Assembly (NCBI RefSeq): GCF_024343775.1
Contig: NZ_RJUF01000012.1
Location: forward strand, 1 to 64,000
DNA from: Lacihabitans soyangensis
Lineage (GTDB): Bacteria > Bacteroidota > Bacteroidia > Cytophagales > Spirosomataceae
DNA length: 64,000 nt
Direction: 5' to 3'
The position numbers and the translations under genes were made by a program. The notes beneath the pieces were generated by a model. It worked only from the letters and a program-made list of their open reading frames with translations, searched no databases and was not told where the DNA came from. Below, one piece after another: positions 1 to 64,000 of this stretch; within the stretch, counting starts at the first letter, position 1; the number at the start of each line of letters is the position of its first letter.

Positions 1-630
1 GTTTGAACAATCCAATAGGAGTACCAGTTGTGATCAATATCATCAGCAACGATACGCTTTCGTCAGGCTTCAATCCGACAGCCTCACAAGTAAGTGTAGA
101 CCTTAATCCGTCACTACCGGGCATCCAAAATACCCTGACAGTAGCTGGAGAAGGAGTATATGTATATGACAGCTTAACAGGCAACGTAACGTTTACACCA
201 GAGCCTACATTCGTAACCGACCCAAGTCCAATCGACTATGTGTTGATCGAGAAGAGCACTGGTCTAGACAGCACTGCAACGATAGTGATAACTGTGGTAG
301 AAGAGCAGCCAATCGCCGTAAACGATTCAAGTTTGAACAATCCGTATGGAAGTATTATCGTCATAAATATTATTGAAAACGATACACTTTCAAATGGACT
401 TACTCCTACAGCAAATCAGGTTACAGTGGATTTGGATGTAAATACGCCAGGTATTCAAGATACATTGATTGTTACTGGTGAGGGAGTGTTTGTATACGAT
501 AGTTTAACTGGACAAGTAACATTTACACCAGAAACTAATTTTGTAAACAACCCAAGTCCTATTGTATATACTTTGGTTGAAAAAACTACTGGTTTAACGG
601 ATCAAGCAAGTATCATTATAACTTATATTG
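1..630 (+). repeat. Tandem 330-bp coding repeat (two units in window)
   Basis: The 13-mer GTTTGAACAATCC occurs at 1-13 and again at 331-343, giving a period of 330 bp (110 codons). The encoded units align along most of their length (shared GEGVYVYDSLTG / GEGVFVYDSLTG and VTFTPE blocks) although the DNA has diverged strongly. The array probably continues upstream, outside the window. Confidence 0.85.
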
Positions 631-1973
631 GAGCTGATTTAAGTTTAACAAAATCGGTTAACATGCAAAATGTAAATGTAGGTGATACATTAACCTTCAC
701 AATAAATATCCGTAATGCAGGTCCTGCTGTAGCTACCAATGTTCAGATAAAAGATGCACTACCAAAAGGATATAGTAATATTTCAAACATTACATCAAAC
801 GGAATTTATCTTAATGATACAATTACTTGGGAAATTAATAGTTTGAATGTTAATGCTGACACAAGTTTTACCTATAATGTAATTGTTAATGCACCTACAG
901 GTAGTTTAGATGAATATAAAAATGTTGCTCAAATAACAGCTGCAGATCAGCTTGACCCTAACAGTACGCCTAACAATAATATACCGTCTGAGAACGATCA
1001 AGACAGTGTTACGCCAAATATTCAGATTGCCGACTTATCTATTGAAAAATCAATTAATAATTCATCACCACAAGTAGGTGAGGTGGTCGCATTCAGTATT
1101 AAAATCAAGAATAATGGACCTGATAATGCTTCGGGTGTTGACGTGATTGATTATTTGCCAAATGGTTTTGGTTCTATTTCTAATATTAGTAATGCTGGAA
1201 CTATCGTGGATACCACAATTATCTGGAACAATTTATCAGTGAATAATGGAGACTCACTTACAGTTACTTTTAATGCTGTTGTGCTTCCATTTAGTCAGTC
1301 TGTAAATTATACCAATACCTCAGAAATAATTAGTAGTAATCAATATGATCCTGACAGTAGAGTGAATAACTTCAATGGGGTCATTGCTGAAGATGAGGAA
1401 AGTTTGGTTTGTGTGTTCCCGGGAACTTTATCAGATACCACTTTGTGTGAGGGAGAAAATTTAGTCTTTACAATAGATCAAGGTCAAACCTATCAATGGT
1501 CTGGACCGAATGGATTCACTTCAACAAGTAATACGTTTTCATTGACAAATATTGGAATCGTGAATGCGGGTGTTTACAACGTTCTTATTACAAATGGAGC
1601 TTGTTCCATCACCAAATCTTTCAACTTGACAGTTACAGGCAAGCCAAATGTAGTTGTTGAAGCTACCAATTCTGGTTGCCAAGGTTCTGCTTCTATGAAT
1701 AACGGAAGAATTAGAATCAGCGGATTTGCAATAGGTAGCAATTACCAACTATCGCCTGGTGCAGTATTTAACGTATCGAGTGCAACGAACTTACAAAGTA
1801 TTCCACTTGATGGAATTATTAAAAATGATGTAACAAATACGAATCAGTCGTTCACTGTGAGGGTATTCAATACCAATAACTGTTTCAGAGATTATAGAGT
1901 GGATTTCGTCGAAATTGACTGTCAGTGTCCAGCTGAAATATGTATTCCGTTTATTATCAAGAAAGTAAAATAG
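3..1973 (+). CDS. Large repeat-built surface protein with DUF11 domains (5' end outside window)
   Basis: The frame is open to the left window edge, so this is the C-terminal 656 residues of a longer exported protein. In order: two tandem Ig/cadherin-like repeats of 110 residues (about 1-110 and 111-209), two DUF11 domains (about 210-340 and 345-465, each opening with ADLSLTKS or ADLSIEKS), an Ig/PKD-like module (about 470-550, with a YQWSGPNG core) and a Cys-containing tail ending in CPAEICIPFIIKKVK. DUF11 modules are known from bacterial cell-surface and adhesion proteins. The short Cys plus IIKK tail probably serves in secretion or anchoring, but this is inference. A start codon inside the window is not expected. 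The first 110-residue repeat looks richer in G+C than the rest of the gene. Confidence 0.8.
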   Translation: MNNPIGVPVVINIISNDTLSSGFNPTASQVSVDLNPSLPGIQNTLTVAGEGVYVYDSLTGNVTFTPEPTFVTDPSPIDYVLIEKSTGLDSTATIVITVVEEQPIAVNDSSLNNPYGSIIVINIIENDTLSNGLTPTANQVTVDLDVNTPGIQDTLIVTGEGVFVYDSLTGQVTFTPETNFVNNPSPIVYTLVEKTTGLTDQASIIITYIGADLSLTKSVNMQNVNVGDTLTFTINIRNAGPAVATNVQIKDALPKGYSNISNITSNGIYLNDTITWEINSLNVNADTSFTYNVIVNAPTGSLDEYKNVAQITAADQLDPNSTPNNNIPSENDQDSVTPNIQIADLSIEKSINNSSPQVGEVVAFSIKIKNNGPDNASGVDVIDYLPNGFGSISNISNAGTIVDTTIIWNNLSVNNGDSLTVTFNAVVLPFSQSVNYTNTSEIISSNQYDPDSRVNNFNGVIAEDEESLVCVFPGTLSDTTLCEGENLVFTIDQGQTYQWSGPNGFTSTSNTFSLTNIGIVNAGVYNVLITNGACSITKSFNLTVTGKPNVVVEATNSGCQGSASMNNGRIRISGFAIGSNYQLSPGAVFNVSSATNLQSIPLDGIIKNDVTNTNQSFTVRVFNTNNCFRDYRVDFVEIDCQCPAEICIPFIIKKVK

Positions 1974-1979
1974 GAACTA

Positions 1980-2687
1980 CTAAAGGATTTTATCTGGGTT
2001 AGTCAAAGATAAAAAATTATAAGAACTGGTGTCTTTGTATTTTTCTTTATTTAAAGTAAAATAGAAGGCACCTTTCTTTGAAAAACCCTTTTGTTTTTCA
2101 TCTGTTTTGGTCAGAATGTTTGTGCTGAGCAATTTTCTGGTAAAATTCCTTTTATCAAACTTAGTATCGAATATAGCTTCGTATAAGTTTTGTAGTTGAG
2201 GTAAGGTGAATTTTTCAGGAAGTAATTCAAACCCAATTGGATATAAAGACGCATTGGCTCTCAGACGCTCAACAGCCAAGGCGACCATTTCCGAGTGGTC
2301 AAAAAGTAATTCGGGTAATTTTTTTAAAGAAAACCATTTGGCACTGATTTTATTCGTCAGTTTGTGGTCATAGTCTGCTATATTAAGTAAAGCCTTGTAA
2401 GTAACTGATACTGTTCGCATTACAGGGTCGCGTCGAGGGTTTCCGAAAGCGGCAAGTTGTTCAAGATAGACGTCTTTTAAACCCGTGTGTTCGAAAAGAA
2501 TCCTATCGGCGGCCTCATTTAAGCCTTCATTTTCTTGCAACCAACCACCCATTAGAGACCATGTCTCTTTATTTTCCTCAAGTCCTCTTTTTACAAGTAA
2601 TATTTTTAATTCTTCTCCGTCAAATCCAAAAATTATAGAGTCAAGTGCTACCAAACACTTGGATTGTTTATTATAAAGGTCTAGCAT
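1980..2687 (-). CDS. Nudix-fold transcriptional regulator, NrtR-like
   Basis: 235 residues: an N-terminal Nudix fold (about 8-135) followed by a winged-helix region (about 150-225), the architecture of the NrtR family of Nudix-derived regulators. The Nudix box at about 47-70 is degenerate: the usual REUxEE core reads RILFEH, so hydrolase activity is unlikely and a ligand-sensing role is favoured. NrtR-like proteins in Bacteroidota control sugar or NAD metabolism; the ligand here is unknown. It is divergent from the ABC ATPase gene. The 62-bp gap holds CAAATT-N9-AATTTG (2703-2723), which could be an operator (inference). Its stop lies 4 bp from the stop of the surface protein. Confidence 0.72.
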   Translation of the reverse strand: MLDLYNKQSKCLVALDSIIFGFDGEELKILLVKRGLEENKETWSLMGGWLQENEGLNEAADRILFEHTGLKDVYLEQLAAFGNPRRDPVMRTVSVTYKALLNIADYDHKLTNKISAKWFSLKKLPELLFDHSEMVALAVERLRANASLYPIGFELLPEKFTLPQLQNLYEAIFDTKFDKRNFTRKLLSTNILTKTDEKQKGFSKKGAFYFTLNKEKYKDTSSYNFLSLTNPDKIL

Positions 2688-2749
2688 ACATAGGTTTTTT
2701 TACAAATTAATAAAAAAAATTTGGACAATACATTTTACTTTTGTTAAAT

Positions 2750-3688
2750 ATGATAGAAGCCAAAAAAGTAAACTTCGAATATTTAGAGAGTTTTTCGCTC
2801 AAAAACATCAATCTGAAGGTTCAAAAAGGTAAAATTCTGGGCATAATTGGTCAAAGTGGTTCAGGAAAAACCACCCTGCTGAAACTCTTGGCTGGTTTGA
2901 AAGAACCAAGTTCAGGCCAAATCAACATCAATGGAACTCCCTTAGAACCACCCTCAAAAAAATTAATTGCCGGCCACAGACAAATCAAGATGGTTACCCA
3001 GCAAAACACGCTTTTTCCAAACATCACCATTGCAGAAAATATAGCCTATGAGGTAAGGTTTTTTGAAAAAAAATATCAAAATCAGAGAGTTAGTAAATTA
3101 GCTAAAGATTTAAATATTAGTCATTTATTGGGCAAATTTCCACGAGAACTTTCAGGTGGAGAAATTCAGCGTGTAATGCTCGCTAAGGCTATTGCAGATG
3201 AGCCTCTTTTATTATTACTCGATGAACCCTTTGCAAATCTCGATTCCATAATAAAGAAAAAAGTGATGCTCAATCTGCAGTCTGTTTTAAGAAAAGAGCA
3301 AATAGCGTGCATTTTTGTAACCCATGACATTCATGATGCATTTGGGATGGTAGACGAACTTTTCATCATAAAAAATGGCAGGATGGTTCAAAAAGGTACC
3401 TCCGAAGATATTTATAATTTCCCGAAAAACAAATATGTAGCCTTACTTACTGGGGACGGTTTTATGTTGAAAACTACTGAAAAAGAAGTTTTTGTAAGAG
3501 CTGAAAATATCGACATTAACCCAACTGGTGAGTTAGAGGCAGAAGTTATCAATAATATTTTTAAGGGAGCTTTTTATGAAATAATCCTTGAGTATAACTC
3601 AAATACAATTTATGCCTTGAGTAAAAATATCTTTCCGATTGGCCAGAAGATCAGATTCGACATACATTCAGTCATCCACTTTGATTAA
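2750..3688 (+). CDS. ABC transporter ATP-binding protein
   Basis: Complete nucleotide-binding subunit: Walker A GQSGSGKTT (about 34-42), Q-loop near 85, signature LSGGE (about 134-138), Walker B LLLLLDEP (about 153-160), H-loop His about 192, and a C-terminal TOBE-like segment of about 80 residues, as in the PotA/CysA/FbpC importer ATPases. No permease or binding-protein gene adjoins it, so the substrate cannot be told. I chose ATG 2750 (MIEAKK) over the in-frame TTG at 2741. A TACTTTTG box (2736-2743) lies just before the ATG and would imply a nearly leaderless mRNA. The 3' end overlaps hpt tail-to-tail by 21 bp. Confidence 0.85.
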   Translation: MIEAKKVNFEYLESFSLKNINLKVQKGKILGIIGQSGSGKTTLLKLLAGLKEPSSGQININGTPLEPPSKKLIAGHRQIKMVTQQNTLFPNITIAENIAYEVRFFEKKYQNQRVSKLAKDLNISHLLGKFPRELSGGEIQRVMLAKAIADEPLLLLLDEPFANLDSIIKKKVMLNLQSVLRKEQIACIFVTHDIHDAFGMVDELFIIKNGRMVQKGTSEDIYNFPKNKYVALLTGDGFMLKTTEKEVFVRAENIDINPTGELEAEVINNIFKGAFYEIILEYNSNTIYALSKNIFPIGQKIRFDIHSVIHFD

Positions 3689-4216
3689 TATCGAGCTACT
3701 ATTTCTGCCGTATCCATTATAATCTAGGCCATAACCTACCACGAATTGATTCTGAATTTCGAAACCAACATAATCCAACTTTATAGGTACCTGCATAGCC
3801 TCTGGTTTGTGCAAAAGCGTCGCAACAGAAATACTAGCAGGATTATGTATCTCCAACGTCTTCATCAGAAAGTCTAAAGTCCGCCCGGTATCCACAATGT
3901 CTTCCAAAATAACCACATGACGACCTTCAATTGGTTGGTTTAGACCAATCAATTCCTTCATTTTACCCGTAGATTCTGTATTTTGATAAGAATGTATTTT
4001 GAGGAAACTTACCTCGCACGGTATGGAGAGTTTTTTAAAAATATCAGCAATAAAAAGGAAAGAACCATTCAGGATTCCTAGAAATATGGGTTTTTTGTCC
4101 GCAAACCTTTCGTTAAGTTTATCCGAAATATCATCAACTCTTGCTTGTATTTCCTCGCTCGTTATTAGTTCCTTGAACTTCAAATCCAGTACCTCTACCA
4201 TATTTCTATTTTTCAT
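3668..4216 (-). CDS. hpt: Hypoxanthine phosphoribosyltransferase
   Basis: 182 residues, a normal length for bacterial HPRT. It salvages hypoxanthine/guanine with PRPP to IMP/GMP in the cytosol. The PRPP-binding loop VVILEDIVDTGRT is at about 101-113, and the LNGSFLF loop near 49-55 is typical of the 6-oxopurine PRTases. The start could be Met1 or Met6 (MVEVLDL). It is a single gene, convergent and overlapping with the ABC ATPase at its 3' end. Confidence 0.92.
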   Translation of the reverse strand: MKNRNMVEVLDLKFKELITSEEIQARVDDISDKLNERFADKKPIFLGILNGSFLFIADIFKKLSIPCEVSFLKIHSYQNTESTGKMKELIGLNQPIEGRHVVILEDIVDTGRTLDFLMKTLEIHNPASISVATLLHKPEAMQVPIKLDYVGFEIQNQFVVGYGLDYNGYGRNSSSILIKVDD

Positions 4217-4252
4217 GTAAAATAAAATAATATTTTGTTAACAATCGGCTTT

Positions 4253-4286
4253 TTGATAGATGAAATTTCAAATTTCTATAATTTTG
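4253..4286 (+). promoter_or_regulatory. Bacteroidota-type promoter
   Basis: TTG (4253-4255), 23 bp, then TAATTTTG (4279-4286). This matches the TTG-N17-23-TAnnTTTG promoter described for Flavobacterium/Bacteroides sigma factors. It lies about 50 bp before the TTG start of the TPR protein gene. Confidence 0.55.
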
Positions 4287-4335
4287 TCACGCAATTATTG
4301 ATTGACCATTTTCGTTTTTTACAAAAACATACACA

Positions 4336-5556
4336 TTGAAACAAAGACTCGTTCTTATTTTATTCTTTTTGGCTCATATAACGTCTTATGGGCAATTATT
4401 TTCTTTTCTAAATACCAAAGAAAAACCGAAAGCAGAAATGCTCCTCTTGGATAGGGGAGTGCAAATAAGTACTACGGCTGCTGTTAATAACATGTACAAT
4501 TTTAACTTTTCTGAAGCCGAAAAAGAGTACAAATGGTTGAAAGTAAAGTATCCAGAGCATCCGTTGGGTGATTTCATGTTAGGCCTCAATGAGTGGTGGA
4601 AAATAGTACCCGATACCAAACAAGAGCGATTTGATGATCAGTGCCATACCTACATGGATAATGCCATTGACCTTGCCGATGACATGTTCGACAGGAATAA
4701 GAAAAACAAAGAAGCTGCTTTTTTTCTTTCGGCAGCTTATGCAATCAAAGGTAGGCTTTATGCGGAGCGAGAAAAATGGGTCAAGGCGGCTTGGGCAGGC
4801 AAGCAGTCAATAAAATATTTGGACTACAGCAGGGGAGAAGAAAACATAAATCCAGAGTTGCTATTTGGAGATGGAGTATACAATTATTACTCGCGTTGGA
4901 TTCATGAAAACTATAAATCTCTCAAACCATTGTTAACTTTTTTCAGAAAAGGAGATAAAAATTTGGGCATAAAACAATTGGAAAATGTGGCAAACAATGC
5001 TTTTTATTCAAGAATGGAGGCCAGATATTTTTTGATTCAAATTTACGCTGCCGAGAATCAGTCTGCTAAGTCGCTAATGATGGCACGGCAGATGCACACT
5101 CTTTATCCCAACAATTCCTTTTTTCACAGATATGTCGCCCGAAATAGTTTTGCTCTAGGAAGGTTAGACGAAGCTGAGTTTTATGCCAACGAACTGATGG
5201 CCAGGTTGGACGAAAAACGGTACGGCTACGGAGATAATGACGGCAGATATGCGGCTTATATATTGGGCTACGTTAATCAGAATTATAAACGTAACGACAG
5301 TCAAGCTAAATACTACTATCAAAAATGTATCAACTACTCGCTGAACAACAATACCAAGGAGTCAGGTTATTATGTGGCTTCTAATTTGGCCTTGGGTAAT
5401 ATTGCCTTGAAAGAAAATGATAATAAGGCTGCTGTAGAATATTGGGCTGAGGTTTTAAAAAACTCAGAAAAGAATTCGAGTTCGTATCAACAAGCCAAAA
5501 AATCTCTTGAGGATCTCACCAAAAAACTTAAGGCACAAAAAAAAGGGAAAAAGTAG
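4336..5556 (+). CDS. Secreted/periplasmic TPR protein
   Basis: 406 residues with an N-terminal signal peptide (MKQRLVLILFFLAHITSYGQ; cleavage near residue 20). The rest is helical TPR-like repeat sequence, clearest around residues 225-385, for example the LGRLDEAEFYANEL and NDSQAKYYYQKCI segments. It ends in a Lys-rich tail. The start is TTG; no ATG precedes the signal peptide in frame. TPR proteins are protein-interaction scaffolds; the partner is unknown. It converges on the Lrp gene across a shared terminator. Confidence 0.75.
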   Translation: MKQRLVLILFFLAHITSYGQLFSFLNTKEKPKAEMLLLDRGVQISTTAAVNNMYNFNFSEAEKEYKWLKVKYPEHPLGDFMLGLNEWWKIVPDTKQERFDDQCHTYMDNAIDLADDMFDRNKKNKEAAFFLSAAYAIKGRLYAEREKWVKAAWAGKQSIKYLDYSRGEENINPELLFGDGVYNYYSRWIHENYKSLKPLLTFFRKGDKNLGIKQLENVANNAFYSRMEARYFLIQIYAAENQSAKSLMMARQMHTLYPNNSFFHRYVARNSFALGRLDEAEFYANELMARLDEKRYGYGDNDGRYAAYILGYVNQNYKRNDSQAKYYYQKCINYSLNNNTKESGYYVASNLALGNIALKENDNKAAVEYWAEVLKNSEKNSSSYQQAKKSLEDLTKKLKAQKKGKK

Positions 5557-5570
5557 TTTCCCCTTTTTTT
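5536..5570. terminator. Bidirectional intrinsic terminator
   Basis: AAAAGGGAAA (5541-5550) pairs with TTTCCCCTTTT (5557-5567), flanked by A-run and T-run. It overlaps the stop codon of the TPR gene and serves the convergent Lrp gene too. Confidence 0.75.
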
Positions 5571-5594
5571 TATAAATTCTTTTTTAGTTTAAAA

Positions 5595-6065
5595 TCAAGG
5601 AATTGGAAGTACCTTAGTGTTTTTAAATGTTGAAAGAATTACCATAGTTTGTGTACTAGCCACTACTTCAATTTCATTGATTGTTTCCATAATCAAGGTC
5701 TGGTACGACGCTATATCTCTTGCTATTACTTTTAGCAAAAAATCACAAGAGCCCGTAACGTGGTGACATTCAATGATCTCAGGAACCGCCTCTATTGTCT
5801 TTACAAAAGACTCTGTGATCGATTTTCTGTGTCCCGAAAGCGTAACTTGTACAAAAGTCATAACACCAAGACCCACTTTTTCACGGTCTATTTGTGCATG
5901 ATAACTTTCGATAATCCCAGTATTCTCTAGTTTTTTAACTCTCTCTAAGGTGGGTGCTGGCGAAAGTCCAATTTCTTTTGAAAGTTGGGCATTCGTTATT
6001 TTACCGTTACTTTGAAGTATTTCTAAAAGTTTGTGATCGATTTGATCTAATTTACCGACTGCCAT
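5595..6065 (-). CDS. Lrp/AsnC family transcriptional regulator
   Basis: 156 residues: N-terminal helix-turn-helix (about 8-57, with NGKITNAQLSKEIGLS and PTLERVKKLE recognition helices) and a C-terminal RAM ligand-binding domain (about 70-148, with HHVTGSCDFLLKV). Members bind amino acids and control amino-acid metabolism or transport. It stands alone, so the target cannot be deduced. The length is normal for the family. Confidence 0.9.
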   Translation of the reverse strand: MAVGKLDQIDHKLLEILQSNGKITNAQLSKEIGLSPAPTLERVKKLENTGIIESYHAQIDREKVGLGVMTFVQVTLSGHRKSITESFVKTIEAVPEIIECHHVTGSCDFLLKVIARDIASYQTLIMETINEIEVVASTQTMVILSTFKNTKVLPIP

Positions 6066-6227
6066 TTTTATGTTTGATTGATGATTTCAGAATTTTATTC
6101 GGCGTAAAGATAGTATTTTATATTAAAATTTTAAATTATTTAAATAAACTTCTTTATTTTATGGTTGATCAAAGTAGTTTTTTATATAAATATCAATACT
6201 TTTAATTAAAATATTACAAAAAGAGAG

Positions 6228-6545
6228 TTATAGCGAAAGTTCTATTTGCGGGTTCCAAAAAACTTCTTTGAAGTTCTGAATTTGGTCGTCTTTGATGGTA
6301 ATACCTTCTGATTCAAGCAGTTCTTGCATGGTGGTAGGCGTTTGGAAATGCATTTTGCCTGTTAAAAGGCCATTTCGGTTCACTACCCGATGAGCAGGGA
6401 CGTCTGCCAAACCATGTGCAGCATTCATGGCCCAGCCCACTAGTCTGGCACCAGTACTGAGGTATTTGGCTATGGCACCATAGCTAGTGGCTCTACCCGA
6501 GGGGATGAGTTTTACCACCTCATAAACCTCTTGAAAGCTTTGCAT
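6228..6545 (-). CDS. Alkyltransferase-like (ATL) protein
   Basis: 105 residues matching the C-terminal DNA-binding domain of O6-alkylguanine-DNA alkyltransferase ([28 protein letters not shown]). The active-site PCHR motif reads PAHR (about 50-53), with Ala replacing the alkyl-acceptor Cys, so it cannot repair DNA itself. ATL proteins are known to bind O6-alkylguanine and hand lesions to nucleotide excision repair. The gene overlaps the upstream DUF3109 gene by 26 bp and is the last gene of the operon. Confidence 0.88.
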
Positions 6546-7101
6546 CTTCTATTTCTTTGACGAGCTGCTTGTACCAATCTTCGCCGTAGGCTCGTATGAG
6601 TGGTTCCTTCAGGAATTTGTAAACTTCCACGCCGAGTTTATCACCTAATGCACAGGCGTCCGAACAGATACTCCATCGGTCGTAGTTGATGGCATGGTAA
6701 CTTTCATATTTGGTAACTCTAATAGGGTATAGATGGCAAGAAATCGGTTTTTTGAAATCAATTACACCGTCATTATATGCTTGTTCAATACCACATTGTA
6801 GGATACCCTTTTTGTCGTAAATGGCGTATGCACATTCTTTTTCGTCTATGGTTGTGGTGGAATAATCACCCTCCCAGTCTTTTATGTATTTGCCTTGTTC
6901 TTCTATTGCTTTTATACCTTCTGGTGATAAATAGGGCTTTATCTTTTCGTAAATTTCTTCAAGTATAGGAAGTTCTACCTCTTCAAGCGGAGCTCCTAAA
7001 TCACCTTCCACACAACACGCACCTTTGCATTTTTCTATGTCGCATACAAAAAACTTGTCGGCTACATCATCGCTTATACAGGTGTCTTCTATTAATATCA
7101 T
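6520..7101 (-). CDS. DUF3109 cysteine-cluster protein
   Basis: 193 residues. Cys cluster C20-x4-C25-x3-C29-C30 (core CKGACC), plus further cysteines in [25 protein letters not shown] and ICSDACALG, fits the DUF3109/YkgJ-like family, which is thought to chelate Zn or an Fe-S cluster. The biochemical function is unknown. It starts 2 bp after the transglycosylase stop and overlaps the ATL gene, so the four genes from 9982 down to 6228 are almost certainly co-transcribed. Confidence 0.85.
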
Positions 7102-7103
7102 TC

Positions 7104-9344
7104 TTATTTTTTTATAATAATTTTAGAACCCACCATAATGTTATTATCTGTCATGTTGTTCCATTTTTTGATATCACTCACATTCGCATCGTATTTCCTA
7201 GAAATACTGTATAAGGTTTCGCCTTGAGCAACAGTGTGATATTTTGTGCCTACTGAATTGGTCGAAGTCTTTGGCGTTTCGGTAGTTGTTTTTGGTAAAG
7301 TGCTGCTAGTACTTTTAACGGAAGAAACCACTAATTTCTGGCCCAAACTAATGCTATTGTTATTGAGGTCATTCCAGTCTTGAATTTGACTTACTGTAAC
7401 ACCATATTTTTTAGAAATACTGAATAGTGTCTCACCTGCTGCTACTGTATGGGTTTGAGCTTTGGTTGTAGTTGTGGTTTCTTTAACAGGAGGTTTTGGT
7501 TTTATGAGTTCTTCCTCTCCAATGGGTTCATTTACAATAGGTTTCTTCACTGGTGGTGTTTTGGTCACAACTTCCTCTTTAATAGCAATAGTTGATTTAC
7601 CAACTGTCAACAGTTGATTTACTTTTATGGTTTCAGTTGGACTCATGACATTCATTTTACGAAGTTCATCTACAGTTAGCCCATATTTTTTGGCAATCGA
7701 AAAGAGCGTTTCACCTTGTTTCACCATATGTTTTGTACTTACGGTTTTAGTCGACGTTTTTTTGGTTTCCTCTACTTTTACAGGAGGGGTAGTTACAGGT
7801 GGCTTTGGACTATTTTTTGGCTCAAATATATCATCATCTATCTTTAAGCCATCAGATTTTACTTCGGTAGGCTTTGTTTCGGTAGGCCGAGTTTCAGCTT
7901 TTGTTACTTCCTCGTTCCGTACAATCTCTTTCGGCTTTTCTATTTCCTCGTATTTCTCGCTTGCTTTCGGCGTGGTTTTCGCGGCTACTTCCTCTTTTTT
8001 AGTATAATCCTCTTTAACTGGGAGACTTTCCTTTTCTTCAATGGCTTCCTTTATAACCTCGATAGGCTGATTTTTAGGCCTAGTTTTTTGTAACCAAATC
8101 ACTCTACCGGGTTGTAGCTTTTGAGAGTTTTTCATTCTGTTGTATTTCAGAAGGTATTTTAGACCCACACCATACATTTGAGAAATATCCCACATGGTTT
8201 GCTCCCCATGAACGGTATGAAACGGAACTTTGGCTTTTTTACTTTTTTTCTGTAAATAATATATGCTACCTTCTTTTGTAAGGTCCTTATCTGTCATGTC
8301 ATTATAAGACAAAAACTTTCCAATTTTCATCTTCGCTTTGCTAGATAATTGTGCTACCTCCTCACCACTTTGGGCCAGTATTCCTTTTTTGCCATTTATT
8401 TCATAAAAAATAGGATCATCAGGAGAGGTGGAAACCATGGTGATTCGTTTCAACTGGGGAAAACCAACATCGATTTTTCTGGCGTCTAATCGTTTCTGAA
8501 TTTTACCATTGATTTCCTCTACATCTTCAATTCTAGATAAGATCAATACATTGTATAACTTATCCTCTGGAATATTAGGTGCGTAAAGCCAAGGATTGTA
8601 TTTTCTGAGTTCTGTAATATCAGTAGTGAGTTCCACGGCTATTTCAGCCAAAGATTTACCTTTTGTGGCATATTCTATGAATTTCCTTGGCGAATCTTTT
8701 AATCGATTCAAGCGATGTTCGAAGGCAATTCTATGTGCCAATGCTTTAATTAGATAAGGATGTGTGTTTTCGTCGAATTTCACCTCACTGGCAAAAGACC
8801 AATCAACCGGAATTTTATCAGAGGCTCCCTGAACCCCTAAGTTGTAGGCCAATAAACACGAAATCCAATTTTTAAAAATAAGGTTGTTGCGTTTCATATA
8901 CAAGGCTGCGGCCCTTGTTGATAGGTGGATGTTTTTTCTATCGTCTTGGTTGTTATCTACTTTGAGGCCCACTTCTTTGGCTGTCGATTCTTTAAATTGC
9001 CAAAAACCAACTGCATTGGAGCTTGAAATGGCTTCTGGAAGTAAGGAACTCTCCATTACAGCCAAATATTTCATATCTTCAGGAAGGTCTTCTTCCTCTA
9101 ATATTTTTTCAATTATCGGAAAATACCATTGCATTCTCTCTAACTTCTGATCTAAAAATTTATTTTGAGGTGTTAATAAATTGGTGACCTCCGTATTTAC
9201 TGCTTTTAGTGCTTCAGGATTTAGTTCTACAAGGATATTCGCGAACTCTATTTTTTTTGGCGTTTCAGGAATACTTAATTGGTTTTGAGCATTCGCAATG
9301 AATAGTGTAGGGTAGATTAATAAGAAAGCTAAAATCTTTTTCAT
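7104..9344 (-). CDS. LysM-containing lytic transglycosylase, MltD-like
   Basis: 746 residues with a signal peptide (about 1-20). A family-1 SLT domain follows (about 75-225), with the catalytic Glu in [19 protein letters not shown] and the [10 protein letters not shown] motif. LysM domains sit at about 380-425, 540-583, 637-680 and 701-745. The linkers are rich in Lys, Glu, Thr and Pro. Such enzymes cleave the murein glycan strand to 1,6-anhydro ends while LysM binds the glycan. It is longer than E. coli MltD through extra linkers and LysM copies. It lies second in the OMT-mltD-DUF3109-ATL operon, 2 bp after the methyltransferase stop. A paralogue sits at 23865-25460. Confidence 0.88.
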
Positions 9345-9346
9345 TT

Positions 9347-9982
9347 TTATTTTATTTTTCTGGAGACAAGCAAGCCGTCTCTTATGGGTAAAAGCACATT
9401 TTTAGTTCTAGTATCGTTATGCACGTAGGCATTAAATTCTCTTAATAGTTTAGTGGTAGCGTCGTTTTTATATTGATCCGCCACCTTTCCGTCCCAAAGG
9501 ACATTGTCGCTAATTATCAGGCCCCCAACATTGAGTTTTTCAATTACCAAGTCGTAGTATTTGATATAATTTAACTTGTCGGCGTCAATAAAAACTAAAT
9601 CAAACATAGCATCTAAAGTTGGTATCACATCCAGTGCATTTCCCATTTTTAGCTCTATCTGATCAGAGAGCTCCGCCAACTCTATGTTTTTTCTAATTCT
9701 AGATTCCAGTTCCTCGTCAGCCTCAATGGTAATCAATTTGCCACCTTTTGCCAAGCCTTCTGCCAAACAAATAGCCGAGTAACCTGTATAAGCTCCTATT
9801 TCTAAGATATTTACGGGTTGCAAAATTTGCGAAATCATTGATAGTAACCTGCCTTGCAAGTGCCCTGATAACATGCGAGGTTTAAGTAAATTGGCATGGG
9901 TATCTCTACTTATTTGCCTTAATACCTCAGACTCGGGGCTGCTGTGGTCTTCACAATATTCGTTTATTTTGTCGTTTGCCAT
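9347..9982 (-). CDS. O-methyltransferase (class I, caffeoyl-CoA/catechol OMT type)
   Basis: 211 residues with the SAM-binding motif ILEIGAYTGYSAICLAEGL (about 59-77), acidic motif TIEADEE (about 85-91) and metal/catalytic region LVFIDADKLNY (about 129-139), then ISDNVLW. These features define the Mg-dependent Methyltransf_3 family. Bacterial members methylate catechols and related small molecules; the substrate here is not known. First gene of the operon running to the ATL gene. Confidence 0.88.
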   Translation of the reverse strand: MANDKINEYCEDHSSPESEVLRQISRDTHANLLKPRMLSGHLQGRLLSMISQILQPVNILEIGAYTGYSAICLAEGLAKGGKLITIEADEELESRIRKNIELAELSDQIELKMGNALDVIPTLDAMFDLVFIDADKLNYIKYYDLVIEKLNVGGLIISDNVLWDGKVADQYKNDATTKLLREFNAYVHNDTRTKNVLLPIRDGLLVSRKIK

Positions 9983-9994
9983 ATTCTCTTATTG

Positions 9995-10002
9995 CAAAAA
10001 TA
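9995..10002 (-). promoter_or_regulatory. TAnnTTTG promoter box for the OMT operon
   Basis: On the minus strand TATTTTTG, 12 bp upstream of the methyltransferase ATG. Transcription would begin only a few bases before the start codon, so the mRNA would be nearly leaderless. Confidence 0.4.
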
Positions 10003-10078
10003 AAAATATTATTTTGTAAATTCCAAATTTATTGTTAATATTATATTTTCAGAAAAAAATGAAAATTACTATTTATTA

Positions 10079-10102
10079 AAAAAGCCCCGAAAGGCTTTTT
10101 TA
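10079..10102 (-). terminator. Intrinsic terminator after infB
   Basis: On the minus strand AAAAAGCC-TTTCGG-GGCTTTTTT, directly after the infB stop: a GC stem with a T-run. Confidence 0.75.
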
Positions 10103-10109
10103 ATTTTAT

Positions 10110-13100
10110 TTAAAGTGTTCTTTTCAATTCTCTAATTTCGAAGCTTTCAATGATATCATCCACTACAATGTCGTTGAAGTTTTTGATACTTAAACCACAC
10201 TCATATCCGTTCTTAACTTCTGCCACGTCGTCTTTGAAACGTTTCAATTGAGCTATTTCACCTTCATGAACCACTATACCTTCGCGGATAATTCTTACTT
10301 TGTTGTTTCGTTTTACATAACCGTCGGTTACATAACATCCCGCAATAGTACCCACTTTACTGATTTTGAACACTTCACGAACCTGAATATTACCTGTTAC
10401 CACCTCTTCTTCTTTCGGTGCCAACATACCTTCCATGGCAGCTTTTATTTCATTGATAGCATCATAGATAATTGAATAAAGTCTGATTTCGATTTGTTCA
10501 GAGTCTGCAATTCTTCTGGCATTGTTTGAAGGACGTACTTGGAAACCAATTACGATTGCATCTGCAGCTGACGCCAGGGTTACATCAGATTCAGAAATCT
10601 GTCCAACAGCTTTGTGTACAATATTTACTTGAACTTCGTCCGTAGAAAGTTTCAATAGTGAATCAGACAAGGCTTCAACTGAACCGTCCACGTCACCTTT
10701 GACAATAACGTTGAGTTCTTTAAATGTACCTATCGCTTTTCTTCTACCGATTTCGTCCAAAGTAATGTGTTTCTTCGCTCTGATGCTCATCTCTCTGTTG
10801 AGCTGCTCACGCTTGTTGGCTATTTCACGGGCTTCTCTGTCAGATTCCATGATGTTGAACTTGTCACCAGCTTGTGGTGCTCCAGGAAGACCCAATATTT
10901 GAACTGGCTGAGACGGTCCAGCTTCTTTAACTCTCTCACCAAGAGAGTTTACCAAGGCTTTTACTCTACCGAAGTATTGGCCAGCCAACATAATATCTCC
11001 TATCTTCAGTGTTCCGTTTTCTACCAAAATAGTTGATACATAACCTCGTCCTTTATCAAGTGAGGCTTCTATTACTGTTCCAAATGATTTTCTGTTTGGA
11101 TTGGCTTTCAAATCAAGCAATTCAGCCTCTAATAAAACTTTATCAAGAAGGTCGTCTATACCCAAACCTGATTTTGCAGAAACTTCTTGCTCTTGATATT
11201 TTCCTCCCCAACTTTCTACGAGTATATTCTCTTTTGCCAAATCTTCTCTAATCTTAGCTGGATTGGCATTTGGTTTATCTATCTTATTGAATGCAAACAC
11301 AATAGGTACACCGGCGTTTTGAGCATGGTTAATGGCCTCTTTTGTTTGAGGCATCACGCTATCATCAGCAGATATAACTATAATTACAACGTCAGTTACT
11401 TTAGCACCCCTTGCCCTCATGGCCGTAAATGCTTCGTGACCTGGTGTATCCAAGAAGGTGATGGACTTGCCTTTGTTGGCTCCTTCTTTCATGGTGACGG
11501 AGTAGGCTCCAATGTGCTGTGTGATACCTCCGGCTTCTCCTGATGCTACTTTGGATCTTCTTATGTAGTCAAGTAGCGATGTTTTACCGTGGTCAACATG
11601 TCCCATAATGGTTACGATAGGAGCACGATGTATCAAATCTTCCTCTTTGTCTACTATTACCTCAGTGTCGAACGATACCTCTTCTTCTGCAGATATGAAT
11701 TCCACGTCGAAGTTGAATTCAAGGGCTATCATTTGGATAGTTTCGGCATCTAACCTTTGGTTGATTGATGCAAAAATACCCATCTTCATACAACTCGCTA
11801 TAACTTCGTTCACCGAAACGTTCATTAGAGAGGCCAACTCAGATGCCGAGATGAATTCGGTAACTTTCAATGTGCCGCTTTCTTCTAATTCTTGTTGGTC
11901 AAGTGCATCCTGGGCTTCAGCACGGTTTCTGCGTTTTTCTTTTCTATATTTCGAACCGAACTCGTTGCCTTTATTTTGCAATTTAGACATCGTGTTCTTG
12001 ATGTTGTCCTTTACATCATCTTGAGAAACCGACTCTTTTCTGTTTCCACCTTTTTTGAAGTCTTTTTTACCTCCTATGCTACCGCCGCCTCCTTGATTTT
12101 GATTTGGAGTAGGACTCGGCTTCTCAGTATTTGAACCACCCGTAAACGGTGGTTTCGCACCACCTGTGTTTGGGTTTTGAGGTGAATTTGGTGTATTAAG
12201 TCTGTTCGGACCAACCGCTTTGGGGTCTTTTCTGAAGTTTTCGAAATTCGACTTCGTCGTATCACCTACTTTTTCACCTCCTACTATTACTCTTTTTCTC
12301 TTGCGTTTTTGTTTCAGTTCTTCTTTGGTAAGCGGCTTACGCTCAACTGGAAGTTCGATTTTTCCAAGAACCTTCAATCCTTGTAGTTTATCACCTTGTG
12401 CCTTAATAAGTTTTGGAGGAAGTATTTCTTCTATTTCATCCTCTTCTACTACTTTTTTGGCTTTAGGAGTTTCCTCTTCTTCCACAAATACCTCTGCAAT
12501 GATCTCAGCGAGTACCGGTTCTTTCGGCTCAAGTTTTACTTCCACTTTAGGTTGTTCAACTGCCGGTTCAACCTGCCGTTCTTCTTTGGGAGCAACAATT
12601 TCTTGAACTGCCTCAACAGGTTTCGGAGTTTCTTTAGGTTTTTCCTCAACAACTGGAGCAGGTTTCTCTTCTACAACTACTGGGGTAACTACTATTGGCT
12701 CAGTTTTAACCACTGGCGTAACCACCACAGGCTCAGGAATCGGCTCAGGTTTCGGTGCTTCTTTCGGCACTTCTGGAACTGCGTCTATTGGAACAATCTT
12801 GGCTGGTCCTTTGCTATTCAGGTCTATTTTGCCAAGAACTTTTGGCCCTTGCAGATTATGTTCTATCTTAATGATCTCAGGCTCTGCTGGTTCTTCTCTA
12901 AAATACAGGATTTCGTCATTCGAACGAGCCGGCGACGAAGTTTCTGCGGATGAACTTGACGACGAACCGCCTCCCATATCTCCTAGAAGCTCAGGGGAAT
13001 GCAGTTCTTTTGATAAAACCTCAAGTAAGTCAAATGAAAGTTTGGCGTTGGGATTATTATCAATACGATGCCCTTTTGAGCTCAGAATCTCAATAATGGT

Positions 13101-13163
13101 AATTGTACCTACGTTAAGTTTCTTGGCCGCTTGGCTAAGTCGCATCATTTTTTCTTCTGCCAT
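10110..13163 (-). CDS. infB: Translation initiation factor IF-2
   Basis: 1017 residues. A small N-terminal IF2_N helix bundle (about 5-55) is followed by a long Pro/Glu/Lys/Val-rich low-complexity linker (about 60-410), a second IF2_N-like segment near 440-490, then the GTPase domain with G1 [10 protein letters not shown]3 DTPGHEAF and G4 NKID, and the beta-barrel/C2 domains that bind fMet-tRNA. The long charged linker is usual for Bacteroidota IF-2. Third gene of rimP-nusA-infB, 60 bp after nusA. Many antisense open frames across this gene are shadows of the repetitive linker. Confidence 0.97.
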
Positions 13164-13223
13164 AAATTTTTCTTAAATTTTATAATAACAATTGTAATTT
13201 GTTGTGTTTTAGTCTTCTACATA

Positions 13224-14468
13224 TCAATCGAATTCTTTTCTGAGAATATCCAATACTTCGTCAACAGTTTCTTCTTCGAGTTCTGTTCTTCTTACTAGGT
13301 CGGCTTTTCCAATGGTCAATACAGACTTAGCTGTATCGAGGCCAATCTTTCTGAATTCTAACAATATCCACTCGTCTATCTCATCTGTGAATTCCATCAA
13401 ATCAACATCTTCTTCTTCTACAACACCTTCGATGTCTCTGAAAACGTCAATTTCTAATCCAATTAATTTCGAGGCTAGTTTAATGTTTAATCCACCTTTA
13501 CCAATGGCCAGCGAAACTTGATCTGGTTTTAAGAAAACCGAAACTCTCTCGTTATTTTCGTTAATTCTGATGTTGCTAATTTTTGCAGGGCTTAATGCTC
13601 TTGAAATCAATAAATTAGTGTTATCGGTCCACTGAATGACGTCAATGTTTTCGTTTTCCAATTCTCTCACTATCGAGTGAATTCTCGAACCTTTCATGCC
13701 CACACAAGCACCTACTGGATCTATTCTATCATCAAAAGATTCAACGGCCACTTTTGCTCTTTCGCCCGGCTCTCTAACAATTTTACGAATTGAGATTACG
13801 CCGTCTTGGATCTCTGGAATTTCTAACTCGAACAAACGCTCCAAGAAAACTGGAGAAGTTCTTGAAAGTGTAAGTTTAGGGTTTCCGTTGTTTATTTCTA
13901 CTTTGTGAATGATTGCTCTTATGCTGGTTCCTTTACGGAATCTGTCTTTTGGTATTTGTTCGCCTTTCGGAAGAGAAAGCTCGTTGCCTTCTTCGTCCAT
14001 ACAGATAACTTCTTTACCCAAAATCTGGTAAACGTCAACCGTTACCAACTCGCCAACTTGGTCTTTGTACTGATCAAAAAGCATTTCTTTTTCAAGATCT
14101 TTTACTTTTTGAATCAAAGTCTGACGGGCGGTTTGAACAATTCTTCTACCGAAATCTTCTATTTTTACTTCTTCAGCCACTTCTTCGCCAATTTCGAAGT
14201 CAGGCTCAATTTTCTTTGCTTCTGAAAGAGGAATTTTATCTGTATCCCAAATGTCTTCTGAGTTATCGTCAACAATTTCTCTTGTTCTCCACATCTCCAA
14301 GTCACCACTTTCGGCGTTTAGAATGATGTCAAAGTTGTGATCGTCGCCATAAGCCTTACGTATCATGGTTCTTAGCACATCCTCAAGGATGGCTATCATG
14401 GTTGGCCTGTCGATGTTTTTTTCTCTTGCAAACTCAGCAAACGATTCAATTAAATCTCCACTATGCAT
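13224..14468 (-). CDS. nusA: Transcription termination/antitermination factor NusA
   Basis: 414 residues: N-terminal RNAP-binding domain (about 1-125), S1 domain (about 130-200), KH1/KH2 domains (about 225-345, with GACVGMKGSRI and AIGKGGLNIKLA). Only a short C-terminal segment follows, as in other Bacteroidota that lack the E. coli AR repeats. It binds RNA polymerase and nascent RNA to modulate pausing and termination. Located 13 bp after rimP. NusA may act on its own leader hairpin at 14971-14994 (inference). Confidence 0.96.
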   Translation of the reverse strand: MHSGDLIESFAEFAREKNIDRPTMIAILEDVLRTMIRKAYGDDHNFDIILNAESGDLEMWRTREIVDDNSEDIWDTDKIPLSEAKKIEPDFEIGEEVAEEVKIEDFGRRIVQTARQTLIQKVKDLEKEMLFDQYKDQVGELVTVDVYQILGKEVICMDEEGNELSLPKGEQIPKDRFRKGTSIRAIIHKVEINNGNPKLTLSRTSPVFLERLFELEIPEIQDGVISIRKIVREPGERAKVAVESFDDRIDPVGACVGMKGSRIHSIVRELENENIDVIQWTDNTNLLISRALSPAKISNIRINENNERVSVFLKPDQVSLAIGKGGLNIKLASKLIGLEIDVFRDIEGVVEEEDVDLMEFTDEIDEWILLEFRKIGLDTAKSVLTIGKADLVRRTELEEETVDEVLDILRKEFD

Positions 14469-14481
14469 ACGTGTCTATGTT

Positions 14482-14937
14482 TTATTTAAATGAAATGACA
14501 ACTTTGGCTTCTTTGATGTTCTCTATCAAGAAAGTTACCGCTTCAGGTTTTATTTTCTTTTTCGCTTCGGGTTCTATTGTAATTTTACCTTCTGATACTT
14601 GTGCAAGGGTTCCTTTGATCTCGCTTAAGTCCTCTAAGGTTACCTTTAAGGTTCGACCGATGTTTTTGGTATATTGTCTCTCAAACTTCAGTGGACTGTC
14701 CGCTCCAGGTGATGACACTTCTAAAACAAACGCCACATCAATAATTTCCTCTAACTCAGCTCCAAGTTTACGACTCACCTCACCACACTCATCTATAGAA
14801 ATGCCCTCATCAGAATCAATATATACAGTTATTTTTTTTCTGATTTTGGAGTCGGAAACAACAACATCGACCAAGTAATAATCCGTGGAGGATATTATTT
14901 CGTCTAAAAATTTAATTACTGCTTCTCTGAGAGCCAT
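14482..14937 (-). CDS. rimP: Ribosome maturation factor RimP
   Basis: 151 residues with the N-terminal RimP domain (DVVVSDSKIRKKITVYIDSDEGISIDEC then FVLEVSSPGADSPL) and a C-terminal Sm-like barrel (about 85-150). It acts in 30S subunit maturation. First gene of the conserved rimP-nusA-infB operon. Confidence 0.95.
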   Translation of the reverse strand: MALREAVIKFLDEIISSTDYYLVDVVVSDSKIRKKITVYIDSDEGISIDECGEVSRKLGAELEEIIDVAFVLEVSSPGADSPLKFERQYTKNIGRTLKVTLEDLSEIKGTLAQVSEGKITIEPEAKKKIKPEAVTFLIENIKEAKVVISFK

Positions 14938-14970
14938 CTAAAAACCTACAAATCTATAATGATTACCAAC

Positions 14971-14994
14971 AAAAAAGGAGGTTTTATACCCCCT
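14971..14994 (-). terminator. Leader terminator (attenuator candidate) ahead of rimP-nusA-infB
   Basis: On the minus strand AGGGGGT (14994-14988), loop ATAAA, ACCTCCT (14982-14976), then TTTTT (14975-14971). The stem is 7 bp including one G-U pair. No minus-strand gene lies upstream that would need a terminator; the next gene upstream is divergent. The hairpin sits between the probable promoter (15012-15019) and the rimP start, as an attenuator would. Confidence 0.6.
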
Positions 14995-15011
14995 GATTCT
15001 TCTTTTCGATG

Positions 15012-15019
15012 CAAAATTA
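15012..15019 (-). promoter_or_regulatory. TAnnTTTG promoter box of rimP-nusA-infB
   Basis: On the minus strand TAATTTTG, 75 bp upstream of the rimP ATG. Transcription would start near 15005, about 10 nt before the leader terminator hairpin. Confidence 0.5.
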
Positions 15020-15336
15020 GTCTATTTTTTGGTAAATTCCATATATTATTTAAAAAAAACAATTTAAAATATCGCTTTTGTTTTGAAGTATTTATGAAAT
15101 TCCAAATGGTGTTTTTTGGGTTTTTGAGGGGAGGTACTTTTGATTTATTTGAAAAGGTGTATTCTCAACTTAATATAGTTTGTTTGGATGTAATACTTTG
15201 TTCTTTTGGGTTACTAATTCAAGAAATTGGCTATTATCGATTAGCCACTGCCTCAAAATATGCGTTTTTGTAGCTCTGCCTTTCCTATTTTGACACAGAT
15301 TGGCTATAATTGCAGTACTATTAATTATTTTGCTTA
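15020..15336. other. Intergenic region between divergent rimP and EEP genes
   Basis: About 320 bp beyond the rimP promoter box. An open frame on the plus strand (14959-15273) crosses the rimP promoter and leader and does not look like a protein. No RNA gene or repeat is recognised. Confidence 0.5.
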
Positions 15337-16428
15337 TTGGGCCTACTCAATTTCATTAAAAAATTCTTTTTTTTGATCAATATCGCCTTTGGTCTGTATT
15401 CGCTTTTGGTATATCAGTTGGTTTTATCAGCGGATATTAGGCATTGGCTTGGAGGTTTTTTAATGCTCACTTTCCCATTAGTACTAGTAGGACACTTGTT
15501 CTTTATGTTGATTTGGGTTTTGGGTAAGTCACCCAAAGCCTTGCTTTCATTGTTTATGTTGTTGATTACCTATTCTATTTTTGATAGAACCTTGAAAATC
15601 AATCCACCTGATATAAAACCCAATCCACCATTTTCGTTTTCGTTGCTAAGTTATAATTTAATGTATGGCAATTATCATCAGTTCGTGTCTGAAGAAAACC
15701 AAGAAACGGCCAAAGGTCTTTCCAATCTTATGGACACGCTAACGGCTGATATTAAGTGTTTTCAGGAAATGTATAACACCGAAAAGTATCATGAGTTTGA
15801 CCTTTTGAGGAGGATTTCAAGGCGAAATGCCTATTATGTTTACATGCACTCCAACACAGACAATAACCAAGGTCAGGGAGCCATTGGCTTGGCTATTTTT
15901 AGTAGATTTCCGATAATTTCGAAAAAAGAGCTGTACTGGCCACCGAACAATAATGGTATGCTTTCGGCCGATATTGTTATCGGAAAGGATACCGTGCGGG
16001 TTATTAATGCCCAATTGAAGTCGATGGGTATAAGAGTGCAAAGGATTTTGAGAAAGGATAACAAAATTGATAAAGAAGAGACCCGAAATGTTCTTAGTAA
16101 GCTCAAGGGAGGTTTTGAAGATAGGGGCTTGCAGGTGAATTTGCTTGAAAATTGGATTGAAGAAAGTCCATATCCAGTGATTTTGGCCGGAGACTTTAAT
16201 GAGTTGCCTTATGGTTATGCTTATGGTAGAATCAGAAAAAAGCTCAACAACGCCTTTGAGGAAACTGGTTTTGGTTTTGGGTTTACTTATCACAAGGTCT
16301 TGAGTTTTTTGAGGATAGATAACCAGTTTTTTGATGATAAGAAAATTGAAAACATTGATTTTCTGACCATGTCAAACGTCCCTTTTTCTGATCATTATCC
16401 TATAAAAGCTTGGTATTTGATGAAGTAA
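15337..16428 (+). CDS. Endonuclease/exonuclease/phosphatase family protein with membrane anchor
   Basis: 363 residues. Two or three transmembrane helices occupy about 5-85, then a short linker and an EEP (AP-endonuclease-like) domain about 95-360. Visible EEP motifs are LLSYNLMYGN, IKCFQEMYN (metal-binding Glu), GDFNELPYG (Asp and Asn) and the final SDHYPI (catalytic Asp-His). The substrate could be DNA/RNA or a phospholipid; the membrane anchor facing outward favours an exported or lipid substrate, but this is inference. The likely start is TTG 15337. It is followed 11 bp later by a DUF1624 membrane protein gene. Confidence 0.82.
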   Translation: MGLLNFIKKFFFLINIAFGLYSLLVYQLVLSADIRHWLGGFLMLTFPLVLVGHLFFMLIWVLGKSPKALLSLFMLLITYSIFDRTLKINPPDIKPNPPFSFSLLSYNLMYGNYHQFVSEENQETAKGLSNLMDTLTADIKCFQEMYNTEKYHEFDLLRRISRRNAYYVYMHSNTDNNQGQGAIGLAIFSRFPIISKKELYWPPNNNGMLSADIVIGKDTVRVINAQLKSMGIRVQRILRKDNKIDKEETRNVLSKLKGGFEDRGLQVNLLENWIEESPYPVILAGDFNELPYGYAYGRIRKKLNNAFEETGFGFGFTYHKVLSFLRIDNQFFDDKKIENIDFLTMSNVPFSDHYPIKAWYLMK

Positions 16429-16439
16429 AATCCTTTTTT

Positions 16440-17591
16440 ATGAAAAGAATTCAAAGTATAGATTTTGCTCGTGGTTTGGTGATGGTCATTATGGCCTTAG
16501 ATCATGTGAGAGATTTAATGCATACTGATGCTTTTACACAAGATCCGACAGATCTTAATACCACAACGCCTATTTTGTTTTTCACCAGATGGATCACCCA
16601 TCTTTGTGCTCCTACTTTTGTATTTTTGTCGGGAGTTTCGGTTTTTATGTCGTTAGAGTCAAGTAAAAATTTGGTTGAAGTCCGAAGTTTTTTGCTCAAA
16701 CGCGGTTTGTGGCTTCTGTTTTTAGAAGTGACTGTTGTGAATTTTGGGATATGGTTTGATGTTCATTTTCAGACCATTATGTTTCAAGTAATTGGAGCCA
16801 TTGGTTTTGGGTTTATTGTAATTGGTTTTTTGCTCAAGTTTTCAACCTCAGGCATTGGTAGAGTAGGATTTTTTCTTTTGCTACTCTATCCTTTGTTGGC
16901 CTTAGTTCCGTTTTCTGATGGCATCCGGAACTCCTTAGGAATATTGTTTTTCCCGGCACTAATTCCTGTCGGAGCAAAATTTACCTTTTTTATGTCTTAC
17001 CCTCCCATACCTTGGTTGGCCATAATGATGCTTGGCTTTGGTTTTGGTCCTATGTTTCTGGATAAAAGTAGTAAATCGCTTTTTCTGAAATATGGGCTGA
17101 TTTCACTGGGATTGTTTTCGGTAGTGAGACTAGTCAATATTTATGGTGATCCTGCCCTTTGGTCTGTTCAAAAGAACACCATGTATACTTTATTGTCGTT
17201 TTTAAATGTTTCAAAATACCCACCTTCGCCATTGTATGTGTTTGTTACTTTGGGTGTAATTTTCTTGAAAATGTGGTGGGCAGAGGGACGGAATAACAAA
17301 CTGATTGAAATAATGAAAGTGTATGGCAAAGTTCCGCTTTTCTATTATTTGATTCATTGGTACGTGGTTCACCTCACCATGTTTGCTATTGTTTTTGTCA
17401 AAGGTTATAAAGTCTCGGACTTGGTCTTTGGACCGTTTAAGTTTGGTAGGCCTGAATCGGGCGGAGGTGTTTCATTGTCTTACGTTTACCTAATTTGGCT
17501 TGTTATAGTGATTTTGATGTATCCTTTGTGTAAATGGTATGGTACTTATAAAGAGGCCAATAAGTCTAAAACTTGGTTGCGGTATTTATAA
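16440..17591 (+). CDS. DUF1624 / HGSNAT-like multispanning membrane protein
   Basis: 383 residues from ATG 16440 (MKRIQSIDFARGLVMVIMALDHVRD). About ten hydrophobic segments are present. The N-terminal signature with the DHVRD histidine is typical of the heparan-alpha-glucosaminide N-acetyltransferase catalytic-like family (DUF1624, PF07786), probable transmembrane acyltransferases. An upstream in-frame GTG/ATG would overlap the EEP gene and is not needed. Co-transcription with the EEP gene is likely. Substrate unknown. Confidence 0.82.
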   Translation: MKRIQSIDFARGLVMVIMALDHVRDLMHTDAFTQDPTDLNTTTPILFFTRWITHLCAPTFVFLSGVSVFMSLESSKNLVEVRSFLLKRGLWLLFLEVTVVNFGIWFDVHFQTIMFQVIGAIGFGFIVIGFLLKFSTSGIGRVGFFLLLLYPLLALVPFSDGIRNSLGILFFPALIPVGAKFTFFMSYPPIPWLAIMMLGFGFGPMFLDKSSKSLFLKYGLISLGLFSVVRLVNIYGDPALWSVQKNTMYTLLSFLNVSKYPPSPLYVFVTLGVIFLKMWWAEGRNNKLIEIMKVYGKVPLFYYLIHWYVVHLTMFAIVFVKGYKVSDLVFGPFKFGRPESGGGVSLSYVYLIWLVIVILMYPLCKWYGTYKEANKSKTWLRYL

Positions 17592-17629
17592 AAAATGAGC
17601 ATCTTTTACTTAAAGAATGCTCATTTTTT
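17591..17629. terminator. Bidirectional intrinsic terminator
   Basis: AAAAATGAGCAT (17591-17602) and ATGCTCATTTTTT (17617-17629) form a stem between two convergent genes, with A- and T-runs on both flanks. Confidence 0.8.
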
Positions 17630-17654
17630 AGCTAGCTTACAATTATTAAAAAAA

Positions 17655-18752
17655 CTAGTTCATCACAATCTTGACTTCCTTTCCGGTAATCGCCGCCTTT
17701 TTTATTGCGTCTATAATTATCATGTCTTTTAGTCCTTCTTCACCTGGTGTTAAAACAGGTTTATTGTTCAAAATGGCAACCGCAAAGCCATCCATTTGAT
17801 AAGCTTGGTGATGAACTATCGGGAAATCCATTGGGCCTTTGGAGGTCGTACCTTTTAGCGGACCGTAATCGTAGGCTGGCGACATACTCAAACTACCTTT
17901 TTCATAATGAATCGATAATTCGTGGGCGTTTGTAGTATAAGAACTCATTCCACTTGCTATAGCTCCACTTGGGAATTTCAATTGCCACAAAATAGTTTCT
18001 TCAATGTCTCTGTAAACCTCTGGTTCGGTTTTTATGGCCTGAGCGGTTACCGAAATCGGTTCTTCCCCTGTAGCATAACGGCTAGCATTGATACAGTAAA
18101 TACCTACATCCATTAATGCACCACCACCCGACCATTTGTTGTTCATTCGCCAAGCATTGAGGTCACGGTTTCTCCAAGCAAACTTGGTTTCGATAAACTT
18201 TGGCTTTCCAAAATCTTTGTCTTTGGCTAGTCGCATAACTTCATTGGTAAATGGCTCATAATGAAGTCTATATCCTACACCAAGCTTTACGTTTTTGCTT
18301 TTGCAATAGGCAATCATCTCACGTGCTTGTTTGGCATCCATCGACATCGGTTTTTCTGTAATGACGTGCTTGCCGGCTTTTGCGGTACGCATCACGTATT
18401 CGGCATGCATAGAATTGGGTAAAACCACATACACTACATCTATATCTGGATTGTTGGCAATGGTATCGAAATTTTGATAATTATAAATGTTTTTGTCGGC
18501 CAAATTGTATTTTTCTTTCCATTTGGCGGCTTTTTCCGGCGAGCCTGTAACGATGCCTACTAGTTCACAGTTTTTAGACTGAGAAAGACCGGGAGCCAAC
18601 TGATTAGTGGCATAACTTCCTAATCCACAAAGAACTACTCGAAGTTTTCGGTCAGTGGTAATAGGGTAGGCCTGTAGGTTTTGAGCAGCCAAAGGTACCA
18701 AAACACCTGAAGCGGCCAAGTTTCTTAAAAAATCACGTCTTGAGTTTTTCAT
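17655..18752 (-). CDS. Tat-exported Gfo/Idh/MocA family oxidoreductase
   Basis: 365 residues. A twin-arginine signal (NSRRDFLRNLAASG, about 3-16) precedes a Rossmann NAD(P)-binding domain (CGLGSYATNQLAPG, about 42-55) and the family EKPMS motif (about 134-138), then the alpha/beta substrate domain. Secreted Gfo/Idh/MocA proteins act on sugars or glycosides with a tightly bound NAD(P). The substrate is unknown. The Tat route matches tatA encoded at 27077-27277. A second, cytosolic-looking member is at 37917-38984. Confidence 0.88.
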   Translation of the reverse strand: MKNSRRDFLRNLAASGVLVPLAAQNLQAYPITTDRKLRVVLCGLGSYATNQLAPGLSQSKNCELVGIVTGSPEKAAKWKEKYNLADKNIYNYQNFDTIANNPDIDVVYVVLPNSMHAEYVMRTAKAGKHVITEKPMSMDAKQAREMIAYCKSKNVKLGVGYRLHYEPFTNEVMRLAKDKDFGKPKFIETKFAWRNRDLNAWRMNNKWSGGGALMDVGIYCINASRYATGEEPISVTAQAIKTEPEVYRDIEETILWQLKFPSGAIASGMSSYTTNAHELSIHYEKGSLSMSPAYDYGPLKGTTSKGPMDFPIVHHQAYQMDGFAVAILNNKPVLTPGEEGLKDMIIIDAIKKAAITGKEVKIVMN

Positions 18753-18825
18753 TCTTTATTTGAAGGGTTGAAATAATAAACTAAAATTATGAAAAATAAA
18801 TCATAACAACATGCTTTATCCCTGT

Positions 18826-20850
18826 CTAAAACCCAATTCTCCTCTTACCACCACCACTCTTTCCTTCATAATGCTCTTTCAACTTTTCCAATTCAAATAC
18901 GTAACCACCGCTTAGAATAGGGAAGCGTGTCCAGCTGCGAGAATCGAGGTTGTGGGTGTCGAGGTGGAAACCCGGTGCGTAACGCTCTCTTTTCCACTGG
19001 TTTCGGCTCCAAAGCTTAAAGAATCTGTTCGTCCAACTGTAAAGGTCTTCTCGGCTATATTGGTTTTCATAGAATTTCTCTAAGTTCCTAAAGCACTCCA
19101 CCGGCGATTTTTTATCTCTGATGGCCAACTGCTCAATGTGGTTGAGAACTTTATATGGCATCAGGTCTTTTTCGTCGGTTTGTTTGTTGTCTTTTGGTCG
19201 CAATTCGGCCGTTGGTTGTAAGGCGTTGACGTATTTCAATCCTTCTATTTTTATGTGTTTTCCTTTTACTTCACAGCCAGTTTTTTCAAGCCAAATTAAC
19301 CAAGTTCTTAGCCAATCTTTATCAATTCCAGCAATCGGACTGATACTTCCTGCTGTGTCTCCGTCCATGGTGCAGTAGCCTACTGCCACTTCTGAGCGGT
19401 TTGAGGTGGCCAAAAGTAAATGATTGTGAAGGTTGGCTAGCATCCACACACCTGGAGCACGCACGCGAGCCTGAATATTTTGCATTGGTAGGTCATCGGT
19501 AGCCCAACTCAGCTTTCGCCCAATTTGGTCTTCAATCAAATGACTGTAGCTATCCACCAAGCCATTGATGTTGATTTTCATAAACTGAGCACCAATAGAT
19601 TCCGCTAAATTTTTGGCAGAGTTTAAAGTGTCATCTGAGCTGTTTTCTGTTCCTTGATAGATGGTCAGTATCAGTTTTTCTGTTAGTTCTTCTATTGTTT
19701 TGGTATTTTTAACCTCTGGTATATAGCTGAGTTTATCTTTAAATGCTTCAAAGCCAATGCTTTCGTCTCCAAGCCTTACCATCAATCCACACAAAGCTGT
19801 GCACGCACAAGAGTCAGCTCCTCCAGATAAAGAAATGGTAAAACCAAATGAGCGAGACTTTCGGAGATAATCAAAAAGTGCTAAACTTACTGACCTCGAA
19901 AACTCCTCTTCTTTTAATGATCCACCACTTTCAAAAGCTTCCATTTCAGCAAAACTGGTATTGGGGATTTCAGAAAAAGTCAGTTCAAAATTTGATTGTA
20001 TCAATTTCAAATCTGGTGGCAAGCTCGATTTTATTTTGGCTTGCTCGATTTTGTTTTTGCCAATATCAATGATGGCCGACGTAAGTGTAAAATCAGCATA
20101 ACTAAAACGTTGACTAGAGGCCAATACGTCACCACCTGAGCAAACCATGGCATCGCCGTCGAAAATTAACCTTCCTGACTCATTACCGAGCAAATTGGTG
20201 TAAACATAGGCACAGCTAAACGCCCTAGAGGCGTCAGTGACCAATTGTTCTCTTATCTTGAATTTGTGAAAGCCAAACGGACTTGCACTTGGGTTTAATA
20301 TAATATCTACACCCTTGTCGAAATGTCTGGTAGCCGGTCTATTCGCTACCCAGGCATCTTCACATATTTCGAGGCCTATGCGAATATTGTCAAAATTGAA
20401 AACTAAATCTCCAACCGGATATTTGATGCCTTTAATGCTTATCTCTGAGGTCTGGCCTGGTTTCCATCTGTGAAACCAGCGGTCTTCATAGAAAAGACCG
20501 TAGTTGGGCAAATGTTGTTTGCACACAAATCCAAGTATCTGTCTATTGGCTATAACACAAGCTGAATTGTATATTTTGTTATTCAACCATATCGGTAAAC
20601 CAACGCAAGCTACTATGTCTGAAGTTTGGTCAACAATATCCTCTAAAATTTCCAATGACAGTTTGAAAACATCAGGCGAATAAAAGGCATCCTCACATCC
20701 ATAGCCCGTAATACAAAGCTCTGGTAAACACAAAACTTGTATTTCCTGATTTTTTGCCTCCGCTATTGCTTTTAGAATATTGGCTTTATTACCGTGCCAG
20801 TCGAGTGGAGTTTGATTTAATGCAGAAGCTCCTACTTTTACTAATTCCAT
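18826..20850 (-). CDS. nadE: Glutamine-dependent NAD+ synthetase
   Basis: 674 residues in the two-domain form. The N-terminal nitrilase-type glutaminase (about 1-275) has the Glu of LCLPELCITGYG, Lys of CKQHLPNYG and Cys of LEICEDAW. The C-terminal synthetase has the ATP-pyrophosphatase loop SLSGGADSCA (about 342-351) and NRSEVAVGYCTMDGD. It amidates deamido-NAD+ with glutamine, the last step of NAD synthesis. nadB of the same pathway begins at 63404. The gene ends with a Gly-Gly-Gly-Lys-Arg-rich tail. Confidence 0.95.
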   Translation of the reverse strand: MELVKVGASALNQTPLDWHGNKANILKAIAEAKNQEIQVLCLPELCITGYGCEDAFYSPDVFKLSLEILEDIVDQTSDIVACVGLPIWLNNKIYNSACVIANRQILGFVCKQHLPNYGLFYEDRWFHRWKPGQTSEISIKGIKYPVGDLVFNFDNIRIGLEICEDAWVANRPATRHFDKGVDIILNPSASPFGFHKFKIREQLVTDASRAFSCAYVYTNLLGNESGRLIFDGDAMVCSGGDVLASSQRFSYADFTLTSAIIDIGKNKIEQAKIKSSLPPDLKLIQSNFELTFSEIPNTSFAEMEAFESGGSLKEEEFSRSVSLALFDYLRKSRSFGFTISLSGGADSCACTALCGLMVRLGDESIGFEAFKDKLSYIPEVKNTKTIEELTEKLILTIYQGTENSSDDTLNSAKNLAESIGAQFMKININGLVDSYSHLIEDQIGRKLSWATDDLPMQNIQARVRAPGVWMLANLHNHLLLATSNRSEVAVGYCTMDGDTAGSISPIAGIDKDWLRTWLIWLEKTGCEVKGKHIKIEGLKYVNALQPTAELRPKDNKQTDEKDLMPYKVLNHIEQLAIRDKKSPVECFRNLEKFYENQYSREDLYSWTNRFFKLWSRNQWKRERYAPGFHLDTHNLDSRSWTRFPILSGGYVFELEKLKEHYEGKSGGGKRRIGF

Positions 20851-20870
20851 GCTTGTGTTTTAATTTGATT

Positions 20871-20878
20871 CAAAATTA
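20871..20878 (-). promoter_or_regulatory. TAnnTTTG promoter box of nadE
   Basis: On the minus strand TAATTTTG, 20 bp upstream of the nadE ATG. Confidence 0.45.
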
Positions 20879-20978
20879 AAAAAATAAAAGCATAAATAAG
20901 AAAAGAATAGTTTTTTGCAAAAAGGTTAAGGTAAATATAAATAAATCAAGAAAATATATCACCGTGCACAAATGAAAA

Positions 20979-20994
20979 TGTATCCGTTTAATAA
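20979..20994. repeat. Direct repeat copy 1 (TGTATCCGTTTAATAA)
   Basis: 15 of 16 bases match 21797-21812 (TGTATCCGCTTAATAA), about 820 bp away. The two copies bracket the small transcription unit at 21.1-21.7 kb. The second copy forms part of the ridA terminator stem. It may be chance or a duplication remnant. Confidence 0.35.
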
Positions 20995-21080
20995 GAAAAT
21001 GGGGTAATTCTAAATACTTATCCAGCGGTACTAATTATAATGTAATTTATTTATTTTTAATAGTTTATGTGAAATTTATA

Positions 21081-21110
21081 GAATTGATTTATGTCAATTC
21101 TGTGAATTGA
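21081..21110. promoter_or_regulatory. FNR/CRP-like operator 1, with overlapping palindromes
   Basis: GAATTGA-TTTATG-TCAATTC (21081-21100) is a perfect 7-bp inverted repeat. Its core TTGATTTATGTCAA (21084-21097) differs by one base from the FNR consensus TTGAT-N4-ATCAA. It overlaps a second inverted repeat, TCAATTC-TGT-GAATTGA (21094-21110). The centre lies about 62 bp upstream of the predicted transcription start, a classical activator position for the CRP/FNR family. Confidence 0.55.
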
Positions 21111-21139
21111 CTTAGTAACTATTACTGAAATGATAGTCT

Positions 21140-21147
21140 TAACTTTG
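21140..21147 (+). promoter_or_regulatory. TAnnTTTG promoter box of the small transcription unit
   Basis: TAACTTTG matches the TAnnTTTG -7 element exactly; transcription is expected to start near 21153. No clear -33 TTG at the normal spacing is seen, which would suit an activator-dependent promoter. Confidence 0.5.
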
Positions 21148-21148
21148 C

Positions 21149-21166
21149 AATTGATTTAAATCAATT
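21149..21166. promoter_or_regulatory. FNR-type operator 2
   Basis: AATTGATTTAAATCAATT is an 18-bp perfect palindrome that contains TTGATTTAAATCAA (21151-21164), an exact match to the E. coli FNR consensus TTGAT-N4-ATCAA. It overlaps the predicted transcription start, a position expected to repress. Confidence 0.6.
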
Positions 21167-21206
21167 ACAGAATTTCCTAATCGAATCAAAATAAAAAAAA
21201 CACAAA

Positions 21207-21374
21207 ATGCAAGTTACCATCTCAGAAAGACCAACAGAAGTTAAAGGATTAAAATATACCACACCGAAACCGCAGAACTCTGCTATTTCGACTACCTTTT
21301 CGGGATGCTATACCATGGAAAAAATCGGAGGGAAACAATTTTGCTTCGTATTCGATAGAGGAATTGAGTTTTAA
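21207..21374 (+). CDS. Small protein of 55 residues, unknown
   Basis: ATG 21207 to TAA 21372-21374. The protein begins MQVTISERPTEVKGLKYTTP and ends GGKQFCFVFDRGIEF, with two Cys (34 and 46). No signal peptide or membrane segment is visible. It lies about 54 nt after the predicted start of a promoter flanked by two FNR-like palindromes. I do not recognise the family. The mixed, non-repetitive composition and the dedicated promoter argue for a real gene; conservation would decide. Confidence 0.55.
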   Translation: MQVTISERPTEVKGLKYTTPKPQNSAISTTFSGCYTMEKIGGKQFCFVFDRGIEF

Positions 21375-21390
21375 TATAAATAAGAAAGAA

Positions 21391-21408
21391 GGGTGAAAAA
21401 TTTCACCC
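21391..21408 (+). other. Stem-loop just after the small ORF
   Basis: GGGTGAA (21391-21397) pairs with TTCACCC (21402-21408). It lies 17 nt after the stop of the 55-codon ORF and has no T-run, so it is more likely an mRNA-stability or processing element than a terminator. Confidence 0.5.
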
Positions 21409-21423
21409 CCCTTTACCCGTCCT

Positions 21424-21574
21424 ATTGAGTGAAAACTTTACTAAAATCTTAATTGAGTGAATCGAATTGAGTGAAAATTAACGGAACATAATTGAGTGAA
21501 CAATTAAAACCATTAAGCTAAAAATTAATCGCTCCGCACACTTCTTATAAATTATCTATATCGCTTTGAGTGAA
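21424..21574 (+). repeat. Five irregularly spaced ATTGAGTGAA repeats
   Basis: ATTGAGTGAA occurs exactly at 21424-21433, 21452-21461, 21466-21475 and 21491-21500, and as TTTGAGTGAA at 21565-21574. All are in the same orientation in the 3' part of the small transcription unit. The spacing is irregular (start-to-start 28, 14, 25, 74), so this is neither CRISPR nor a simple tandem repeat. It could be a multi-site binding element for an RNA- or DNA-binding protein (inference). Confidence 0.7.
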
Positions 21575-21589
21575 ACATTTTACTGAAAT

Positions 21590-21667
21590 CACTTTCGAAC
21601 TTTCCCCTTAAGAAAATGTATATTTTATTAGGAAAGCACTTCGTCAGGTTAGGGGAAAGTCGAAGTG
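21590..21667 (+). ncRNA. Structured RNA segment with alternative hairpins
   Basis: Arm A (21590-21607, CACTTTCGAACTTTCCCC) pairs with arm C (21652-21667, GGGGAAAGTCGAAGTG) through 16 pairs and two single-base bulges. Arm B (21637-21643, CACTTCG) can instead pair with the same end of arm C (CGAAGTG, 21661-21667). A-C and B-C are mutually exclusive. This lies just upstream of the terminator at 21703-21733. Confidence 0.45.
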
Positions 21668-21702
21668 AATATTATGATGTCCCATATAAATAATGGAGAA
21701 TT

Positions 21703-21733
21703 TCATGCCAAGTGTAAGCATGATTTTTTTTTT
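21703..21733 (+). terminator. Intrinsic terminator of the small transcription unit
   Basis: TCATGC (21703-21708) pairs with GCATGA (21718-21723), followed at once by ten T (21724-21733). Confidence 0.7.
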
Positions 21734-21779
21734 GACTTTTTTTTCAGATTTTTTCTCTAAATTATTCTTGTTATAGTAC

Positions 21780-21807
21780 AAAAAGCGGACACATTATGTA
21801 TCCGCTT
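21780..21807 (-). terminator. Intrinsic terminator of gntP-ridA
   Basis: On the minus strand AAGCGGA (21807-21801) pairs with TCCGCTT (21789-21783), then TTT continues the T-run to 21780. The loop also contains CATAATG. It lies about 115 bp after the ridA stop. Confidence 0.6.
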
Positions 21808-21923
21808 AATAATTATGATGCCTTTCAATAATTTTTCTTACTTTTTTAGTTGCCCTAATTTGGTGTCGCCATTAGATAACTTTTTATAAATTATCTTATT
21901 TAGTGGTATGTTTTTTGACAACA

Positions 21924-22385
21924 TCAATGCAGCTCAAAAGCTGCCTCTATTTCAACAGTAATTCTTCCGGGTAGCGAGCCCATTCCTACGGCACTTCTAA
22001 CTCCAATACCGTTTTCTTCACCAAAAATTTCAGCGAACAATTCGCTGCATCCGTTGATAACATACGGGTGTGTGCCGAAATCAGGGTGGGCATTGACCAT
22101 ACCTAATACTTTTACCACACGTTTTATTCTGTTCAGAGAGCCTAGATTCTTTTTAAGGGTTGCTAATATTGTTAAGCCGACTTGTCTGGCCGCTAATTTT
22201 CCGTATTCCTGATCTACATCCAAGCCAACTTTGCCCACAAACTGGGTGCCATCGGGCAGGTTAGGGCCATGTCCAGAAACATAGGCCATGTTGTCAACAA
22301 TTAGGATGGGTTTGTACACACCAGCTGGTGCTGGAGCATCGGGTGTTTCGCTTGCGTAAGCTTCAAATTTGATGTCTGCTGTCAT
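21924..22385 (-). CDS. RidA/YjgF family protein (enamine/imine deaminase)
   Basis: 153 residues from ATG 22385 (MTADIKFEAYASETPDAPAP). The start overlaps the gntP stop as ATGA; a longer frame upstream would run into gntP and is not used. Family marks are the VSGHGPN region near the N-terminus and the C-terminal RSAVGMGSLPGRITVEIEAA, including the substrate-carboxylate Arg. RidA proteins hydrolyse reactive 2-aminoacrylate-type enamines released by PLP enzymes. Translational coupling to the permease suggests a shared amino-acid or sugar-acid pathway. Confidence 0.88.
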   Translation of the reverse strand: MTADIKFEAYASETPDAPAPAGVYKPILIVDNMAYVSGHGPNLPDGTQFVGKVGLDVDQEYGKLAARQVGLTILATLKKNLGSLNRIKRVVKVLGMVNAHPDFGTHPYVINGCSELFAEIFGEENGIGVRSAVGMGSLPGRITVEIEAAFELH

Positions 22386-23743
22386 ATTACTTGGTCTAGT
22401 ACCAACACGCCAAGAAGTCCAATTATAGAAACGATGGTTTCCATAATGCTCCAAGTCTTGATGGTGTCTTTTATACTTAAATTAAAATACTCTTTGAAAA
22501 GCCAAAATCCGCCGTCGTTAATGTGTGAAAACATCAAACTACCTGAGCCAATGGCCAAAACCATAAGCTCCGGCGATAGGCCGGTTTGGGCCTGAATCAT
22601 GGGTAGTAGTACACCAACTGCTGTCAGGCCAGCAATAGTTGCAGAACCCACACAAACTCTGATTAAGCCTGCTATGGCCCAGCCTAGAATAAGTGGATTA
22701 ATATCTACACCCAATAATAGTCCGGCTATATATTTACTCGTTCCACTTACTATAAATATTTCTTTCAAAGCTCCCGAGCCAGCAATAATGAGTAAAATGG
22801 GAGCAACGTTTTTGAAAGCTTCCTCCAATAGTTTAGCTACCTGAGGCATGGTTTTGCCTTGTTTGATGCCCAAGAAATAAATAGCCACCAAAACCGAAAT
22901 TAACAAACTAAAGTTGGGTTCGATTAGCAAATGGATTTTGAAATTATCTTTCATCATTTGCGAAAAATTATTGAAATTTTGCTCCATTCCTTCCGGGAGA
23001 ATTCCCATAATCAGGTTGTACCAAAGAGAATAAGTTAGCAAAAATACTGGTAACAATGCAACCAAAAAACTCACCAAAACACTCGGAGGATTTTTGATCT
23101 CCACTTTTTCGCTGGCAAAAAGGCTGGTGTTGATCTCAGGTTTGTATTTCTTCAAGGTGCTACCAAATAATGGTCCAGCAACTGCGATAGCTGGAATGGC
23201 TACCATGATGCCATAAAAAAGGGTTTTACCTAAGTCGGCGTTAAGTTGTGTAGCGATAGCCGCCGGTGACGGATGTGGGGGTAAATATCCGTGTGCTACA
23301 GACAATGCCGAAAGCATTGGAATACCTATATAAAGTATCGGTAGTTTGGTAGATTGCGAAATGGCAAAAATTAAAGGAATAACGATAACAAAACCGGCAT
23401 TGTAAAATAAAGGAAGGCCTATAATAAAGCCAGCCAATGCTAAGCCCCAAGTGAGGTATTTGTCTTTGAAGACAGAAATGATTTTGTTGGTAATCTGCTC
23501 AGAGGCTCCGCTTGAGGCCACCAATTTGCCCAGCATGGCTCCAAATCCAATAATCAAGGTAAGCTCTCCGAGGGTATTGCCAACCCCGGTCTGTATGGCT
23601 TTAGACAAAACAGGAATCTCCAACTGGTTGGCCAATCCTAATCCAATGGCTACTAAAATAAAAGATATAAAAGTGTCTAACTTGACTACGGAAACTAAGA
23701 GTATCAGAACCAAAATGGCAATGAGGGTAAGTACTAAGGGCAT
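22382..23743 (-). CDS. GntP family permease
   Basis: 453 residues, about 12 transmembrane segments throughout, with GntP-family sequence such as LGFIIGLPLFYNAGFVIVIPL-type segments, GYLPPHPSPAAIA and SLMFSHINDGGFWLFKEYF. The family imports gluconate and related hydroxy-acids, or D-serine (DsdX), with protons. Pairing with ridA, which handles the enamine produced by serine/threonine dehydratases, slightly favours an amino-acid or hydroxy-acid substrate. This is inference. Confidence 0.9.
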   Translation of the reverse strand: MPLVLTLIAILVLILLVSVVKLDTFISFILVAIGLGLANQLEIPVLSKAIQTGVGNTLGELTLIIGFGAMLGKLVASSGASEQITNKIISVFKDKYLTWGLALAGFIIGLPLFYNAGFVIVIPLIFAISQSTKLPILYIGIPMLSALSVAHGYLPPHPSPAAIATQLNADLGKTLFYGIMVAIPAIAVAGPLFGSTLKKYKPEINTSLFASEKVEIKNPPSVLVSFLVALLPVFLLTYSLWYNLIMGILPEGMEQNFNNFSQMMKDNFKIHLLIEPNFSLLISVLVAIYFLGIKQGKTMPQVAKLLEEAFKNVAPILLIIAGSGALKEIFIVSGTSKYIAGLLLGVDINPLILGWAIAGLIRVCVGSATIAGLTAVGVLLPMIQAQTGLSPELMVLAIGSGSLMFSHINDGGFWLFKEYFNLSIKDTIKTWSIMETIVSIIGLLGVLVLDQVI

Positions 23744-23812
23744 TTTTTTTAATTAAAGGTTGAAACAGGTCGGCAATAATAAAGAAAACCTTTGACATAA
23801 TTAAATTCAGAG

Positions 23813-23843
23813 CAAAAAAAAGAGGAGCGATTGGCTCCTCTTT
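23813..23843 (-). terminator. Intrinsic terminator after the second LysM transglycosylase
   Basis: On the minus strand AGAGGAGC (23841-23834) pairs with GCTCCTCT (23828-23821), followed by a T-run (A-run 23814-23820 on the plus strand). Confidence 0.8.
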
Positions 23844-23864
23844 GATTCTTATTCTCTTGAAATC

Positions 23865-25439
23865 TTAAGACTTAATTTTTATTTTTTGGCCAACTTTTAC
23901 AGTATTGCCAGATATATTATTCCATTTTTTGATGTCGGAAATTGTTACTCCGTCATAACGCTGTGAAATATTCCAAAGGGTATCACCAGGTCTAACAGTG
24001 TAGGTAGCTGATTTTTTGATAGTTTCAGAAGAACTTTTAGCGGCAATACTATTGGCTTTAACTTTTTGTTTTACGTCAACATAAATAACCAATCTTTCTC
24101 CAGCGTTAACTTGTGACGAACGCTTGTTATTCCATTTTTTGATGTCCTTCATATTCACATCATACTTCATGGCTATTTTGTTCAAAAACTCACCTCTTTT
24201 TACCTTGTGAACTTTCTTCACTTGTTTGGTTATGCTTTTGTACTTTACAGGTATTTCTTCTTGTTCATCTTCTTCTGTAACATCAGTAGTAACTGGATGC
24301 GAAGTTTTTCTACCTATTACTATTGTACCATCTTCAGTGGTACTAACGCCACCACTTGAGGCTAACATGGTTGGGTTATTTGATGGTTCATTGTTGATTG
24401 CTGGTAATTCACCTCTTTTGCTGGATGAATCTAAAATGGCTTCTCTGTTGGCGTTAAAATACGCAATATTGTTTGCAGGTAATTTAAGTTCATATCCATA
24501 AGGCATAGCCGGAAGTATATTACCTTTGATATGCGGGTTCAATTTTTTGATGTCTTGAAGGTCCATTTGTGCTAGGCTAGCCAGAACAGAAAGGTCTACA
24601 TATTTATCAACCGTGATTTTTTCTGATAACATGATATGTTTCTTGTTTTCAGGAGTTATACCGTGAAGGTGACCGTAGTTCATCATATAGGCCAATGCTA
24701 TAAACTGCGGTACATAAGCCCTGGTGTCAGGGTGAATGTGCGGGTGTAGATCCCAGTAGTTTGTTAGACCAGTAGAACGCATTGTTCTGCCAATTCTTCC
24801 TGGGCCGGTATTATAAGATGCTAGAGCTAAATCCCAGTCATCAAATCTTTTGTAAAGTTGCTTTAAATATTTACAAGCCGCTTCAGTAGATTTCTCAATG
24901 TGCATACGTTCGTCTATATACTCGTTGATGGTCAAGCCCATTTCTTTTCCCGTAAATGACATAAATTGCCACAGACCCACCGCTTTGCTTCTCGAAACGG
25001 CTTTTGGATTAAGACCAGATTCTAACAGAGCTAAATACTTCAATTCCTCTGGCATTCCGCTTTGTCTGAGTGCGTTCTCAAAAACTGGGAAATAAATATC
25101 TTTTTCCTCCATCATGTGTTTTGAAAAACTCGGCCTTCTAATCAAGAAGAAATCCAGGTATTTCTTCACACTTTCGTTGTAAACCATCGGCATAGTTTTT
25201 TCTATCGCCTTTAGTCTTTGCTCAACTATTTTTGGGTCTTCTATTAAAACTTTATATTCTTTTTTGTCTCTTTCATCAAAGACAATCAGTTCATAAGGAT
25301 ATATTATTTTCGGCTCTTCCATCACGGTGGTGTCTGCTATTTCTTGTTCTTCAAGAATAACAGTATTAACCTGAGAGTGAGCTATAGTTTGTAATCCGGC
25401 AATAAAAGAAAAGGTCAAAAGAATTTTTGAGATTTTCAT
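23865..25439 (-). CDS. LysM-containing lytic transglycosylase, MltD-like (second copy)
   Basis: 524 residues from MKISKILLTFSFIAGLQTIAHSQ, a clean signal peptide; an ATG seven codons upstream is also possible. The SLT domain (about 110-245) has catalytic Glu in LLESGLNPKAVSRSKAVG and the GLWQF motif. Two LysM domains sit at about 418-462 and 479-523. It is a murein glycan-cleaving enzyme of the envelope. It is shorter than the paralogue at 7104-9344, with two rather than four LysM modules. Single-gene unit with its own terminator. Confidence 0.88.
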   Translation of the reverse strand: MKISKILLTFSFIAGLQTIAHSQVNTVILEEQEIADTTVMEEPKIIYPYELIVFDERDKKEYKVLIEDPKIVEQRLKAIEKTMPMVYNESVKKYLDFFLIRRPSFSKHMMEEKDIYFPVFENALRQSGMPEELKYLALLESGLNPKAVSRSKAVGLWQFMSFTGKEMGLTINEYIDERMHIEKSTEAACKYLKQLYKRFDDWDLALASYNTGPGRIGRTMRSTGLTNYWDLHPHIHPDTRAYVPQFIALAYMMNYGHLHGITPENKKHIMLSEKITVDKYVDLSVLASLAQMDLQDIKKLNPHIKGNILPAMPYGYELKLPANNIAYFNANREAILDSSSKRGELPAINNEPSNNPTMLASSGGVSTTEDGTIVIGRKTSHPVTTDVTEEDEQEEIPVKYKSITKQVKKVHKVKRGEFLNKIAMKYDVNMKDIKKWNNKRSSQVNAGERLVIYVDVKQKVKANSIAAKSSSETIKKSATYTVRPGDTLWNISQRYDGVTISDIKKWNNISGNTVKVGQKIKIKS

Positions 25440-25569
25440 ACTAATAAAATAAGTTTTCACAATAATAAATAAACTAAACGAGACTTTTTAGGAAAGCAAT
25501 ACTTCAAAACTAATAATTATTTCCTAAAAAAAATTAATAAACAGTAAAAAAAAGTTGATTAAAAGGTGT

Positions 25570-26991
25570 TTAAACTAATTTTTGAACGTTTAGTGCAAAT
25601 TCTAACATGTTTTTTTCGCCAAATTCTGTGCCAAGTACCTGAAATCCAATAGGAAGACCTTCTGCACTGGTACCATTGGGGATCGAAATAGAAGGTAGTC
25701 CTACAACGTTGGCATGAACGGTGAAAATGTCTGCTAAAAACATCTCCATGGGATCAGTGCTTTTAACGCCAATTTTGAAGGCTGGGGTAGGAGTAGTGGG
25801 GGACACAATAAAGTCTACCTCCTTAAAAAATGCTTCCGTTTCTTCTTTTATTATTCTTCGAACCCGCTGTGCTTTGGTATAGTATGCATCGTAGTAATCT
25901 GCACTGAGTATAAACGAGCCCAACATGATTCTTTTTTTAACTTCCTTTCCAAAACCTTCCCCACGAGTTTTCTTGTAAAGATCCTCAAGGTTTTTAGCAT
26001 TTTGGTTTCTGTAACCATAGCGTATTCCATCGTAACGTGATAGGTTAGAACTCGCTTCGGCCATGGTGAGGATGTAGTAAGTAGGCAAAAGATATTTCAT
26101 TTTTGGGAATGAAATAGGCACCATCGTGTGGCCGGCAAGTTTTAGTTTTTCAAGTTTTACCAGTGTGTTGGCTTTCACATCTGCCGAAATGCCTTCCGAA
26201 TTAATGGCATCTTCGAAATAACCAATTTTGTATTTTTTTGAAGTCGAAGTTACTGAAGAATAATCTTCAACGGGTAAGTTTGAAACCGTGCTGTCATATT
26301 GGTCTAGCCCGGCCATTATTTCTAATAGTAATGCTGCGTCTTCAATACTGTGGGTAACCGGACCAATGCAGTCAAAAGAAGATGCATAAGCCGCTAGGCC
26401 CCAGCGGGATATTCTTGAATAGGTTGGCTTTAAACCAACAACGCCGCAGAACCCAGCTGGCTGGCGTACCGAACCTCCAGTGTCAGAACCGATTGAGGCA
26501 TGACACAAATCGGCTTGAACCGCTACTGCTGATGCACCTGAAGAGCCTCCAGGGACACGTGTTTTGTCGGCATAGTTGAGTGTTGGACCAAAGGCCGAGT
26601 TTTCGTTGGACGACCCCATCGCAAACTCATCACAGTTTTGGCGTCCAATTATTATACAGTCCTCATCTATAAGTCTTTGAATGGCTGTGGCCGTAAATTG
26701 TGATTTGAAACCATCCAATATCTTACTACCTGATTGTAAGCCGTGGTCTTTGTATGCCAAAACATCCTTAATGCCGATAACCATACCTGCCAACCTTCCT
26801 GCCGTTCCATTTTCTATTTTATTTTGAATCAGCTCCGCATTAGCCAAGGCTTCTTGGTCATACACTTCCAAAAAAACATTGAGATCTTGGTTCTTCTCAA
26901 TTCTGGCTAAAAAATATTGGACAACTTGAGGTATAGTGGTTTCTTTATTTTGAAGTGATTGACGATACGTAGCGTAGGTTTTATATGTCAC
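25570..26991 (-). CDS. gatA: Asp-tRNA(Asn)/Glu-tRNA(Gln) amidotransferase subunit A
   Basis: 473 residues of the amidase-signature family. The catalytic Lys is in GIKDVLAYKDHG (about 73-84), with cis-Ser and nucleophile Ser in GGSSGASAVAVQ and SIGSDTGGSVRQPAGF. The closing GFQVLGTEFGEKNMLEFA is typical of GatA. It releases ammonia from glutamine for transamidation of misacylated tRNA together with GatB and GatC, which are not in this window. Length is usual. Confidence 0.93.
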   Translation of the reverse strand: MTYKTYATYRQSLQNKETTIPQVVQYFLARIEKNQDLNVFLEVYDQEALANAELIQNKIENGTAGRLAGMVIGIKDVLAYKDHGLQSGSKILDGFKSQFTATAIQRLIDEDCIIIGRQNCDEFAMGSSNENSAFGPTLNYADKTRVPGGSSGASAVAVQADLCHASIGSDTGGSVRQPAGFCGVVGLKPTYSRISRWGLAAYASSFDCIGPVTHSIEDAALLLEIMAGLDQYDSTVSNLPVEDYSSVTSTSKKYKIGYFEDAINSEGISADVKANTLVKLEKLKLAGHTMVPISFPKMKYLLPTYYILTMAEASSNLSRYDGIRYGYRNQNAKNLEDLYKKTRGEGFGKEVKKRIMLGSFILSADYYDAYYTKAQRVRRIIKEETEAFFKEVDFIVSPTTPTPAFKIGVKSTDPMEMFLADIFTVHANVVGLPSISIPNGTSAEGLPIGFQVLGTEFGEKNMLEFALNVQKLV

Positions 26992-27004
26992 GTCTTTGGT
27001 ACGT

Positions 27005-27054
27005 TTAAAAAATAAAAAACAACAGGTTCAATAATTGGTATTGAATCTGTTGTT
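27005..27054 (-). terminator. Strong intrinsic terminator between tatA and gatA
   Basis: AACAACAGGTTCAATA (27018-27033) and TATTGAATCTGTTGTT (27039-27054) form a 16-bp stem with one G-U/A-C position. On the minus strand it is followed by a T-rich run (27017-27006). It ends tatA transcription before gatA. Confidence 0.85.
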
Positions 27055-27076
27055 CATAAAAAATGTCTCTGGGCTA

Positions 27077-27277
27077 TTAGTCTTCTGAGTTTGCCGCTTT
27101 TTCAATGTTTTCTTTTACATCTTTGGTAGCATCTTTAAACTCACGGATACCTTTTCCAAGTCCACGAGCCAATTCGGGTAATTTTTTCGCACCAAAAAAT
27201 AATAAAATCACAAATACTATAACGAAAATTTCAGTACCGCCTAAATTTCCTAAAAACAATAATGTTGCTAATTCCAT
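27077..27277 (-). CDS. tatA: Twin-arginine translocase subunit TatA/TatE
   Basis: 66 residues: N-terminal transmembrane helix (about 12-30), the FFGAKKLPELARGLGKGIREF hinge and amphipathic helix, and a charged tail (KDVKENIEKAANSED). It forms the pore component of the Tat system that exports folded proteins such as the oxidoreductase at 17655. tatC is not in this window. It stands alone with a strong terminator behind it. Confidence 0.94.
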   Translation of the reverse strand: MELATLLFLGNLGGTEIFVIVFVILLFFGAKKLPELARGLGKGIREFKDATKDVKENIEKAANSED

Positions 27278-27387
27278 GTTTGTAAATAATTGATGTACAA
27301 ATTTAATAAATTAACCATATAAAAAAACTTTTTATTTTATCAGTGGCGTTAAATCGTGTTAATGTATAGCTGAAAACTTGGTTTTTA

Positions 27388-27834
27388 TCATGAAATATCC
27401 CTGTTCAGTAGCCAGGTTTCAAATTTCTCTATTTCTTCTGCCACGCTGTTAAAAACAAAAGTAACCAAAGCTATATCATCAGCAAAACCCAACATGGGAA
27501 TGAAGTCGGGTATTAAATCTATGGGCGATAAGAAATAAACGAAAGCTGTAATGATGATCACAACATTTTTAAGGTCAATATTTCTGTAATCACCTGTTGC
27601 ATAAAACTTTAGAAGTTTACCTAATGTCAATATTTTGTTTTTTACAGTAGCCAGAACAGTACTTTTACCTTCAGCCTGAATCTTACCCAATACACCTTTG
27701 AGAAGGGTAAGAATACCTACTGTATTTTTAGAAATTCGAGATGCTTTTTTAAGTGAAGTATTGTAGAAAACCGAATCTAGTATTTTACCTAAAAGTGTAC
27801 TTGTGTCCATTGTTTTTTTTGAGAAAGAATTCAT
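27388..27834 (-). CDS. YkvA family (DUF1232) membrane protein
   Basis: 148 residues from MNSFSKKTMDTSTLL. I chose this start because the longer upstream frame has no plausible N-terminus; Met9 is an alternative. The DUF1232 core is at about 85-130 (AFVYFLSPIDLIPDFIPMLGFADDIA), a short hydrophobic hairpin. The function of this widespread family is unknown. Divergent from mdh. Confidence 0.8.
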   Translation of the reverse strand: MNSFSKKTMDTSTLLGKILDSVFYNTSLKKASRISKNTVGILTLLKGVLGKIQAEGKSTVLATVKNKILTLGKLLKFYATGDYRNIDLKNVVIIITAFVYFLSPIDLIPDFIPMLGFADDIALVTFVFNSVAEEIEKFETWLLNRDIS

Positions 27835-27989
27835 TTTAAATCCAATACAAATTAAACCATTCTTTTGTAATATTTGCCTAAAAAATATTAAAAATGAAAA
27901 TGATATAATTGGCAATTATTAAAATTATACAATATTTTTGTTAAAATTTTTAAATCAAATAGGGTTTACCTAAAAATAGTTAAAATCAC

Positions 27990-28919
27990 ATGAAAGTTAC
28001 AGTAATAGGTGCTGGTGCTGTTGGGGCTACTGCCGCTGACAATATCGCCAGAAAACAAATAGCGTCTGAAGTTGTCATTTTGGACATTAAAGAGGGTTTT
28101 GCTGAAGGAAAAGCGATGGATTTGGCTCAAACTGCCTCTATAGAAGGTTTTGATACCAAATTGGTGGGTGTTACAAACGATTACCAAAGAACAGCTAAGT
28201 CTGACGTAATCGTAGTTACCTCTGGTTTGCCACGTAAACCAGGAATGACACGTGAGGAGCTTATTGGAATCAACGCAGGTATTGTTAGAACCGTTGTAAC
28301 AAACGCCTTGGCTGTTTCACCTAAAGCGATTATCTTGATTGTGTCTAATCCTATGGATACCATGACTTATTTGACCTATCAGATTGCCGCTGAAATGGGT
28401 ATTTCAAAAAGAAAAGTAATCGGTATGGGCGGTGCTTTGGACTCATCGAGATTCAGATACAGATTAGGTGAGGCTCTAAATGTAGCTCAAAGTGACCTAC
28501 ACGGTATGGTTATCGGTGGTCATGGAGACACTACAATGATTCCTTTGACTCGCTTGGCTACTTGGAATGGTATTCCGGTAAGTAGGTTCTTGAGTGGTGA
28601 AAAATTGAAAGAAGTGTCTGATAAAACGATGGTTGGTGGAGCTACATTGACTGGACTTTTGGGTACTTCAGCCTGGTATGCTCCAGGTGCAGCAATTGGC
28701 CAGATCGTTGAGTCCATCCTTCGTGATGAAAAGAAAATTATTCCATCATGTGTTTATTTGAATGGAGAATATGGTCAAAAAGACATTTGTATAGGAGTTC
28801 CTGTAGTAATTGGAAGAAATGGCTGGGAGAAGATAATCAATTTGAGATTGAGCAATGCTGAGAAGGAAGCATTCGAGAAATCTGCTGAAGCAGTGAGAGC
28901 AATGAATGCTGCTCTGTAA
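27990..28919 (+). CDS. mdh: Malate dehydrogenase
   Basis: 309 residues, LDH-like MDH. It has N-terminal NAD-binding GAGAVGATAAD, a substrate Arg pair in GLPRKPGMTREEL, ISNP-type VSNPMDTMTY, and the catalytic His in VIGGHGDTTMIP. It interconverts malate and oxaloacetate in the TCA cycle; sucD of the same cycle lies 600 bp downstream on the other strand. Followed by its own terminator. Confidence 0.95.
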   Translation: MKVTVIGAGAVGATAADNIARKQIASEVVILDIKEGFAEGKAMDLAQTASIEGFDTKLVGVTNDYQRTAKSDVIVVTSGLPRKPGMTREELIGINAGIVRTVVTNALAVSPKAIILIVSNPMDTMTYLTYQIAAEMGISKRKVIGMGGALDSSRFRYRLGEALNVAQSDLHGMVIGGHGDTTMIPLTRLATWNGIPVSRFLSGEKLKEVSDKTMVGGATLTGLLGTSAWYAPGAAIGQIVESILRDEKKIIPSCVYLNGEYGQKDICIGVPVVIGRNGWEKIINLRLSNAEKEAFEKSAEAVRAMNAAL

Positions 28920-28948
28920 TTGGCAAATTGAAATACTAAGATAAAAGA

Positions 28949-28982
28949 AAAGCCTGAATCTCTTGAGATTCGGGCTTTTTTA
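28949..28982 (+). terminator. Intrinsic terminator after mdh
   Basis: AAGCCTGAATCT pairs with AGATTCGGGCTT around a CTTG loop and is followed by a T-run. Confidence 0.85.
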
Positions 28983-29006
28983 ATAATTCATTTTATCAAA
29001 AGTGTT

Positions 29007-29417
29007 TTATTCGGCTTTAGAATAACCCAATATTTGTCTATGCCCATTTAGAATAATCTCGATTTCGAAATTTTGGACGTCGAGTTTATTAACCTTGTAT
29101 ACATATTCATTAATAGTTATTGAGGAGCCGTCAGCCGATAGTTTAAAATCAAAGGAGGTATCAACGTCTTCACTGTAGCACTTATTTTCACCTTTGTTCC
29201 ATCCATACTTTCCATCTTTCTTGCTGAATGTAAAAGTATCGTCTTTGATGCATTCTGTCAGCTGGTCGACTTCAGCATTTTTGAAAAGTGTTAATTTCCA
29301 TTTTTTGATGTTACCAGCCGTGAGATAATCGATAGGCATGAGTTGAACCTCCGTTTCGATAGGCGTGCAGGAGGCCAATGTGGCTATTGTTGCAAGAATG
29401 AAAAAAAACTTTTTCAT
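29007..29417 (-). CDS. Small lipoprotein, unknown
   Basis: 136 residues with a lipoprotein signal: MKKFFFILATIATLASC with lipobox LASC, Cys17 as the lipidation site. The mature part is a compact beta-rich sequence (KWKLTLFKNAEVDQL, YGWNKGENKC), resembling lipocalin-like or DUF4923-type small Bacteroidota lipoproteins, but no family is assigned with confidence. Probably anchored in the outer membrane facing the periplasm. Confidence 0.75.
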   Translation of the reverse strand: MKKFFFILATIATLASCTPIETEVQLMPIDYLTAGNIKKWKLTLFKNAEVDQLTECIKDDTFTFSKKDGKYGWNKGENKCYSEDVDTSFDFKLSADGSSITINEYVYKVNKLDVQNFEIEIILNGHRQILGYSKAE

Positions 29418-29442
29418 GAGGTTAATTATTTAGGAATGCTTA

Positions 29443-29482
29443 TAAAAAAAAAACTCTTAACTAGTTGAAACTAATTAAGAGT
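29443..29482 (-). terminator. Intrinsic terminator after sucD
   Basis: ACTCTTAACTAGT (29453-29465) pairs with ACTAATTAAGAGT (29470-29482), one mismatch. On the minus strand it is followed by a T-run (29452-29444). Confidence 0.8.
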
Positions 29483-29530
29483 CTATAAATATTGTACCAA
29501 AAAATAATTTTTACAATTATTTTTTAAATT

Positions 29531-30409
29531 CTAATTCTTTCCTAATGCTTTTAACATGGTTTCACCTATTTCAGCAGGAGAATCTACCACGAAAATACCA
29601 CATTCACGCATGATGGCCATTTTGGCTGCTGCTGTGTCGTCAGCACCGCCAATAATTGCACCAGCATGACCCATTCTACGTCCTTTAGGAGCAGTTTGGC
29701 CAGCTATAAACCCAACAACTGGTTTTTTATTTCCAGTAGATTTGATGTAGTGGGCTGCTTCAGCTTCCATTCCGCCGCCAATTTCACCAATCATCACTAT
29801 ACCTTCTGTTTCAGGGTCGTTCATGAGCATTTCTACGGCTTGCTTTGTGGTTGTACCGATAATCGGATCACCACCAATACCTATGGCAGTAGTTTGGCCA
29901 AGACCAGCTTTTGACAATTGATCTACCGCTTCGTAAGTTAAGGTACCTGACTTAGAAACCACACCGATTGTGCCTTTTTTGAATATAAATCCTGGCATAA
30001 TGCCCACTTTACATTCTTCTGCTGTTATAATACCTGGGCAGTTTGGCCCGATGAGCGTTACATCTTTTCCTTCAATGTAAGACTTGGCTTTCACCATGTC
30101 TTTGGTTGGAATGCCTTCAGTTATACAAACAATCACTTTGATACCCGCATCCGCTGCTTCCATGATAGCATCTGCTGCAAAACCCGGTGGTACAAAAATA
30201 ATAGACACATCAGCACCTGTGGCTTGAACGGCTTCTTCAACGGTATTGAAAACCGGAGTTTCCAAGTGTTTTTGACCGCCTTTACCTGGAGTTACTCCTC
30301 CAACCACATTTGTACCATAATCAATCATTTGTCCGGCATGAAAGGAACCTTCCGATCCTGTGAAGCCCTGTACGATTACTTTCGAATTTTTGTTTACAAG
30401 AATACTCAT
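29531..30409 (-). CDS. sucD: Succinyl-CoA synthetase alpha subunit
   Basis: 292 residues: N-terminal CoA-binding Rossmann domain ([23 protein letters not shown]) and C-terminal ligase domain with the phosphorylated His in [12 protein letters not shown]. It converts succinyl-CoA to succinate with ATP/GTP formation. The beta subunit gene sucC is not adjacent; the two genes are commonly separated in Bacteroidota. Confidence 0.96.
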
Positions 30410-30476
30410 CTTTATGGTTTTTTGCCGCCTAGCGGACTGAATATTTAAATGATATAAATTATTACTAAATCTTCTT

Positions 30477-30507
30477 CAAATGTACCTTCGAAATTAGAAA
30501 AATACAA
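30477..30507 (-). promoter_or_regulatory. Bacteroidota-type promoter of sucD
   Basis: On the minus strand TTG (30507-30505), 20 bp, TACATTTG (30484-30477): both elements at consensus spacing, 68 bp upstream of the sucD ATG. Confidence 0.6.
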
Positions 30508-30579
30508 AAAAGTTCAGTAAAAAATTTCGAATAATTTACTTAAAGTATTGATAGTTAACTATTTGATATTTTTGCTCAT

Positions 30580-30620
30580 AAAAAAAAGTATAAATTCTAA
30601 ATGAATAGAACTTATACTTT
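30580..30620 (-). terminator. Intrinsic terminator after metK
   Basis: AAAGTATAAATTCTA (30585-30599) pairs with TAGAACTTATACTTT (30606-30620), one mismatch. T-run on the minus strand from 30587. Confidence 0.8.
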
Positions 30621-30644
30621 CTCTAAAATGGATTTCGGTTCTAA

Positions 30645-31916
30645 TTAGATACCAAATGCCGCCTTAACTTTATCTACGTAGTCAAGTTTTTCCCAAGTAA
30701 ATAATTCTACCTCAATCTCAGCTGTTTGTCCAGCATTGGCAAAAGTCTTTTTAACGATTTTAGACTCTCTACCCATGTGGCCGTAAGCGGCTGTTTCTGA
30801 GTAAATTGGTGTACGTAATTTTAGTCTTTGCTCTATGGCGTAAGGACGCATATCGAAGGTTTTTTCTACTATTTTGGCTATTTCTCCATCAGAGAGTGAC
30901 ACTTTAGCAGTTCCGTTGGTATCAATAAAAATACCACATGGCTGAGCAACACCAATAGCATAGGATACTTGTACCAAAACTTCGTCACAAACACCAGCTG
31001 CAACAAGGTTTTTAGCAATATGACGTGTAGCATAAGCTGCTGAACGGTCAACTTTTGAAGGATCTTTTCCAGAGAAAGCACCACCACCATGGGCACCTTT
31101 ACCACCGTATGTATCCACAATGATTTTTCTACCTGTTAGGCCAGTGTCACCGTGAGGTCCACCGATTACGAATTTGCCCGTTGGGTTGATATGGTAAAGA
31201 ATATCATCAGTAAACAACGCTTGAAGTTCGGGCTTAAGTTTGGCTTTTACTCTTGGAATAACGATATTGATGATATCAGATTTGATTTTGGCCAACATGG
31301 CTTCGTCAGCGTCAAAATCATCATGTTGAGTCGAAACCACAATGGTGTCGATTCTCTGTGGTTGATTATCATCAGAATATTCAATTGTTACCTGAGACTT
31401 TGAGTCCGGTCTAAGGTATTTGATATCAGTATTTTCTCTTCTTACGTCAGCCAATTCCTGAAGTATTTTGTGAGACAAATCCAATGCCAATGGCATGTAG
31501 TTTTCAGTCTCTTTGGTAGCATAACCAAACATCATACCTTGGTCGCCGGCTCCTTGAGCATTTGCTTTGGCTTCGAAGTCGTCGCTTGACTTACGGTCAA
31601 CACCTTGGTTAATGTCTTTAGATTGTTCGTGAATTGCAGAAATAATTCCACATGAATCCGCCTCAAACATGTACTCAGCCTTTGTGTAGCCGATTTTCTT
31701 GATAACGTCACGAGCAATAGTTTGTACGTCAAGGTAAGTGCTGGTGTTTACTTCACCTGCCAAAACTACCAAACCCGTAGTTACAAGAGTTTCACATGCT
31801 ACTTTTGAGGTAGGGTCAAACGCCAAAAAGTGATCGATAAGTGCGTCTGAAATTTGATCCGCAACTTTGTCTGGGTGTCCTTCTGATACTGATTCAGAAG
31901 TAAATAAATAAGCCAT
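30645..31916 (-). CDS. metK: S-adenosylmethionine synthase
   Basis: 423 residues, the normal length for Bacteroidota. Motifs: [13 protein letters not shown] (ATP/metal), [26 protein letters not shown], and the flexible [19 protein letters not shown] loop. It makes SAM from methionine and ATP; SAM users in this window include lipA and the O-methyltransferase. The gene is preceded by a GC-rich structured leader (31939-32085) that looks like a SAM-sensing riboswitch, which would give feedback control. Confidence 0.97.
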
Positions 31917-31938
31917 TTTTTAAATTTTTAAAGATTTG

Positions 31939-32073
31939 AAAAAATTAGCAAGAGAATTGAATGTCAGGTGCTTTGCCGAAACTTTATTTGGTCGGGCGAC
32001 CCACATCTTTTTTACCACCGCGGTGTTTCTAAGTACTCGGTTGGTTTCCTAACGAATCAGGAACTCTTGATGT
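31939..32073 (-). ncRNA. Candidate SAM-responsive (S-box-like) riboswitch leader of metK
   Basis: On the minus strand, P1 is ACATC (32073-32069) with GATGT (32007-32003). Inside it are: the S-box-like CAAGAG (32069-32064); P2 TTCCT/AGGAA (32063-32059 with 32050-32046); and P3 CCaACC (32044-32039) with GGTGG (32019-32015) followed by TAA. The latter equals the S-box GCaACC/GGTGCTAA pairing with a covarying pair. Downstream, ACCTGACAT (31969-31961) can pair with the P1 3' strand (anti-P1). GCAAAG (31976-31971) with CTCTTGC (31955-31949) then T6 (31944-31939) resembles a terminator. P2 is much shorter than in the classical S-box. A TAnnTTTG-like box (GAATTTTG, 32085-32078) would start the RNA at P1. 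Confidence 0.55.
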
Positions 32074-32196
32074 ACTGCAAAATTCAGGATTTTTGGTGAA
32101 ACTAAAAAATGTTAGTGAAAAAATCTAATCAATGTCTTTATTGTAGAAAATTTAACTATTTCGAGGTGCTTTTTGCTTTTTGAAAAATAAAAATTT

Positions 32197-33390
32197 CTAC
32201 AAAAAGGAGTTTTTTAGCTTTTTTGAAATAACGTTTAAGAATGCCATCCCAAATTTTACTTTAGGAGTTGACCACATAATTTTTATTTCTTCCCAAAGTG
32301 TGGTTTCTCCATCAAGAAATTTGAAAACCTGAGAAATTGGGTTTTTAGCAAATAATTGATCAAAAACCTCTGCCATTGGGTGGCGATTTTCTTTGATTAC
32401 ATTCAGTAGCGTGGAGGCGTAGATCAAATGACGTTTTTGCCAAAAACTTTCTTTTTTAAAATTATTTTGACCTTTTTCAAGTGTTGATACTATCTTTTTT
32501 AGTTTCTTCTGGGTATTCGAAAATGTATAACCTGTGGCAGGATTGGTTGCTCCACCAGCGGTTCCTATTCTAATAATTCTATTTGAAACTATGTATTGTG
32601 TCTCTGTATCGGACATCGGAATTATACCAAATTCTTCTTCAAGTATTTTATAGTCAGTAAGTTTAAGGTCTTTTTTGAGATATTCGAATAAACTCTCATC
32701 GTATTCTTTTTCTGAAAGTAGTTTTTCGGAAAAAACTGTGAATTCTATTATTGCTCGGTTTTTAGTGAATGGCAAAACGTACATGAAACGGCATTCAGCA
32801 TCCTTTTGTGGAACCCCGAAATTCATCATGTCAGGGATATCTTTTTCAAAAAGATTTTCTTTGGTTTCTATCACCAGGCCTTTGAAATGTTGTAAAAGAT
32901 TATGGTTTTTTTTGTCCTCTAGATTGAGTTTAAATGTACTGTCAAAAACATATTGAGCAGAGAATTTGCCGTAATTGACAGTTTCAACTTCAACATTATC
33001 AGTATTTTCCTGAATGTTATTTACTTTGTCGAGACAAAAAATAATATTCGGGAATTTGTCGAGATGGTTGTTGACGAAATTATAGAAATCTATACCTCTC
33101 AATAGTTTGTAACTGTATTCTCCAAGGTCATAGATTTTTTCTTTCTTGTGCGAATCTACAATTTTTACGCTCTGCCATTTTTTGAAAAGGATTTGGTCAA
33201 AGGGATTGTCAATTTTTTCCCAAAAAGCCCAAGTTCTATCGTTTTTAGTTTTTCTTTCTGGGTCTATGATCAGAATTTTTTTATCCGAAACTTTGGATAG
33301 GGAAATTTGGTAGGCCAATGAAAGACCCGACATGCCACCGCCGCAAATAATATAATCGAACATATTATTTTCGGACTGCTTTTGGTTCAT
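32197..33390 (-). CDS. crtY: Lycopene cyclase (CrtY family)
   Basis: 397 residues: N-terminal FAD/NAD-binding motif YIICGGGMSGLSLAYQI (about 13-29), the DRTWAFWE motif (about 47-54) typical of bacterial lycopene beta-cyclases, and GTAGGATNPATGYTFS near 272-287. It cyclises the ends of lycopene towards beta-carotene. Met1 or Met10 (MFDYIICGGG) could start. It lies 14 bp after lipA and is probably in the same transcript. The rest of the carotenoid pathway is not in this window. Confidence 0.9.
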   Translation of the reverse strand: MNQKQSENNMFDYIICGGGMSGLSLAYQISLSKVSDKKILIIDPERKTKNDRTWAFWEKIDNPFDQILFKKWQSVKIVDSHKKEKIYDLGEYSYKLLRGIDFYNFVNNHLDKFPNIIFCLDKVNNIQENTDNVEVETVNYGKFSAQYVFDSTFKLNLEDKKNHNLLQHFKGLVIETKENLFEKDIPDMMNFGVPQKDAECRFMYVLPFTKNRAIIEFTVFSEKLLSEKEYDESLFEYLKKDLKLTDYKILEEEFGIIPMSDTETQYIVSNRIIRIGTAGGATNPATGYTFSNTQKKLKKIVSTLEKGQNNFKKESFWQKRHLIYASTLLNVIKENRHPMAEVFDQLFAKNPISQVFKFLDGETTLWEEIKIMWSTPKVKFGMAFLNVISKKLKNSFL

Positions 33391-33404
33391 AAAAGATTTG
33401 CTGT

Positions 33405-34271
33405 TCAGACGTTTACGTGTCTTTCAGAGTGATAAGATGAACGAACCAATGGCCCCGATTCTACGTATTTGATTCCCCTTTTAAGGCCTTCTTCTCTATA
33501 AAGGTCAAACATGTCAGGGTGGATAAATTCAATCACCTCGTGGTGCATTTTGGTTGGCTGCAAATATTGTCCAAGGGTTAGTATATCACAACCGTTTTCT
33601 GCCAAATGATCCATGGCCTCAAAAACTTCGTCCTTAGTTTCGCCCAGCCCAAGCATTATACCTGTTTTTGTACGTTTTCCGTATTCTTTGGTTTTTCTGA
33701 TTTGCTCCAAGCTTCTCTCGTAACGAGCCTGCGGTCTCACTCTCCTGTAAAGATTTTTAACGGTTTCCATGTTGTGCGAGACCACTTCTTGGCCTGCAGA
33801 AATCATCCTATATAATGAATCCCAGTCGCTTTTGGTATCAGGAATAAGCGTTTCTATTGTAGTTTTTGGCGATAATTCCTTGGTTTTTACCACAGTTTGG
33901 TACCATATTTCGGCACCTTTGTCTTTCAGTTCGTCACGATTTACAGAGGTAATAACAGCATGTTTGACACCCATGGTTTGTATGGCCTCTGCCACTCTTT
34001 GGGGCTCGTCTGTGTCGTATTCGGTTGGGCGTCCAGTGGCAACAGCACAAAAATTACAGCTTCTCGTGCAAATATTTCCAAGAATCATGAAGGTTGCTGT
34101 ACCCTCGCCCCAACATTCGCCCATGTTCGGACAGTTGCCGCTTTGGCAAATGGTGTGCAGCTTATTATTATCAACTATCTCTCTAACTTTTCTATAACTC
34201 TCACCAATAGGAAGCTTCACTCTTAGCCAATCGGGCCTCTTCTTTCTCTCACTTAGTTCCTTTACTTCCAT
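33405..34271 (-). CDS. lipA: Lipoyl synthase
   Basis: 288 residues of the radical-SAM family. The auxiliary cluster motif is [12 protein letters not shown] (about 42-53) and the radical-SAM motif [10 protein letters not shown] (about 68-77). The end of the protein has the conserved [13 protein letters not shown] with the Ser ligand. It inserts two sulfurs into octanoyl groups on lipoyl-dependent enzymes. The 5' end overlaps the upstream outer-membrane protein gene by 23 bp. Confidence 0.96.
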
Positions 34272-35040
34272 TCTTGTTGTTTTTTACCAATTTCTTGTTT
34301 CCAAAGTACAAAGTTAAATAAAGCGTGGCAAAGGTCTGCGGATTATCTGAAAATTTGGAGGCCAAAATCTCAGGTTTCTTGGCAAAGACCTCGAAAAGTG
34401 TACCCAATTCTACACCAGTAACGTTGTTGTTGAAAGTGGAGATGTCGATATTTGTTGCTAGTTTGGCGTGTAAGCCTGGGTTTACTTTTAGGCCAGTAAA
34501 TAGGTTTTGAAACAAACTACCGGCACCAATTATGTAACTCGTATTAGTGTGAATATTAGGATCATAAGCTACTGTTTGCGGAGAATCTCCTTTCTGATTG
34601 GTATATTTTATATAGTAAGGTTTTGTTAAACCCAAGCTTGGACCACCCGCTACTATCACGCTGAAGCCCACACTGTTTTCATCTGTTTTTTCGAAAAAAT
34701 AAAACTCTCTGCCATATTGAGGGCGAATAGAGAAGAAGTAATTGGTTTTGCCATAGACATACTTGCTACCATAGGCACTCAAAATACTCTCTTCACGTGG
34801 GTTTTTGAGATTTATAGCTTCAACTGAAATGTAGCGATTTACAGGTTTATTTTTTCTTTTCGAAACAGGAAACGAATTTCTCAATATGACACCACCTAAC
34901 AAACTTGTGTAATTGTTGGTAGTAAGGCCATACGACAATGTCTTGGTGTCAATGCCCGTATCTTCTTCGTTTTTTTGCGAAAAAACCAATAGCGGCAAAA
35001 GACCTAAGCCAAAAAATAAAATCAAACTTCTTTTTAACAT
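34249..35040 (-). CDS. Probable outer-membrane beta-barrel protein, unknown
   Basis: 263 residues with a signal peptide ([22 protein letters not shown]). The mature protein shows alternating amphipathic strands ([51 protein letters not shown]), as in small outer-membrane barrels of Cytophagales. No family is assigned. The translational overlap with lipA indicates co-expression, though a functional link is not evident. Confidence 0.7.
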
Positions 35041-35183
35041 CCTGAATCCGATTTGTTTTGAAGTAAATATAGATTAATATTTCAAAATACTAACGAACAA
35101 AACCTGAAAAATGTTCTGTTTTCGTTTCTCTAATCAGCATATTTTGGTGTTCAACTAAAAAATATCTTCATAAATTTTTCTTT

Positions 35184-35303
35184 CTTCAAAAAAAATATAA
35201 AATTCGTGCCACTGTACGCCCCACGACAAACGGGAGTCGAAAAGGTAGAATTTGCCTGATATTGCAACCGTTGTTCTGCTGATGCAATGAATTCGATTTA
35301 AGC
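35184..35303 (-). ncRNA. Structured 3' UTR or small RNA ending in a terminator
   Basis: A GC-rich island of about 100 bp in AT-rich intergenic DNA. On the minus strand: ATTGCA/TGCAAT stem (35288-35283 with 35266-35261), CGAC/GTCG stem (35239-35236 with 35227-35224), and TCGTG/CACGA (35226-35222 with 35208-35204) followed by a T-rich tract down to about 35190. The last two stems share bases and exclude each other. It lies directly after the stop of the 65-residue membrane protein. Not recognised as a known RNA family. Confidence 0.4.
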
Positions 35304-35309
35304 AGGATG

Positions 35310-35507
35310 TTAAACTTTTTTGGATAGTTTTCGGAAATAAATACCTGAACCCAAGAAAATTATAGAAATGATGAAGTAAAAGGCTGAAATCTTTACTTCT
35401 GGTTCGTCAGTAAAATTATTTTGGTACAAAATAACCCCTATAATCAGTACCATTATGCTGAATGCTATCAGCAGTGCCCAGCCAAGTTTGTTTAGTATAT
35501 CTTCCAA
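35310..35507 (-). CDS. Small two-helix membrane protein
   Basis: 65 residues with two transmembrane helices (about 9-28 and 41-58) and a basic C-terminus (FRKLSKKV), so probably both ends in the cytosol. The family is not recognised. The hydrophobic-helix pattern is sound, and it is followed by a structured RNA segment and a terminator. Confidence 0.65.
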   Translation of the reverse strand: MEDILNKLGWALLIAFSIMVLIIGVILYQNNFTDEPEVKISAFYFIISIIFLGSGIYFRKLSKKV

Positions 35508-35635
35508 ATTGTTTTTTCACAAAAATAATTAAATCATACAGAATTCTTTTTGTTAGGACAATTTATTAAACTCAATTGTTTCAATTCCACCGAAGATTTT
35601 AGAACTTGCAGTTTGTAATAAATCAGAACTCAGAT

Positions 35636-37168
35636 ATGTCAAAAATTCAGTCGTTCAAAGACGAGATTGCTAAAGGTTATACTTTCAAAGGAGATTCTAT
35701 TGTATTGGGTGCCGCCAAATTGGACGGAGAAGTGGTAAAAGGTACGCAAGTAAAGATTCCGCTTAAAACTATGAACCGCCACGGGCTTATAGCTGGAGCT
35801 ACAGGAACTGGAAAAACCAAGAGTTTGCAAGTTTTGGCTGAGAGTTTGAGTGATGCCAGTGTGCCGGTGCTTCTGATGGACATCAAAGGTGACTTGAGCG
35901 GAATAGCCATGGCAGGTGAGGAGAAAGATTTTATTTTAGAAAGAACGAACGCTGCAGGTATTGAATATAATCCGAACGGTTTTCCGGTAGAAATGCTCAC
36001 TTTAAGTGATCAAAAAGGTACTCGTTTGAGAGCCACCGTTTCGGAGTTTGGTCCTATTTTACTATCGAAAATATTGGGCTTGAATGATACGCAGGAAGGA
36101 ATAGTGTCGGTAATGTTTAAATATTGCGACGACAATAAACTGCCTTTGCTTGATTTAAAGGATTTTATCAGGGTTATTCAGTTCTTGAGCGAAGAAGGCA
36201 AAGAAGAATTTGAAACCAATTATGGTAGAATGTCGAGTACCTCTTTGGGGACAATAATGCGGAAAGTTATAGAACTTCAACAGCAGGGTGCCGATGTGTT
36301 TTTTGGTGAGACTTCGTTTGATATTGACGATTTGATGCGTATCGACAACCAAGGACGTGGTATGATATCGGTGTTGAGGGTAATGGATTTGATGGACAGA
36401 CCTAAGCTGTTTTCGACATTTATGCTCAGCTTGTTGGCCGAATTGTACGCCAGTTTGCCAGAGGCAGGCGATGAAGACCGCCCTAAATTGGTGATTTTTA
36501 TAGACGAGGCACATTTGGTATTCCAAGAAGCATCGAAGGCTCTTTTGAATCAAATAGAAACCGTGATCAAGTTGATTCGCTCGAAAGGAGTTGGTATATA
36601 TTTCTGTACACAAAACCCGCAGGATGTACCCGCTGCTGTTTTGGCCCAATTGGGTCTGAAGGTACAACATGCCTTGAGAGCTTTTACCGCCAATGATAGA
36701 AAGGCCATTAAAGAGGCTGCTGGAAACTACCCGGAAACAGATTTTTATCAAACAGAAGATATTCTAACTGCCATGGGAATAGGGGAGGCTTTGGTGACTT
36801 GTTTGAACGAAAAAGGTATTCCTACACCTCTCGCTGTAACTTTTATGTGTCCGCCAAGGAGTAGAATGGACGTGCTGTCAGACGAAGAAATAGAAGAGAT
36901 TATTGAGCAATCAAAGATTGCCAAGAAATACAATGAAGTGATTGACCGAGAGAGTGCTTATGAGATTTTGAACGAAAAACTCAGTACTGCTGATGAATCC
37001 GAGGAGGCCGAAGCTGCACCTAAAGGCAAACAAGAGAAGTCAACTTTAGAAACAATTTTGTCTAGCTCAGTTACACGTCAAATAGGGCGAACGGCTGCTA
37101 GTATTATTACCAGATCACTTTTGGGTGCTTTGGGATTGAGCGGGAAAAAGAAAACAAGCTGGTTTTAA
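35636..37168 (+). CDS. HerA/DUF853-type ATPase
   Basis: 510 residues from MSKIQSFKDEIAKGYTF (an in-frame alternative start lies 30 bp upstream). Walker A is GATGTGKTKS (about 55-64), Walker B KLVIFIDEAHLVF (about 285-297), with the Arg-finger region near NPQDVPAAVLAQLG. DUF853 proteins are HerA/FtsK-related hexameric ATPases, widespread and of uncertain role (DNA translocation or repair). The tail has an acidic stretch and ends SGKKKTSWF. No NurA, Sir2 or methylase partner is adjacent, so a defence role is not supported. Twelve bp ahead of a kinase gene. Confidence 0.85.
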   Translation: MSKIQSFKDEIAKGYTFKGDSIVLGAAKLDGEVVKGTQVKIPLKTMNRHGLIAGATGTGKTKSLQVLAESLSDASVPVLLMDIKGDLSGIAMAGEEKDFILERTNAAGIEYNPNGFPVEMLTLSDQKGTRLRATVSEFGPILLSKILGLNDTQEGIVSVMFKYCDDNKLPLLDLKDFIRVIQFLSEEGKEEFETNYGRMSSTSLGTIMRKVIELQQQGADVFFGETSFDIDDLMRIDNQGRGMISVLRVMDLMDRPKLFSTFMLSLLAELYASLPEAGDEDRPKLVIFIDEAHLVFQEASKALLNQIETVIKLIRSKGVGIYFCTQNPQDVPAAVLAQLGLKVQHALRAFTANDRKAIKEAAGNYPETDFYQTEDILTAMGIGEALVTCLNEKGIPTPLAVTFMCPPRSRMDVLSDEEIEEIIEQSKIAKKYNEVIDRESAYEILNEKLSTADESEEAEAAPKGKQEKSTLETILSSSVTRQIGRTAASIITRSLLGALGLSGKKKTSWF

Positions 37169-37180
37169 TACAAAGCTATC

Positions 37181-37687
37181 ATGCTAATAGGAATCGGTGG
37201 GCCCAGCAGGTCTGGGAAAAGTACTTTGGCCAATCTTTTGGTGACACATTTCAGAAGGAATGGTAAGAAAGCTATAATCTTTCACCAAGACGATTTTGTG
37301 TTTCCAGAGACGCAAATCCCCAAAATCAAAGACAAAACAGATTGGGAATCGCCGCTTTCTATTGATCATGATTTACTACTGGAGGTAGTTAGCGATTTCA
37401 AGGAACGCTTTGATGTGGTTATAATCGAAGGTTTTTTCGCTTTTCATGATGACAGACTGAACGCGATTTATGATAAGCGTATATTTGTGAAAATATCCAA
37501 ACGTACTTTTATTATCAGAAAAGCCATGGACTCTCGATGGGGATATATACCTACTTGGTACATTGACCACATCTGGAAGTCTTATCTCAAAATGGGTAAA
37601 CCCTCTACCATAAAAACCGACTACCTTGAAGCCTCCGGCGAAGACGAGTTCGACATGAAAAAGATATTGGGGTATTTGGAGAGGTGA
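37181..37687 (+). CDS. Small P-loop kinase, nicotinamide riboside/uridine kinase-like
   Basis: 168 residues: Walker A GIGGPSRSGKSTLANLL (about 4-20), the FHQDDFVFP motif (about 34-42) that resembles the substrate-binding HxDDF of nicotinamide riboside and uridine kinases, and a FVKISKRTFIIRKAMDSR lid region. It probably phosphorylates a nucleoside-like substrate; the exact one is uncertain. Same operon as the HerA-type ATPase. Confidence 0.72.
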   Translation: MLIGIGGPSRSGKSTLANLLVTHFRRNGKKAIIFHQDDFVFPETQIPKIKDKTDWESPLSIDHDLLLEVVSDFKERFDVVIIEGFFAFHDDRLNAIYDKRIFVKISKRTFIIRKAMDSRWGYIPTWYIDHIWKSYLKMGKPSTIKTDYLEASGEDEFDMKKILGYLER

Positions 37688-37916
37688 GGGGATACCCATT
37701 GCTTAGTTAAGGCTTTATGTTCTACAAATAATTCTAATTGCCATTCAATATTTAAAGATTCTTAATGTGAATATGTTTAAAATAGCGTTTTTAGTGCTGT
37801 CAAAAAAGATTTTATTGATAGAATAAAGTTTAATTCGATTCCGAATCAACTAAATATTTGAGTTGAAATCTATATGACCGGGCTTTATCTCGAAATCTTA
37901 ATATTAATTTCGAATA

Positions 37917-38984
37917 CTACAACCTTACCACTTCACCTGTTTTTACAGACTCATCACAAGCAAAGGCTATTCTGAGACTATTAACGGCATCTTCAACATG
38001 GTGTGTTAAGTCGCTATCGTTTTTGATGGCATTTAAGAAGAATATTTGCTCTCTTTTGCAGAGCTCGTTGTGGTCGGGTTCGTCGGTGAGGTCAATCCAC
38101 TCGTCAGGTCTGGTGAAATTATTGGCTGCGTCAATATCTGCATAATGTACTTTCAAGGATTCCGTTTTGGTGTGTGCGTCAACATTGTCTGACTGTCCCG
38201 CTTTTCCGGCGTCTTTAGCCACTATAGAAACGCAACCTTTTGGTCCAATTACATCTTTAACAAAAAAGGCAGTCTCAGACATCATGGGTCCCCAGCCAGC
38301 TTCGTACCAACCGACCGATCCATCCTCAAAACGTATTTGGAGTTGCCCATAATTGTAGTTTCCAGCGGGAATGTCTTCCGTCATTTTAGCTCCAATAGCA
38401 CTTACCCATACTGGTTTCGAACGCGTCATTTGGCACATCACATCTATATAATGTACGCCACAGTCTACTATCGGGCTTAGACTTTTCATAAGGTTGCGGT
38501 GTACGTCCCACATGATACCGTGACTTTGTTGGTTGAGGTTCATCCGCATTACCAAGGGCTTGCCCATGGTTTGGGCTACTTCTACAAATTTTTCCCAAGA
38601 AGGATGCACCCGCAGGATATAACCAATCACGAGTTTTTTATTATGTTTCTTGGCTGCTGCCGCTACTCTTTCGGCTCCAACCACTGTGTCGGCTAGTGGT
38701 TTTTCTATAAATACATGACAGTCAGCTTCTAATGCCGCTATTGCATAGGCTTCGTGCGTATCTGGGTAGGTGTTTATACTTACTGCATCCGGTTTGGTTT
38801 CTGCCAATGCGGTATAGTAATCATCGAATAGGGGATAGCCACCACCCAGTTTTTCATTGAGCCTTTCTTTGCTTTTGCCAGGAGACACTATTCCGCAAAT
38901 TTCGAATTCCGGAAGATTGTGGTAAGCCAAAGCGTGAGAAGTTCCCATATTTCCACAACCAACAACCAAGACACGTATTTTCAT
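37917..38984 (-). CDS. Gfo/Idh/MocA family oxidoreductase
   Basis: 355 residues from MKIRVLVVGCGNMGTSHALAYHN, which places the Rossmann motif at the N-terminus; a longer frame adds nine residues. It has the EKPLAD motif (about 92-97) and IVDCGVHYIDVM with the catalytic His region. NAD(P)-dependent, acting on a sugar, inositol or related compound. Without a Tat signal it is cytosolic, unlike the paralogue at 17655. Single gene. Confidence 0.88.
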   Translation of the reverse strand: MKIRVLVVGCGNMGTSHALAYHNLPEFEICGIVSPGKSKERLNEKLGGGYPLFDDYYTALAETKPDAVSINTYPDTHEAYAIAALEADCHVFIEKPLADTVVGAERVAAAAKKHNKKLVIGYILRVHPSWEKFVEVAQTMGKPLVMRMNLNQQSHGIMWDVHRNLMKSLSPIVDCGVHYIDVMCQMTRSKPVWVSAIGAKMTEDIPAGNYNYGQLQIRFEDGSVGWYEAGWGPMMSETAFFVKDVIGPKGCVSIVAKDAGKAGQSDNVDAHTKTESLKVHYADIDAANNFTRPDEWIDLTDEPDHNELCKREQIFFLNAIKNDSDLTHHVEDAVNSLRIAFACDESVKTGEVVRL

Positions 38985-39097
38985 ATATTTATAATTTACT
39001 GCTAAGTCCAAGTGACGTCAAGAAATGATTATTTCTATTTGTATATAGTGACTTAACCACTGAAGTTTTACTTAAAGCCTTTATAGAGTCAAAATTA

Positions 39098-39130
39098 AAA
39101 AAAATAGCCCAACGTTTCCGCTGGGCTATC
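39098..39130 (-). terminator. Intrinsic terminator after the Lys/Thr-rich protein gene
   Basis: ATAGCCCAACG (39105-39115) with CGCTGGGCTAT (39120-39130), one mismatch; T-run on the minus strand from 39104. Confidence 0.8.
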
Positions 39131-39152
39131 AATATTTTTTAAAATATTTTAA

Positions 39153-39752
39153 TTAGTCCTGAACGTAGGTTTTGTTTCCGTTCGAGTTAATGTAGTATCT
39201 GCCACCTCTTGGGCCTTCATATATCGTACGACCTTTGGCGTCTTTACCTACAGCTTTGTCTGCACCAGCTACTTTCTTTTGCGTGCCTTTGTCAGCTTGT
39301 GTAGTTTTGGTTTCAGTTGTTTTTGTTTTTGAACCTTTGTCAACGGTAGTTTTTTCTACTTTGGTCTTGCTGTCACCTTTATCGTTTGTTTTGGTAGTTT
39401 TATCAACTTTGGTTTTGCTGTCTTTGTCTACCTTGGTTTTCGTTTCTTTTTCTGTCTTACTCTTGCTGTCCTTGTCTACTTTACCTTTTGTTTCTTTGGT
39501 AGTTTTAGACTTCGAGTCAGCATCTTTGGTGGTTTTGCTACCTTTTTCACCTTTTGTTTTTGAGTCTTTGTCTACTTTAGATTTGGTTTCCTTGGTAGTT
39601 TTTTCCTTTTTGTCAGCTGATTTCTCTTTTGAAGTTTTTGACTCCTTGGTTGTTTTAGCTGGTTTCTTCTCCGAAGTTTTTTTAGTGGTTTGGGCACTTA
39701 CCATCTGAAATGTAATGCAGATAGCAACAAGAATACTAAGAATCTTTTTCAT
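39153..39752 (-). CDS. Exported Lys/Thr/Ser-rich repeat protein with PBCV basic adaptor-like end
   Basis: 199 residues: signal peptide (MKKILSILVAICITFQMVSAQ), then about 140 residues built almost only of Lys, Thr, Ser, Asp, Glu and Gly in degenerate KVDKDSKTK-type repeats. A short C-terminal module follows (GRTIYEGPRGGRYYINSNG, about 170-188, then NKTYV), which matches the PBCV-specific basic adaptor domain pattern (PF08789). The highly charged, disordered stretch suggests contact with nucleic acid, LPS or wall polymers outside the membrane. This is inference. The antisense frame is a shadow. Confidence 0.8.
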   Translation of the reverse strand: MKKILSILVAICITFQMVSAQTTKKTSEKKPAKTTKESKTSKEKSADKKEKTTKETKSKVDKDSKTKGEKGSKTTKDADSKSKTTKETKGKVDKDSKSKTEKETKTKVDKDSKTKVDKTTKTNDKGDSKTKVEKTTVDKGSKTKTTETKTTQADKGTQKKVAGADKAVGKDAKGRTIYEGPRGGRYYINSNGNKTYVQD

Positions 39753-39844
39753 GAAAAATATATTGGTTTAAGTTTTAAATTGTACTCTAAACGAGGTTTA
39801 TGATAGTTTATTTAATTTCAGCCGAAATTTACAAATTATTAACA

Positions 39845-40528
39845 TTACAGAAGCAAAGAATGCTCTGATTTTTTTAAAACATGGGCTATGGAGTTATAAG
39901 AATTTTTGAGAGCTTGTTCAACTTCCTCTTCGTTCATCCATTTGAGTTCTTCTATGTCTTCTTCTATTTGGGGCTTCATATTTTTATCAGATATGAGTTT
40001 CATGGCGTACCATTTGGTTTGCTTTAGTACCAATTTGCCCTTCATCATGTAGGTATGCCAGGTGGTACAAATCTTGTCGTTCACCATTACAGTTACTCCA
40101 CATTCTTCTTCTACTTCACGTTCTGCAGTTTTTTTAGATTTTTCGTTGGCTTCTGCCTTTCCTTTTGGTAAATCCCAAAAACCTAAACGCTTCATCATTA
40201 GTATTTTACCCTCGTGATTCTCAACCACACCGCCAGCGGCTTTAATTACCTGCAGTTTGTCTTTTATTTTCAGTTTAAAAAGTTCTTCGTTTTTAACCTC
40301 AAAAGTCAAGTGTCCGAGTCGCTCAGGCTTTGAGGACTGGGCAAATTTAATGAAGGTCATTATATTGTTGAAGTTGGCGTTTTTTATCAGAACATTGCCG
40401 CTCAATTCTTTAAACTCTACAATCTCGGTTTTGATGTCAAAAACATGGTCGAAATTCTTGGAATGATCTTTAACGAAATGCGTGCTTTCAGATATAGTGA
40501 TGGCCTTGTTGTTGACAAATATGAGCAT
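39845..40528 (-). CDS. Nudix hydrolase
   Basis: 227 residues. An N-terminal extension of about 90 residues precedes a Nudix domain (about 95-210) with an intact box GKAEANEKSKKTAEREVEEECG (REVEEE core, about 121-142), unlike the degenerate copy at 1980-2687. It probably hydrolyses a nucleoside-diphosphate-linked compound; the WDLPKGK segment is seen in diadenosine or diphosphoinositol polyphosphate hydrolases. Divergent from the CNNM gene. Confidence 0.85.
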   Translation of the reverse strand: MLIFVNNKAITISESTHFVKDHSKNFDHVFDIKTEIVEFKELSGNVLIKNANFNNIMTFIKFAQSSKPERLGHLTFEVKNEELFKLKIKDKLQVIKAAGGVVENHEGKILMMKRLGFWDLPKGKAEANEKSKKTAEREVEEECGVTVMVNDKICTTWHTYMMKGKLVLKQTKWYAMKLISDKNMKPQIEEDIEELKWMNEEEVEQALKNSYNSIAHVLKKSEHSLLL

Positions 40529-40546
40529 AATGGTTTTTCAAAAACA

Positions 40547-40554
40547 CAAAATTA
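40547..40554 (-). promoter_or_regulatory. TAnnTTTG promoter box of the Nudix hydrolase
   Basis: On the minus strand TAATTTTG, 19 bp upstream of the ATG. Confidence 0.4.
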
Positions 40555-40681
40555 ATGGTTTTATCTATTAAAAGGACTCGCAAGCATTTTTTTTAATACC
40601 AAGCACTTTATCTATTTTAAAAATTTCGTTACTTTGCAGTTAAATCAGTGTAGATGATTGGAATAATCATCTTAATTTTTA

Positions 40682-41974
40682 ATGGAAATTTTAATAATTC
40701 TTTTTCTAATTGTTCTTAATGGTTTGTTTTCGATGGCAGAAATTGCCCTGGTTTCATCCCGAAAAACGAAATTAGAAATTGCTTCTAAAAACGGTGATAG
40801 AAGAGCAGCGGCGGCCTTGGCCTTAGCCAATTCCCCAGGCAAATTTCTCTCAACTGTTCAAATCGGCATAACTCTTATCAGCATCCTTACAGGTATTTAT
40901 TCAGGCGACACTTTCAAGGGCTACCTCATACCATTTTTTCAGCAATTCGAAAGTCTTGCGGCTTATGCCGAAACTCTGGCGGTGTTTTTCATTACATTAG
41001 TTTTGACTTACTTTACCTTGATTTTGGGCGAGTTGGTGCCAAAACGCATAGGTATGGCGAAAGCCGAGGAAATAGCCATGTACGCTGTGAAACCTATGAG
41101 CATCGTTTCTTTGCTCACATCGCCTTTCATTTGGTTATTGAGTAAAACTTCCGATTTGATATTTAAACTTATAGGCCTCAAAGAAAACGATAGCTCGGTA
41201 ACTGAAGAGGAGATCAAGACTTTGATGCAAGAAGGTGCAACTGGTGGTACTATAGAGGAAATAGAACACGAAATCGTGCAGAATGTCTTTCATCTGGGTG
41301 ATAGAAGAATTACATCTTTGATGACCAATATCAATGAGGTGACTTTCTTGGATTTGGACGATGATTTTGAAGTAAATAAAGAAAAAATTATCGACAAAAA
41401 ACACTCGGTTTATCCTGTTTGTCAAGATGGTATCAATGACATGCGAGGTCTTTTGTACATTAAAGATTTATTGGGTAAAGACCTTAATCATGAACTTCAG
41501 AAATTAGAAACCAATCTTCGAACGGCAATTTATATTCCTGAAAATAATCATGCTTATCAGGTTTTGGAAAAATTCCAGGAAGAGCGTAAGCATTTTGGAA
41601 TTATAGTGGACGAATACGGTAACGTGGTAGGTATTGTTACCATGAACGATATTTTGGATGCTTTGGTAGGCGATATCTCAGAAACCAATGAGTTTGAGTT
41701 TGAAATAACTGAGCGAGAGGATGGTAGTTTTCTGATAGATGCTTCCTTACCTTTTGATGATTTCTTGAATGAATTTGAAATAGACTTACCAACTCGAAAG
41801 GAATACACCGGTTTCGACACCATGGGCGGTTTTGCATTACATATATTGCAAGAAATCCCAGCCACTGGCGATACTTTCGAGTGGGGTGAATTCGAATTTG
41901 AGATAGTAGATATGGATAAAAACCGTATCGATAAGATGTTGGTTACCAAGAAAATAGAGGACAAAGAAGATTAA
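40682..41974 (+). CDS. CNNM/CorC-type transporter (hemolysin family protein)
   Basis: 430 residues: DUF21/CNNM membrane domain (about 1-185, three or four helices, with NGLFSMAEIALVSSRKTKLE), a CBS pair (about 205-325, with FGIIVDEYGNVVGIVTMNDILDALVGDI) and a CorC_HlyC domain (about 345-425). Family members are implicated in Mg2+/Co2+ export. Only 1 bp separates it from pyrE, so the two are co-transcribed. Confidence 0.9.
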   Translation: MEILIILFLIVLNGLFSMAEIALVSSRKTKLEIASKNGDRRAAAALALANSPGKFLSTVQIGITLISILTGIYSGDTFKGYLIPFFQQFESLAAYAETLAVFFITLVLTYFTLILGELVPKRIGMAKAEEIAMYAVKPMSIVSLLTSPFIWLLSKTSDLIFKLIGLKENDSSVTEEEIKTLMQEGATGGTIEEIEHEIVQNVFHLGDRRITSLMTNINEVTFLDLDDDFEVNKEKIIDKKHSVYPVCQDGINDMRGLLYIKDLLGKDLNHELQKLETNLRTAIYIPENNHAYQVLEKFQEERKHFGIIVDEYGNVVGIVTMNDILDALVGDISETNEFEFEITEREDGSFLIDASLPFDDFLNEFEIDLPTRKEYTGFDTMGGFALHILQEIPATGDTFEWGEFEFEIVDMDKNRIDKMLVTKKIEDKED

Positions 41975-41975
41975 A

Positions 41976-42599
41976 ATGAATACCGCCAGAAAAATTGCTA
42001 CTTTTTTACTAAAAACCAAAGCCGTAAAACTAAGTCCTGAGAAACCCTTTAAATGGAGTTCAGGTTGGAATTCGCCCATCTATTGCGACAACCGCATCAC
42101 GCTTTCAGATGTTGAGGCTCGTACATTTATAAAAAAAGCCTTAGCAAAAGCCATTAAAAAGGAATTTCCAGATGCTACTCTAATTGCAGGAGTGGCTACG
42201 GCTGGCATAGCCCAAGGTGCTTTAGTGGCTGATTATATGAACTTGCCTTTCGCTTATGTAAGACCTAAACCGAAAGAACACGGCATGGGTAACCAAATAG
42301 AAGGTAAAATAGAAAAAGGACAGAAAGTAGTCGTACTAGAAGATCTTATTTCTACGGGTGGAAGCTCTATAAAAGCTGCGGAGGCATTGATAGAACAAGG
42401 CATAGAAGTAGTAGGAATGATAGCTATTTTTACCTATGGTTTCAAAACCGCAGACGAAAATTTCGCCGAAAAAAATCTTAAACTTGTAACTCTCAGCAAC
42501 TACAACTATCTGATTGATGAAGCTTTGAAACAAGAATACGTAAAATCTTCTGATGTTGAATCTCTCAAAAAGTGGAGGAGAAACCCTGCCAAGTGGTGA
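41976..42599 (+). CDS. pyrE: Orotate phosphoribosyltransferase
   Basis: 207 residues with the PRPP loop KVVVLEDLISTGGSS (about 110-124) and the FAYVRPKPKEHGMGNQIEG catalytic loop. It makes OMP from orotate and PRPP in pyrimidine synthesis. Second gene after the CNNM-type transporter, followed by a terminator. Confidence 0.95.
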   Translation: MNTARKIATFLLKTKAVKLSPEKPFKWSSGWNSPIYCDNRITLSDVEARTFIKKALAKAIKKEFPDATLIAGVATAGIAQGALVADYMNLPFAYVRPKPKEHGMGNQIEGKIEKGQKVVVLEDLISTGGSSIKAAEALIEQGIEVVGMIAIFTYGFKTADENFAEKNLKLVTLSNYNYLIDEALKQEYVKSSDVESLKKWRRNPAKW

Positions 42600-42622
42600 G
42601 GGTTTGGTGTTTAGCATATATC

Positions 42623-42653
42623 AAAAAAGCAGGACGAAAAGCCTGCTTTTTTT
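42623..42653 (+). terminator. Intrinsic terminator after pyrE
   Basis: AAAAAAGCAGG (42623-42633), loop ACGAAAAG, CCTGCTTTTTTT (42642-42653). Confidence 0.85.
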
Positions 42654-42798
42654 AATGAAATCCAATCGATTTTTCTATTTAATGTCCGTTTTTCTTCAAA
42701 ATAAACTACCAAAAATAATATTTTAATCAGCGTTGCTTTTATTGTGGCGGACAAAAAACCGTTTTTTGAGCGTGCCAATATGAAGCTTAATGATAAAT

Positions 42799-43671
42799 TC
42801 ACCCAAACAAGTCACTGCTCAAATATCTATCTCCTCTATCGCAGCAGATAAATACGATAAGCCCAGAATCCAATTCCTTGGCTAATTTAATGGCCGCAGC
42901 CGCCTGACCACCGGAACTCATTCCACCGAAAATGGCCTCTTTTTTAGCCAATTCTCTGGCCATAATGGTAGATTCTTCTTGAGAAATATCAAAAACTCTG
43001 TCTACACGGCTCGGGTCGAATATTTTGGGTAAATACTCTACTGGCCAGCGTCTTATGCCTGGTATGGATGAACCTTCGGTGGGCTGACATCCAACTATTT
43101 GAATGTTCGGATTTTGCTCTTTCAAATACATCGATGTGCCCATTATGGTGCCTGTAGTACCCATAGAAGCCACAAAATGTGTGATTTTCTGTTCGGTATC
43201 TCGCCAGATTTCTGGGCCAGTAGTTTTATAATGTGCCAGATAGTTGTCAGGATTGGCAAACTGATTCAATTGCAAATATTCATCAGTTGAGGATTTCTCC
43301 TCTGCGTAGTCTCTACATGCCTCTATGTTTTCAAGCAAAATTACTTTAGCTCCGTAGGCTTCCATGGTATCTACCCGTTCCTTGGTGGAGTTTGAAGGCA
43401 TAATGAGCTCTATTTCAATGTTATACAAGCATGCAATCATAGCTAAAGCTATACCTGTGTTTCCACTGGTGGCTTCAATGAGTTTCATGCCTGGTTTTAT
43501 TTCTCCTCGCTCTAAAGCACTCTTGATCATATTCAGTGCAGGTCGGTCTTTTACGCTTCCGCCTGGATTGTTTCCTTCAAGTTTTGCGAAAATCCTTACG
43601 TTTGGGTTTGGACTAAGTTTGCTCAATTCGGCAAGTGGTGTATTTCCAATCAAGTCTAATATTCCGGGCAT
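42799..43671 (-). CDS. cysM: Cysteine synthase (CysM/CysK family)
   Basis: 290 residues, fold-type II PLP enzyme. The PLP Lys is in NPGGSVKDRPALNMI (about 35-49), the phosphate loop is TSGNTGIAL (about 68-76), and the second glycine loop GTTGTIMGT is near 151-159. It forms cysteine from O-acetyl- or O-phosphoserine and sulfide or thiosulfate. The short length and EATSGNTG suit CysM, but CysK cannot be excluded. Confidence 0.9.
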   Translation of the reverse strand: MPGILDLIGNTPLAELSKLSPNPNVRIFAKLEGNNPGGSVKDRPALNMIKSALERGEIKPGMKLIEATSGNTGIALAMIACLYNIEIELIMPSNSTKERVDTMEAYGAKVILLENIEACRDYAEEKSSTDEYLQLNQFANPDNYLAHYKTTGPEIWRDTEQKITHFVASMGTTGTIMGTSMYLKEQNPNIQIVGCQPTEGSSIPGIRRWPVEYLPKIFDPSRVDRVFDISQEESTIMARELAKKEAIFGGMSSGGQAAAAIKLAKELDSGLIVFICCDRGDRYLSSDLFG

Positions 43672-43885
43672 AAAATGGCTTTTAAATCAAAACTCAAATT
43701 TAAACCAAAAAGTGCATTTTGAAATCTTATCACTCCTTTTTTGTTTTTGATTCCTTGTTTTATAAAAATTCTCAGAAAAAGTATTTTTTGTCTATAAAAA
43801 GCTCATTTAATTCATGAGGTCATTGTTAAATTAACTTAAAAAGAATATTTTCGCATTGTGTATTCACTTAATCAATAAACCAATT

Positions 43886-46270
43886 ATGAAAAAACTCTTT
43901 TTGGCTTTCTCGTTCTTGTTTTCAACCATAGTTGTTGTGGCCCAAGGTCCTTCTGGTACTACCTACAATGCCAATACAAGGTTTGAACAACTAGGCGGAA
44001 CCTTGCCTACTCCTAATACTTTTCGTACCGCCTCAGGTGCTCCTGGTAAGGATTATTTTCAAAACAAAGCTGATTATGACATCAAAGCCGAGCTGGATGA
44101 TGTAAATCAACGTATAATAGGCTCTGAGATAATTACTTACACCAATTTCTCAACAGATGATTTGAAATACCTTTGGTTGCAGTTAGATCAAAATTTATTT
44201 CAGAAAAATTCAATTAATGCTCTTGGTAAAACTGGTGGTGTAAATCCACAGATGAGTAGTACTCAGTTAAATGGTATGAATTCTCCAAGTTCGGTAAATA
44301 CCACCATCACAGCTGAAAAAGAGTATGGCTACAAGATAAAATCTGTAAAAGATTTGAAAGGTGCTAATATTCCTTATACCATCAACGGAACCATGATGAG
44401 AGTGGACATTCCCGTTTCATTGAAGCCCACCATTGCTACTTCTATCAAAATTGAGTGGGAATACAACATTACCGAATACTATGGCAGATCTGGCTACGAG
44501 TTTTTTGAAAAAGACGGTAACTACAACTATTTTATTGCCCATTGGTTTCCTCGTATGTGCGTGTATGACGACGTAAGCGGCTGGCAAAACAAACAGTTTT
44601 TGGGTCAAGGAGAGTTTACACTTCCATTCGGTGACTACAAAGTAGAAATTACCGTTCCTGATGATCATATTTTGGGTGCCACTGGTGAGTGTCAAAATTA
44701 CGCCAAGGTGTTGTCTAAAGTGCAGCAGCAAAGGATGAAAGAGGCTTCTACCTCTAAAACTCCTGTGATTTTGGCCACACAAGCCGAGGCAGAGGAAAGA
44801 ATGAAATTTAAAAGTACCAACAAACAAACTTGGATCTTTACTGCCAAAAAAGTGAGAGACTTTGCATTTGCTACTTCTCGAAGATTCATTTGGGATGCGA
44901 TGCAAACAGATGTTTATGGCAATGGAAAGAAAATATGGAGTATGTCTTTTTATTCTAAAGAAGGAAATCCTCTTTGGGAAAAATACTCAACTCGTGTTGT
45001 AGAGCATACGTTGAGGTCTTATGGCCAACATACCATAGAATATCCATATCCTGTAGCTATCTCTTGTCATGCAACACGCGGTGGTGGTATGGAATATCCA
45101 ATGATTAGCTTCAACGGAGGAAGGCCAGAGCCAGACGGTACTTACTCTGAAGGTACCAAATACGGTATGATAGGAGTAATTATCCACGAAGTAGGTCACA
45201 ATTTCTTCCCGATGATTGTGAACTCGGACGAGAGACAATGGAGTTGGATGGACGAGGGTTTGAATACTTTCTGTCAATATTTGGCCGAAAAAGAGTGGGA
45301 CAAAGATTATCCAGCTCGCCGAGGAGAGCCGCAGGACATCGTGCCATACATGAAAACCGACAAGACACAGCAGGTGCCAATCATGAGTTCATCTGACAAC
45401 ATCATGGCTTTTGGACCAAATGCTTACGCTAAACCAGCTACTGGACTAAATATGCTTCGTGAAACTATCATGGGTAGAGAACTTTTCGATGCGGCATTTA
45501 AAGAATACGCACGTCGTTGGGCATTCAAGAGTCCAATGCCAGCAGATTTCTTCCGTACTATGGAAGATGCTTCGGGTGTTGATTTGGATTGGTTCTGGAA
45601 AGGATGGTTCTACACTGTGGAGCCTGTAGATCAAGATCTGGCGGAGGTACAATGGTATTCACTGGATACCCAGAATCCCGAGTTAAGCAAAGCTGAAATC
45701 AAGAAAATGGATGAGGCTAAAGCCAAAACCATGAGCAAAATGCGTGATAAAAAAGACATTCCACAGTCAGTTGTGGAGGCTGATCCTTCTATGAAAGATT
45801 TCTATAATTCATATGATAGATATGCTGTTACTGAAGCTGACAAGAAAAAATATGAGGCCTATAAATCCTCGTTGTCTCCTGATGATCAGAAACTTTTAGA
45901 GTCTGGAATGAACTATTACGTTTTGAAAATTAAGAATAAAGGCGGATTGGTAATGCCTGTAATAGTTCAAGCCGTTTATGAAGATGGAACCACTGAGGAT
46001 TTTAGATATCCAGCCGAAATATGGAGACTAAATGACGTTGAAATTACCAAGACTATTCCAACTAAGAAAAAAGTGGAGAAGTTCAAGCTTGATCCTTACA
46101 TGGAAATAGCAGATATTGATACCGCAAACAATAGTTTTCCAAAAGAGCCAGAAGCTCCAACGAAGTTTCAGTTGATGAAGCAGCGTTCGTTTGGACCACA
46201 AGGCCTAAACCCGATGCAGGAAGCCAAAAAGAATGATGCTGCTGGCGTTGGAAGCAGTGGTAGAAACTAA
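43886..46270 (+). CDS. M1 family zinc metallopeptidase, secreted
   Basis: 794 residues from MKKLFLAFSFLFSTIVVVAQ, a signal peptide; a GTG ten codons upstream is not needed. It has the M1 marks GGGMEYPMIS (about 396-405), the zinc site HEVGH (434-438) and its Glu in WMDEGLNTF (about 457). An aminopeptidase-like exported enzyme, probably for periplasmic or outer peptide degradation. The Lys-rich region near 610-660 is an insertion compared with short M1 enzymes. It ends ahead of a terminator. Confidence 0.92.
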   Translation: MKKLFLAFSFLFSTIVVVAQGPSGTTYNANTRFEQLGGTLPTPNTFRTASGAPGKDYFQNKADYDIKAELDDVNQRIIGSEIITYTNFSTDDLKYLWLQLDQNLFQKNSINALGKTGGVNPQMSSTQLNGMNSPSSVNTTITAEKEYGYKIKSVKDLKGANIPYTINGTMMRVDIPVSLKPTIATSIKIEWEYNITEYYGRSGYEFFEKDGNYNYFIAHWFPRMCVYDDVSGWQNKQFLGQGEFTLPFGDYKVEITVPDDHILGATGECQNYAKVLSKVQQQRMKEASTSKTPVILATQAEAEERMKFKSTNKQTWIFTAKKVRDFAFATSRRFIWDAMQTDVYGNGKKIWSMSFYSKEGNPLWEKYSTRVVEHTLRSYGQHTIEYPYPVAISCHATRGGGMEYPMISFNGGRPEPDGTYSEGTKYGMIGVIIHEVGHNFFPMIVNSDERQWSWMDEGLNTFCQYLAEKEWDKDYPARRGEPQDIVPYMKTDKTQQVPIMSSSDNIMAFGPNAYAKPATGLNMLRETIMGRELFDAAFKEYARRWAFKSPMPADFFRTMEDASGVDLDWFWKGWFYTVEPVDQDLAEVQWYSLDTQNPELSKAEIKKMDEAKAKTMSKMRDKKDIPQSVVEADPSMKDFYNSYDRYAVTEADKKKYEAYKSSLSPDDQKLLESGMNYYVLKIKNKGGLVMPVIVQAVYEDGTTEDFRYPAEIWRLNDVEITKTIPTKKKVEKFKLDPYMEIADIDTANNSFPKEPEAPTKFQLMKQRSFGPQGLNPMQEAKKNDAAGVGSSGRN

Positions 46271-46294
46271 TTTTGCAAGATTCTAAGATTTTTG

Positions 46295-46328
46295 AGAGAG
46301 AGGTAAGTCAGGCTTATCTCTCTTTTTT
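46295..46328 (+). terminator. Intrinsic terminator after the M1 peptidase
   Basis: AGAGAGAGGTAAG pairs with CTTATCTCTCT, followed by a T-run. Confidence 0.75.
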
Positions 46329-46395
46329 ATTTTATTTTTGAAAAAACTTGCAACTTTTTTTTCTGTCGTTCATCTTTAAACGAAACAATCCTAGT

Positions 46396-46950
46396 TTGAG
46401 TTACGAATATACAAAAGACAAGACAAGTGAGCTAGTAGAGCTTTGCAAGGTGGGTAACCCTGTGGCCCAGCGAGAGATTTATAATTTGTATATCAAGGCG
46501 ATGTTTAACACGGCACTGAGGATTGTTGGAGATAGGGAAGAGGCCGAGGATGTGATTCAGGAGTCATTTTTGGATGGATTCATGAAAATAGGAATGTTTA
46601 GAGGAGAGTCTACTTTTGGTGCCTGGTTGAAGTCAATAGTTGTAAATAAGTCTATTGCTAAACTTCGAAGCAGAAAAGTAGTTTTAGAAGAAATTGACGA
46701 CAAAATGGAGTCAACTTTTGTGAGCGATGACGACGACGATCTAGAGGAGAAGATGGAGACTATTGAGCGAATTAAAAAAGGTATAACCAGCTTGCCCAAT
46801 GGCTTTAGAGTGGTTCTGAATCTGTATTTGTTCGAGGGCTACGACCACCAAGAGATAGGTGCCATTTTAGGAATTAGCGAGGTGACTTCAAGGAGTCAAT
46901 ATATACGAGGGAAATCAAAACTATTAGAAATTTTAAGGGTTAAACAATGA
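46396..46950 (+). CDS. ECF-type RNA polymerase sigma factor
   Basis: 184 residues from TTG 46396 (MSYEYTKDKTSELVELCKVG). A further TTG at 46348 would add a hydrophobic N-terminus not seen in sigma factors. Region 2 is about 15-85 (EEAEDVIQESFLDGFMKI) and region 4 about 130-182 (GYDHQEIGAILGISEVTSRSQYIRGKSKL). It shares an ATGA overlap with a membrane protein that is probably its anti-sigma factor. Confidence 0.88.
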   Translation: MSYEYTKDKTSELVELCKVGNPVAQREIYNLYIKAMFNTALRIVGDREEAEDVIQESFLDGFMKIGMFRGESTFGAWLKSIVVNKSIAKLRSRKVVLEEIDDKMESTFVSDDDDDLEEKMETIERIKKGITSLPNGFRVVLNLYLFEGYDHQEIGAILGISEVTSRSQYIRGKSKLLEILRVKQ

Positions 46951-47459
46951 AATTAGAAGAGTTTATAAGTAAGAACAGAGTAAAATTTGAGGAGGAAGTT
47001 TCTCCTGATTTATGGACAAAATTAGAAAAGCAATTGCCCCCAAAACCTAAACCAACAATTTGGGTAAATAGTAAAATTTGGAGGATTGCCGCTGGTATAA
47101 TTATTTGTTTGGGTGTTGGTTTTTGGTTTGGAAAGTATTCCAAAGAGGAGGTTTTTGCATCCAAACAAGACAAAATGATCAGCTCTGAGCCTACTTTGGT
47201 TACCTACACCGAGGCTGTAAGTGAGAAAAAGAAAAACTTGGAGGATTTAATTGAGAAAAATCCTGAACTGCAAAAGGCTTTTTTGAGTGATTTATCTGAC
47301 TTGCAGAAAAATTTCGAATACCTGAAGTCGCAGTTGCCTCACAATCCGAACCATGACCAATTGTTTGAGGCTATGGTACAGAATCTTAAATGGCAAATTG
47401 AGCTTCTCAACCAACAAACTGCTATAGCAGTAGATGTTAACAAACACGAAATACTTTAA
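46947..47459 (+). CDS. Probable anti-sigma factor (single-pass membrane protein)
   Basis: 170 residues: a charged cytosolic N-terminus of about 47 residues (EEFISKNRVKFEEEVSPDLWTKLEKQ), one transmembrane helix (about 48-64), and a coiled-coil-prone extracytoplasmic part (about 90-160). No zinc-anti-sigma HxxxCxxC motif is visible. The role is inferred from the ATGA overlap with the sigma gene and from topology. Confidence 0.7.
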   Translation: MKLEEFISKNRVKFEEEVSPDLWTKLEKQLPPKPKPTIWVNSKIWRIAAGIIICLGVGFWFGKYSKEEVFASKQDKMISSEPTLVTYTEAVSEKKKNLEDLIEKNPELQKAFLSDLSDLQKNFEYLKSQLPHNPNHDQLFEAMVQNLKWQIELLNQQTAIAVDVNKHEIL

Positions 47460-47460
47460 T

Positions 47461-48513
47461 ATGAAAACATATATTAATTATTTGATAATCTTTGTTTTGG
47501 GTGTGTCTTTGGCCCAAGCTCATGAGAGTCCTCTAATCGAAAAGAGAAAGGAATTTAATTTTAATTACAGCTCTGGAGGCGTGGAAAAGCTTGAAATTGC
47601 CAATCAATTTGGTGATGTTAAAGTATATTTTACAACACAAAAAAATATTACCGTAAACGTGCAAGTTACCGCCAATGCTCCTTCACCTGGCCAGTTAGAT
47701 GAATTTATAGAATCGATAAGTGTAAATGGCCAAAAGAATGGTGACGAGGTGAAGGTCTATACCTCTATCAGAAAGGAAAACTATAATATGAAGTCTTGGA
47801 ATAAAGACAAAAATTCAAGTTTCAAGATTGATTACAGTGTCTACATTCCTAAAAACTTGGAATTGGTTATTTCTAATAGTTTTGGAGAAGTAACCTTGCC
47901 AGATTTTACGGCTCCTTTGACCCTAAATCTAAACTATTGTACGCTACACGCGGCTAAAATCTCAAATCCAGACTCCAAAATAAGCATGAATTATGGAGTG
48001 GCCAACATAAAAGCTTTGCTCGGTGGCGACATTAACTCAAATTTCACTGCTGTAAATATGGGTGAAATGCGGAATGTAAACATGAAAAATAATCATGGAA
48101 GCCTGAAGGCCAAGTATTTAGAAGACATTGAAGGGGTGATGAATTACTCAGGTGGTGTTTTTGGAAACATCAAAGAAGCAGTAAAGTTGAATGTCAATTA
48201 CTCCAAGAACTTTAGAATCGAAAACATAGACGAAAAAGTCAAAAAATTAGAAATTTTTTCAAACTATTCCAACATCGATTTACCGATTAGCGAAAAGTTC
48301 AACGGTGTTTTCGATATAAAAACCTCACACGGAAGTTTTTGGGTAGATCCAGCACTGATGGTTCATTTCTTCAAGAATTCAGAAACTGATGGTAAGAAAT
48401 CAGGATATAAACCGAAAGTATCAAATTCTTACCAAGGGAAGATAGGTACAACTACCAACACCGATACCAAGATATTGATTATCTCTAATTTCGGCGATGT
48501 GAAAATAAAATAG
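47461..48513 (+). CDS. Exported DUF4097-like adhesin-domain protein
   Basis: 350 residues from MKTYINYLIIFVLGVSLAQA, a signal peptide; an upstream in-frame TTG/ATG would overlap the anti-sigma gene. The mature part is a beta-helix-like series of short repeats (FGDVKVYFTTQKNITVNV, FGEVTLPDFTAPLTLNLNY, FGDVKIK at the end), typical of DUF4097 proteins. These often sit behind ECF sigma/anti-sigma pairs in Bacteroidota. Likely a cell-envelope protein controlled by the sigma factor in the same operon. Confidence 0.8.
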   Translation: MKTYINYLIIFVLGVSLAQAHESPLIEKRKEFNFNYSSGGVEKLEIANQFGDVKVYFTTQKNITVNVQVTANAPSPGQLDEFIESISVNGQKNGDEVKVYTSIRKENYNMKSWNKDKNSSFKIDYSVYIPKNLELVISNSFGEVTLPDFTAPLTLNLNYCTLHAAKISNPDSKISMNYGVANIKALLGGDINSNFTAVNMGEMRNVNMKNNHGSLKAKYLEDIEGVMNYSGGVFGNIKEAVKLNVNYSKNFRIENIDEKVKKLEIFSNYSNIDLPISEKFNGVFDIKTSHGSFWVDPALMVHFFKNSETDGKKSGYKPKVSNSYQGKIGTTTNTDTKILIISNFGDVKIK

Positions 48514-48522
48514 TCAGTTTTT

Positions 48523-48891
48523 TTAATACTGCCCAGTTCCTAGCATCACAAGTGTACAAGCTTCAATCACCTCTGTACCTTGTGCTTCTAGCTTTGCTTC
48601 AAGATCGAGATTTTCAGCACCAGGGTTGAATATTACCCTTTTAGGTTTCATTTTTAGTAGAAAATCTTCGTATTCTTGTTGATTAGGCTCACTCAAGTAA
48701 ACGGTTACGGTGTCTATATCTTTTTCAATCTCATCGGTGTTGGTTTTGATATCTACACCGCCAACATTACCTATATTCTTGCCCAAAAGCTCTATTGTAT
48801 GACCTTTTTGTAGCAATCTTTCAGCAGCCATTAAGGCATATCTGCCTGGCTTTGTGCTTGCCCCGAGCACCAAGGTTTTTTTGTTGTGCAT
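48523..48891 (-). CDS. CoA-binding domain protein (YccU-like)
   Basis: 122 residues, one Rossmann CoA-binding domain: VLGASTKPGRYALMAAERLL (about 8-27) and VIFNPGAEN (about 89-97) are typical. Function of the family is not established. It follows the M28 peptidase gene by 4 bp. Confidence 0.85.
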   Translation of the reverse strand: MHNKKTLVLGASTKPGRYALMAAERLLQKGHTIELLGKNIGNVGGVDIKTNTDEIEKDIDTVTVYLSEPNQQEYEDFLLKMKPKRVIFNPGAENLDLEAKLEAQGTEVIEACTLVMLGTGQY

Positions 48892-48895
48892 TTTT

Positions 48896-50101
48896 TTAAA
48901 AAGTTAAATTTAAAGTTAATATTTCTCCTTTACGATTTACTATAACTGGCACTGTTTGGTCTTTTTCAAATTTGCCCAAAGCGGCCATATAGCCATATAC
49001 ATCTTTTATTTCGTGTTCACCAATTTTCGTAATAATGTCTCCTGCCTTTAAACCCGCCTTTTCTCCAGGTCTTCCTTCTGAAGCTCCGTCTATTTTCAAG
49101 CCTTTTCCATCAAAAGAATAATCAGGAATTACGCCCATGGTTACTTTGAAACTGCTTTTAGTGGCTGTCGAATGTGGGTTAGAAGTCTTTTTGAAATCAA
49201 TTTTTGGACTGGCATTCAGTCTCTCAATGATGTTTTTGATATAATCCAAAAGCAGGGCCTCACCTTCGTAATTGATCAAATTGGCGTCATCAGTTGGTTT
49301 ATGATATTCTTGATGAGCTCCGGTAAACAAAAATAAAACAGGGATGTCTTTCAAATAGAAAGAAGTATGATCCGAAGGTCCTATTCCGGCAGAGTCCAGC
49401 GTATGTTTTATATTCATTTCCGTGGCCAGTTTTGAGGCGTTAGCCTCCCAAAACTTACTTGTGCCAATTCCCCCAATACTCACACCTTTGTCTTCTCTAT
49501 ATCTGCCAATCATGTCCAGATTTACCATACAATTGATATTTTTGAGGTCAAAAGTCGGATTGTCCAAAAGGTATTTTGAACCCATTAGGCCGAGTTCTTC
49601 TCCCGAGAAGGCTAGAAATATAAAATTATAATTTTCAGTAATCTTATTTTTAGCATAATATCTAGCTAATTCTATCATTCCAGCTACACCTGATGCATTA
49701 TCGTCAGCTCCATTGTGCACCTGTCCATTCGAATTTGCCAGCAAAGAACTTCCCTGATCGCCCATTCCAAGGTGGTCATAATGAGCTCCGATGATGATCG
49801 ATTCCGTTTTGCCGTTGTCAATCCAACCTAAAATATTGTTTGCGTTTACTTGGCTTATGTTGGGCGGAACTCCTTTTTTTGCCGCAAAAAGCTGCCTATA
49901 GTTTCCGTTTTCTCCCAAGGGTTTCAATCCTATTTTTTTGAATTGATCGATGATATAATCTCCGGCCTTGGATTCGGCAGCGGTACCTGTCCCTCTTCCC
50001 TCTAGCTGATCTGAGGCCAAATAGTTGATATGTTTTTTGAGATTTTTGGTCTGGGCATTTATTTGAAAAGCAACGAAAAGTAGGAATACTAAATATTTCA
50101 T
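48896..50101 (-). CDS. M28 family zinc peptidase with PDZ domain
   Basis: 401 residues: signal peptide (about 1-17), an M28 domain with zinc ligands in IIGAHYDHLG, GADDNASGVA, SGEELGLMGS, NLDMIGR and HQEYHKPTDD, then a C-terminal PDZ domain (about 315-400, GRPGEKAGLKAGDIITKIGEHEI). A secreted aminopeptidase-type enzyme whose PDZ domain probably recognises peptides or partners. First gene of a two-gene unit with the CoA-binding protein. Confidence 0.9.
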   Translation of the reverse strand: MKYLVFLLFVAFQINAQTKNLKKHINYLASDQLEGRGTGTAAESKAGDYIIDQFKKIGLKPLGENGNYRQLFAAKKGVPPNISQVNANNILGWIDNGKTESIIIGAHYDHLGMGDQGSSLLANSNGQVHNGADDNASGVAGMIELARYYAKNKITENYNFIFLAFSGEELGLMGSKYLLDNPTFDLKNINCMVNLDMIGRYREDKGVSIGGIGTSKFWEANASKLATEMNIKHTLDSAGIGPSDHTSFYLKDIPVLFLFTGAHQEYHKPTDDANLINYEGEALLLDYIKNIIERLNASPKIDFKKTSNPHSTATKSSFKVTMGVIPDYSFDGKGLKIDGASEGRPGEKAGLKAGDIITKIGEHEIKDVYGYMAALGKFEKDQTVPVIVNRKGEILTLNLTF

Positions 50102-50189
50102 AAATGATGAAGCTTATGTTTGGTTAAACATATTTTTTGTTTGAAAGGTTAAATTTAAGGAAATCCAAGAATTTATTTAGTATATATCT

Positions 50190-50197
50190 TAATTTTG
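50190..50197 (+). promoter_or_regulatory. TAnnTTTG promoter box of ybaB-GT2-coaE
   Basis: TAATTTTG, 18 bp before the ybaB ATG. Confidence 0.45.
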
Positions 50198-50214
50198 CAA
50201 AAAAGAAAAAGCGT

Positions 50215-50559
50215 ATGTCGATGTTAGATATGATGGGAATGATGGGCAAAGTAAAGGATATGCAAGCTAAAATGCTTGAAGCCCAAGAAAAATTAGGTGA
50301 TATTGTAACTGAAGCCGAGTCTGGTGGGGGAATGGTCAAAGTCACTGTCAATGGAAAGAAAGAGTTGTTGAGTATCGAAATTGAGCCGGAATTACTCAAT
50401 CCTTCAGATGCCAAAATGGTACAGGACTTAATCGTAGCCGCTGCAAATAAAGCTTTGGCCGATATTGACGGAAAAGTAAAAAACGAAATGAGCAAAGTGA
50501 CTGAAGGTATGATGCCAAAGATTCCAGGATTTGATTTAGGAAATATTTTCAATAAGTAG
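50215..50559 (+). CDS. YbaB/EbfC nucleoid-associated protein
   Basis: 114 residues from MSMLDMMGMMGKVKDMQAKM, the usual YbaB start; the longer open frame upstream would cover the promoter. It has the family core GGGMVKVTVNGKKELLSIEIEPELL and NKALADIDGKVKNEMSKVTEGM. It forms dimers that bind DNA. First of three genes; the glycosyltransferase starts 3 nt after its stop. Confidence 0.9.
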   Translation: MSMLDMMGMMGKVKDMQAKMLEAQEKLGDIVTEAESGGGMVKVTVNGKKELLSIEIEPELLNPSDAKMVQDLIVAAANKALADIDGKVKNEMSKVTEGMMPKIPGFDLGNIFNK

Positions 50560-50561
50560 TT

Positions 50562-51566
50562 TTGAAAGATACCGCAGTTGTTATTCTGAATTATAACGGG
50601 CTTGGATTCCTAAAACAATTCTTGCCTAATGTTATAGAAAACAGTCCCGAGGCGGATGTAATAATCATAGACAACTGTTCCACAGACCATTCACTCTCCT
50701 TTTTGAAGGAAAACTTTCCGCAAACACAAGTCATTTGTAATGAGGTCAATTATGGTTTTGCGGGAGGTTACAACCACGGGTTGGCTCATATTCAACATGA
50801 AAATTTAGTTCTACTCAATTCCGATGTGGAGGTCACTCCCAATTGGTTAACTCCAATCTTAAAAAGAGCAGCCGAAAATCCGAGTATCGCTGCAATTCAA
50901 CCGAAACTCTTGGATTTTAACAAAAGAGACCATTTCGAATATGCTGGTGCAGCTGGTGGCTTTTTGGATAAATTCGGTTATGCCTTTTGCAAAGGCCGTA
51001 TTTTTGATTCCTTAGAAAAAGATCTTGGTCAATATCAAACTCCTACGGATATTTTCTGGGCTACAGGTGCTAGTTTTTTCATTAAAGCCAAGGTTTTTAA
51101 AGACTTAGGGGGATTTGACGAGCGTTTTTTCGCACACATGGAAGAGATTGACTTGTGTTGGCGTATTCATAATGCAGGTTTCACTATTCAATATGAATCA
51201 AGCTCAGTGGTTTATCACGTTGGTGGGGGCACACTGAATAAAACCAATCCATTTAAAACCTATTTGAATTTCAGGAATAACTTGGCCATGCTGTACAAAA
51301 ATTTGCCAACTAATAAACTTTTTCCAGTAATTTTCACAAGGTTGATTTTAGATGGTATTTCATCTTTAAAGTTTTTGAAAGATGGTAATGTCAAAGATTT
51401 TTTTGCGGTGGCCAAAGCACATTTTGGTTTTTATGCCATGATACCTTATTTAACCAAAAAACGTGGCGGTTCTTACCAAGCTTATCGAAAGCTCAGTAAT
51501 TTTTCGGTGGTTTGGAGATATTTTGTGAAAAAACAAAAAACGTATACTGAAATATGCTCAAAGTAG
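50562..51566 (+). CDS. Family 2 glycosyltransferase
   Basis: 334 residues, TTG start 3 nt after ybaB. GT2 fold: AVVILNYNGLGFLKQFLP (about 5-22), DVIIIDNCSTDHS (about 35-47), LLNSDVEVTPNW (DxD-like Asp, about 83-94) and the ED-like MEEIDLCWR (about 200-208). It probably transfers a sugar to a surface glycan; donor and acceptor unknown. Its 3' end overlaps coaE by 13 bp. Confidence 0.88.
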   Translation: MKDTAVVILNYNGLGFLKQFLPNVIENSPEADVIIIDNCSTDHSLSFLKENFPQTQVICNEVNYGFAGGYNHGLAHIQHENLVLLNSDVEVTPNWLTPILKRAAENPSIAAIQPKLLDFNKRDHFEYAGAAGGFLDKFGYAFCKGRIFDSLEKDLGQYQTPTDIFWATGASFFIKAKVFKDLGGFDERFFAHMEEIDLCWRIHNAGFTIQYESSSVVYHVGGGTLNKTNPFKTYLNFRNNLAMLYKNLPTNKLFPVIFTRLILDGISSLKFLKDGNVKDFFAVAKAHFGFYAMIPYLTKKRGGSYQAYRKLSNFSVVWRYFVKKQKTYTEICSK

Positions 51567-52129
51567 GTTTGACTGGTGGTATTGGTTCAGGAAAAAGTTT
51601 GGTGGCCAAGCTTTTTTCACTGCTAGAAGTGCCTATTTACGAGTCCGACCAAAGAGCTAAATGGCTTATTGAGCATCACGAAACTATTATCTCTGAAATT
51701 AAAGAACTTCTAGGTGACGAAGCTTATAACAAAGAAGGCAAGTACAACAAAGAATTCGTTTCCAAGGCAGTATTTCAAAATAAAGATTTATTAAAAAAAC
51801 TCAATCAGATTGTTCACCCAAGAGTAGGGCAGGATTTTGAAGACTGGTTAATTGTTCAAAATGCTCCATTTGTTATTAAGGAGGCGGCCATTATGAATCG
51901 AAATGCAGGTCTCGACAAGATAATTGTGGTGGACAGCCCGAAAGAATTAAAGATAAAACGGCTTTTGATAAGAGATACCCATCGAAACCTAACAGAAATA
52001 GAAAACATTCTTGCTAACCAGAAATCTCCCGAGGAATTTCTGGAAATGGCCGACTTTGTAATAAATAATGATGAAAAATCGCTTTTGATTCCTCAGGTTT
52101 TAGAAATTTATAAGAAACTTATTTCTTAA
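51554..52129 (+). CDS. coaE: Dephospho-CoA kinase
   Basis: 191 residues with the P-loop GLTGGIGSGKSLVAKLF (about 5-21), the YESDQRAKWL substrate region and the IIVVDSPKELKIKRLLIRD lid. It catalyses the last step of CoA synthesis. Overlaps the glycosyltransferase gene at its start and dnaA at its stop (convergent, 11 bp). Confidence 0.94.
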   Translation: MLKVGLTGGIGSGKSLVAKLFSLLEVPIYESDQRAKWLIEHHETIISEIKELLGDEAYNKEGKYNKEFVSKAVFQNKDLLKKLNQIVHPRVGQDFEDWLIVQNAPFVIKEAAIMNRNAGLDKIIVVDSPKELKIKRLLIRDTHRNLTEIENILANQKSPEEFLEMADFVINNDEKSLLIPQVLEIYKKLIS

Positions 52130-53537
52130 AGCCATCTTTGAGTTCCTTCACATGGCCCGCTACGTCTCTGTCAAAGTCTATTAAATCATTAACCGTCTGA
52201 ATGGCGTGTATGACCGTGCTGTGGTCTCTTCCACCAAAATGATAACCAATGGCTTTTAATGAAAGTGTTGTGAATTCCTTGGCCAAATACATGGCTATTT
52301 GTCTCGGCAAAACCACCTCTCGTAATCTGGTTTTACCTTTTATGTCGCTTACTTTTATCCTGAAATAATCCGTAACCACTTCGATTATTTTGTCTATAGA
52401 AATCACTTTTTGATTTTCCTCCACAATACTTTTCACCCTAAACTTGGCCATATCCAAGTTTATCTTTCTTCTTGTCAATGCCGAATCAGCAATTAGCGAG
52501 ATAACCACACCTTCAAGTTCCCTTACGTTGGAATCTATGCAGTGAGCTAAATACTCAATAACTTCTTCATCCATTATAGCCTTTTCTTCTTCTACCTTAT
52601 TTTGGATAATGGCTATTCTGGTTTCTAAATCAGGAGCTTGAATATCAGCAGTTAATCCCCACTTAAATCTCGACAGTAAACGGTCTTCCATACCCGACAA
52701 TTCCCTTGGAGGGCGGTCAGAGGTCATTACTATTTGTTTGCCAGTTTGGTGTAAGTGATTAAATATATGGAAAAAAGTCTCTTGCGTTTTCTCTTTTCCT
52801 GACAAAAACTGTACATCGTCTAATATCAAAACGTCCACTCGCATATAGAATGCCATGAAATCCTGCAAGCTGTTTTCCCTGATGGCATTAATAAACTGGC
52901 TAGTGAATTTCTCAGAAGATACATACAGTACAATCTTACTGTTTTCTGACTGCTTCTCTATGTAATTGCCAATAGCTTGCACCAAGTGAGTTTTGCCCAA
53001 ACCTACACCACCATAGATCATCAAAGGATTAAATGAGGTTGTGCTGGGTTTTTGAGCAACAGCAAAACTGGCCGCTCTAGCCAAACGATTACAGTCGCCT
53101 TCCACAAAATTCTCAAAACCATAGCTCTTATTTAAAAAAGACTCTATCTGTTTTTCATTAAATGCCTTAAGATCGAACGGGTTTTTTTGAGTAGGAGGCA
53201 CTATTGGTGCCGCGGGTTGAGCTTTATTTGGAGTTCCTACAGGCGGATTCGTTGTCGGTTTAGCAGCACCTCTGTCAATTATTATTGTGTATTCCAACTG
53301 CCCATCTTTACCGATGGCGTAATCCAAAGCTTTTCTCAGGATTTTTACGTAATTGTCTTCAAGCCATTCGTAAAAAAACTGACTAGGTACCTGAATAATA
53401 AGACGTTTGTTAATTAACTTGTAGGGAATGATCGGTTCAAACCATGTTTTATAGCTTTGTTCGGTCACATTCTCACGGATAACCGCAAGGCAGTCACGCC
53501 AAACTTGTGATACATCATTTTGAACTTTGGTTTCCAA
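52119..53537 (-). CDS. dnaA: Chromosomal replication initiator protein DnaA
   Basis: 472 residues: domain I (about 1-85, WFEPIIPYKL), a Pro/Thr-rich linker (about 90-120), AAA+ domain with Walker A GGVGLGKTH (about 176-184) and Walker B VLILDDVQFL, and a C-terminal DNA-binding domain ending in the DnaA signature GGRDHSTVIHAI (about 438-449). No DnaA-box cluster is seen in the 278 bp upstream, so the replication origin is probably elsewhere. Confidence 0.97.
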   Translation of the reverse strand: METKVQNDVSQVWRDCLAVIRENVTEQSYKTWFEPIIPYKLINKRLIIQVPSQFFYEWLEDNYVKILRKALDYAIGKDGQLEYTIIIDRGAAKPTTNPPVGTPNKAQPAAPIVPPTQKNPFDLKAFNEKQIESFLNKSYGFENFVEGDCNRLARAASFAVAQKPSTTSFNPLMIYGGVGLGKTHLVQAIGNYIEKQSENSKIVLYVSSEKFTSQFINAIRENSLQDFMAFYMRVDVLILDDVQFLSGKEKTQETFFHIFNHLHQTGKQIVMTSDRPPRELSGMEDRLLSRFKWGLTADIQAPDLETRIAIIQNKVEEEKAIMDEEVIEYLAHCIDSNVRELEGVVISLIADSALTRRKINLDMAKFRVKSIVEENQKVISIDKIIEVVTDYFRIKVSDIKGKTRLREVVLPRQIAMYLAKEFTTLSLKAIGYHFGGRDHSTVIHAIQTVNDLIDFDRDVAGHVKELKDGFKK

Positions 53538-53579
53538 TTTCTCTTTTGTTAATTTATTTTCGTCTTATTTTTGGGGCTA

Positions 53580-53606
53580 CAAATGTAGAAAAAAAAAGCA
53601 CGACAA
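53580..53606 (-). promoter_or_regulatory. Bacteroidota-type promoter of dnaA
   Basis: On the minus strand TTG (53606-53604), 16 bp, TACATTTG (53587-53580); about 43 bp upstream of the dnaA ATG. Spacing is slightly below the usual 17-23. Confidence 0.5.
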
Positions 53607-53738
53607 GTGGATTTTTTTTTATTAAAATGGAGGTATCTTGATTTAGTACAAATCAATTGAAGAATGCTGCCTCAAAATCTAATTGGCGTCTTTAAAAAAT
53701 TAAATTTGAAAATAAAGTATTCGGCAATAAAGCATGAT

Positions 53739-53746
53739 TAGTTTTG
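53739..53746 (+). promoter_or_regulatory. TAnnTTTG promoter box of the atp operon
   Basis: TAGTTTTG, 69 bp before the start of the AtpI-like gene; no clear -33 TTG. Confidence 0.4.
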
Positions 53747-53814
53747 CATTTGTTTTGAAAAACAAGATATTCTTCGGGTATTTTTCTGTTTACTAATTTT
53801 AAAAATAAGCACAA

Positions 53815-54177
53815 ATGGTTTTAAAAAAATATGCTTTGAGTTTCATTTTATTTATTGTACTATTTTTAGTTAAACTTTCTCCTTGGCAACATTTTTTGCA
53901 TTCTAAAATTTGGGTGATTTTTGCATTTTTTGTAGCCTTAGATTTTCTCGTTAAAATGTTGGTGGAGCAAGGAATGACTAACAAAAGAGAAAATTTTGTT
54001 CAATTTTACCTTGCATCGGTGGTTTTGAGGTTTATACTTCTTTTGGTTTTTATTGGATTCGGTTTGTTTATGTATAAAGAAAATCAGAATCTGTTCGTGC
54101 TGAATGTTTTTGTATTATATTTATTTTTTACAATTTTTGAAATTTCAACTTTACTTAGTAAATTGCGTCGTTTTTGA
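53815..54177 (+). CDS. Four-helix membrane protein at the head of the atp operon, AtpI-like
   Basis: 120 residues with four hydrophobic helices (about 7-24, 31-50, 62-85, 90-110) and a basic C-terminus (KLRRF). It directly precedes atpB, with stop and start regions touching. This position and topology resemble the AtpI/AtpZ accessory proteins that help assemble the c-ring. Sequence similarity to AtpI cannot be claimed by eye. Confidence 0.6.
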   Translation: MVLKKYALSFILFIVLFLVKLSPWQHFLHSKIWVIFAFFVALDFLVKMLVEQGMTNKRENFVQFYLASVVLRFILLLVFIGFGLFMYKENQNLFVLNVFVLYLFFTIFEISTLLSKLRRF

Positions 54178-54179
54178 AA

Positions 54180-55256
54180 ATGGCATCTTTTAACAAAGAG
54201 TTTATAAAAGTACTACTTATGTTTAAATACGTTTATTCCTTAGTTTTTTGCATTATTTTAGGTATTTCACCTTCTTTTTCTCAACATACTGAAGAACACG
54301 CCGCGGCAACTACTGCTGGTCACGAAGAAGAGAAATTTGACATCGGCGGCATGATTATGCACCACATCGCTGATGAACACGGTTGGGAATTTACACACGG
54401 TGTTAAACTCCCACTTCCAATCATACTTTACACCGCTGACAGAGGTATTGAGGTTTTTTCTTCTAGCAGATTAGACCACGGTCAAGTTTACAATGACTAC
54501 AAAAACGAGCATGAGCATATTGTAAGAGTTAACGCTGACGGAACCGTAAACGAGGCTATTCATCCTATGGATTTCTCGATTACTAAAAACGTAGCCACTC
54601 TAATGTTAGGTGCGTTGTTATTGATTTTGATATTTACTTCAGTTTCAAAAGGCTACGTGCAAAACAAAGGAAAAGCCCCTAAAGGCATTCAGTCATTCCT
54701 TGAGCCATTGATCGTTTACATGAGAGACGAAGTAGTTAAACCTTCAATCGGCAAAAACTACGGAAAGTACTTCCCATATCTACTTACTTTGTTCTTCTTT
54801 ATTTTTATCAATAACCTATTAGGATTATTGCCGGGTGGAGCTAACTTAACAGGTAACATTGCCATTACATTGGTTCTGGCCTTGATCACATTCTTAATTA
54901 CAAACCTTAGTGCCAACAAATACTATTGGAAGCACATATTGTTGCCGAATACACCAAAATGGATGTGGGTAATTATGATTCCTGTAGAAGTTGTGGGTGT
55001 TTTGATGAAACCACTCTCGTTGATGATTCGTCTTTTCGCAAACATCACCGCAGGTCACATCATTATGTTGAGTTTGTTTGGTTTGATATTTATATTCAAA
55101 AGTTGGGCAGTGGCTCCGGCTATTGGCGTATTTGCATTGTTCATGAGTGCTATTGAATTACTTGTGGCATTTTTGCAAGCGTTCATATTTACGTTACTAA
55201 CATCGATGTATATCGGTAGTGCTATTGAAGAGCACCACGCCGAGGAGCATCACTAA
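54180..55256 (+). CDS. atpB: ATP synthase F0 subunit a
   Basis: 358 residues from ATG 54180; ATG 54219 (MFKYVYSLVFCIILG) is an attractive alternative that starts directly at a signal peptide, as in other Bacteroidota. It has a long His-rich periplasmic N-terminus, then five membrane helices. The essential proton-pathway Arg is in SLMIRLFANITAGH and the terminal helix pair carries SAIELLVAFLQAFIFTLL. The C-terminus is His/Glu-rich (EEHHAEEHH). Forms the stator half-channel with the c-ring. Confidence 0.95.
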   Translation: MASFNKEFIKVLLMFKYVYSLVFCIILGISPSFSQHTEEHAAATTAGHEEEKFDIGGMIMHHIADEHGWEFTHGVKLPLPIILYTADRGIEVFSSSRLDHGQVYNDYKNEHEHIVRVNADGTVNEAIHPMDFSITKNVATLMLGALLLILIFTSVSKGYVQNKGKAPKGIQSFLEPLIVYMRDEVVKPSIGKNYGKYFPYLLTLFFFIFINNLLGLLPGGANLTGNIAITLVLALITFLITNLSANKYYWKHILLPNTPKWMWVIMIPVEVVGVLMKPLSLMIRLFANITAGHIIMLSLFGLIFIFKSWAVAPAIGVFALFMSAIELLVAFLQAFIFTLLTSMYIGSAIEEHHAEEHH

Positions 55257-55271
55257 GATATTAAAAGCATT

Positions 55272-55295
55272 CCTCTTTATTCCCCTATAAAGAGG
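55272..55295 (+). other. Stem-loop in the atpB-atpE gap
   Basis: CCTCTTTAT (55272-55280) and ATAAAGAGG (55287-55295) form a perfect 9-bp stem with loop TCCCCT. A run of seven G (55318-55324) before atpE could pair with the loop CCCC. It sits 50-75 nt upstream of the atpE ATG. Confidence 0.55.
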
Positions 55296-55345
55296 TTAAT
55301 TACAAATCATCTTCGGAGGGGGGGAGAAAATAAAAAAATAAAATT

Positions 55346-55612
55346 ATGTCTTTATTGAACATTATTTTACAAGCAGCAGCAGACGGTAAAGGTCTTGCTG
55401 TAATGGGAGCAGGTATTGGTGCAGGTCTTGCAGCTATTGGTGCAGGTCTGGGTATCGGTAGAATCGGTGGAAGTGCAATGGAAGGTGTTGCTCGTCAACC
55501 GGAGGCAGCTGGTAAAATCCAGTCTATGATGATCATCATCGCTGCCTTGATCGAGGCCGTAGCTCTTTTTGCTGCTGTAATTTGTCTTTTGATTTCTTTC
55601 AAAATGGCTTAA
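55346..55612 (+). CDS. atpE: ATP synthase F0 subunit c
   Basis: 88 residues, two helices joined by the polar loop ARQPEAAGKIQ. The proton-carrying Glu is in IIIAALIEAVALFAAV (about 63-78). Gly-rich first helix GAGIGAGLAAIGAGLGIG. It forms the rotating c-ring, needed in many more copies than subunits a and b. A purine-rich GGAGGG tract and flanking hairpins may set its higher expression (inference). Confidence 0.97.
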   Translation: MSLLNIILQAAADGKGLAVMGAGIGAGLAAIGAGLGIGRIGGSAMEGVARQPEAAGKIQSMMIIIAALIEAVALFAAVICLLISFKMA

Positions 55613-55630
55613 GCTATTTTAGGAATCTAC

Positions 55631-55670
55631 ATTCCCAGCATTATTCACATTAGGTGTTAATGTTGGGAAT
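55631..55670 (+). other. Stem-loop in the atpE-atpF gap
   Basis: ATTCCCAGCATTA (55631-55643) pairs with TAATGTTGGGAAT (55658-55670), 13 bp with one G-U pair, plus an inner CAC/GTG. No good T-run follows, so a partial terminator or an mRNA 3'-end stabiliser is more likely than a full stop. Confidence 0.6.
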
Positions 55671-55708
55671 ATTTTGAATTTAAATTTATTATTTATAATT
55701 GTACAAAA

Positions 55709-56218
55709 ATGATTTTATTAGATAACGCATTGTTGAACCCTAGTCCAGGTCTTATTTTTTGGCAGCTAGTAGTTTTTGGTTCATTGGTATTTATCCTATG
55801 GAAGTTTGCTTGGAAAGGTATCCTTTCGGCTTTGAAAGAGAGAGAAGGCGAAATTGAGGGTGCTTTGCGTATGGCTGAGGAAACAAGGGCAGAAATGGCC
55901 AAGTTGAAGTCGGACAATGACAAACTTGTAGCAGAAGCTAAAAAGGAAAGAGATTTTATAATCAAAGAGGCCAAAGAAGCATCTGATAAAATGATTGCTG
56001 AAGCTAAAGACAGAGCTATCGAACAAGGCAACAAGATTATGGAAGATGCTCGTGAGGTGATGAACCAAGAAAGAGTGAAAATGATGAGCCAAATCAAGAA
56101 AGATGTGGCTACACTTTCGATAGAGATTGCTGAAAAAGTAATCCGAAAAGAACTTTCTGATAAAGCCACTCAACAATCATTTGTTAGTGAACTTGTAGCA
56201 GACGCAAAATTGAATTAA
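55709..56218 (+). CDS. atpF: ATP synthase F0 subunit b
   Basis: 169 residues: one N-terminal membrane helix (about 10-30, GLIFWQLVVFGSLVFILWKFAW) and a long Ala/Glu/Lys coiled coil to the end. It forms the peripheral stalk dimer. Confidence 0.95.
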   Translation: MILLDNALLNPSPGLIFWQLVVFGSLVFILWKFAWKGILSALKEREGEIEGALRMAEETRAEMAKLKSDNDKLVAEAKKERDFIIKEAKEASDKMIAEAKDRAIEQGNKIMEDAREVMNQERVKMMSQIKKDVATLSIEIAEKVIRKELSDKATQQSFVSELVADAKLN

Positions 56219-56222
56219 TACC

Positions 56223-56242
56223 TCAATCAGTTATTTGATTGA
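56223..56242 (+). other. Stem-loop in the atpF-atpH gap
   Basis: TCAATCA (56223-56229) with TGATTGA (56236-56242), followed by AAAATTTTTTAA. A weak terminator-like or processing hairpin. Confidence 0.4.
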
Positions 56243-56260
56243 AAATTTTTTAATAAAACT

Positions 56261-56794
56261 ATGTCAGAATCAATAGTTGCCTATCGTTATGCCAAAGCCT
56301 TAATTGACTTGGCAAATCAGCAAGGCGTAGTGGATGAAGTAAATAAGGACATGTCGTTTTTTGAGGCGATATGTGACGAGAACGCTAATTTCGTGGCTGT
56401 AATGGCCAATCCAATTGTAAGGCACGACAAGAAATTGAGTATTTTGAAAAAAATATTCGAAAATAATGTAAATAATGTGACCTACTCAATTTTTAGCGTC
56501 TTAACTAAAAAGAACAGAGAGAAACTCATTTATCCAATTGCGAAAGAATTTCAAAAATTGTATAATTTGCAGACTGGTGTTCAAATAGTGCAGATTTCAT
56601 CATCAGTGGCATTGACAGAAGCACAAAAGGCAGAATTTGCCAAGTTGGTTTCTAATGCTATAAGCAAGCAAGTGCTGATTGAAGAAAGTGTAGATGAGAG
56701 TTTGATTGGTGGTTATGTTTTGAGAGTAGGTGATACGCAAATTGACACCTCTGTTAAAAAGAAACTTAACGAATTGAAACTGGCACTATCCTAA
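56261..56794 (+). CDS. atpH: ATP synthase F1 subunit delta
   Basis: 177 residues of the OSCP/delta family: N-terminal helical domain (VAYRYAKALIDLANQQG, FVAVMANPIVRHDKKLSIL) and the C-terminal signature ESLIGGYVLRVGDTQIDTSVKKKLNEL (seen here as DESLIGGYVLRVGDTQIDTS). It joins the peripheral stalk to F1. The operon stops here at a terminator; atpA is not downstream. Confidence 0.94.
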   Translation: MSESIVAYRYAKALIDLANQQGVVDEVNKDMSFFEAICDENANFVAVMANPIVRHDKKLSILKKIFENNVNNVTYSIFSVLTKKNREKLIYPIAKEFQKLYNLQTGVQIVQISSSVALTEAQKAEFAKLVSNAISKQVLIEESVDESLIGGYVLRVGDTQIDTSVKKKLNELKLALS

Positions 56795-56830
56795 GTAAGA
56801 ATTAGTTTTCATGGCTATAAAGTTGAGAAA

Positions 56831-56856
56831 GGCCTCCGTTTTTTCGGAGGTTTTTT
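56831..56856 (+). terminator. Intrinsic terminator after atpH
   Basis: CCTCCG (56833-56838), loop TTTTTT, CGGAGG (56845-56850), T6 (56851-56856). Confidence 0.85.
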
Positions 56857-57339
56857 CTGTTTTAGGGGTATTGGTAATTGTATAATTTGAGTTATCTGTT
56901 GAGGTTTGAGAAGTCTAAATTCCACACTCGCTTCTTAGTTTTCGATTTCATTTTGTCTTCTCGATATTTTGATTCATGTCCTCTTTTCGGTCTGATACAA
57001 CTGCTTTTTGGGTCCAGTTTATTTTGTAAAATTTCATTTTTCAGGCCCGTAATTGTTACTGAAGTGTTAATTCTGCCAATATTTAAAGAAATTATCAAAA
57101 AAATGAAAATATTTTTTTTTGATAAATCAATTTATACTTTAAGTAGAAAATAGAATAAATTCATTTTTCTTTCAAATCGTCCAAAAAATCAAATCTATTT
57201 TTCGTAAAAAATAAAAAAATAACCTCTTTTTTAGCTCATTTTGCACCGATTAGCCCAATTTTGAGCATTTGGTAGAGTAAAAAATCTTTTCTTGTTTTGT
57301 CTAAGTCAATTTGACTGTACAACAAAATATAATAAGAAA
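56857..57339. other. Gene-poor AT-rich stretch after the atp operon
   Basis: About 480 bp. Two overlapping open frames (56878-57153 plus; 56892-57098 minus) lack family resemblance and a credible start. No tRNA, riboswitch, repeat or strong hairpin is seen. The position is where atpA would be expected, and no atpA fragment is recognisable. Confidence 0.5.
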
Positions 57340-57735
57340 ATGAGACACATAGGAGCTAATTTGTACGTAAACAACGACACCGTTGAGATAATCGATTTTT
57401 TGGTAGATAATAACCTTCTGCCTAAACCAGTTCAAAAAACTTTTTCAGTAGTAAGTCAGTTAGGCATGGATTTAGACTTAGTGATGTATAATCCAGATGC
57501 TGAAGAGAATAAATTTCTACACTACAAATTTGTTGATTTCGCCTCCAATTCTGACGCATTGAAGTATTTGATCTCAATGTTTAGAAATCTGGCCACTGAG
57601 AATTACAATGTATATACGCCAGCACAAAAGAAACTGGAAGAGTACTTGTACATGCTACCTACTTACAGAGCATTGTTTGGCTATAAGTTCAACGAGGATA
57701 ACGAATTGTATCAACAAAAAAACTACGAGTATTAA
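57340..57735 (+). CDS. Unknown 131-residue protein
   Basis: Starts MRHIGANLYVNNDTVEIIDFL; ATG 57340 is preferred over an upstream in-frame start. It is a soluble, acidic, alpha/beta-looking protein without signal peptide or membrane segment, with a Tyr-rich C-terminus (EYLYMLPTYRALFGYKF and YQQKNYEY). The family is not recognised. The next gene starts 1 bp after its stop, so the two form a unit. Confidence 0.7.
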   Translation: MRHIGANLYVNNDTVEIIDFLVDNNLLPKPVQKTFSVVSQLGMDLDLVMYNPDAEENKFLHYKFVDFASNSDALKYLISMFRNLATENYNVYTPAQKKLEEYLYMLPTYRALFGYKFNEDNELYQQKNYEY

Positions 57736-57736
57736 T

Positions 57737-58015
57737 ATGAATTCACCATTTTTAATCAAGATTTTTATCGAATTATTATTCGTGATGTTTATCTCGGTTT
57801 CGGCGTTTGGTCAAAGTGTCAGTCCATTGGAAGACGACAGAAACTATAAAACTGGAAAAGTAAAGGTTAAAAGTTTAAATTTGACCATGAAAAAGGCTAC
57901 ACTTAGGGTTGCTAGAAATTACAAGCAGCCGGCTAAGATGGATACTGTGGAGGCGTATCAGTTGGTGTTACCAAAAGAGCAATCTCTCAGAAACAGAAAC
58001 TACAAGAATAAGTAA
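57737..58015 (+). CDS. Small secreted protein, unknown
   Basis: 92 residues from MNSPFLIKIFIELLFVMFISVSAFGQ, a signal peptide ending near residue 26. The mature 66 residues are basic (KVKVKSLNLTMKKATLRVARNYKQP) without known motifs. An upstream in-frame start would overlap the previous gene and lacks a signal peptide. Its stop directly abuts that of tdk (convergent). Confidence 0.7.
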   Translation: MNSPFLIKIFIELLFVMFISVSAFGQSVSPLEDDRNYKTGKVKVKSLNLTMKKATLRVARNYKQPAKMDTVEAYQLVLPKEQSLRNRNYKNK

Positions 58016-58591
58016 TCAATTTTCTTGGAAACAAGTACGGCATCTAGCTTCATAGATGTCGTGCTCTCCAAGAAGAATCAAATTTTCGGCATTTGATTTT
58101 CTGTAAGAAAAATGTGCAATGTCGCCACACTTCACACATATAGCGTGCACTTTTGTTACATACTCCGCCACTGCAAGGAGTTGGGGCATTGAACCAAACG
58201 GCAATCCTTTAGAGTCCATGTCCAAACCCGCCACGATGACTCTTTTGCCTTGAAATGATAATTTATTACAGACTTCAACAATAGACTGATCAAGAAACTG
58301 TGCCTCATCGATACCCACCACGTCGCAGTTTCCGCTCAAAAGCAATATTTCTTCAGCTGTGTTTACTGGCGTGGAGCGTATAGCATTTTGATTGTGTGAA
58401 ACAATATCGTTTTCGTCATATCTCACATCTATTTTGGGTTTGAATATTTCCACATTCAGTTTTGCTATCTGAGCCCGTTTTAGACGCCTGATTAACTCCT
58501 CTGTTTTACCAGAAAACATAGAACCCGTTATGACTTCAATCCAGCCACTTTTGGTATCTTTCGCCTTGCCTCTTTTGGGTTCTATGAACAT
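58016..58591 (-). CDS. tdk: Thymidine kinase
   Basis: 191 residues from [20 protein letters not shown]; the longer frame adds sixteen unlikely residues. P-loop [16 protein letters not shown] (about 21-36), Asp-Glu motif GIDEAQFLD, and the zinc ribbon [13 protein letters not shown] with CRTCF at the end. Type II TK that phosphorylates thymidine with ATP. Confidence 0.94.
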
Positions 58592-58689
58592 ATTTTCATT
58601 AATTTTACGTTTATATCTAAAATGGCAAAGCATTTGCATTAGGCTTCTTGTACCATTTCAAATAGATTACAAAAAAACAGAATTATCCG

Positions 58690-59829
58690 ATGACCAACAA
58701 ATGGAATGTGGCCGAAATAAAAAATACTTCTCAGGCATTTGCCGAAGTAGTTTGTGAAGAGTACTTTAAGACAAAAGAAAATATTAACGGAAGCGAAATA
58801 ATAGGCCTAACAGAAGTAAAACAACTCAATCTTTTTATACTCAAAGAACTGTTTGAAAAATGGCAGATGGAAATTTCTAGACTAAAGAGTCCATATTTTA
58901 ATTATGCCGAACCCGAGGTACAAAAAGCTTTGGATGATTTTATGAATATACTATCGAGGCATATTCAGGTTAATGGTGAGAATTTTAAAGGTATTCTGGA
59001 AACATCGGTAAAGAAAACCATAAGTTTGTTTTCTGATCCTAAAGCCTTTTTTGTAGAGGAAATGAGAAATCTGACGGATTTTAAACTTACGGCTGATTGG
59101 TTAACTAAAAATGGTAAGTTTTTCAAAGATTACAATTGGGTTTTGCGTGAATTGTTGAGTAAACTGAACGGCGTGAGCTTTATTTATGCCAACGAAGCCA
59201 TAGATTTTATAAATCAGTTTTTTGATGATAATAGGATAGAGGATCATAGTAAGGAATTGGCTGATATCTCTAAAATTGCGGGTGAAAATCAACCTGCGGC
59301 TCCGGCAACCAATCCTTATCAGTCTTTTTTTGATAGCATAGAAGAGTACAAAATGGCTAAGCCTCAAATGATAGCCAAAGAACCTGAGGTGATTACTCCA
59401 ACAGTTGTGGTAGAAGAGAAAGACGAGCCAATTACCGAAATGAGACTGACGCAAGTGCAGGAGAAAATAGAAACAGTGATTACAGAAAATCCTGTAACCA
59501 GAACCATAGAGAAGGAAACCACAGTGACATTGCATGAGTCTATGCAAATGACTTCAGAGAATAGTTCGCTCTCTGATTTTCACCAAAAACGAAAAATTGA
59601 TTCTATAAAAGGTAATATTTCATTGAACCAAAAGTTTCTATTCATTAACAACTTGTTCGGTTCTGATTCCAGTGTTTTTAATGGAGCCATAGAGGAGCTA
59701 GAAAGTTGTAACAGTTTCTCAGAAGCCAAAGAACAAATGATTAAGAAATATTTGCCGAAATACAAATGGGATTTGAATAGCCCGGAGGCCGAGGAGTTTT
59801 TTGATATTTTGAAAAGAAGATATAACTAA
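58690..59829 (+). CDS. Unknown 379-residue cytosolic protein
   Basis: No signal peptide or membrane helix. The N-terminal half (about 1-185) is helical with Phe/Lys-rich amphipathic segments. A Pro/Glu/Thr/Val-rich linker follows (about 205-295), then a C-terminal helical domain (about 296-379, SLSDFHQKRKIDSIKGNISLNQKFLFINNLF written here in part: NQKFLFINNLFGSDSSVF). The C-terminal region resembles a module seen in many Bacteroidota proteins of unknown role; no function is assigned. Divergent from tdk. Confidence 0.7.
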   Translation: MTNKWNVAEIKNTSQAFAEVVCEEYFKTKENINGSEIIGLTEVKQLNLFILKELFEKWQMEISRLKSPYFNYAEPEVQKALDDFMNILSRHIQVNGENFKGILETSVKKTISLFSDPKAFFVEEMRNLTDFKLTADWLTKNGKFFKDYNWVLRELLSKLNGVSFIYANEAIDFINQFFDDNRIEDHSKELADISKIAGENQPAAPATNPYQSFFDSIEEYKMAKPQMIAKEPEVITPTVVVEEKDEPITEMRLTQVQEKIETVITENPVTRTIEKETTVTLHESMQMTSENSSLSDFHQKRKIDSIKGNISLNQKFLFINNLFGSDSSVFNGAIEELESCNSFSEAKEQMIKKYLPKYKWDLNSPEAEEFFDILKRRYN

Positions 59830-59866
59830 GCTGTGTTATAATGGTTTGCGAACAAAAAGATATTAT

Positions 59867-59900
59867 AAAAAAGGCTTTCAAATAATTGAAAGCCTTTTTT
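59867..59900. terminator. Bidirectional intrinsic terminator
   Basis: GGCTTTCAA (59873-59881) pairs with TTGAAAGCC (59886-59894), with A-run and T-run on both sides, between convergent genes. Confidence 0.85.
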
Positions 59901-59901
59901 A

Positions 59902-62220
59902 TTAGTTTGCCATTTCGGATAAAAACTTGATTCTCATAAGTCTTAGCTCCTCTTCGGTTATTTCATCGTCATAATCGTCGAATTCCTTCATGGCTACTTT
60001 GATTTCGTCCGAGGCTGAAGTCATGAAATATTCGTAGATATCTCTCTGTTTGTCTTTGTCAATTATTTGATTGATGTAGTAATCAAGGTTTAGCTTGGTG
60101 CCTGAAAAACAAATACTTTCTATTTCGTTTAGAAGTTCTTCGCTGTTCATTTCTTTGGCTTCAGCTATCTCTTCAAGGTCAATCTTTCTATCTATTTGCT
60201 GAATAATAAATATCTTCGTTTTCGATTTGTTCACGGTGGTTTTTACCATCAAATCTGCCGAAGTTTCTATTTCATTGTCCTTTACATATTTTATAATTAG
60301 ATCCAAGAACGGCATACCGAATTTCTGCACCTTACCCATTCCCACACCATTGACTTGTGCCAATTCTTGCACATTTGAAGGGTACGTGGTCGCCATTTCT
60401 TCCAAAGAAGGATCTTGAAAAACCACATAAGGCGGAACATTTTTCTCTTTAGCTATTTTTTTACGAAGAGCTTTCAAGAGTTCCAACAAAGCTTGGTCAG
60501 AAGCACCGCTTCCGCCAGAAGGTCCAGCAGTTTGCTGCAACTCATCTTCTCCACTGCCTTCTGTTTCGTTCAAATCGTGATCCTCTGAGAAAGTAATAGA
60601 GTAAGGATCTTGTAGATATTTTTGGCCTTTTTCGGATAATTTAACTACGCCATAATTATCGATGTCTTTTTCAAGATATCCAAAAACCATCAATTGTCTG
60701 ATGATAGACACCCATTTGTCAGCAGCTGATATTTTACCATCTGCATTAATATCGGCTTTCGGTTTTTTGTTTACAACTATTTCATCCTCATCTTCCTCTT
60801 CTTCTTCCTCAAACTTCTCTGAAAGGTTAAAGTATTTCAAGCCTTTGCCAAACATTTCGAGTTTGTCGTGCTCATAGCTTGCTATGGCTGGGTTATCTTT
60901 GGTATTGGCTGTTAGGATATCCGCAATGTGATTGGCTGAGAAACGCTGTTCGGTTTTAAGAATCGTGTTAAGGGCCAAGATGACTTCTTCCTCACCTCTG
61001 AAGGTTTTGGTTGGCTTGTTACAGTTGTCACAAAAACCACAGTTTTTCTCTGTCTGCTCTCCAAAATAACTTAACAACTGTCTTCTTCTACAAACCCCGA
61101 GGGATGAATACGCCACCATTTCCATTAAAAGGGCCTTGGCGTTATCTCTTTCCGTTACGTTTTTATCTTTGTTGAACTTCTCAAGTTTGGTGATGTCGTC
61201 TAATGCATAGAACATCAAACATGAACCATCTAATCCGTCTCGTCCGCCTCTACCAGTTTCCTGATAGTAACCTTCGAGCGATTTCGGAGCGTCATAATGA
61301 ACCACAAATCTTACGTCTGGCTTATCTATTCCCATGCCGAAGGCAATAGTTGCTACCACCACGTCACAGTTTTCGTTCAAAAACGCATCTTGGTTTTTCA
61401 TCCTCACGTCAGAGTCTAAACCTGCGTGATATGGAAGAGCTTTGAAGCCATTAACTACCAAAAGCTCAGCTATTTCCTCAACTTTTTTTCTACTCAAGCA
61501 GTACACTATTCCTGATTTTCCTTTGTACTGAGCCAAAAAGTTAATCAGTTGTTTTTTTGCATTAAGTTTTGGTCTAACCTCATAATAAAGGTTGGCTCGG
61601 TTAAACGATGTCTTATAGATCACCGAATCATCCATATCCAAGCTCTTCTTGATGTCCAGTTGCACTTTAGGTGTCGCAGTGGCAGTCAAAGCAATGATTG
61701 GAAGGTTATCGTCAATGGACTCAATAATTTCTTTAATTTTCCTGTATTCTGGTCTGAAATCATGTCCCCATTCTGATATACAGTGGGCTTCGTCCACAGC
61801 CACAAAAGATATTTTGGCTTTCTTTAGAAATTCTAGATTGTCTACCTTGGTAAGAGACTCAGGTGCAATGTATAACAATTTACAGGCTCCGCTTACCACG
61901 TCATTTTTGACGCGATTCATCTCTGATTTATTCAGCGTACTGTTTAGAAACTGAGCGTTTATACCAAAAGCCATCATCTGATCTACCTGATTCTTCATCA
62001 AAGCAATCAATGGAGAAATCACTATGGCAGTTCCTTCTAATACGGTAGCTGGAAGCTGGTAGCAAAGCGATTTGCCCGCTCCAGTTGGCATAATTACAAA
62101 AGTGTTTTTGCCAGAAACAATACTTTTTATTATTTTTTCCTGCTCTCCTCTAAAATTATCAAACCCAAATATTTCCTTTAGGTTTTTCTTTAGGCTGTTT
62201 TCAATTGATACATCAATCAT
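59902..62220 (-). CDS. recQ: ATP-dependent DNA helicase RecQ
   Basis: 772 residues: helicase core with Walker A MPTGAGKSLCYQ (about 44-55), DEAH box VAVDEAHCISEWGHDFRPEY, and QETGRGGRDG motif VI. A Zn-binding RQC subdomain follows (CRRRQLLSYFG, then CGFCDNC). Next are an acidic insert (EEEEEDEDE), winged helix, an HRDC domain (about 578-650, NVPPYVVFQDPSLEEMA) and a further C-terminal helical domain. Slightly longer than E. coli RecQ because of the acidic insert and the extra C-terminal region. Unwinds DNA in recombination and repair. Confidence 0.96.
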   Translation of the reverse strand: MIDVSIENSLKKNLKEIFGFDNFRGEQEKIIKSIVSGKNTFVIMPTGAGKSLCYQLPATVLEGTAIVISPLIALMKNQVDQMMAFGINAQFLNSTLNKSEMNRVKNDVVSGACKLLYIAPESLTKVDNLEFLKKAKISFVAVDEAHCISEWGHDFRPEYRKIKEIIESIDDNLPIIALTATATPKVQLDIKKSLDMDDSVIYKTSFNRANLYYEVRPKLNAKKQLINFLAQYKGKSGIVYCLSRKKVEEIAELLVVNGFKALPYHAGLDSDVRMKNQDAFLNENCDVVVATIAFGMGIDKPDVRFVVHYDAPKSLEGYYQETGRGGRDGLDGSCLMFYALDDITKLEKFNKDKNVTERDNAKALLMEMVAYSSLGVCRRRQLLSYFGEQTEKNCGFCDNCNKPTKTFRGEEEVILALNTILKTEQRFSANHIADILTANTKDNPAIASYEHDKLEMFGKGLKYFNLSEKFEEEEEEDEDEIVVNKKPKADINADGKISAADKWVSIIRQLMVFGYLEKDIDNYGVVKLSEKGQKYLQDPYSITFSEDHDLNETEGSGEDELQQTAGPSGGSGASDQALLELLKALRKKIAKEKNVPPYVVFQDPSLEEMATTYPSNVQELAQVNGVGMGKVQKFGMPFLDLIIKYVKDNEIETSADLMVKTTVNKSKTKIFIIQQIDRKIDLEEIAEAKEMNSEELLNEIESICFSGTKLNLDYYINQIIDKDKQRDIYEYFMTSASDEIKVAMKEFDDYDDEITEEELRLMRIKFLSEMAN

Positions 62221-62369
62221 AGCTAGTTCTATAAAGCATTAAAAATTAAAGCACGCCGCTTTTTTTGACGTGGTGAATTAAATTCTTAATGCCAATATAC
62301 AAAAAATGTTTTGTGATTTTGTTAAACTCAAATATTTTGTTTCACTAAAAAAAAACGGAATACAAGCCG

Positions 62370-62377
62370 TACATTTG
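62370..62377 (+). promoter_or_regulatory. TAnnTTTG promoter box of kdsD-nadB
   Basis: TACATTTG, 26 bp before the GTG start of kdsD. Confidence 0.5.
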
Positions 62378-62402
62378 CAGCAGAAATAACGCTTTTTTTA
62401 AA

Positions 62403-63377
62403 GTGGAGACGAAAATAGAAAAAAATATAATTGAAATTGCCAAAAAAGTACTAACTGATGAATCGGAGGCAATTAAATCTTTGATTAGTACAATAGATGT
62501 TGGCTTTGAACAAATAGTTTATGCTATTTTGGCCTCAAAAGGTAAAATTGTACTGACCGGAATAGGTAAAAGTGCCATAATTGCCCAGAAAATATCCGCC
62601 ACTCTGAACTCCACTGGACAGAAAGCCGTGTTTATGCACGCCACAGATGCCATGCATGGCGATTTGGGTATAATTGACAGTGAAGACATCATAATCTTTT
62701 TATCTAAAAGCGGCAATACACCAGAAATCAAGGTTTTGATGCCTCTTTTGAAACGATTGGGTAATAAAATAATCGCCTTGGTTTCAAATATTGAGTCATA
62801 TCTGGCCAAAAATGCAGACTTTATCATCAACGCACATGTAGAATCGGAAGCCTGTCCGCTGAATTTGGCACCAACAACGTCCACTACTGTGGCTTTGGCT
62901 TTGGGCGATGCTTTAGCGGTTTGTCTGCTAGAAGGGAGAGATTTTTCTAAAAAGGAGTTTGCTAGATTTCACCCAGGCGGTAGTTTGGGTAAAAAACTTT
63001 ACTTGAGGGTTTCTGATATTTACCCCAATAACGCTTTGCCCAAGGTATCCGAAATGGATGAAATTCAGAGTGTTATATTAGAAATGACCACTAAAAGACT
63101 GGGCTCAACAGCAGTAGTCAATCAAATGGACGAGTTGGTGGGAATAATTACCGACGGTGACCTAAGAAGAATGTTAAAGAATGGGGCAGAGTTTTCAAAA
63201 CTAAAAGCTAGGGACATAATGGGTACCTCACCCAAAACCATTCAACCTGACGAATTTGCGGTGAATGCCTTATTGAAGATGCAGGATCTGAATATTACGC
63301 AGTTGGTTGTTTCGGAAGGGAAAAATGTACTAGGTTTTGTACATTTACACGATTTATTAAAAGAAGGGCTTATTTAA
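62403..63377 (+). CDS. kdsD: Arabinose-5-phosphate isomerase (KpsF/GutQ family)
   Basis: 324 residues, GTG start. SIS domain (about 35-170, GKIVLTGIGKSAIIAQKISATLNSTGQ written in part: TGIGKSAIIAQK, and SKSGNTPEIKVLMPLLKRLG) plus a CBS pair (about 205-320, GIITDGDLRRMLK). It makes D-arabinose 5-phosphate from ribulose 5-phosphate for Kdo and LPS. The gene lies 26 bp ahead of nadB. Confidence 0.9.
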   Translation: METKIEKNIIEIAKKVLTDESEAIKSLISTIDVGFEQIVYAILASKGKIVLTGIGKSAIIAQKISATLNSTGQKAVFMHATDAMHGDLGIIDSEDIIIFLSKSGNTPEIKVLMPLLKRLGNKIIALVSNIESYLAKNADFIINAHVESEACPLNLAPTTSTTVALALGDALAVCLLEGRDFSKKEFARFHPGGSLGKKLYLRVSDIYPNNALPKVSEMDEIQSVILEMTTKRLGSTAVVNQMDELVGIITDGDLRRMLKNGAEFSKLKARDIMGTSPKTIQPDEFAVNALLKMQDLNITQLVVSEGKNVLGFVHLHDLLKEGLI

Positions 63378-63403
63378 GGCTTATAAAAATATTGACAATA
63401 AGA

Positions 63404-64000
63404 ATGAGAAAAGTAGATTTTTTAGTGATTGGTTCGGGTATAGCGGGTTTGAGCTTTGCATTGAAGGCCTCGAGAAAAGGTAAAGTGCTGATTCTTACTA
63501 AGGTTAATGCGGATGAAACCAATACAAAATATGCTCAAGGAGGTATCGCTACCGTTTTTGATCCAAATACAGATTCATTTGAAAAGCATATTTCAGACAC
63601 CTTAATAGCTGGTGATGGTCTTTGTGATAAAAAGATCGTGGAGATAGTGGTAACCGAAGGGCCTGATAGAATAAACGAACTTATAGAGTACGGAGCCAAT
63701 TTTGACAAGGAGGATTCAGGTGAGTATAATTTAACGCGTGAGGGCGGGCACTCGGAGAAAAGGATTCTTCATTATAAAGATATAACGGGTTGGGAAATCG
63801 AACGTGCTCTGCTTGAGCAGGCCAAGGCTAATCCAAATATAGAAATTCTTACGCACTATTTTGCGGTGGAAATAATCACCCAGCACCACTTGGGTGAGTC
63901 AACCGGTGATCACATAGAATGTTATGGTGTATATGCCCTAAACGTAAACTCAGGTAATGTCGAAACTATTTTAGCCAAGAATACGCTCATGGCCACTGGC
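63404..64000 (+). CDS. nadB: L-aspartate oxidase (3' end outside window)
   Basis: 199 codons are present and the frame is open to the right edge. The protein opens MRKVDFLVIGSGIAGLSFAL, an N-terminal FAD-binding motif. KYAQGGIATVF, DTLIAGDGLCD and LTREGGHSEKRILH are close to the NadB substrate and FAD segments of the succinate dehydrogenase flavoprotein superfamily. NadB oxidises aspartate to iminoaspartate, the first step of de novo NAD synthesis, whose last step is catalysed by the nadE product encoded at 18826-20850. Confidence 0.93.
   Translation, partial: MRKVDFLVIGSGIAGLSFALKASRKGKVLILTKVNADETNTKYAQGGIATVFDPNTDSFEKHISDTLIAGDGLCDKKIVEIVVTEGPDRINELIEYGANFDKEDSGEYNLTREGGHSEKRILHYKDITGWEIERALLEQAKANPNIEILTHYFAVEIITQHHLGESTGDHIECYGVYALNVNSGNVETILAKNTLMATG

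Follow-up and report, generated by a model that had tools for sequence, protein, structure and literature searches.

A putative dual-function RNA with a CRP/FNR-type promoter beside nadE in Lacihabitans soyangensis

The region between positions 21,081 and 21,733 of a 64,000-nucleotide stretch of the Lacihabitans soyangensis genome (contig NZ_RJUF01000012.1; the whole stretch is hereafter the window) is best read as the gene of a dual-function RNA, activated by a protein of the CRP/FNR family from a class I promoter, a reading that we draw from sequence comparison and to which we give a probability of about 0.6. The unit is flanked by the divergent NAD synthase gene nadE and by a convergent gene of the YjgF/RidA type, beyond which lie genes for a GntP permease and a LysM transglycosylase (Pfam assignments). 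The two palindromes, the TAnnTTTG box, the open reading frame (ORF), the hairpin, the five repeats and the T10 tract of the original prediction are all read directly in the DNA where it had placed them, and the features of the region are the following:

20979-20995, plus strand: A-motif TGTATCCGTTTAATAAG, upstream, first of an inverted pair (matrix scans)
21017-21033, minus strand: A-motif, inverted partner 38 bp on (matrix scan)
21084-21097, no strand: palindrome 1, CRP/FNR-type, TTGATTTATGTCAA, centred at -61.5, kept in 9/9 nadE-side units
21140-21147, plus strand: -7 box TAACTTTG (TAnnTTTG), predicted start at 21152
21151-21164, no strand: palindrome 2, CRP/FNR-type, TTGATTTAAATCAA, overlapping the predicted start, intact in 6/9
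21207-21374, plus strand: 55-codon ORF with the motif STTFxGCY..KI..KQ.CFVFDRG (dN/dS)
21385-21414, plus strand: hairpin H1 (covariation)
21424-21574, plus strand: five ATTGAGTGAA-type repeats, starting at 21424, 21452, 21466, 21491 and 21565
21589-21668, plus strand: bulged long hairpin H2 with the conserved loop TATTAGGAAAGCA (covariation)
21671-21685, plus strand: conserved block ATTATGATGTCCCAT, unpaired; most relatives from other genera have CATTACGATGTCCCAY
21704-21710, plus strand: conserved CATGCCA, lying here in the terminator's 5' arm
21703-21733, plus strand: terminator-like stem TCATGC/GCATGA followed by T10 at 21724-21733 (by eye)
21797-21832, plus strand: two tandem A-motifs, 19 bp apart, past the terminator (matrix scan)

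According to the mechanism that we propose, the region would be transcribed as a single unit of about 580 nt. Bound at -61.5, a protein of the CRP/FNR family would recruit RNA polymerase to a promoter with a -7 box and no visible -33 box, and when this protein is abundant the second site, on the start, would curb the output. The 5' part of the transcript would be translated into the conserved 55-residue protein, and the 3' part of the same molecule would be a structured regulatory RNA composed of H1, the sense ATTGAGTGAA motifs, H2, the unpaired blocks and the terminator. This 3' RNA would act in trans, most likely through its repeated unpaired motif and its conserved blocks, to which an RNA-binding protein or target mRNAs would bind.

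The comparison relies on 19 loci, namely that of the window (genome G000) and 18 others picked for a match to the ORF or to one of two covariance models, R1 (H1 plus the first ATTGAGTGAA) and R2 (H2 plus the block that follows it). The original prediction had made its case dependent on conservation of the ORF and the palindromes in relatives; both recur there, as do the box, the hairpins and the repeat, and the unit therefore stands above chance. Nine units from three genera lie beside nadE (G000, G001, G003, G004, G005, G006, G008, G023 and G042). Within -1000 to +700 of H2 the palindrome TTGAY-N4-RTCAA occurs 18 times, and the remainder of the 19 loci has no copy; all 18 occurrences fall in the nine nadE-side loci.

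Sites centred near -61.5 characterize the class I geometry of CRP/FNR-family promoters. The centre of palindrome 1 lies at -61.5 in the window and at -59.5 to -61.5 in the other nadE-side genomes, and the distance from the start of the TTGAT-N4-ATCAA-type palindrome to the TAnnTTTG box is 54-56 bp in all nine, which places such a site near -61.5 in each of them (the scan showed one extra box each in G001 and G003). No -33 TTG could be aligned by eye across these genomes. The kept spacing and the lack of an aligned -33 TTG support the idea of a self-contained unit with a CRP/FNR-type promoter. Palindrome 2 is intact in six of the nine genomes, degenerate in G008 (TTGATGTAAATGAA) and absent from G023 and G042, which have additional palindromes elsewhere near the unit. 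The combined design first put forward, activation from upstream together with repression at the start, thus fares unevenly: activation from about -61.5 is strongly suggested by the geometry, and repression via palindrome 2 is the weaker case. The sequence TTGATNNNNRTCAA is found at only two places in the window (three matches when both strands are counted, 0.79 expected), a count within the range of chance, as at least three were reached in 9 of 100 shuffles of the window. The predicted start at 21152 follows from the position of the TAnnTTTG box at -12 to -5 in Flavobacterium psychrophilum, as given in the accessible part of the source (PMC9723704).

A single-sequence search of 99 genomes found clear relatives of the ORF, at E 6.4e-7 or better, in seven besides that of the window (G001, G003, G004, G005, G006, G008 and G033); some match at E up to 1 was obtained in 36 of the 99, mostly by chance. 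With a profile built from eight ORF sequences, four of 222 genomes of the family gave additional weak matches, two of which (G023, G042) lie at the same nadE locus and carry a similar motif; the other two (G048, G196) fall inside very long ORFs and were taken as chance. For five genomes, dN/dS amounts to 0.07-0.18 in seven of the ten pairs, those with a finite dS, synonymous sites being saturated in the other three. By this measure the 55-codon ORF is under purifying selection, so that the putative RNA contains a conserved ORF, as a dual-function small RNA should, whose translation is predicted. Searches of Pfam and NCBIfam with four ORF relatives returned no meaningful match, which rules out a known protein family for these, and the predicted structure is unreliable (mean pLDDT of 48.9 for ten sequences).

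The region had initially been viewed as a small unit built around its ORF. The ORF unit stands, and the RNA had been underrated: H1, the repeats, H2 and the conserved blocks together appear to form a structured RNA family. R1 matched 19 of 222 genomes of the family (E up to 0.01) and R2 matched 17 (E up to 0.05), with one match each; the union amounts to 20 of 222, or possibly 19, G043 having an R1 match without R2 that may be a terminator look-alike. Among 390 genomes drawn from the order, R2 gave eight matches, all in three genera of Spirosomataceae. Of the 19 chosen loci, all have R1 and 17 have R2, with R1 preceding R2 on the same strand throughout; R1, R2 and the ORF profile match their own training sequences by construction.

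In the window both hairpins are unusually stable (z of -3.97 for H1 and -2.21 for H2); the whole 569-nt fold is not (z of -1.12, with 14 of 100 shuffles as good). The covariation score of H1 is 0.386 versus 0.102 for shuffled alignments, and that of H2 is 0.327 versus 0.168 for 17 sequences fitted to the model; no shuffle out of 500 reached either score. Such model-fitted alignments are biased, and a less biased count for H2, on a plain MAFFT alignment of 13 sequences, agrees with them (0.314 versus 0.190, 0 of 500). For both hairpins the share of paired cells and the covariation score lie above every one of the 500 shuffles and every slid control, and sliding the partners lowers every measure, with the caveat that related sequences can beat shuffles without any structure. 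Over the three alignments (H2 plain, H2 fitted and H1, in this order), pairs with double changes stay within the shuffled range (reached by 142, 118 and 254 of 500 shuffles), and so do further pair types (299, 374 and 50 of 500); the covariation signal thus comes from many cells at few pairs. On these scores, H1 and H2 covary between genera.

The repeats point in the same direction. The core TTGAGTGA occurs in the unit at 21425, 21453, 21467, 21492 and 21566, and eight times in the window as a whole versus 3.15 expected, a number that none of 100 shuffles reached. Within the units of the 19 loci we counted 43 sense copies and no antisense copy, a strand bias that one would expect of a signal in RNA. 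The copy joined to H1 is generally present, a long array only in some loci: G006 has six exact copies, the window five and G001 four, versus a single one in each of G003, G004, G005, G035, G056 and G191. By eye, G035 also shows about ten degenerate CAATTGCTATTGAGTG copies upstream of H1, at irregular spacing (L085, 1100-1560).

One could suppose that no RNA is made here and that a nucleoid or partition protein binds the palindromes and repeats as DNA, since A-motifs and palindromes do cluster around the unit. Yet such binding would explain neither the compensatory base changes in H1 and H2 nor the codon-level selection, nor a promoter box at fixed distance and a terminator, and we regard this explanation as very improbable. 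As to a described RNA family, Rfam release 15 searched at permissive thresholds with the region and the loci of eight relatives gave only sub-threshold matches to unrelated families, which rules one out for these sequences. At gathering score, the whole window yielded only a SAM-I/IV riboswitch located elsewhere (31974-32078, minus strand) and nothing over the unit.

The RNA might instead work solely in cis, as a 3' UTR: the region would then be the ordinary mRNA of a small protein, controlled by a CRP/FNR-family regulator, and its structured 3' part would merely stabilise or terminate the message. The strong purifying selection on the ORF fits this, as does the position of H1 within a few bases of the stop codon in the window and in G001, G003, G005, G006 and G008. 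G004 and G005, too, keep the promoter and the ORF, and H2 was not found there with R2, even with filters off. The reverse case is provided by genus g27 (nine genomes), where the RNA is present with R2 scores of up to 104.6 bits, away from nadE; in the four g27 genomes in which nadE could be located, that gene is at another place. There, no relative of the 55-residue protein was detected at E 0.01 and no palindromes occur in the RNA loci; an ORF of another kind, of 73 residues, is found downstream of the RNA in the g27 source locus and in 8/8 other g27 loci. This suggests that the RNA is the core of the system, and it seems able to stand alone. In addition, a 3' UTR needs neither conserved unpaired blocks nor a repeated sense motif, and we consider an exclusively cis-acting 3' region rather unlikely.

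Further variants concern the presence and number of units. In G007 and G009 the transglycosylase gene comes immediately after nadE, no unit lying between the two genes, and the ORF profile, R1 and R2 are all without a match in these genomes. Conversely, in G189, G190 and G195 we found a second, shortened copy after ybeY, with an H1-like hairpin, ATTGAGTGA and an A-motif (L084, L080 and L082, about 1500-1800); these copies have no R2 match, and CATGCCA is present in two of the three.

The A-motif, a 17-bp sequence (TGTAYCCGYTTRATAAK), lies within -1000 to +700 of H2 in 19/19 loci. It is present on both sides in 11 of them; the other eight have it only downstream. Upstream it typically forms an inverted pair 38 bp apart (window, G004, G005), downstream a tandem pair 19 bp apart (window and several others). 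A scan of the 19 loci gave 61 sites near the RNA and 10 elsewhere, with a matrix partly trained on the counted sites. As an independent test, a matrix from the genus Lacihabitans was applied to 12 loci of other genera: at threshold 13 it found 34 sites near the RNA (19.8 kb) versus two in the other 54.1 kb, all 12 loci being hit, and at threshold 11 it found 36 near and nine elsewhere, whereas resampling the near stretches 50 times gave a mean of 1.84 and a maximum of 4. The motif is not a dispersed genome repeat, as it occurs at 22 places with up to two mismatches versus 42 for a reversed control. Its exact form GTATCCGYTTAATAA occurs three times in the genome, twice at this unit. The third exact copy lies beside a palindrome on contig C181, where R1 and R2 match at chance level only, and this place was discarded as a second unit. 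Among ten relatives' loci for this site, the palindrome is kept in G001, G003 (at another distance), G005 and G008, none with an A-motif, and we take the C181 copy as coincidental or lineage-specific.

A separate observation on C181 is a second small-RNA-like gene opposite tRNA-Leu (by eye; L051, about 1850-2190, with L147 and L148). It has a promoter box TACTTTTG followed by a stretch with AAGATAAAAGTTGTGTGGATTTAGTAGCGGGAAAGG, and a hairpin with a T run in G005 as well as in the genome of the window. Nearby, G008 and G005 retain AATTGATATATATCAATT, and G001 has a similar site. The tRNA is the only Rfam match at this locus.

The A-motif is left unexplained by the dual-function RNA model; the obvious ideas are a looped operator or recombinase sites. 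If the latter, the unit might be a non-autonomous mobile or cassette-like element whose A-motifs are sites of a recombinase or transposase supplied elsewhere, with the RNA and the ORF as cargo or maintenance parts. The clustering of A-motifs around the RNA in the 12 loci of other genera would be natural in such an element, and so would the location of the g27 unit away from nadE, the empty nadE-transglycosylase junction of G007 and G009 and the shortened ybeY-side copies. It would be less easy to reconcile with the occurrence of R2 only once in each of 17 genomes, with the nadE position common to three genera, and with A-motifs that flank both sides in only 11/19 loci and not as simple inverted ends. 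Moreover, no transposase was noticed among the flanking genes, which are annotated in part, a search of viral contigs with the ORF profile gave no relative, and the DNA from 20950 to 21850 had no match in plasmids and phages. Overall we find this origin quite unlikely. A wider scheme can be sketched, which we put forward as doubtful and exploratory: a Spirosomataceae-specific RNA family accompanied by the 17-bp motif, existing in RNA-only forms and in forms that would have captured the ORF and a CRP/FNR switch, in which the repeated unpaired AUUGAGUGAA would titrate an RNA-binding protein in the manner of a Csr-like decoy acting on a different protein, all within a mobile or looped regulatory cassette.

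Returning to the dual-function RNA, the regulator itself was sought in the genome of the window, where 14 HTH_Crp_2 matches were found, four of them above the cut-off. The E..SR recognition helix and the four-cysteine motif of FNR served as yardsticks. Two of the four proteins carry the E..SR helix (L135 and L136, helix read by eye), further candidates exist, and an FNR-like N-terminal cysteine cluster was not seen by eye in either of the two. Proteins of the L135 type are found at 77-92% in G001, G003, G005, G006 and G008, distantly (about 40%) in G004 and G042, and, out of eight g27 genomes examined, at 58-66% in G056, G189, G191 and G192; no relative was found in G033, nor in G023 (E 1e-5), which nevertheless keeps the -61 site. 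Co-occurrence thus does not single out L135, present in g27 without RNA-side palindromes and missing from G023, and neither L135, L136 nor any of the further candidates could be tied to the palindrome site.

FNR-family control had been proposed together with sensing of oxygen, NO or redox state. The CRP/FNR-type promoter is retained from this proposal; the sensing is supported by no result, no FNR-like cysteine cluster being visible by eye in the E..SR proteins, and oxygen as the signal is a guess. The genome contains 27 exact palindrome sites. ORFs were listed in 20 regions, some of them selected for the A-motif, which covered 17 of the sites besides that of the window; nine of these 17 lie wholly within ORFs of at least 90 codons. 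Among the proteins tested downstream of palindromes are a Rep3 plasmid initiator and an aminotransferase; there was no hint of respiration among them, and an oxygen regulon was not established. An exact TTGATTTAAATCAA lies 46 bp upstream of a Rep3-type initiator gene on contig C186 (L056, 2072-2085), likely a plasmid replication gene. On contig C1, a small cysteine-rich peptide whose leader ends in GG (L052, about 2230-2510, minus strand; by eye) adjoins a cNMP-binding, CRP-like gene and a palindrome, and looks from its sequence like a natural-product precursor.

In the literature searched we found no published description of this RNA, nor of a dual-function regulatory RNA in this bacterial group; it would be one if it acts in trans. 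A selected small protein, an RNA supported by covariation and without an Rfam match, and a conserved activator geometry are brought together here at one locus, and all of these could be tested in Lacihabitans strains with reporters and RNA-seq. In related genera the two functions are naturally separated, since the RNA occurs there both alone and together with the ORF, and the A-motif offers a handle for finding a DNA-binding partner.

Several known RNAs resemble parts of this unit. Like Rfp18 of Flavobacterium psychrophilum (PMC9723704) and GibS of Bacteroides thetaiotaomicron (PMC7366714), it would be a conserved RNA of Bacteroidetes with its own transcription unit; the accessible parts of those descriptions, which set the two apart from our RNA, mention neither an ORF nor a CRP/FNR-type site. 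RsmY and RsmZ, as partially available in PMC8395346, likewise carry several copies of one short motif, which could titrate a binding protein, but their motif is GGA, whereas that of the Lacihabitans RNA is AUUGAGUGAA. GGA occurs 10 times in 21152-21733, six times within the ORF and never in the ATTGAGTGAA repeats. VcdRP of Vibrio cholerae, a dual-function RNA encoding a 29-residue protein and pairing via four cytosines (PMC8672173, accessible part), shares the small ORF and the CRP-family site in the promoter; vcdRP is repressed by CRP, however, whereas the position of the Lacihabitans site suggests activation. Closest in outline is PhrS of Pseudomonas aeruginosa, which according to the same portion of PMC8395346 is a small RNA that needs the CRP/FNR-family protein Anr, is induced at low oxygen and also encodes a conserved 37-residue peptide of unknown function. 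The Lacihabitans unit would likewise combine a CRP/FNR-family-dependent RNA with a conserved peptide. No relation by sequence was seen, in that Rfam gave no match at gathering score, the two not having been aligned directly, and the Lacihabitans RNA differs from PhrS in its length of about 580 nt, its repeat array, its covarying hairpins H1 and H2 and the A-motifs nearby.
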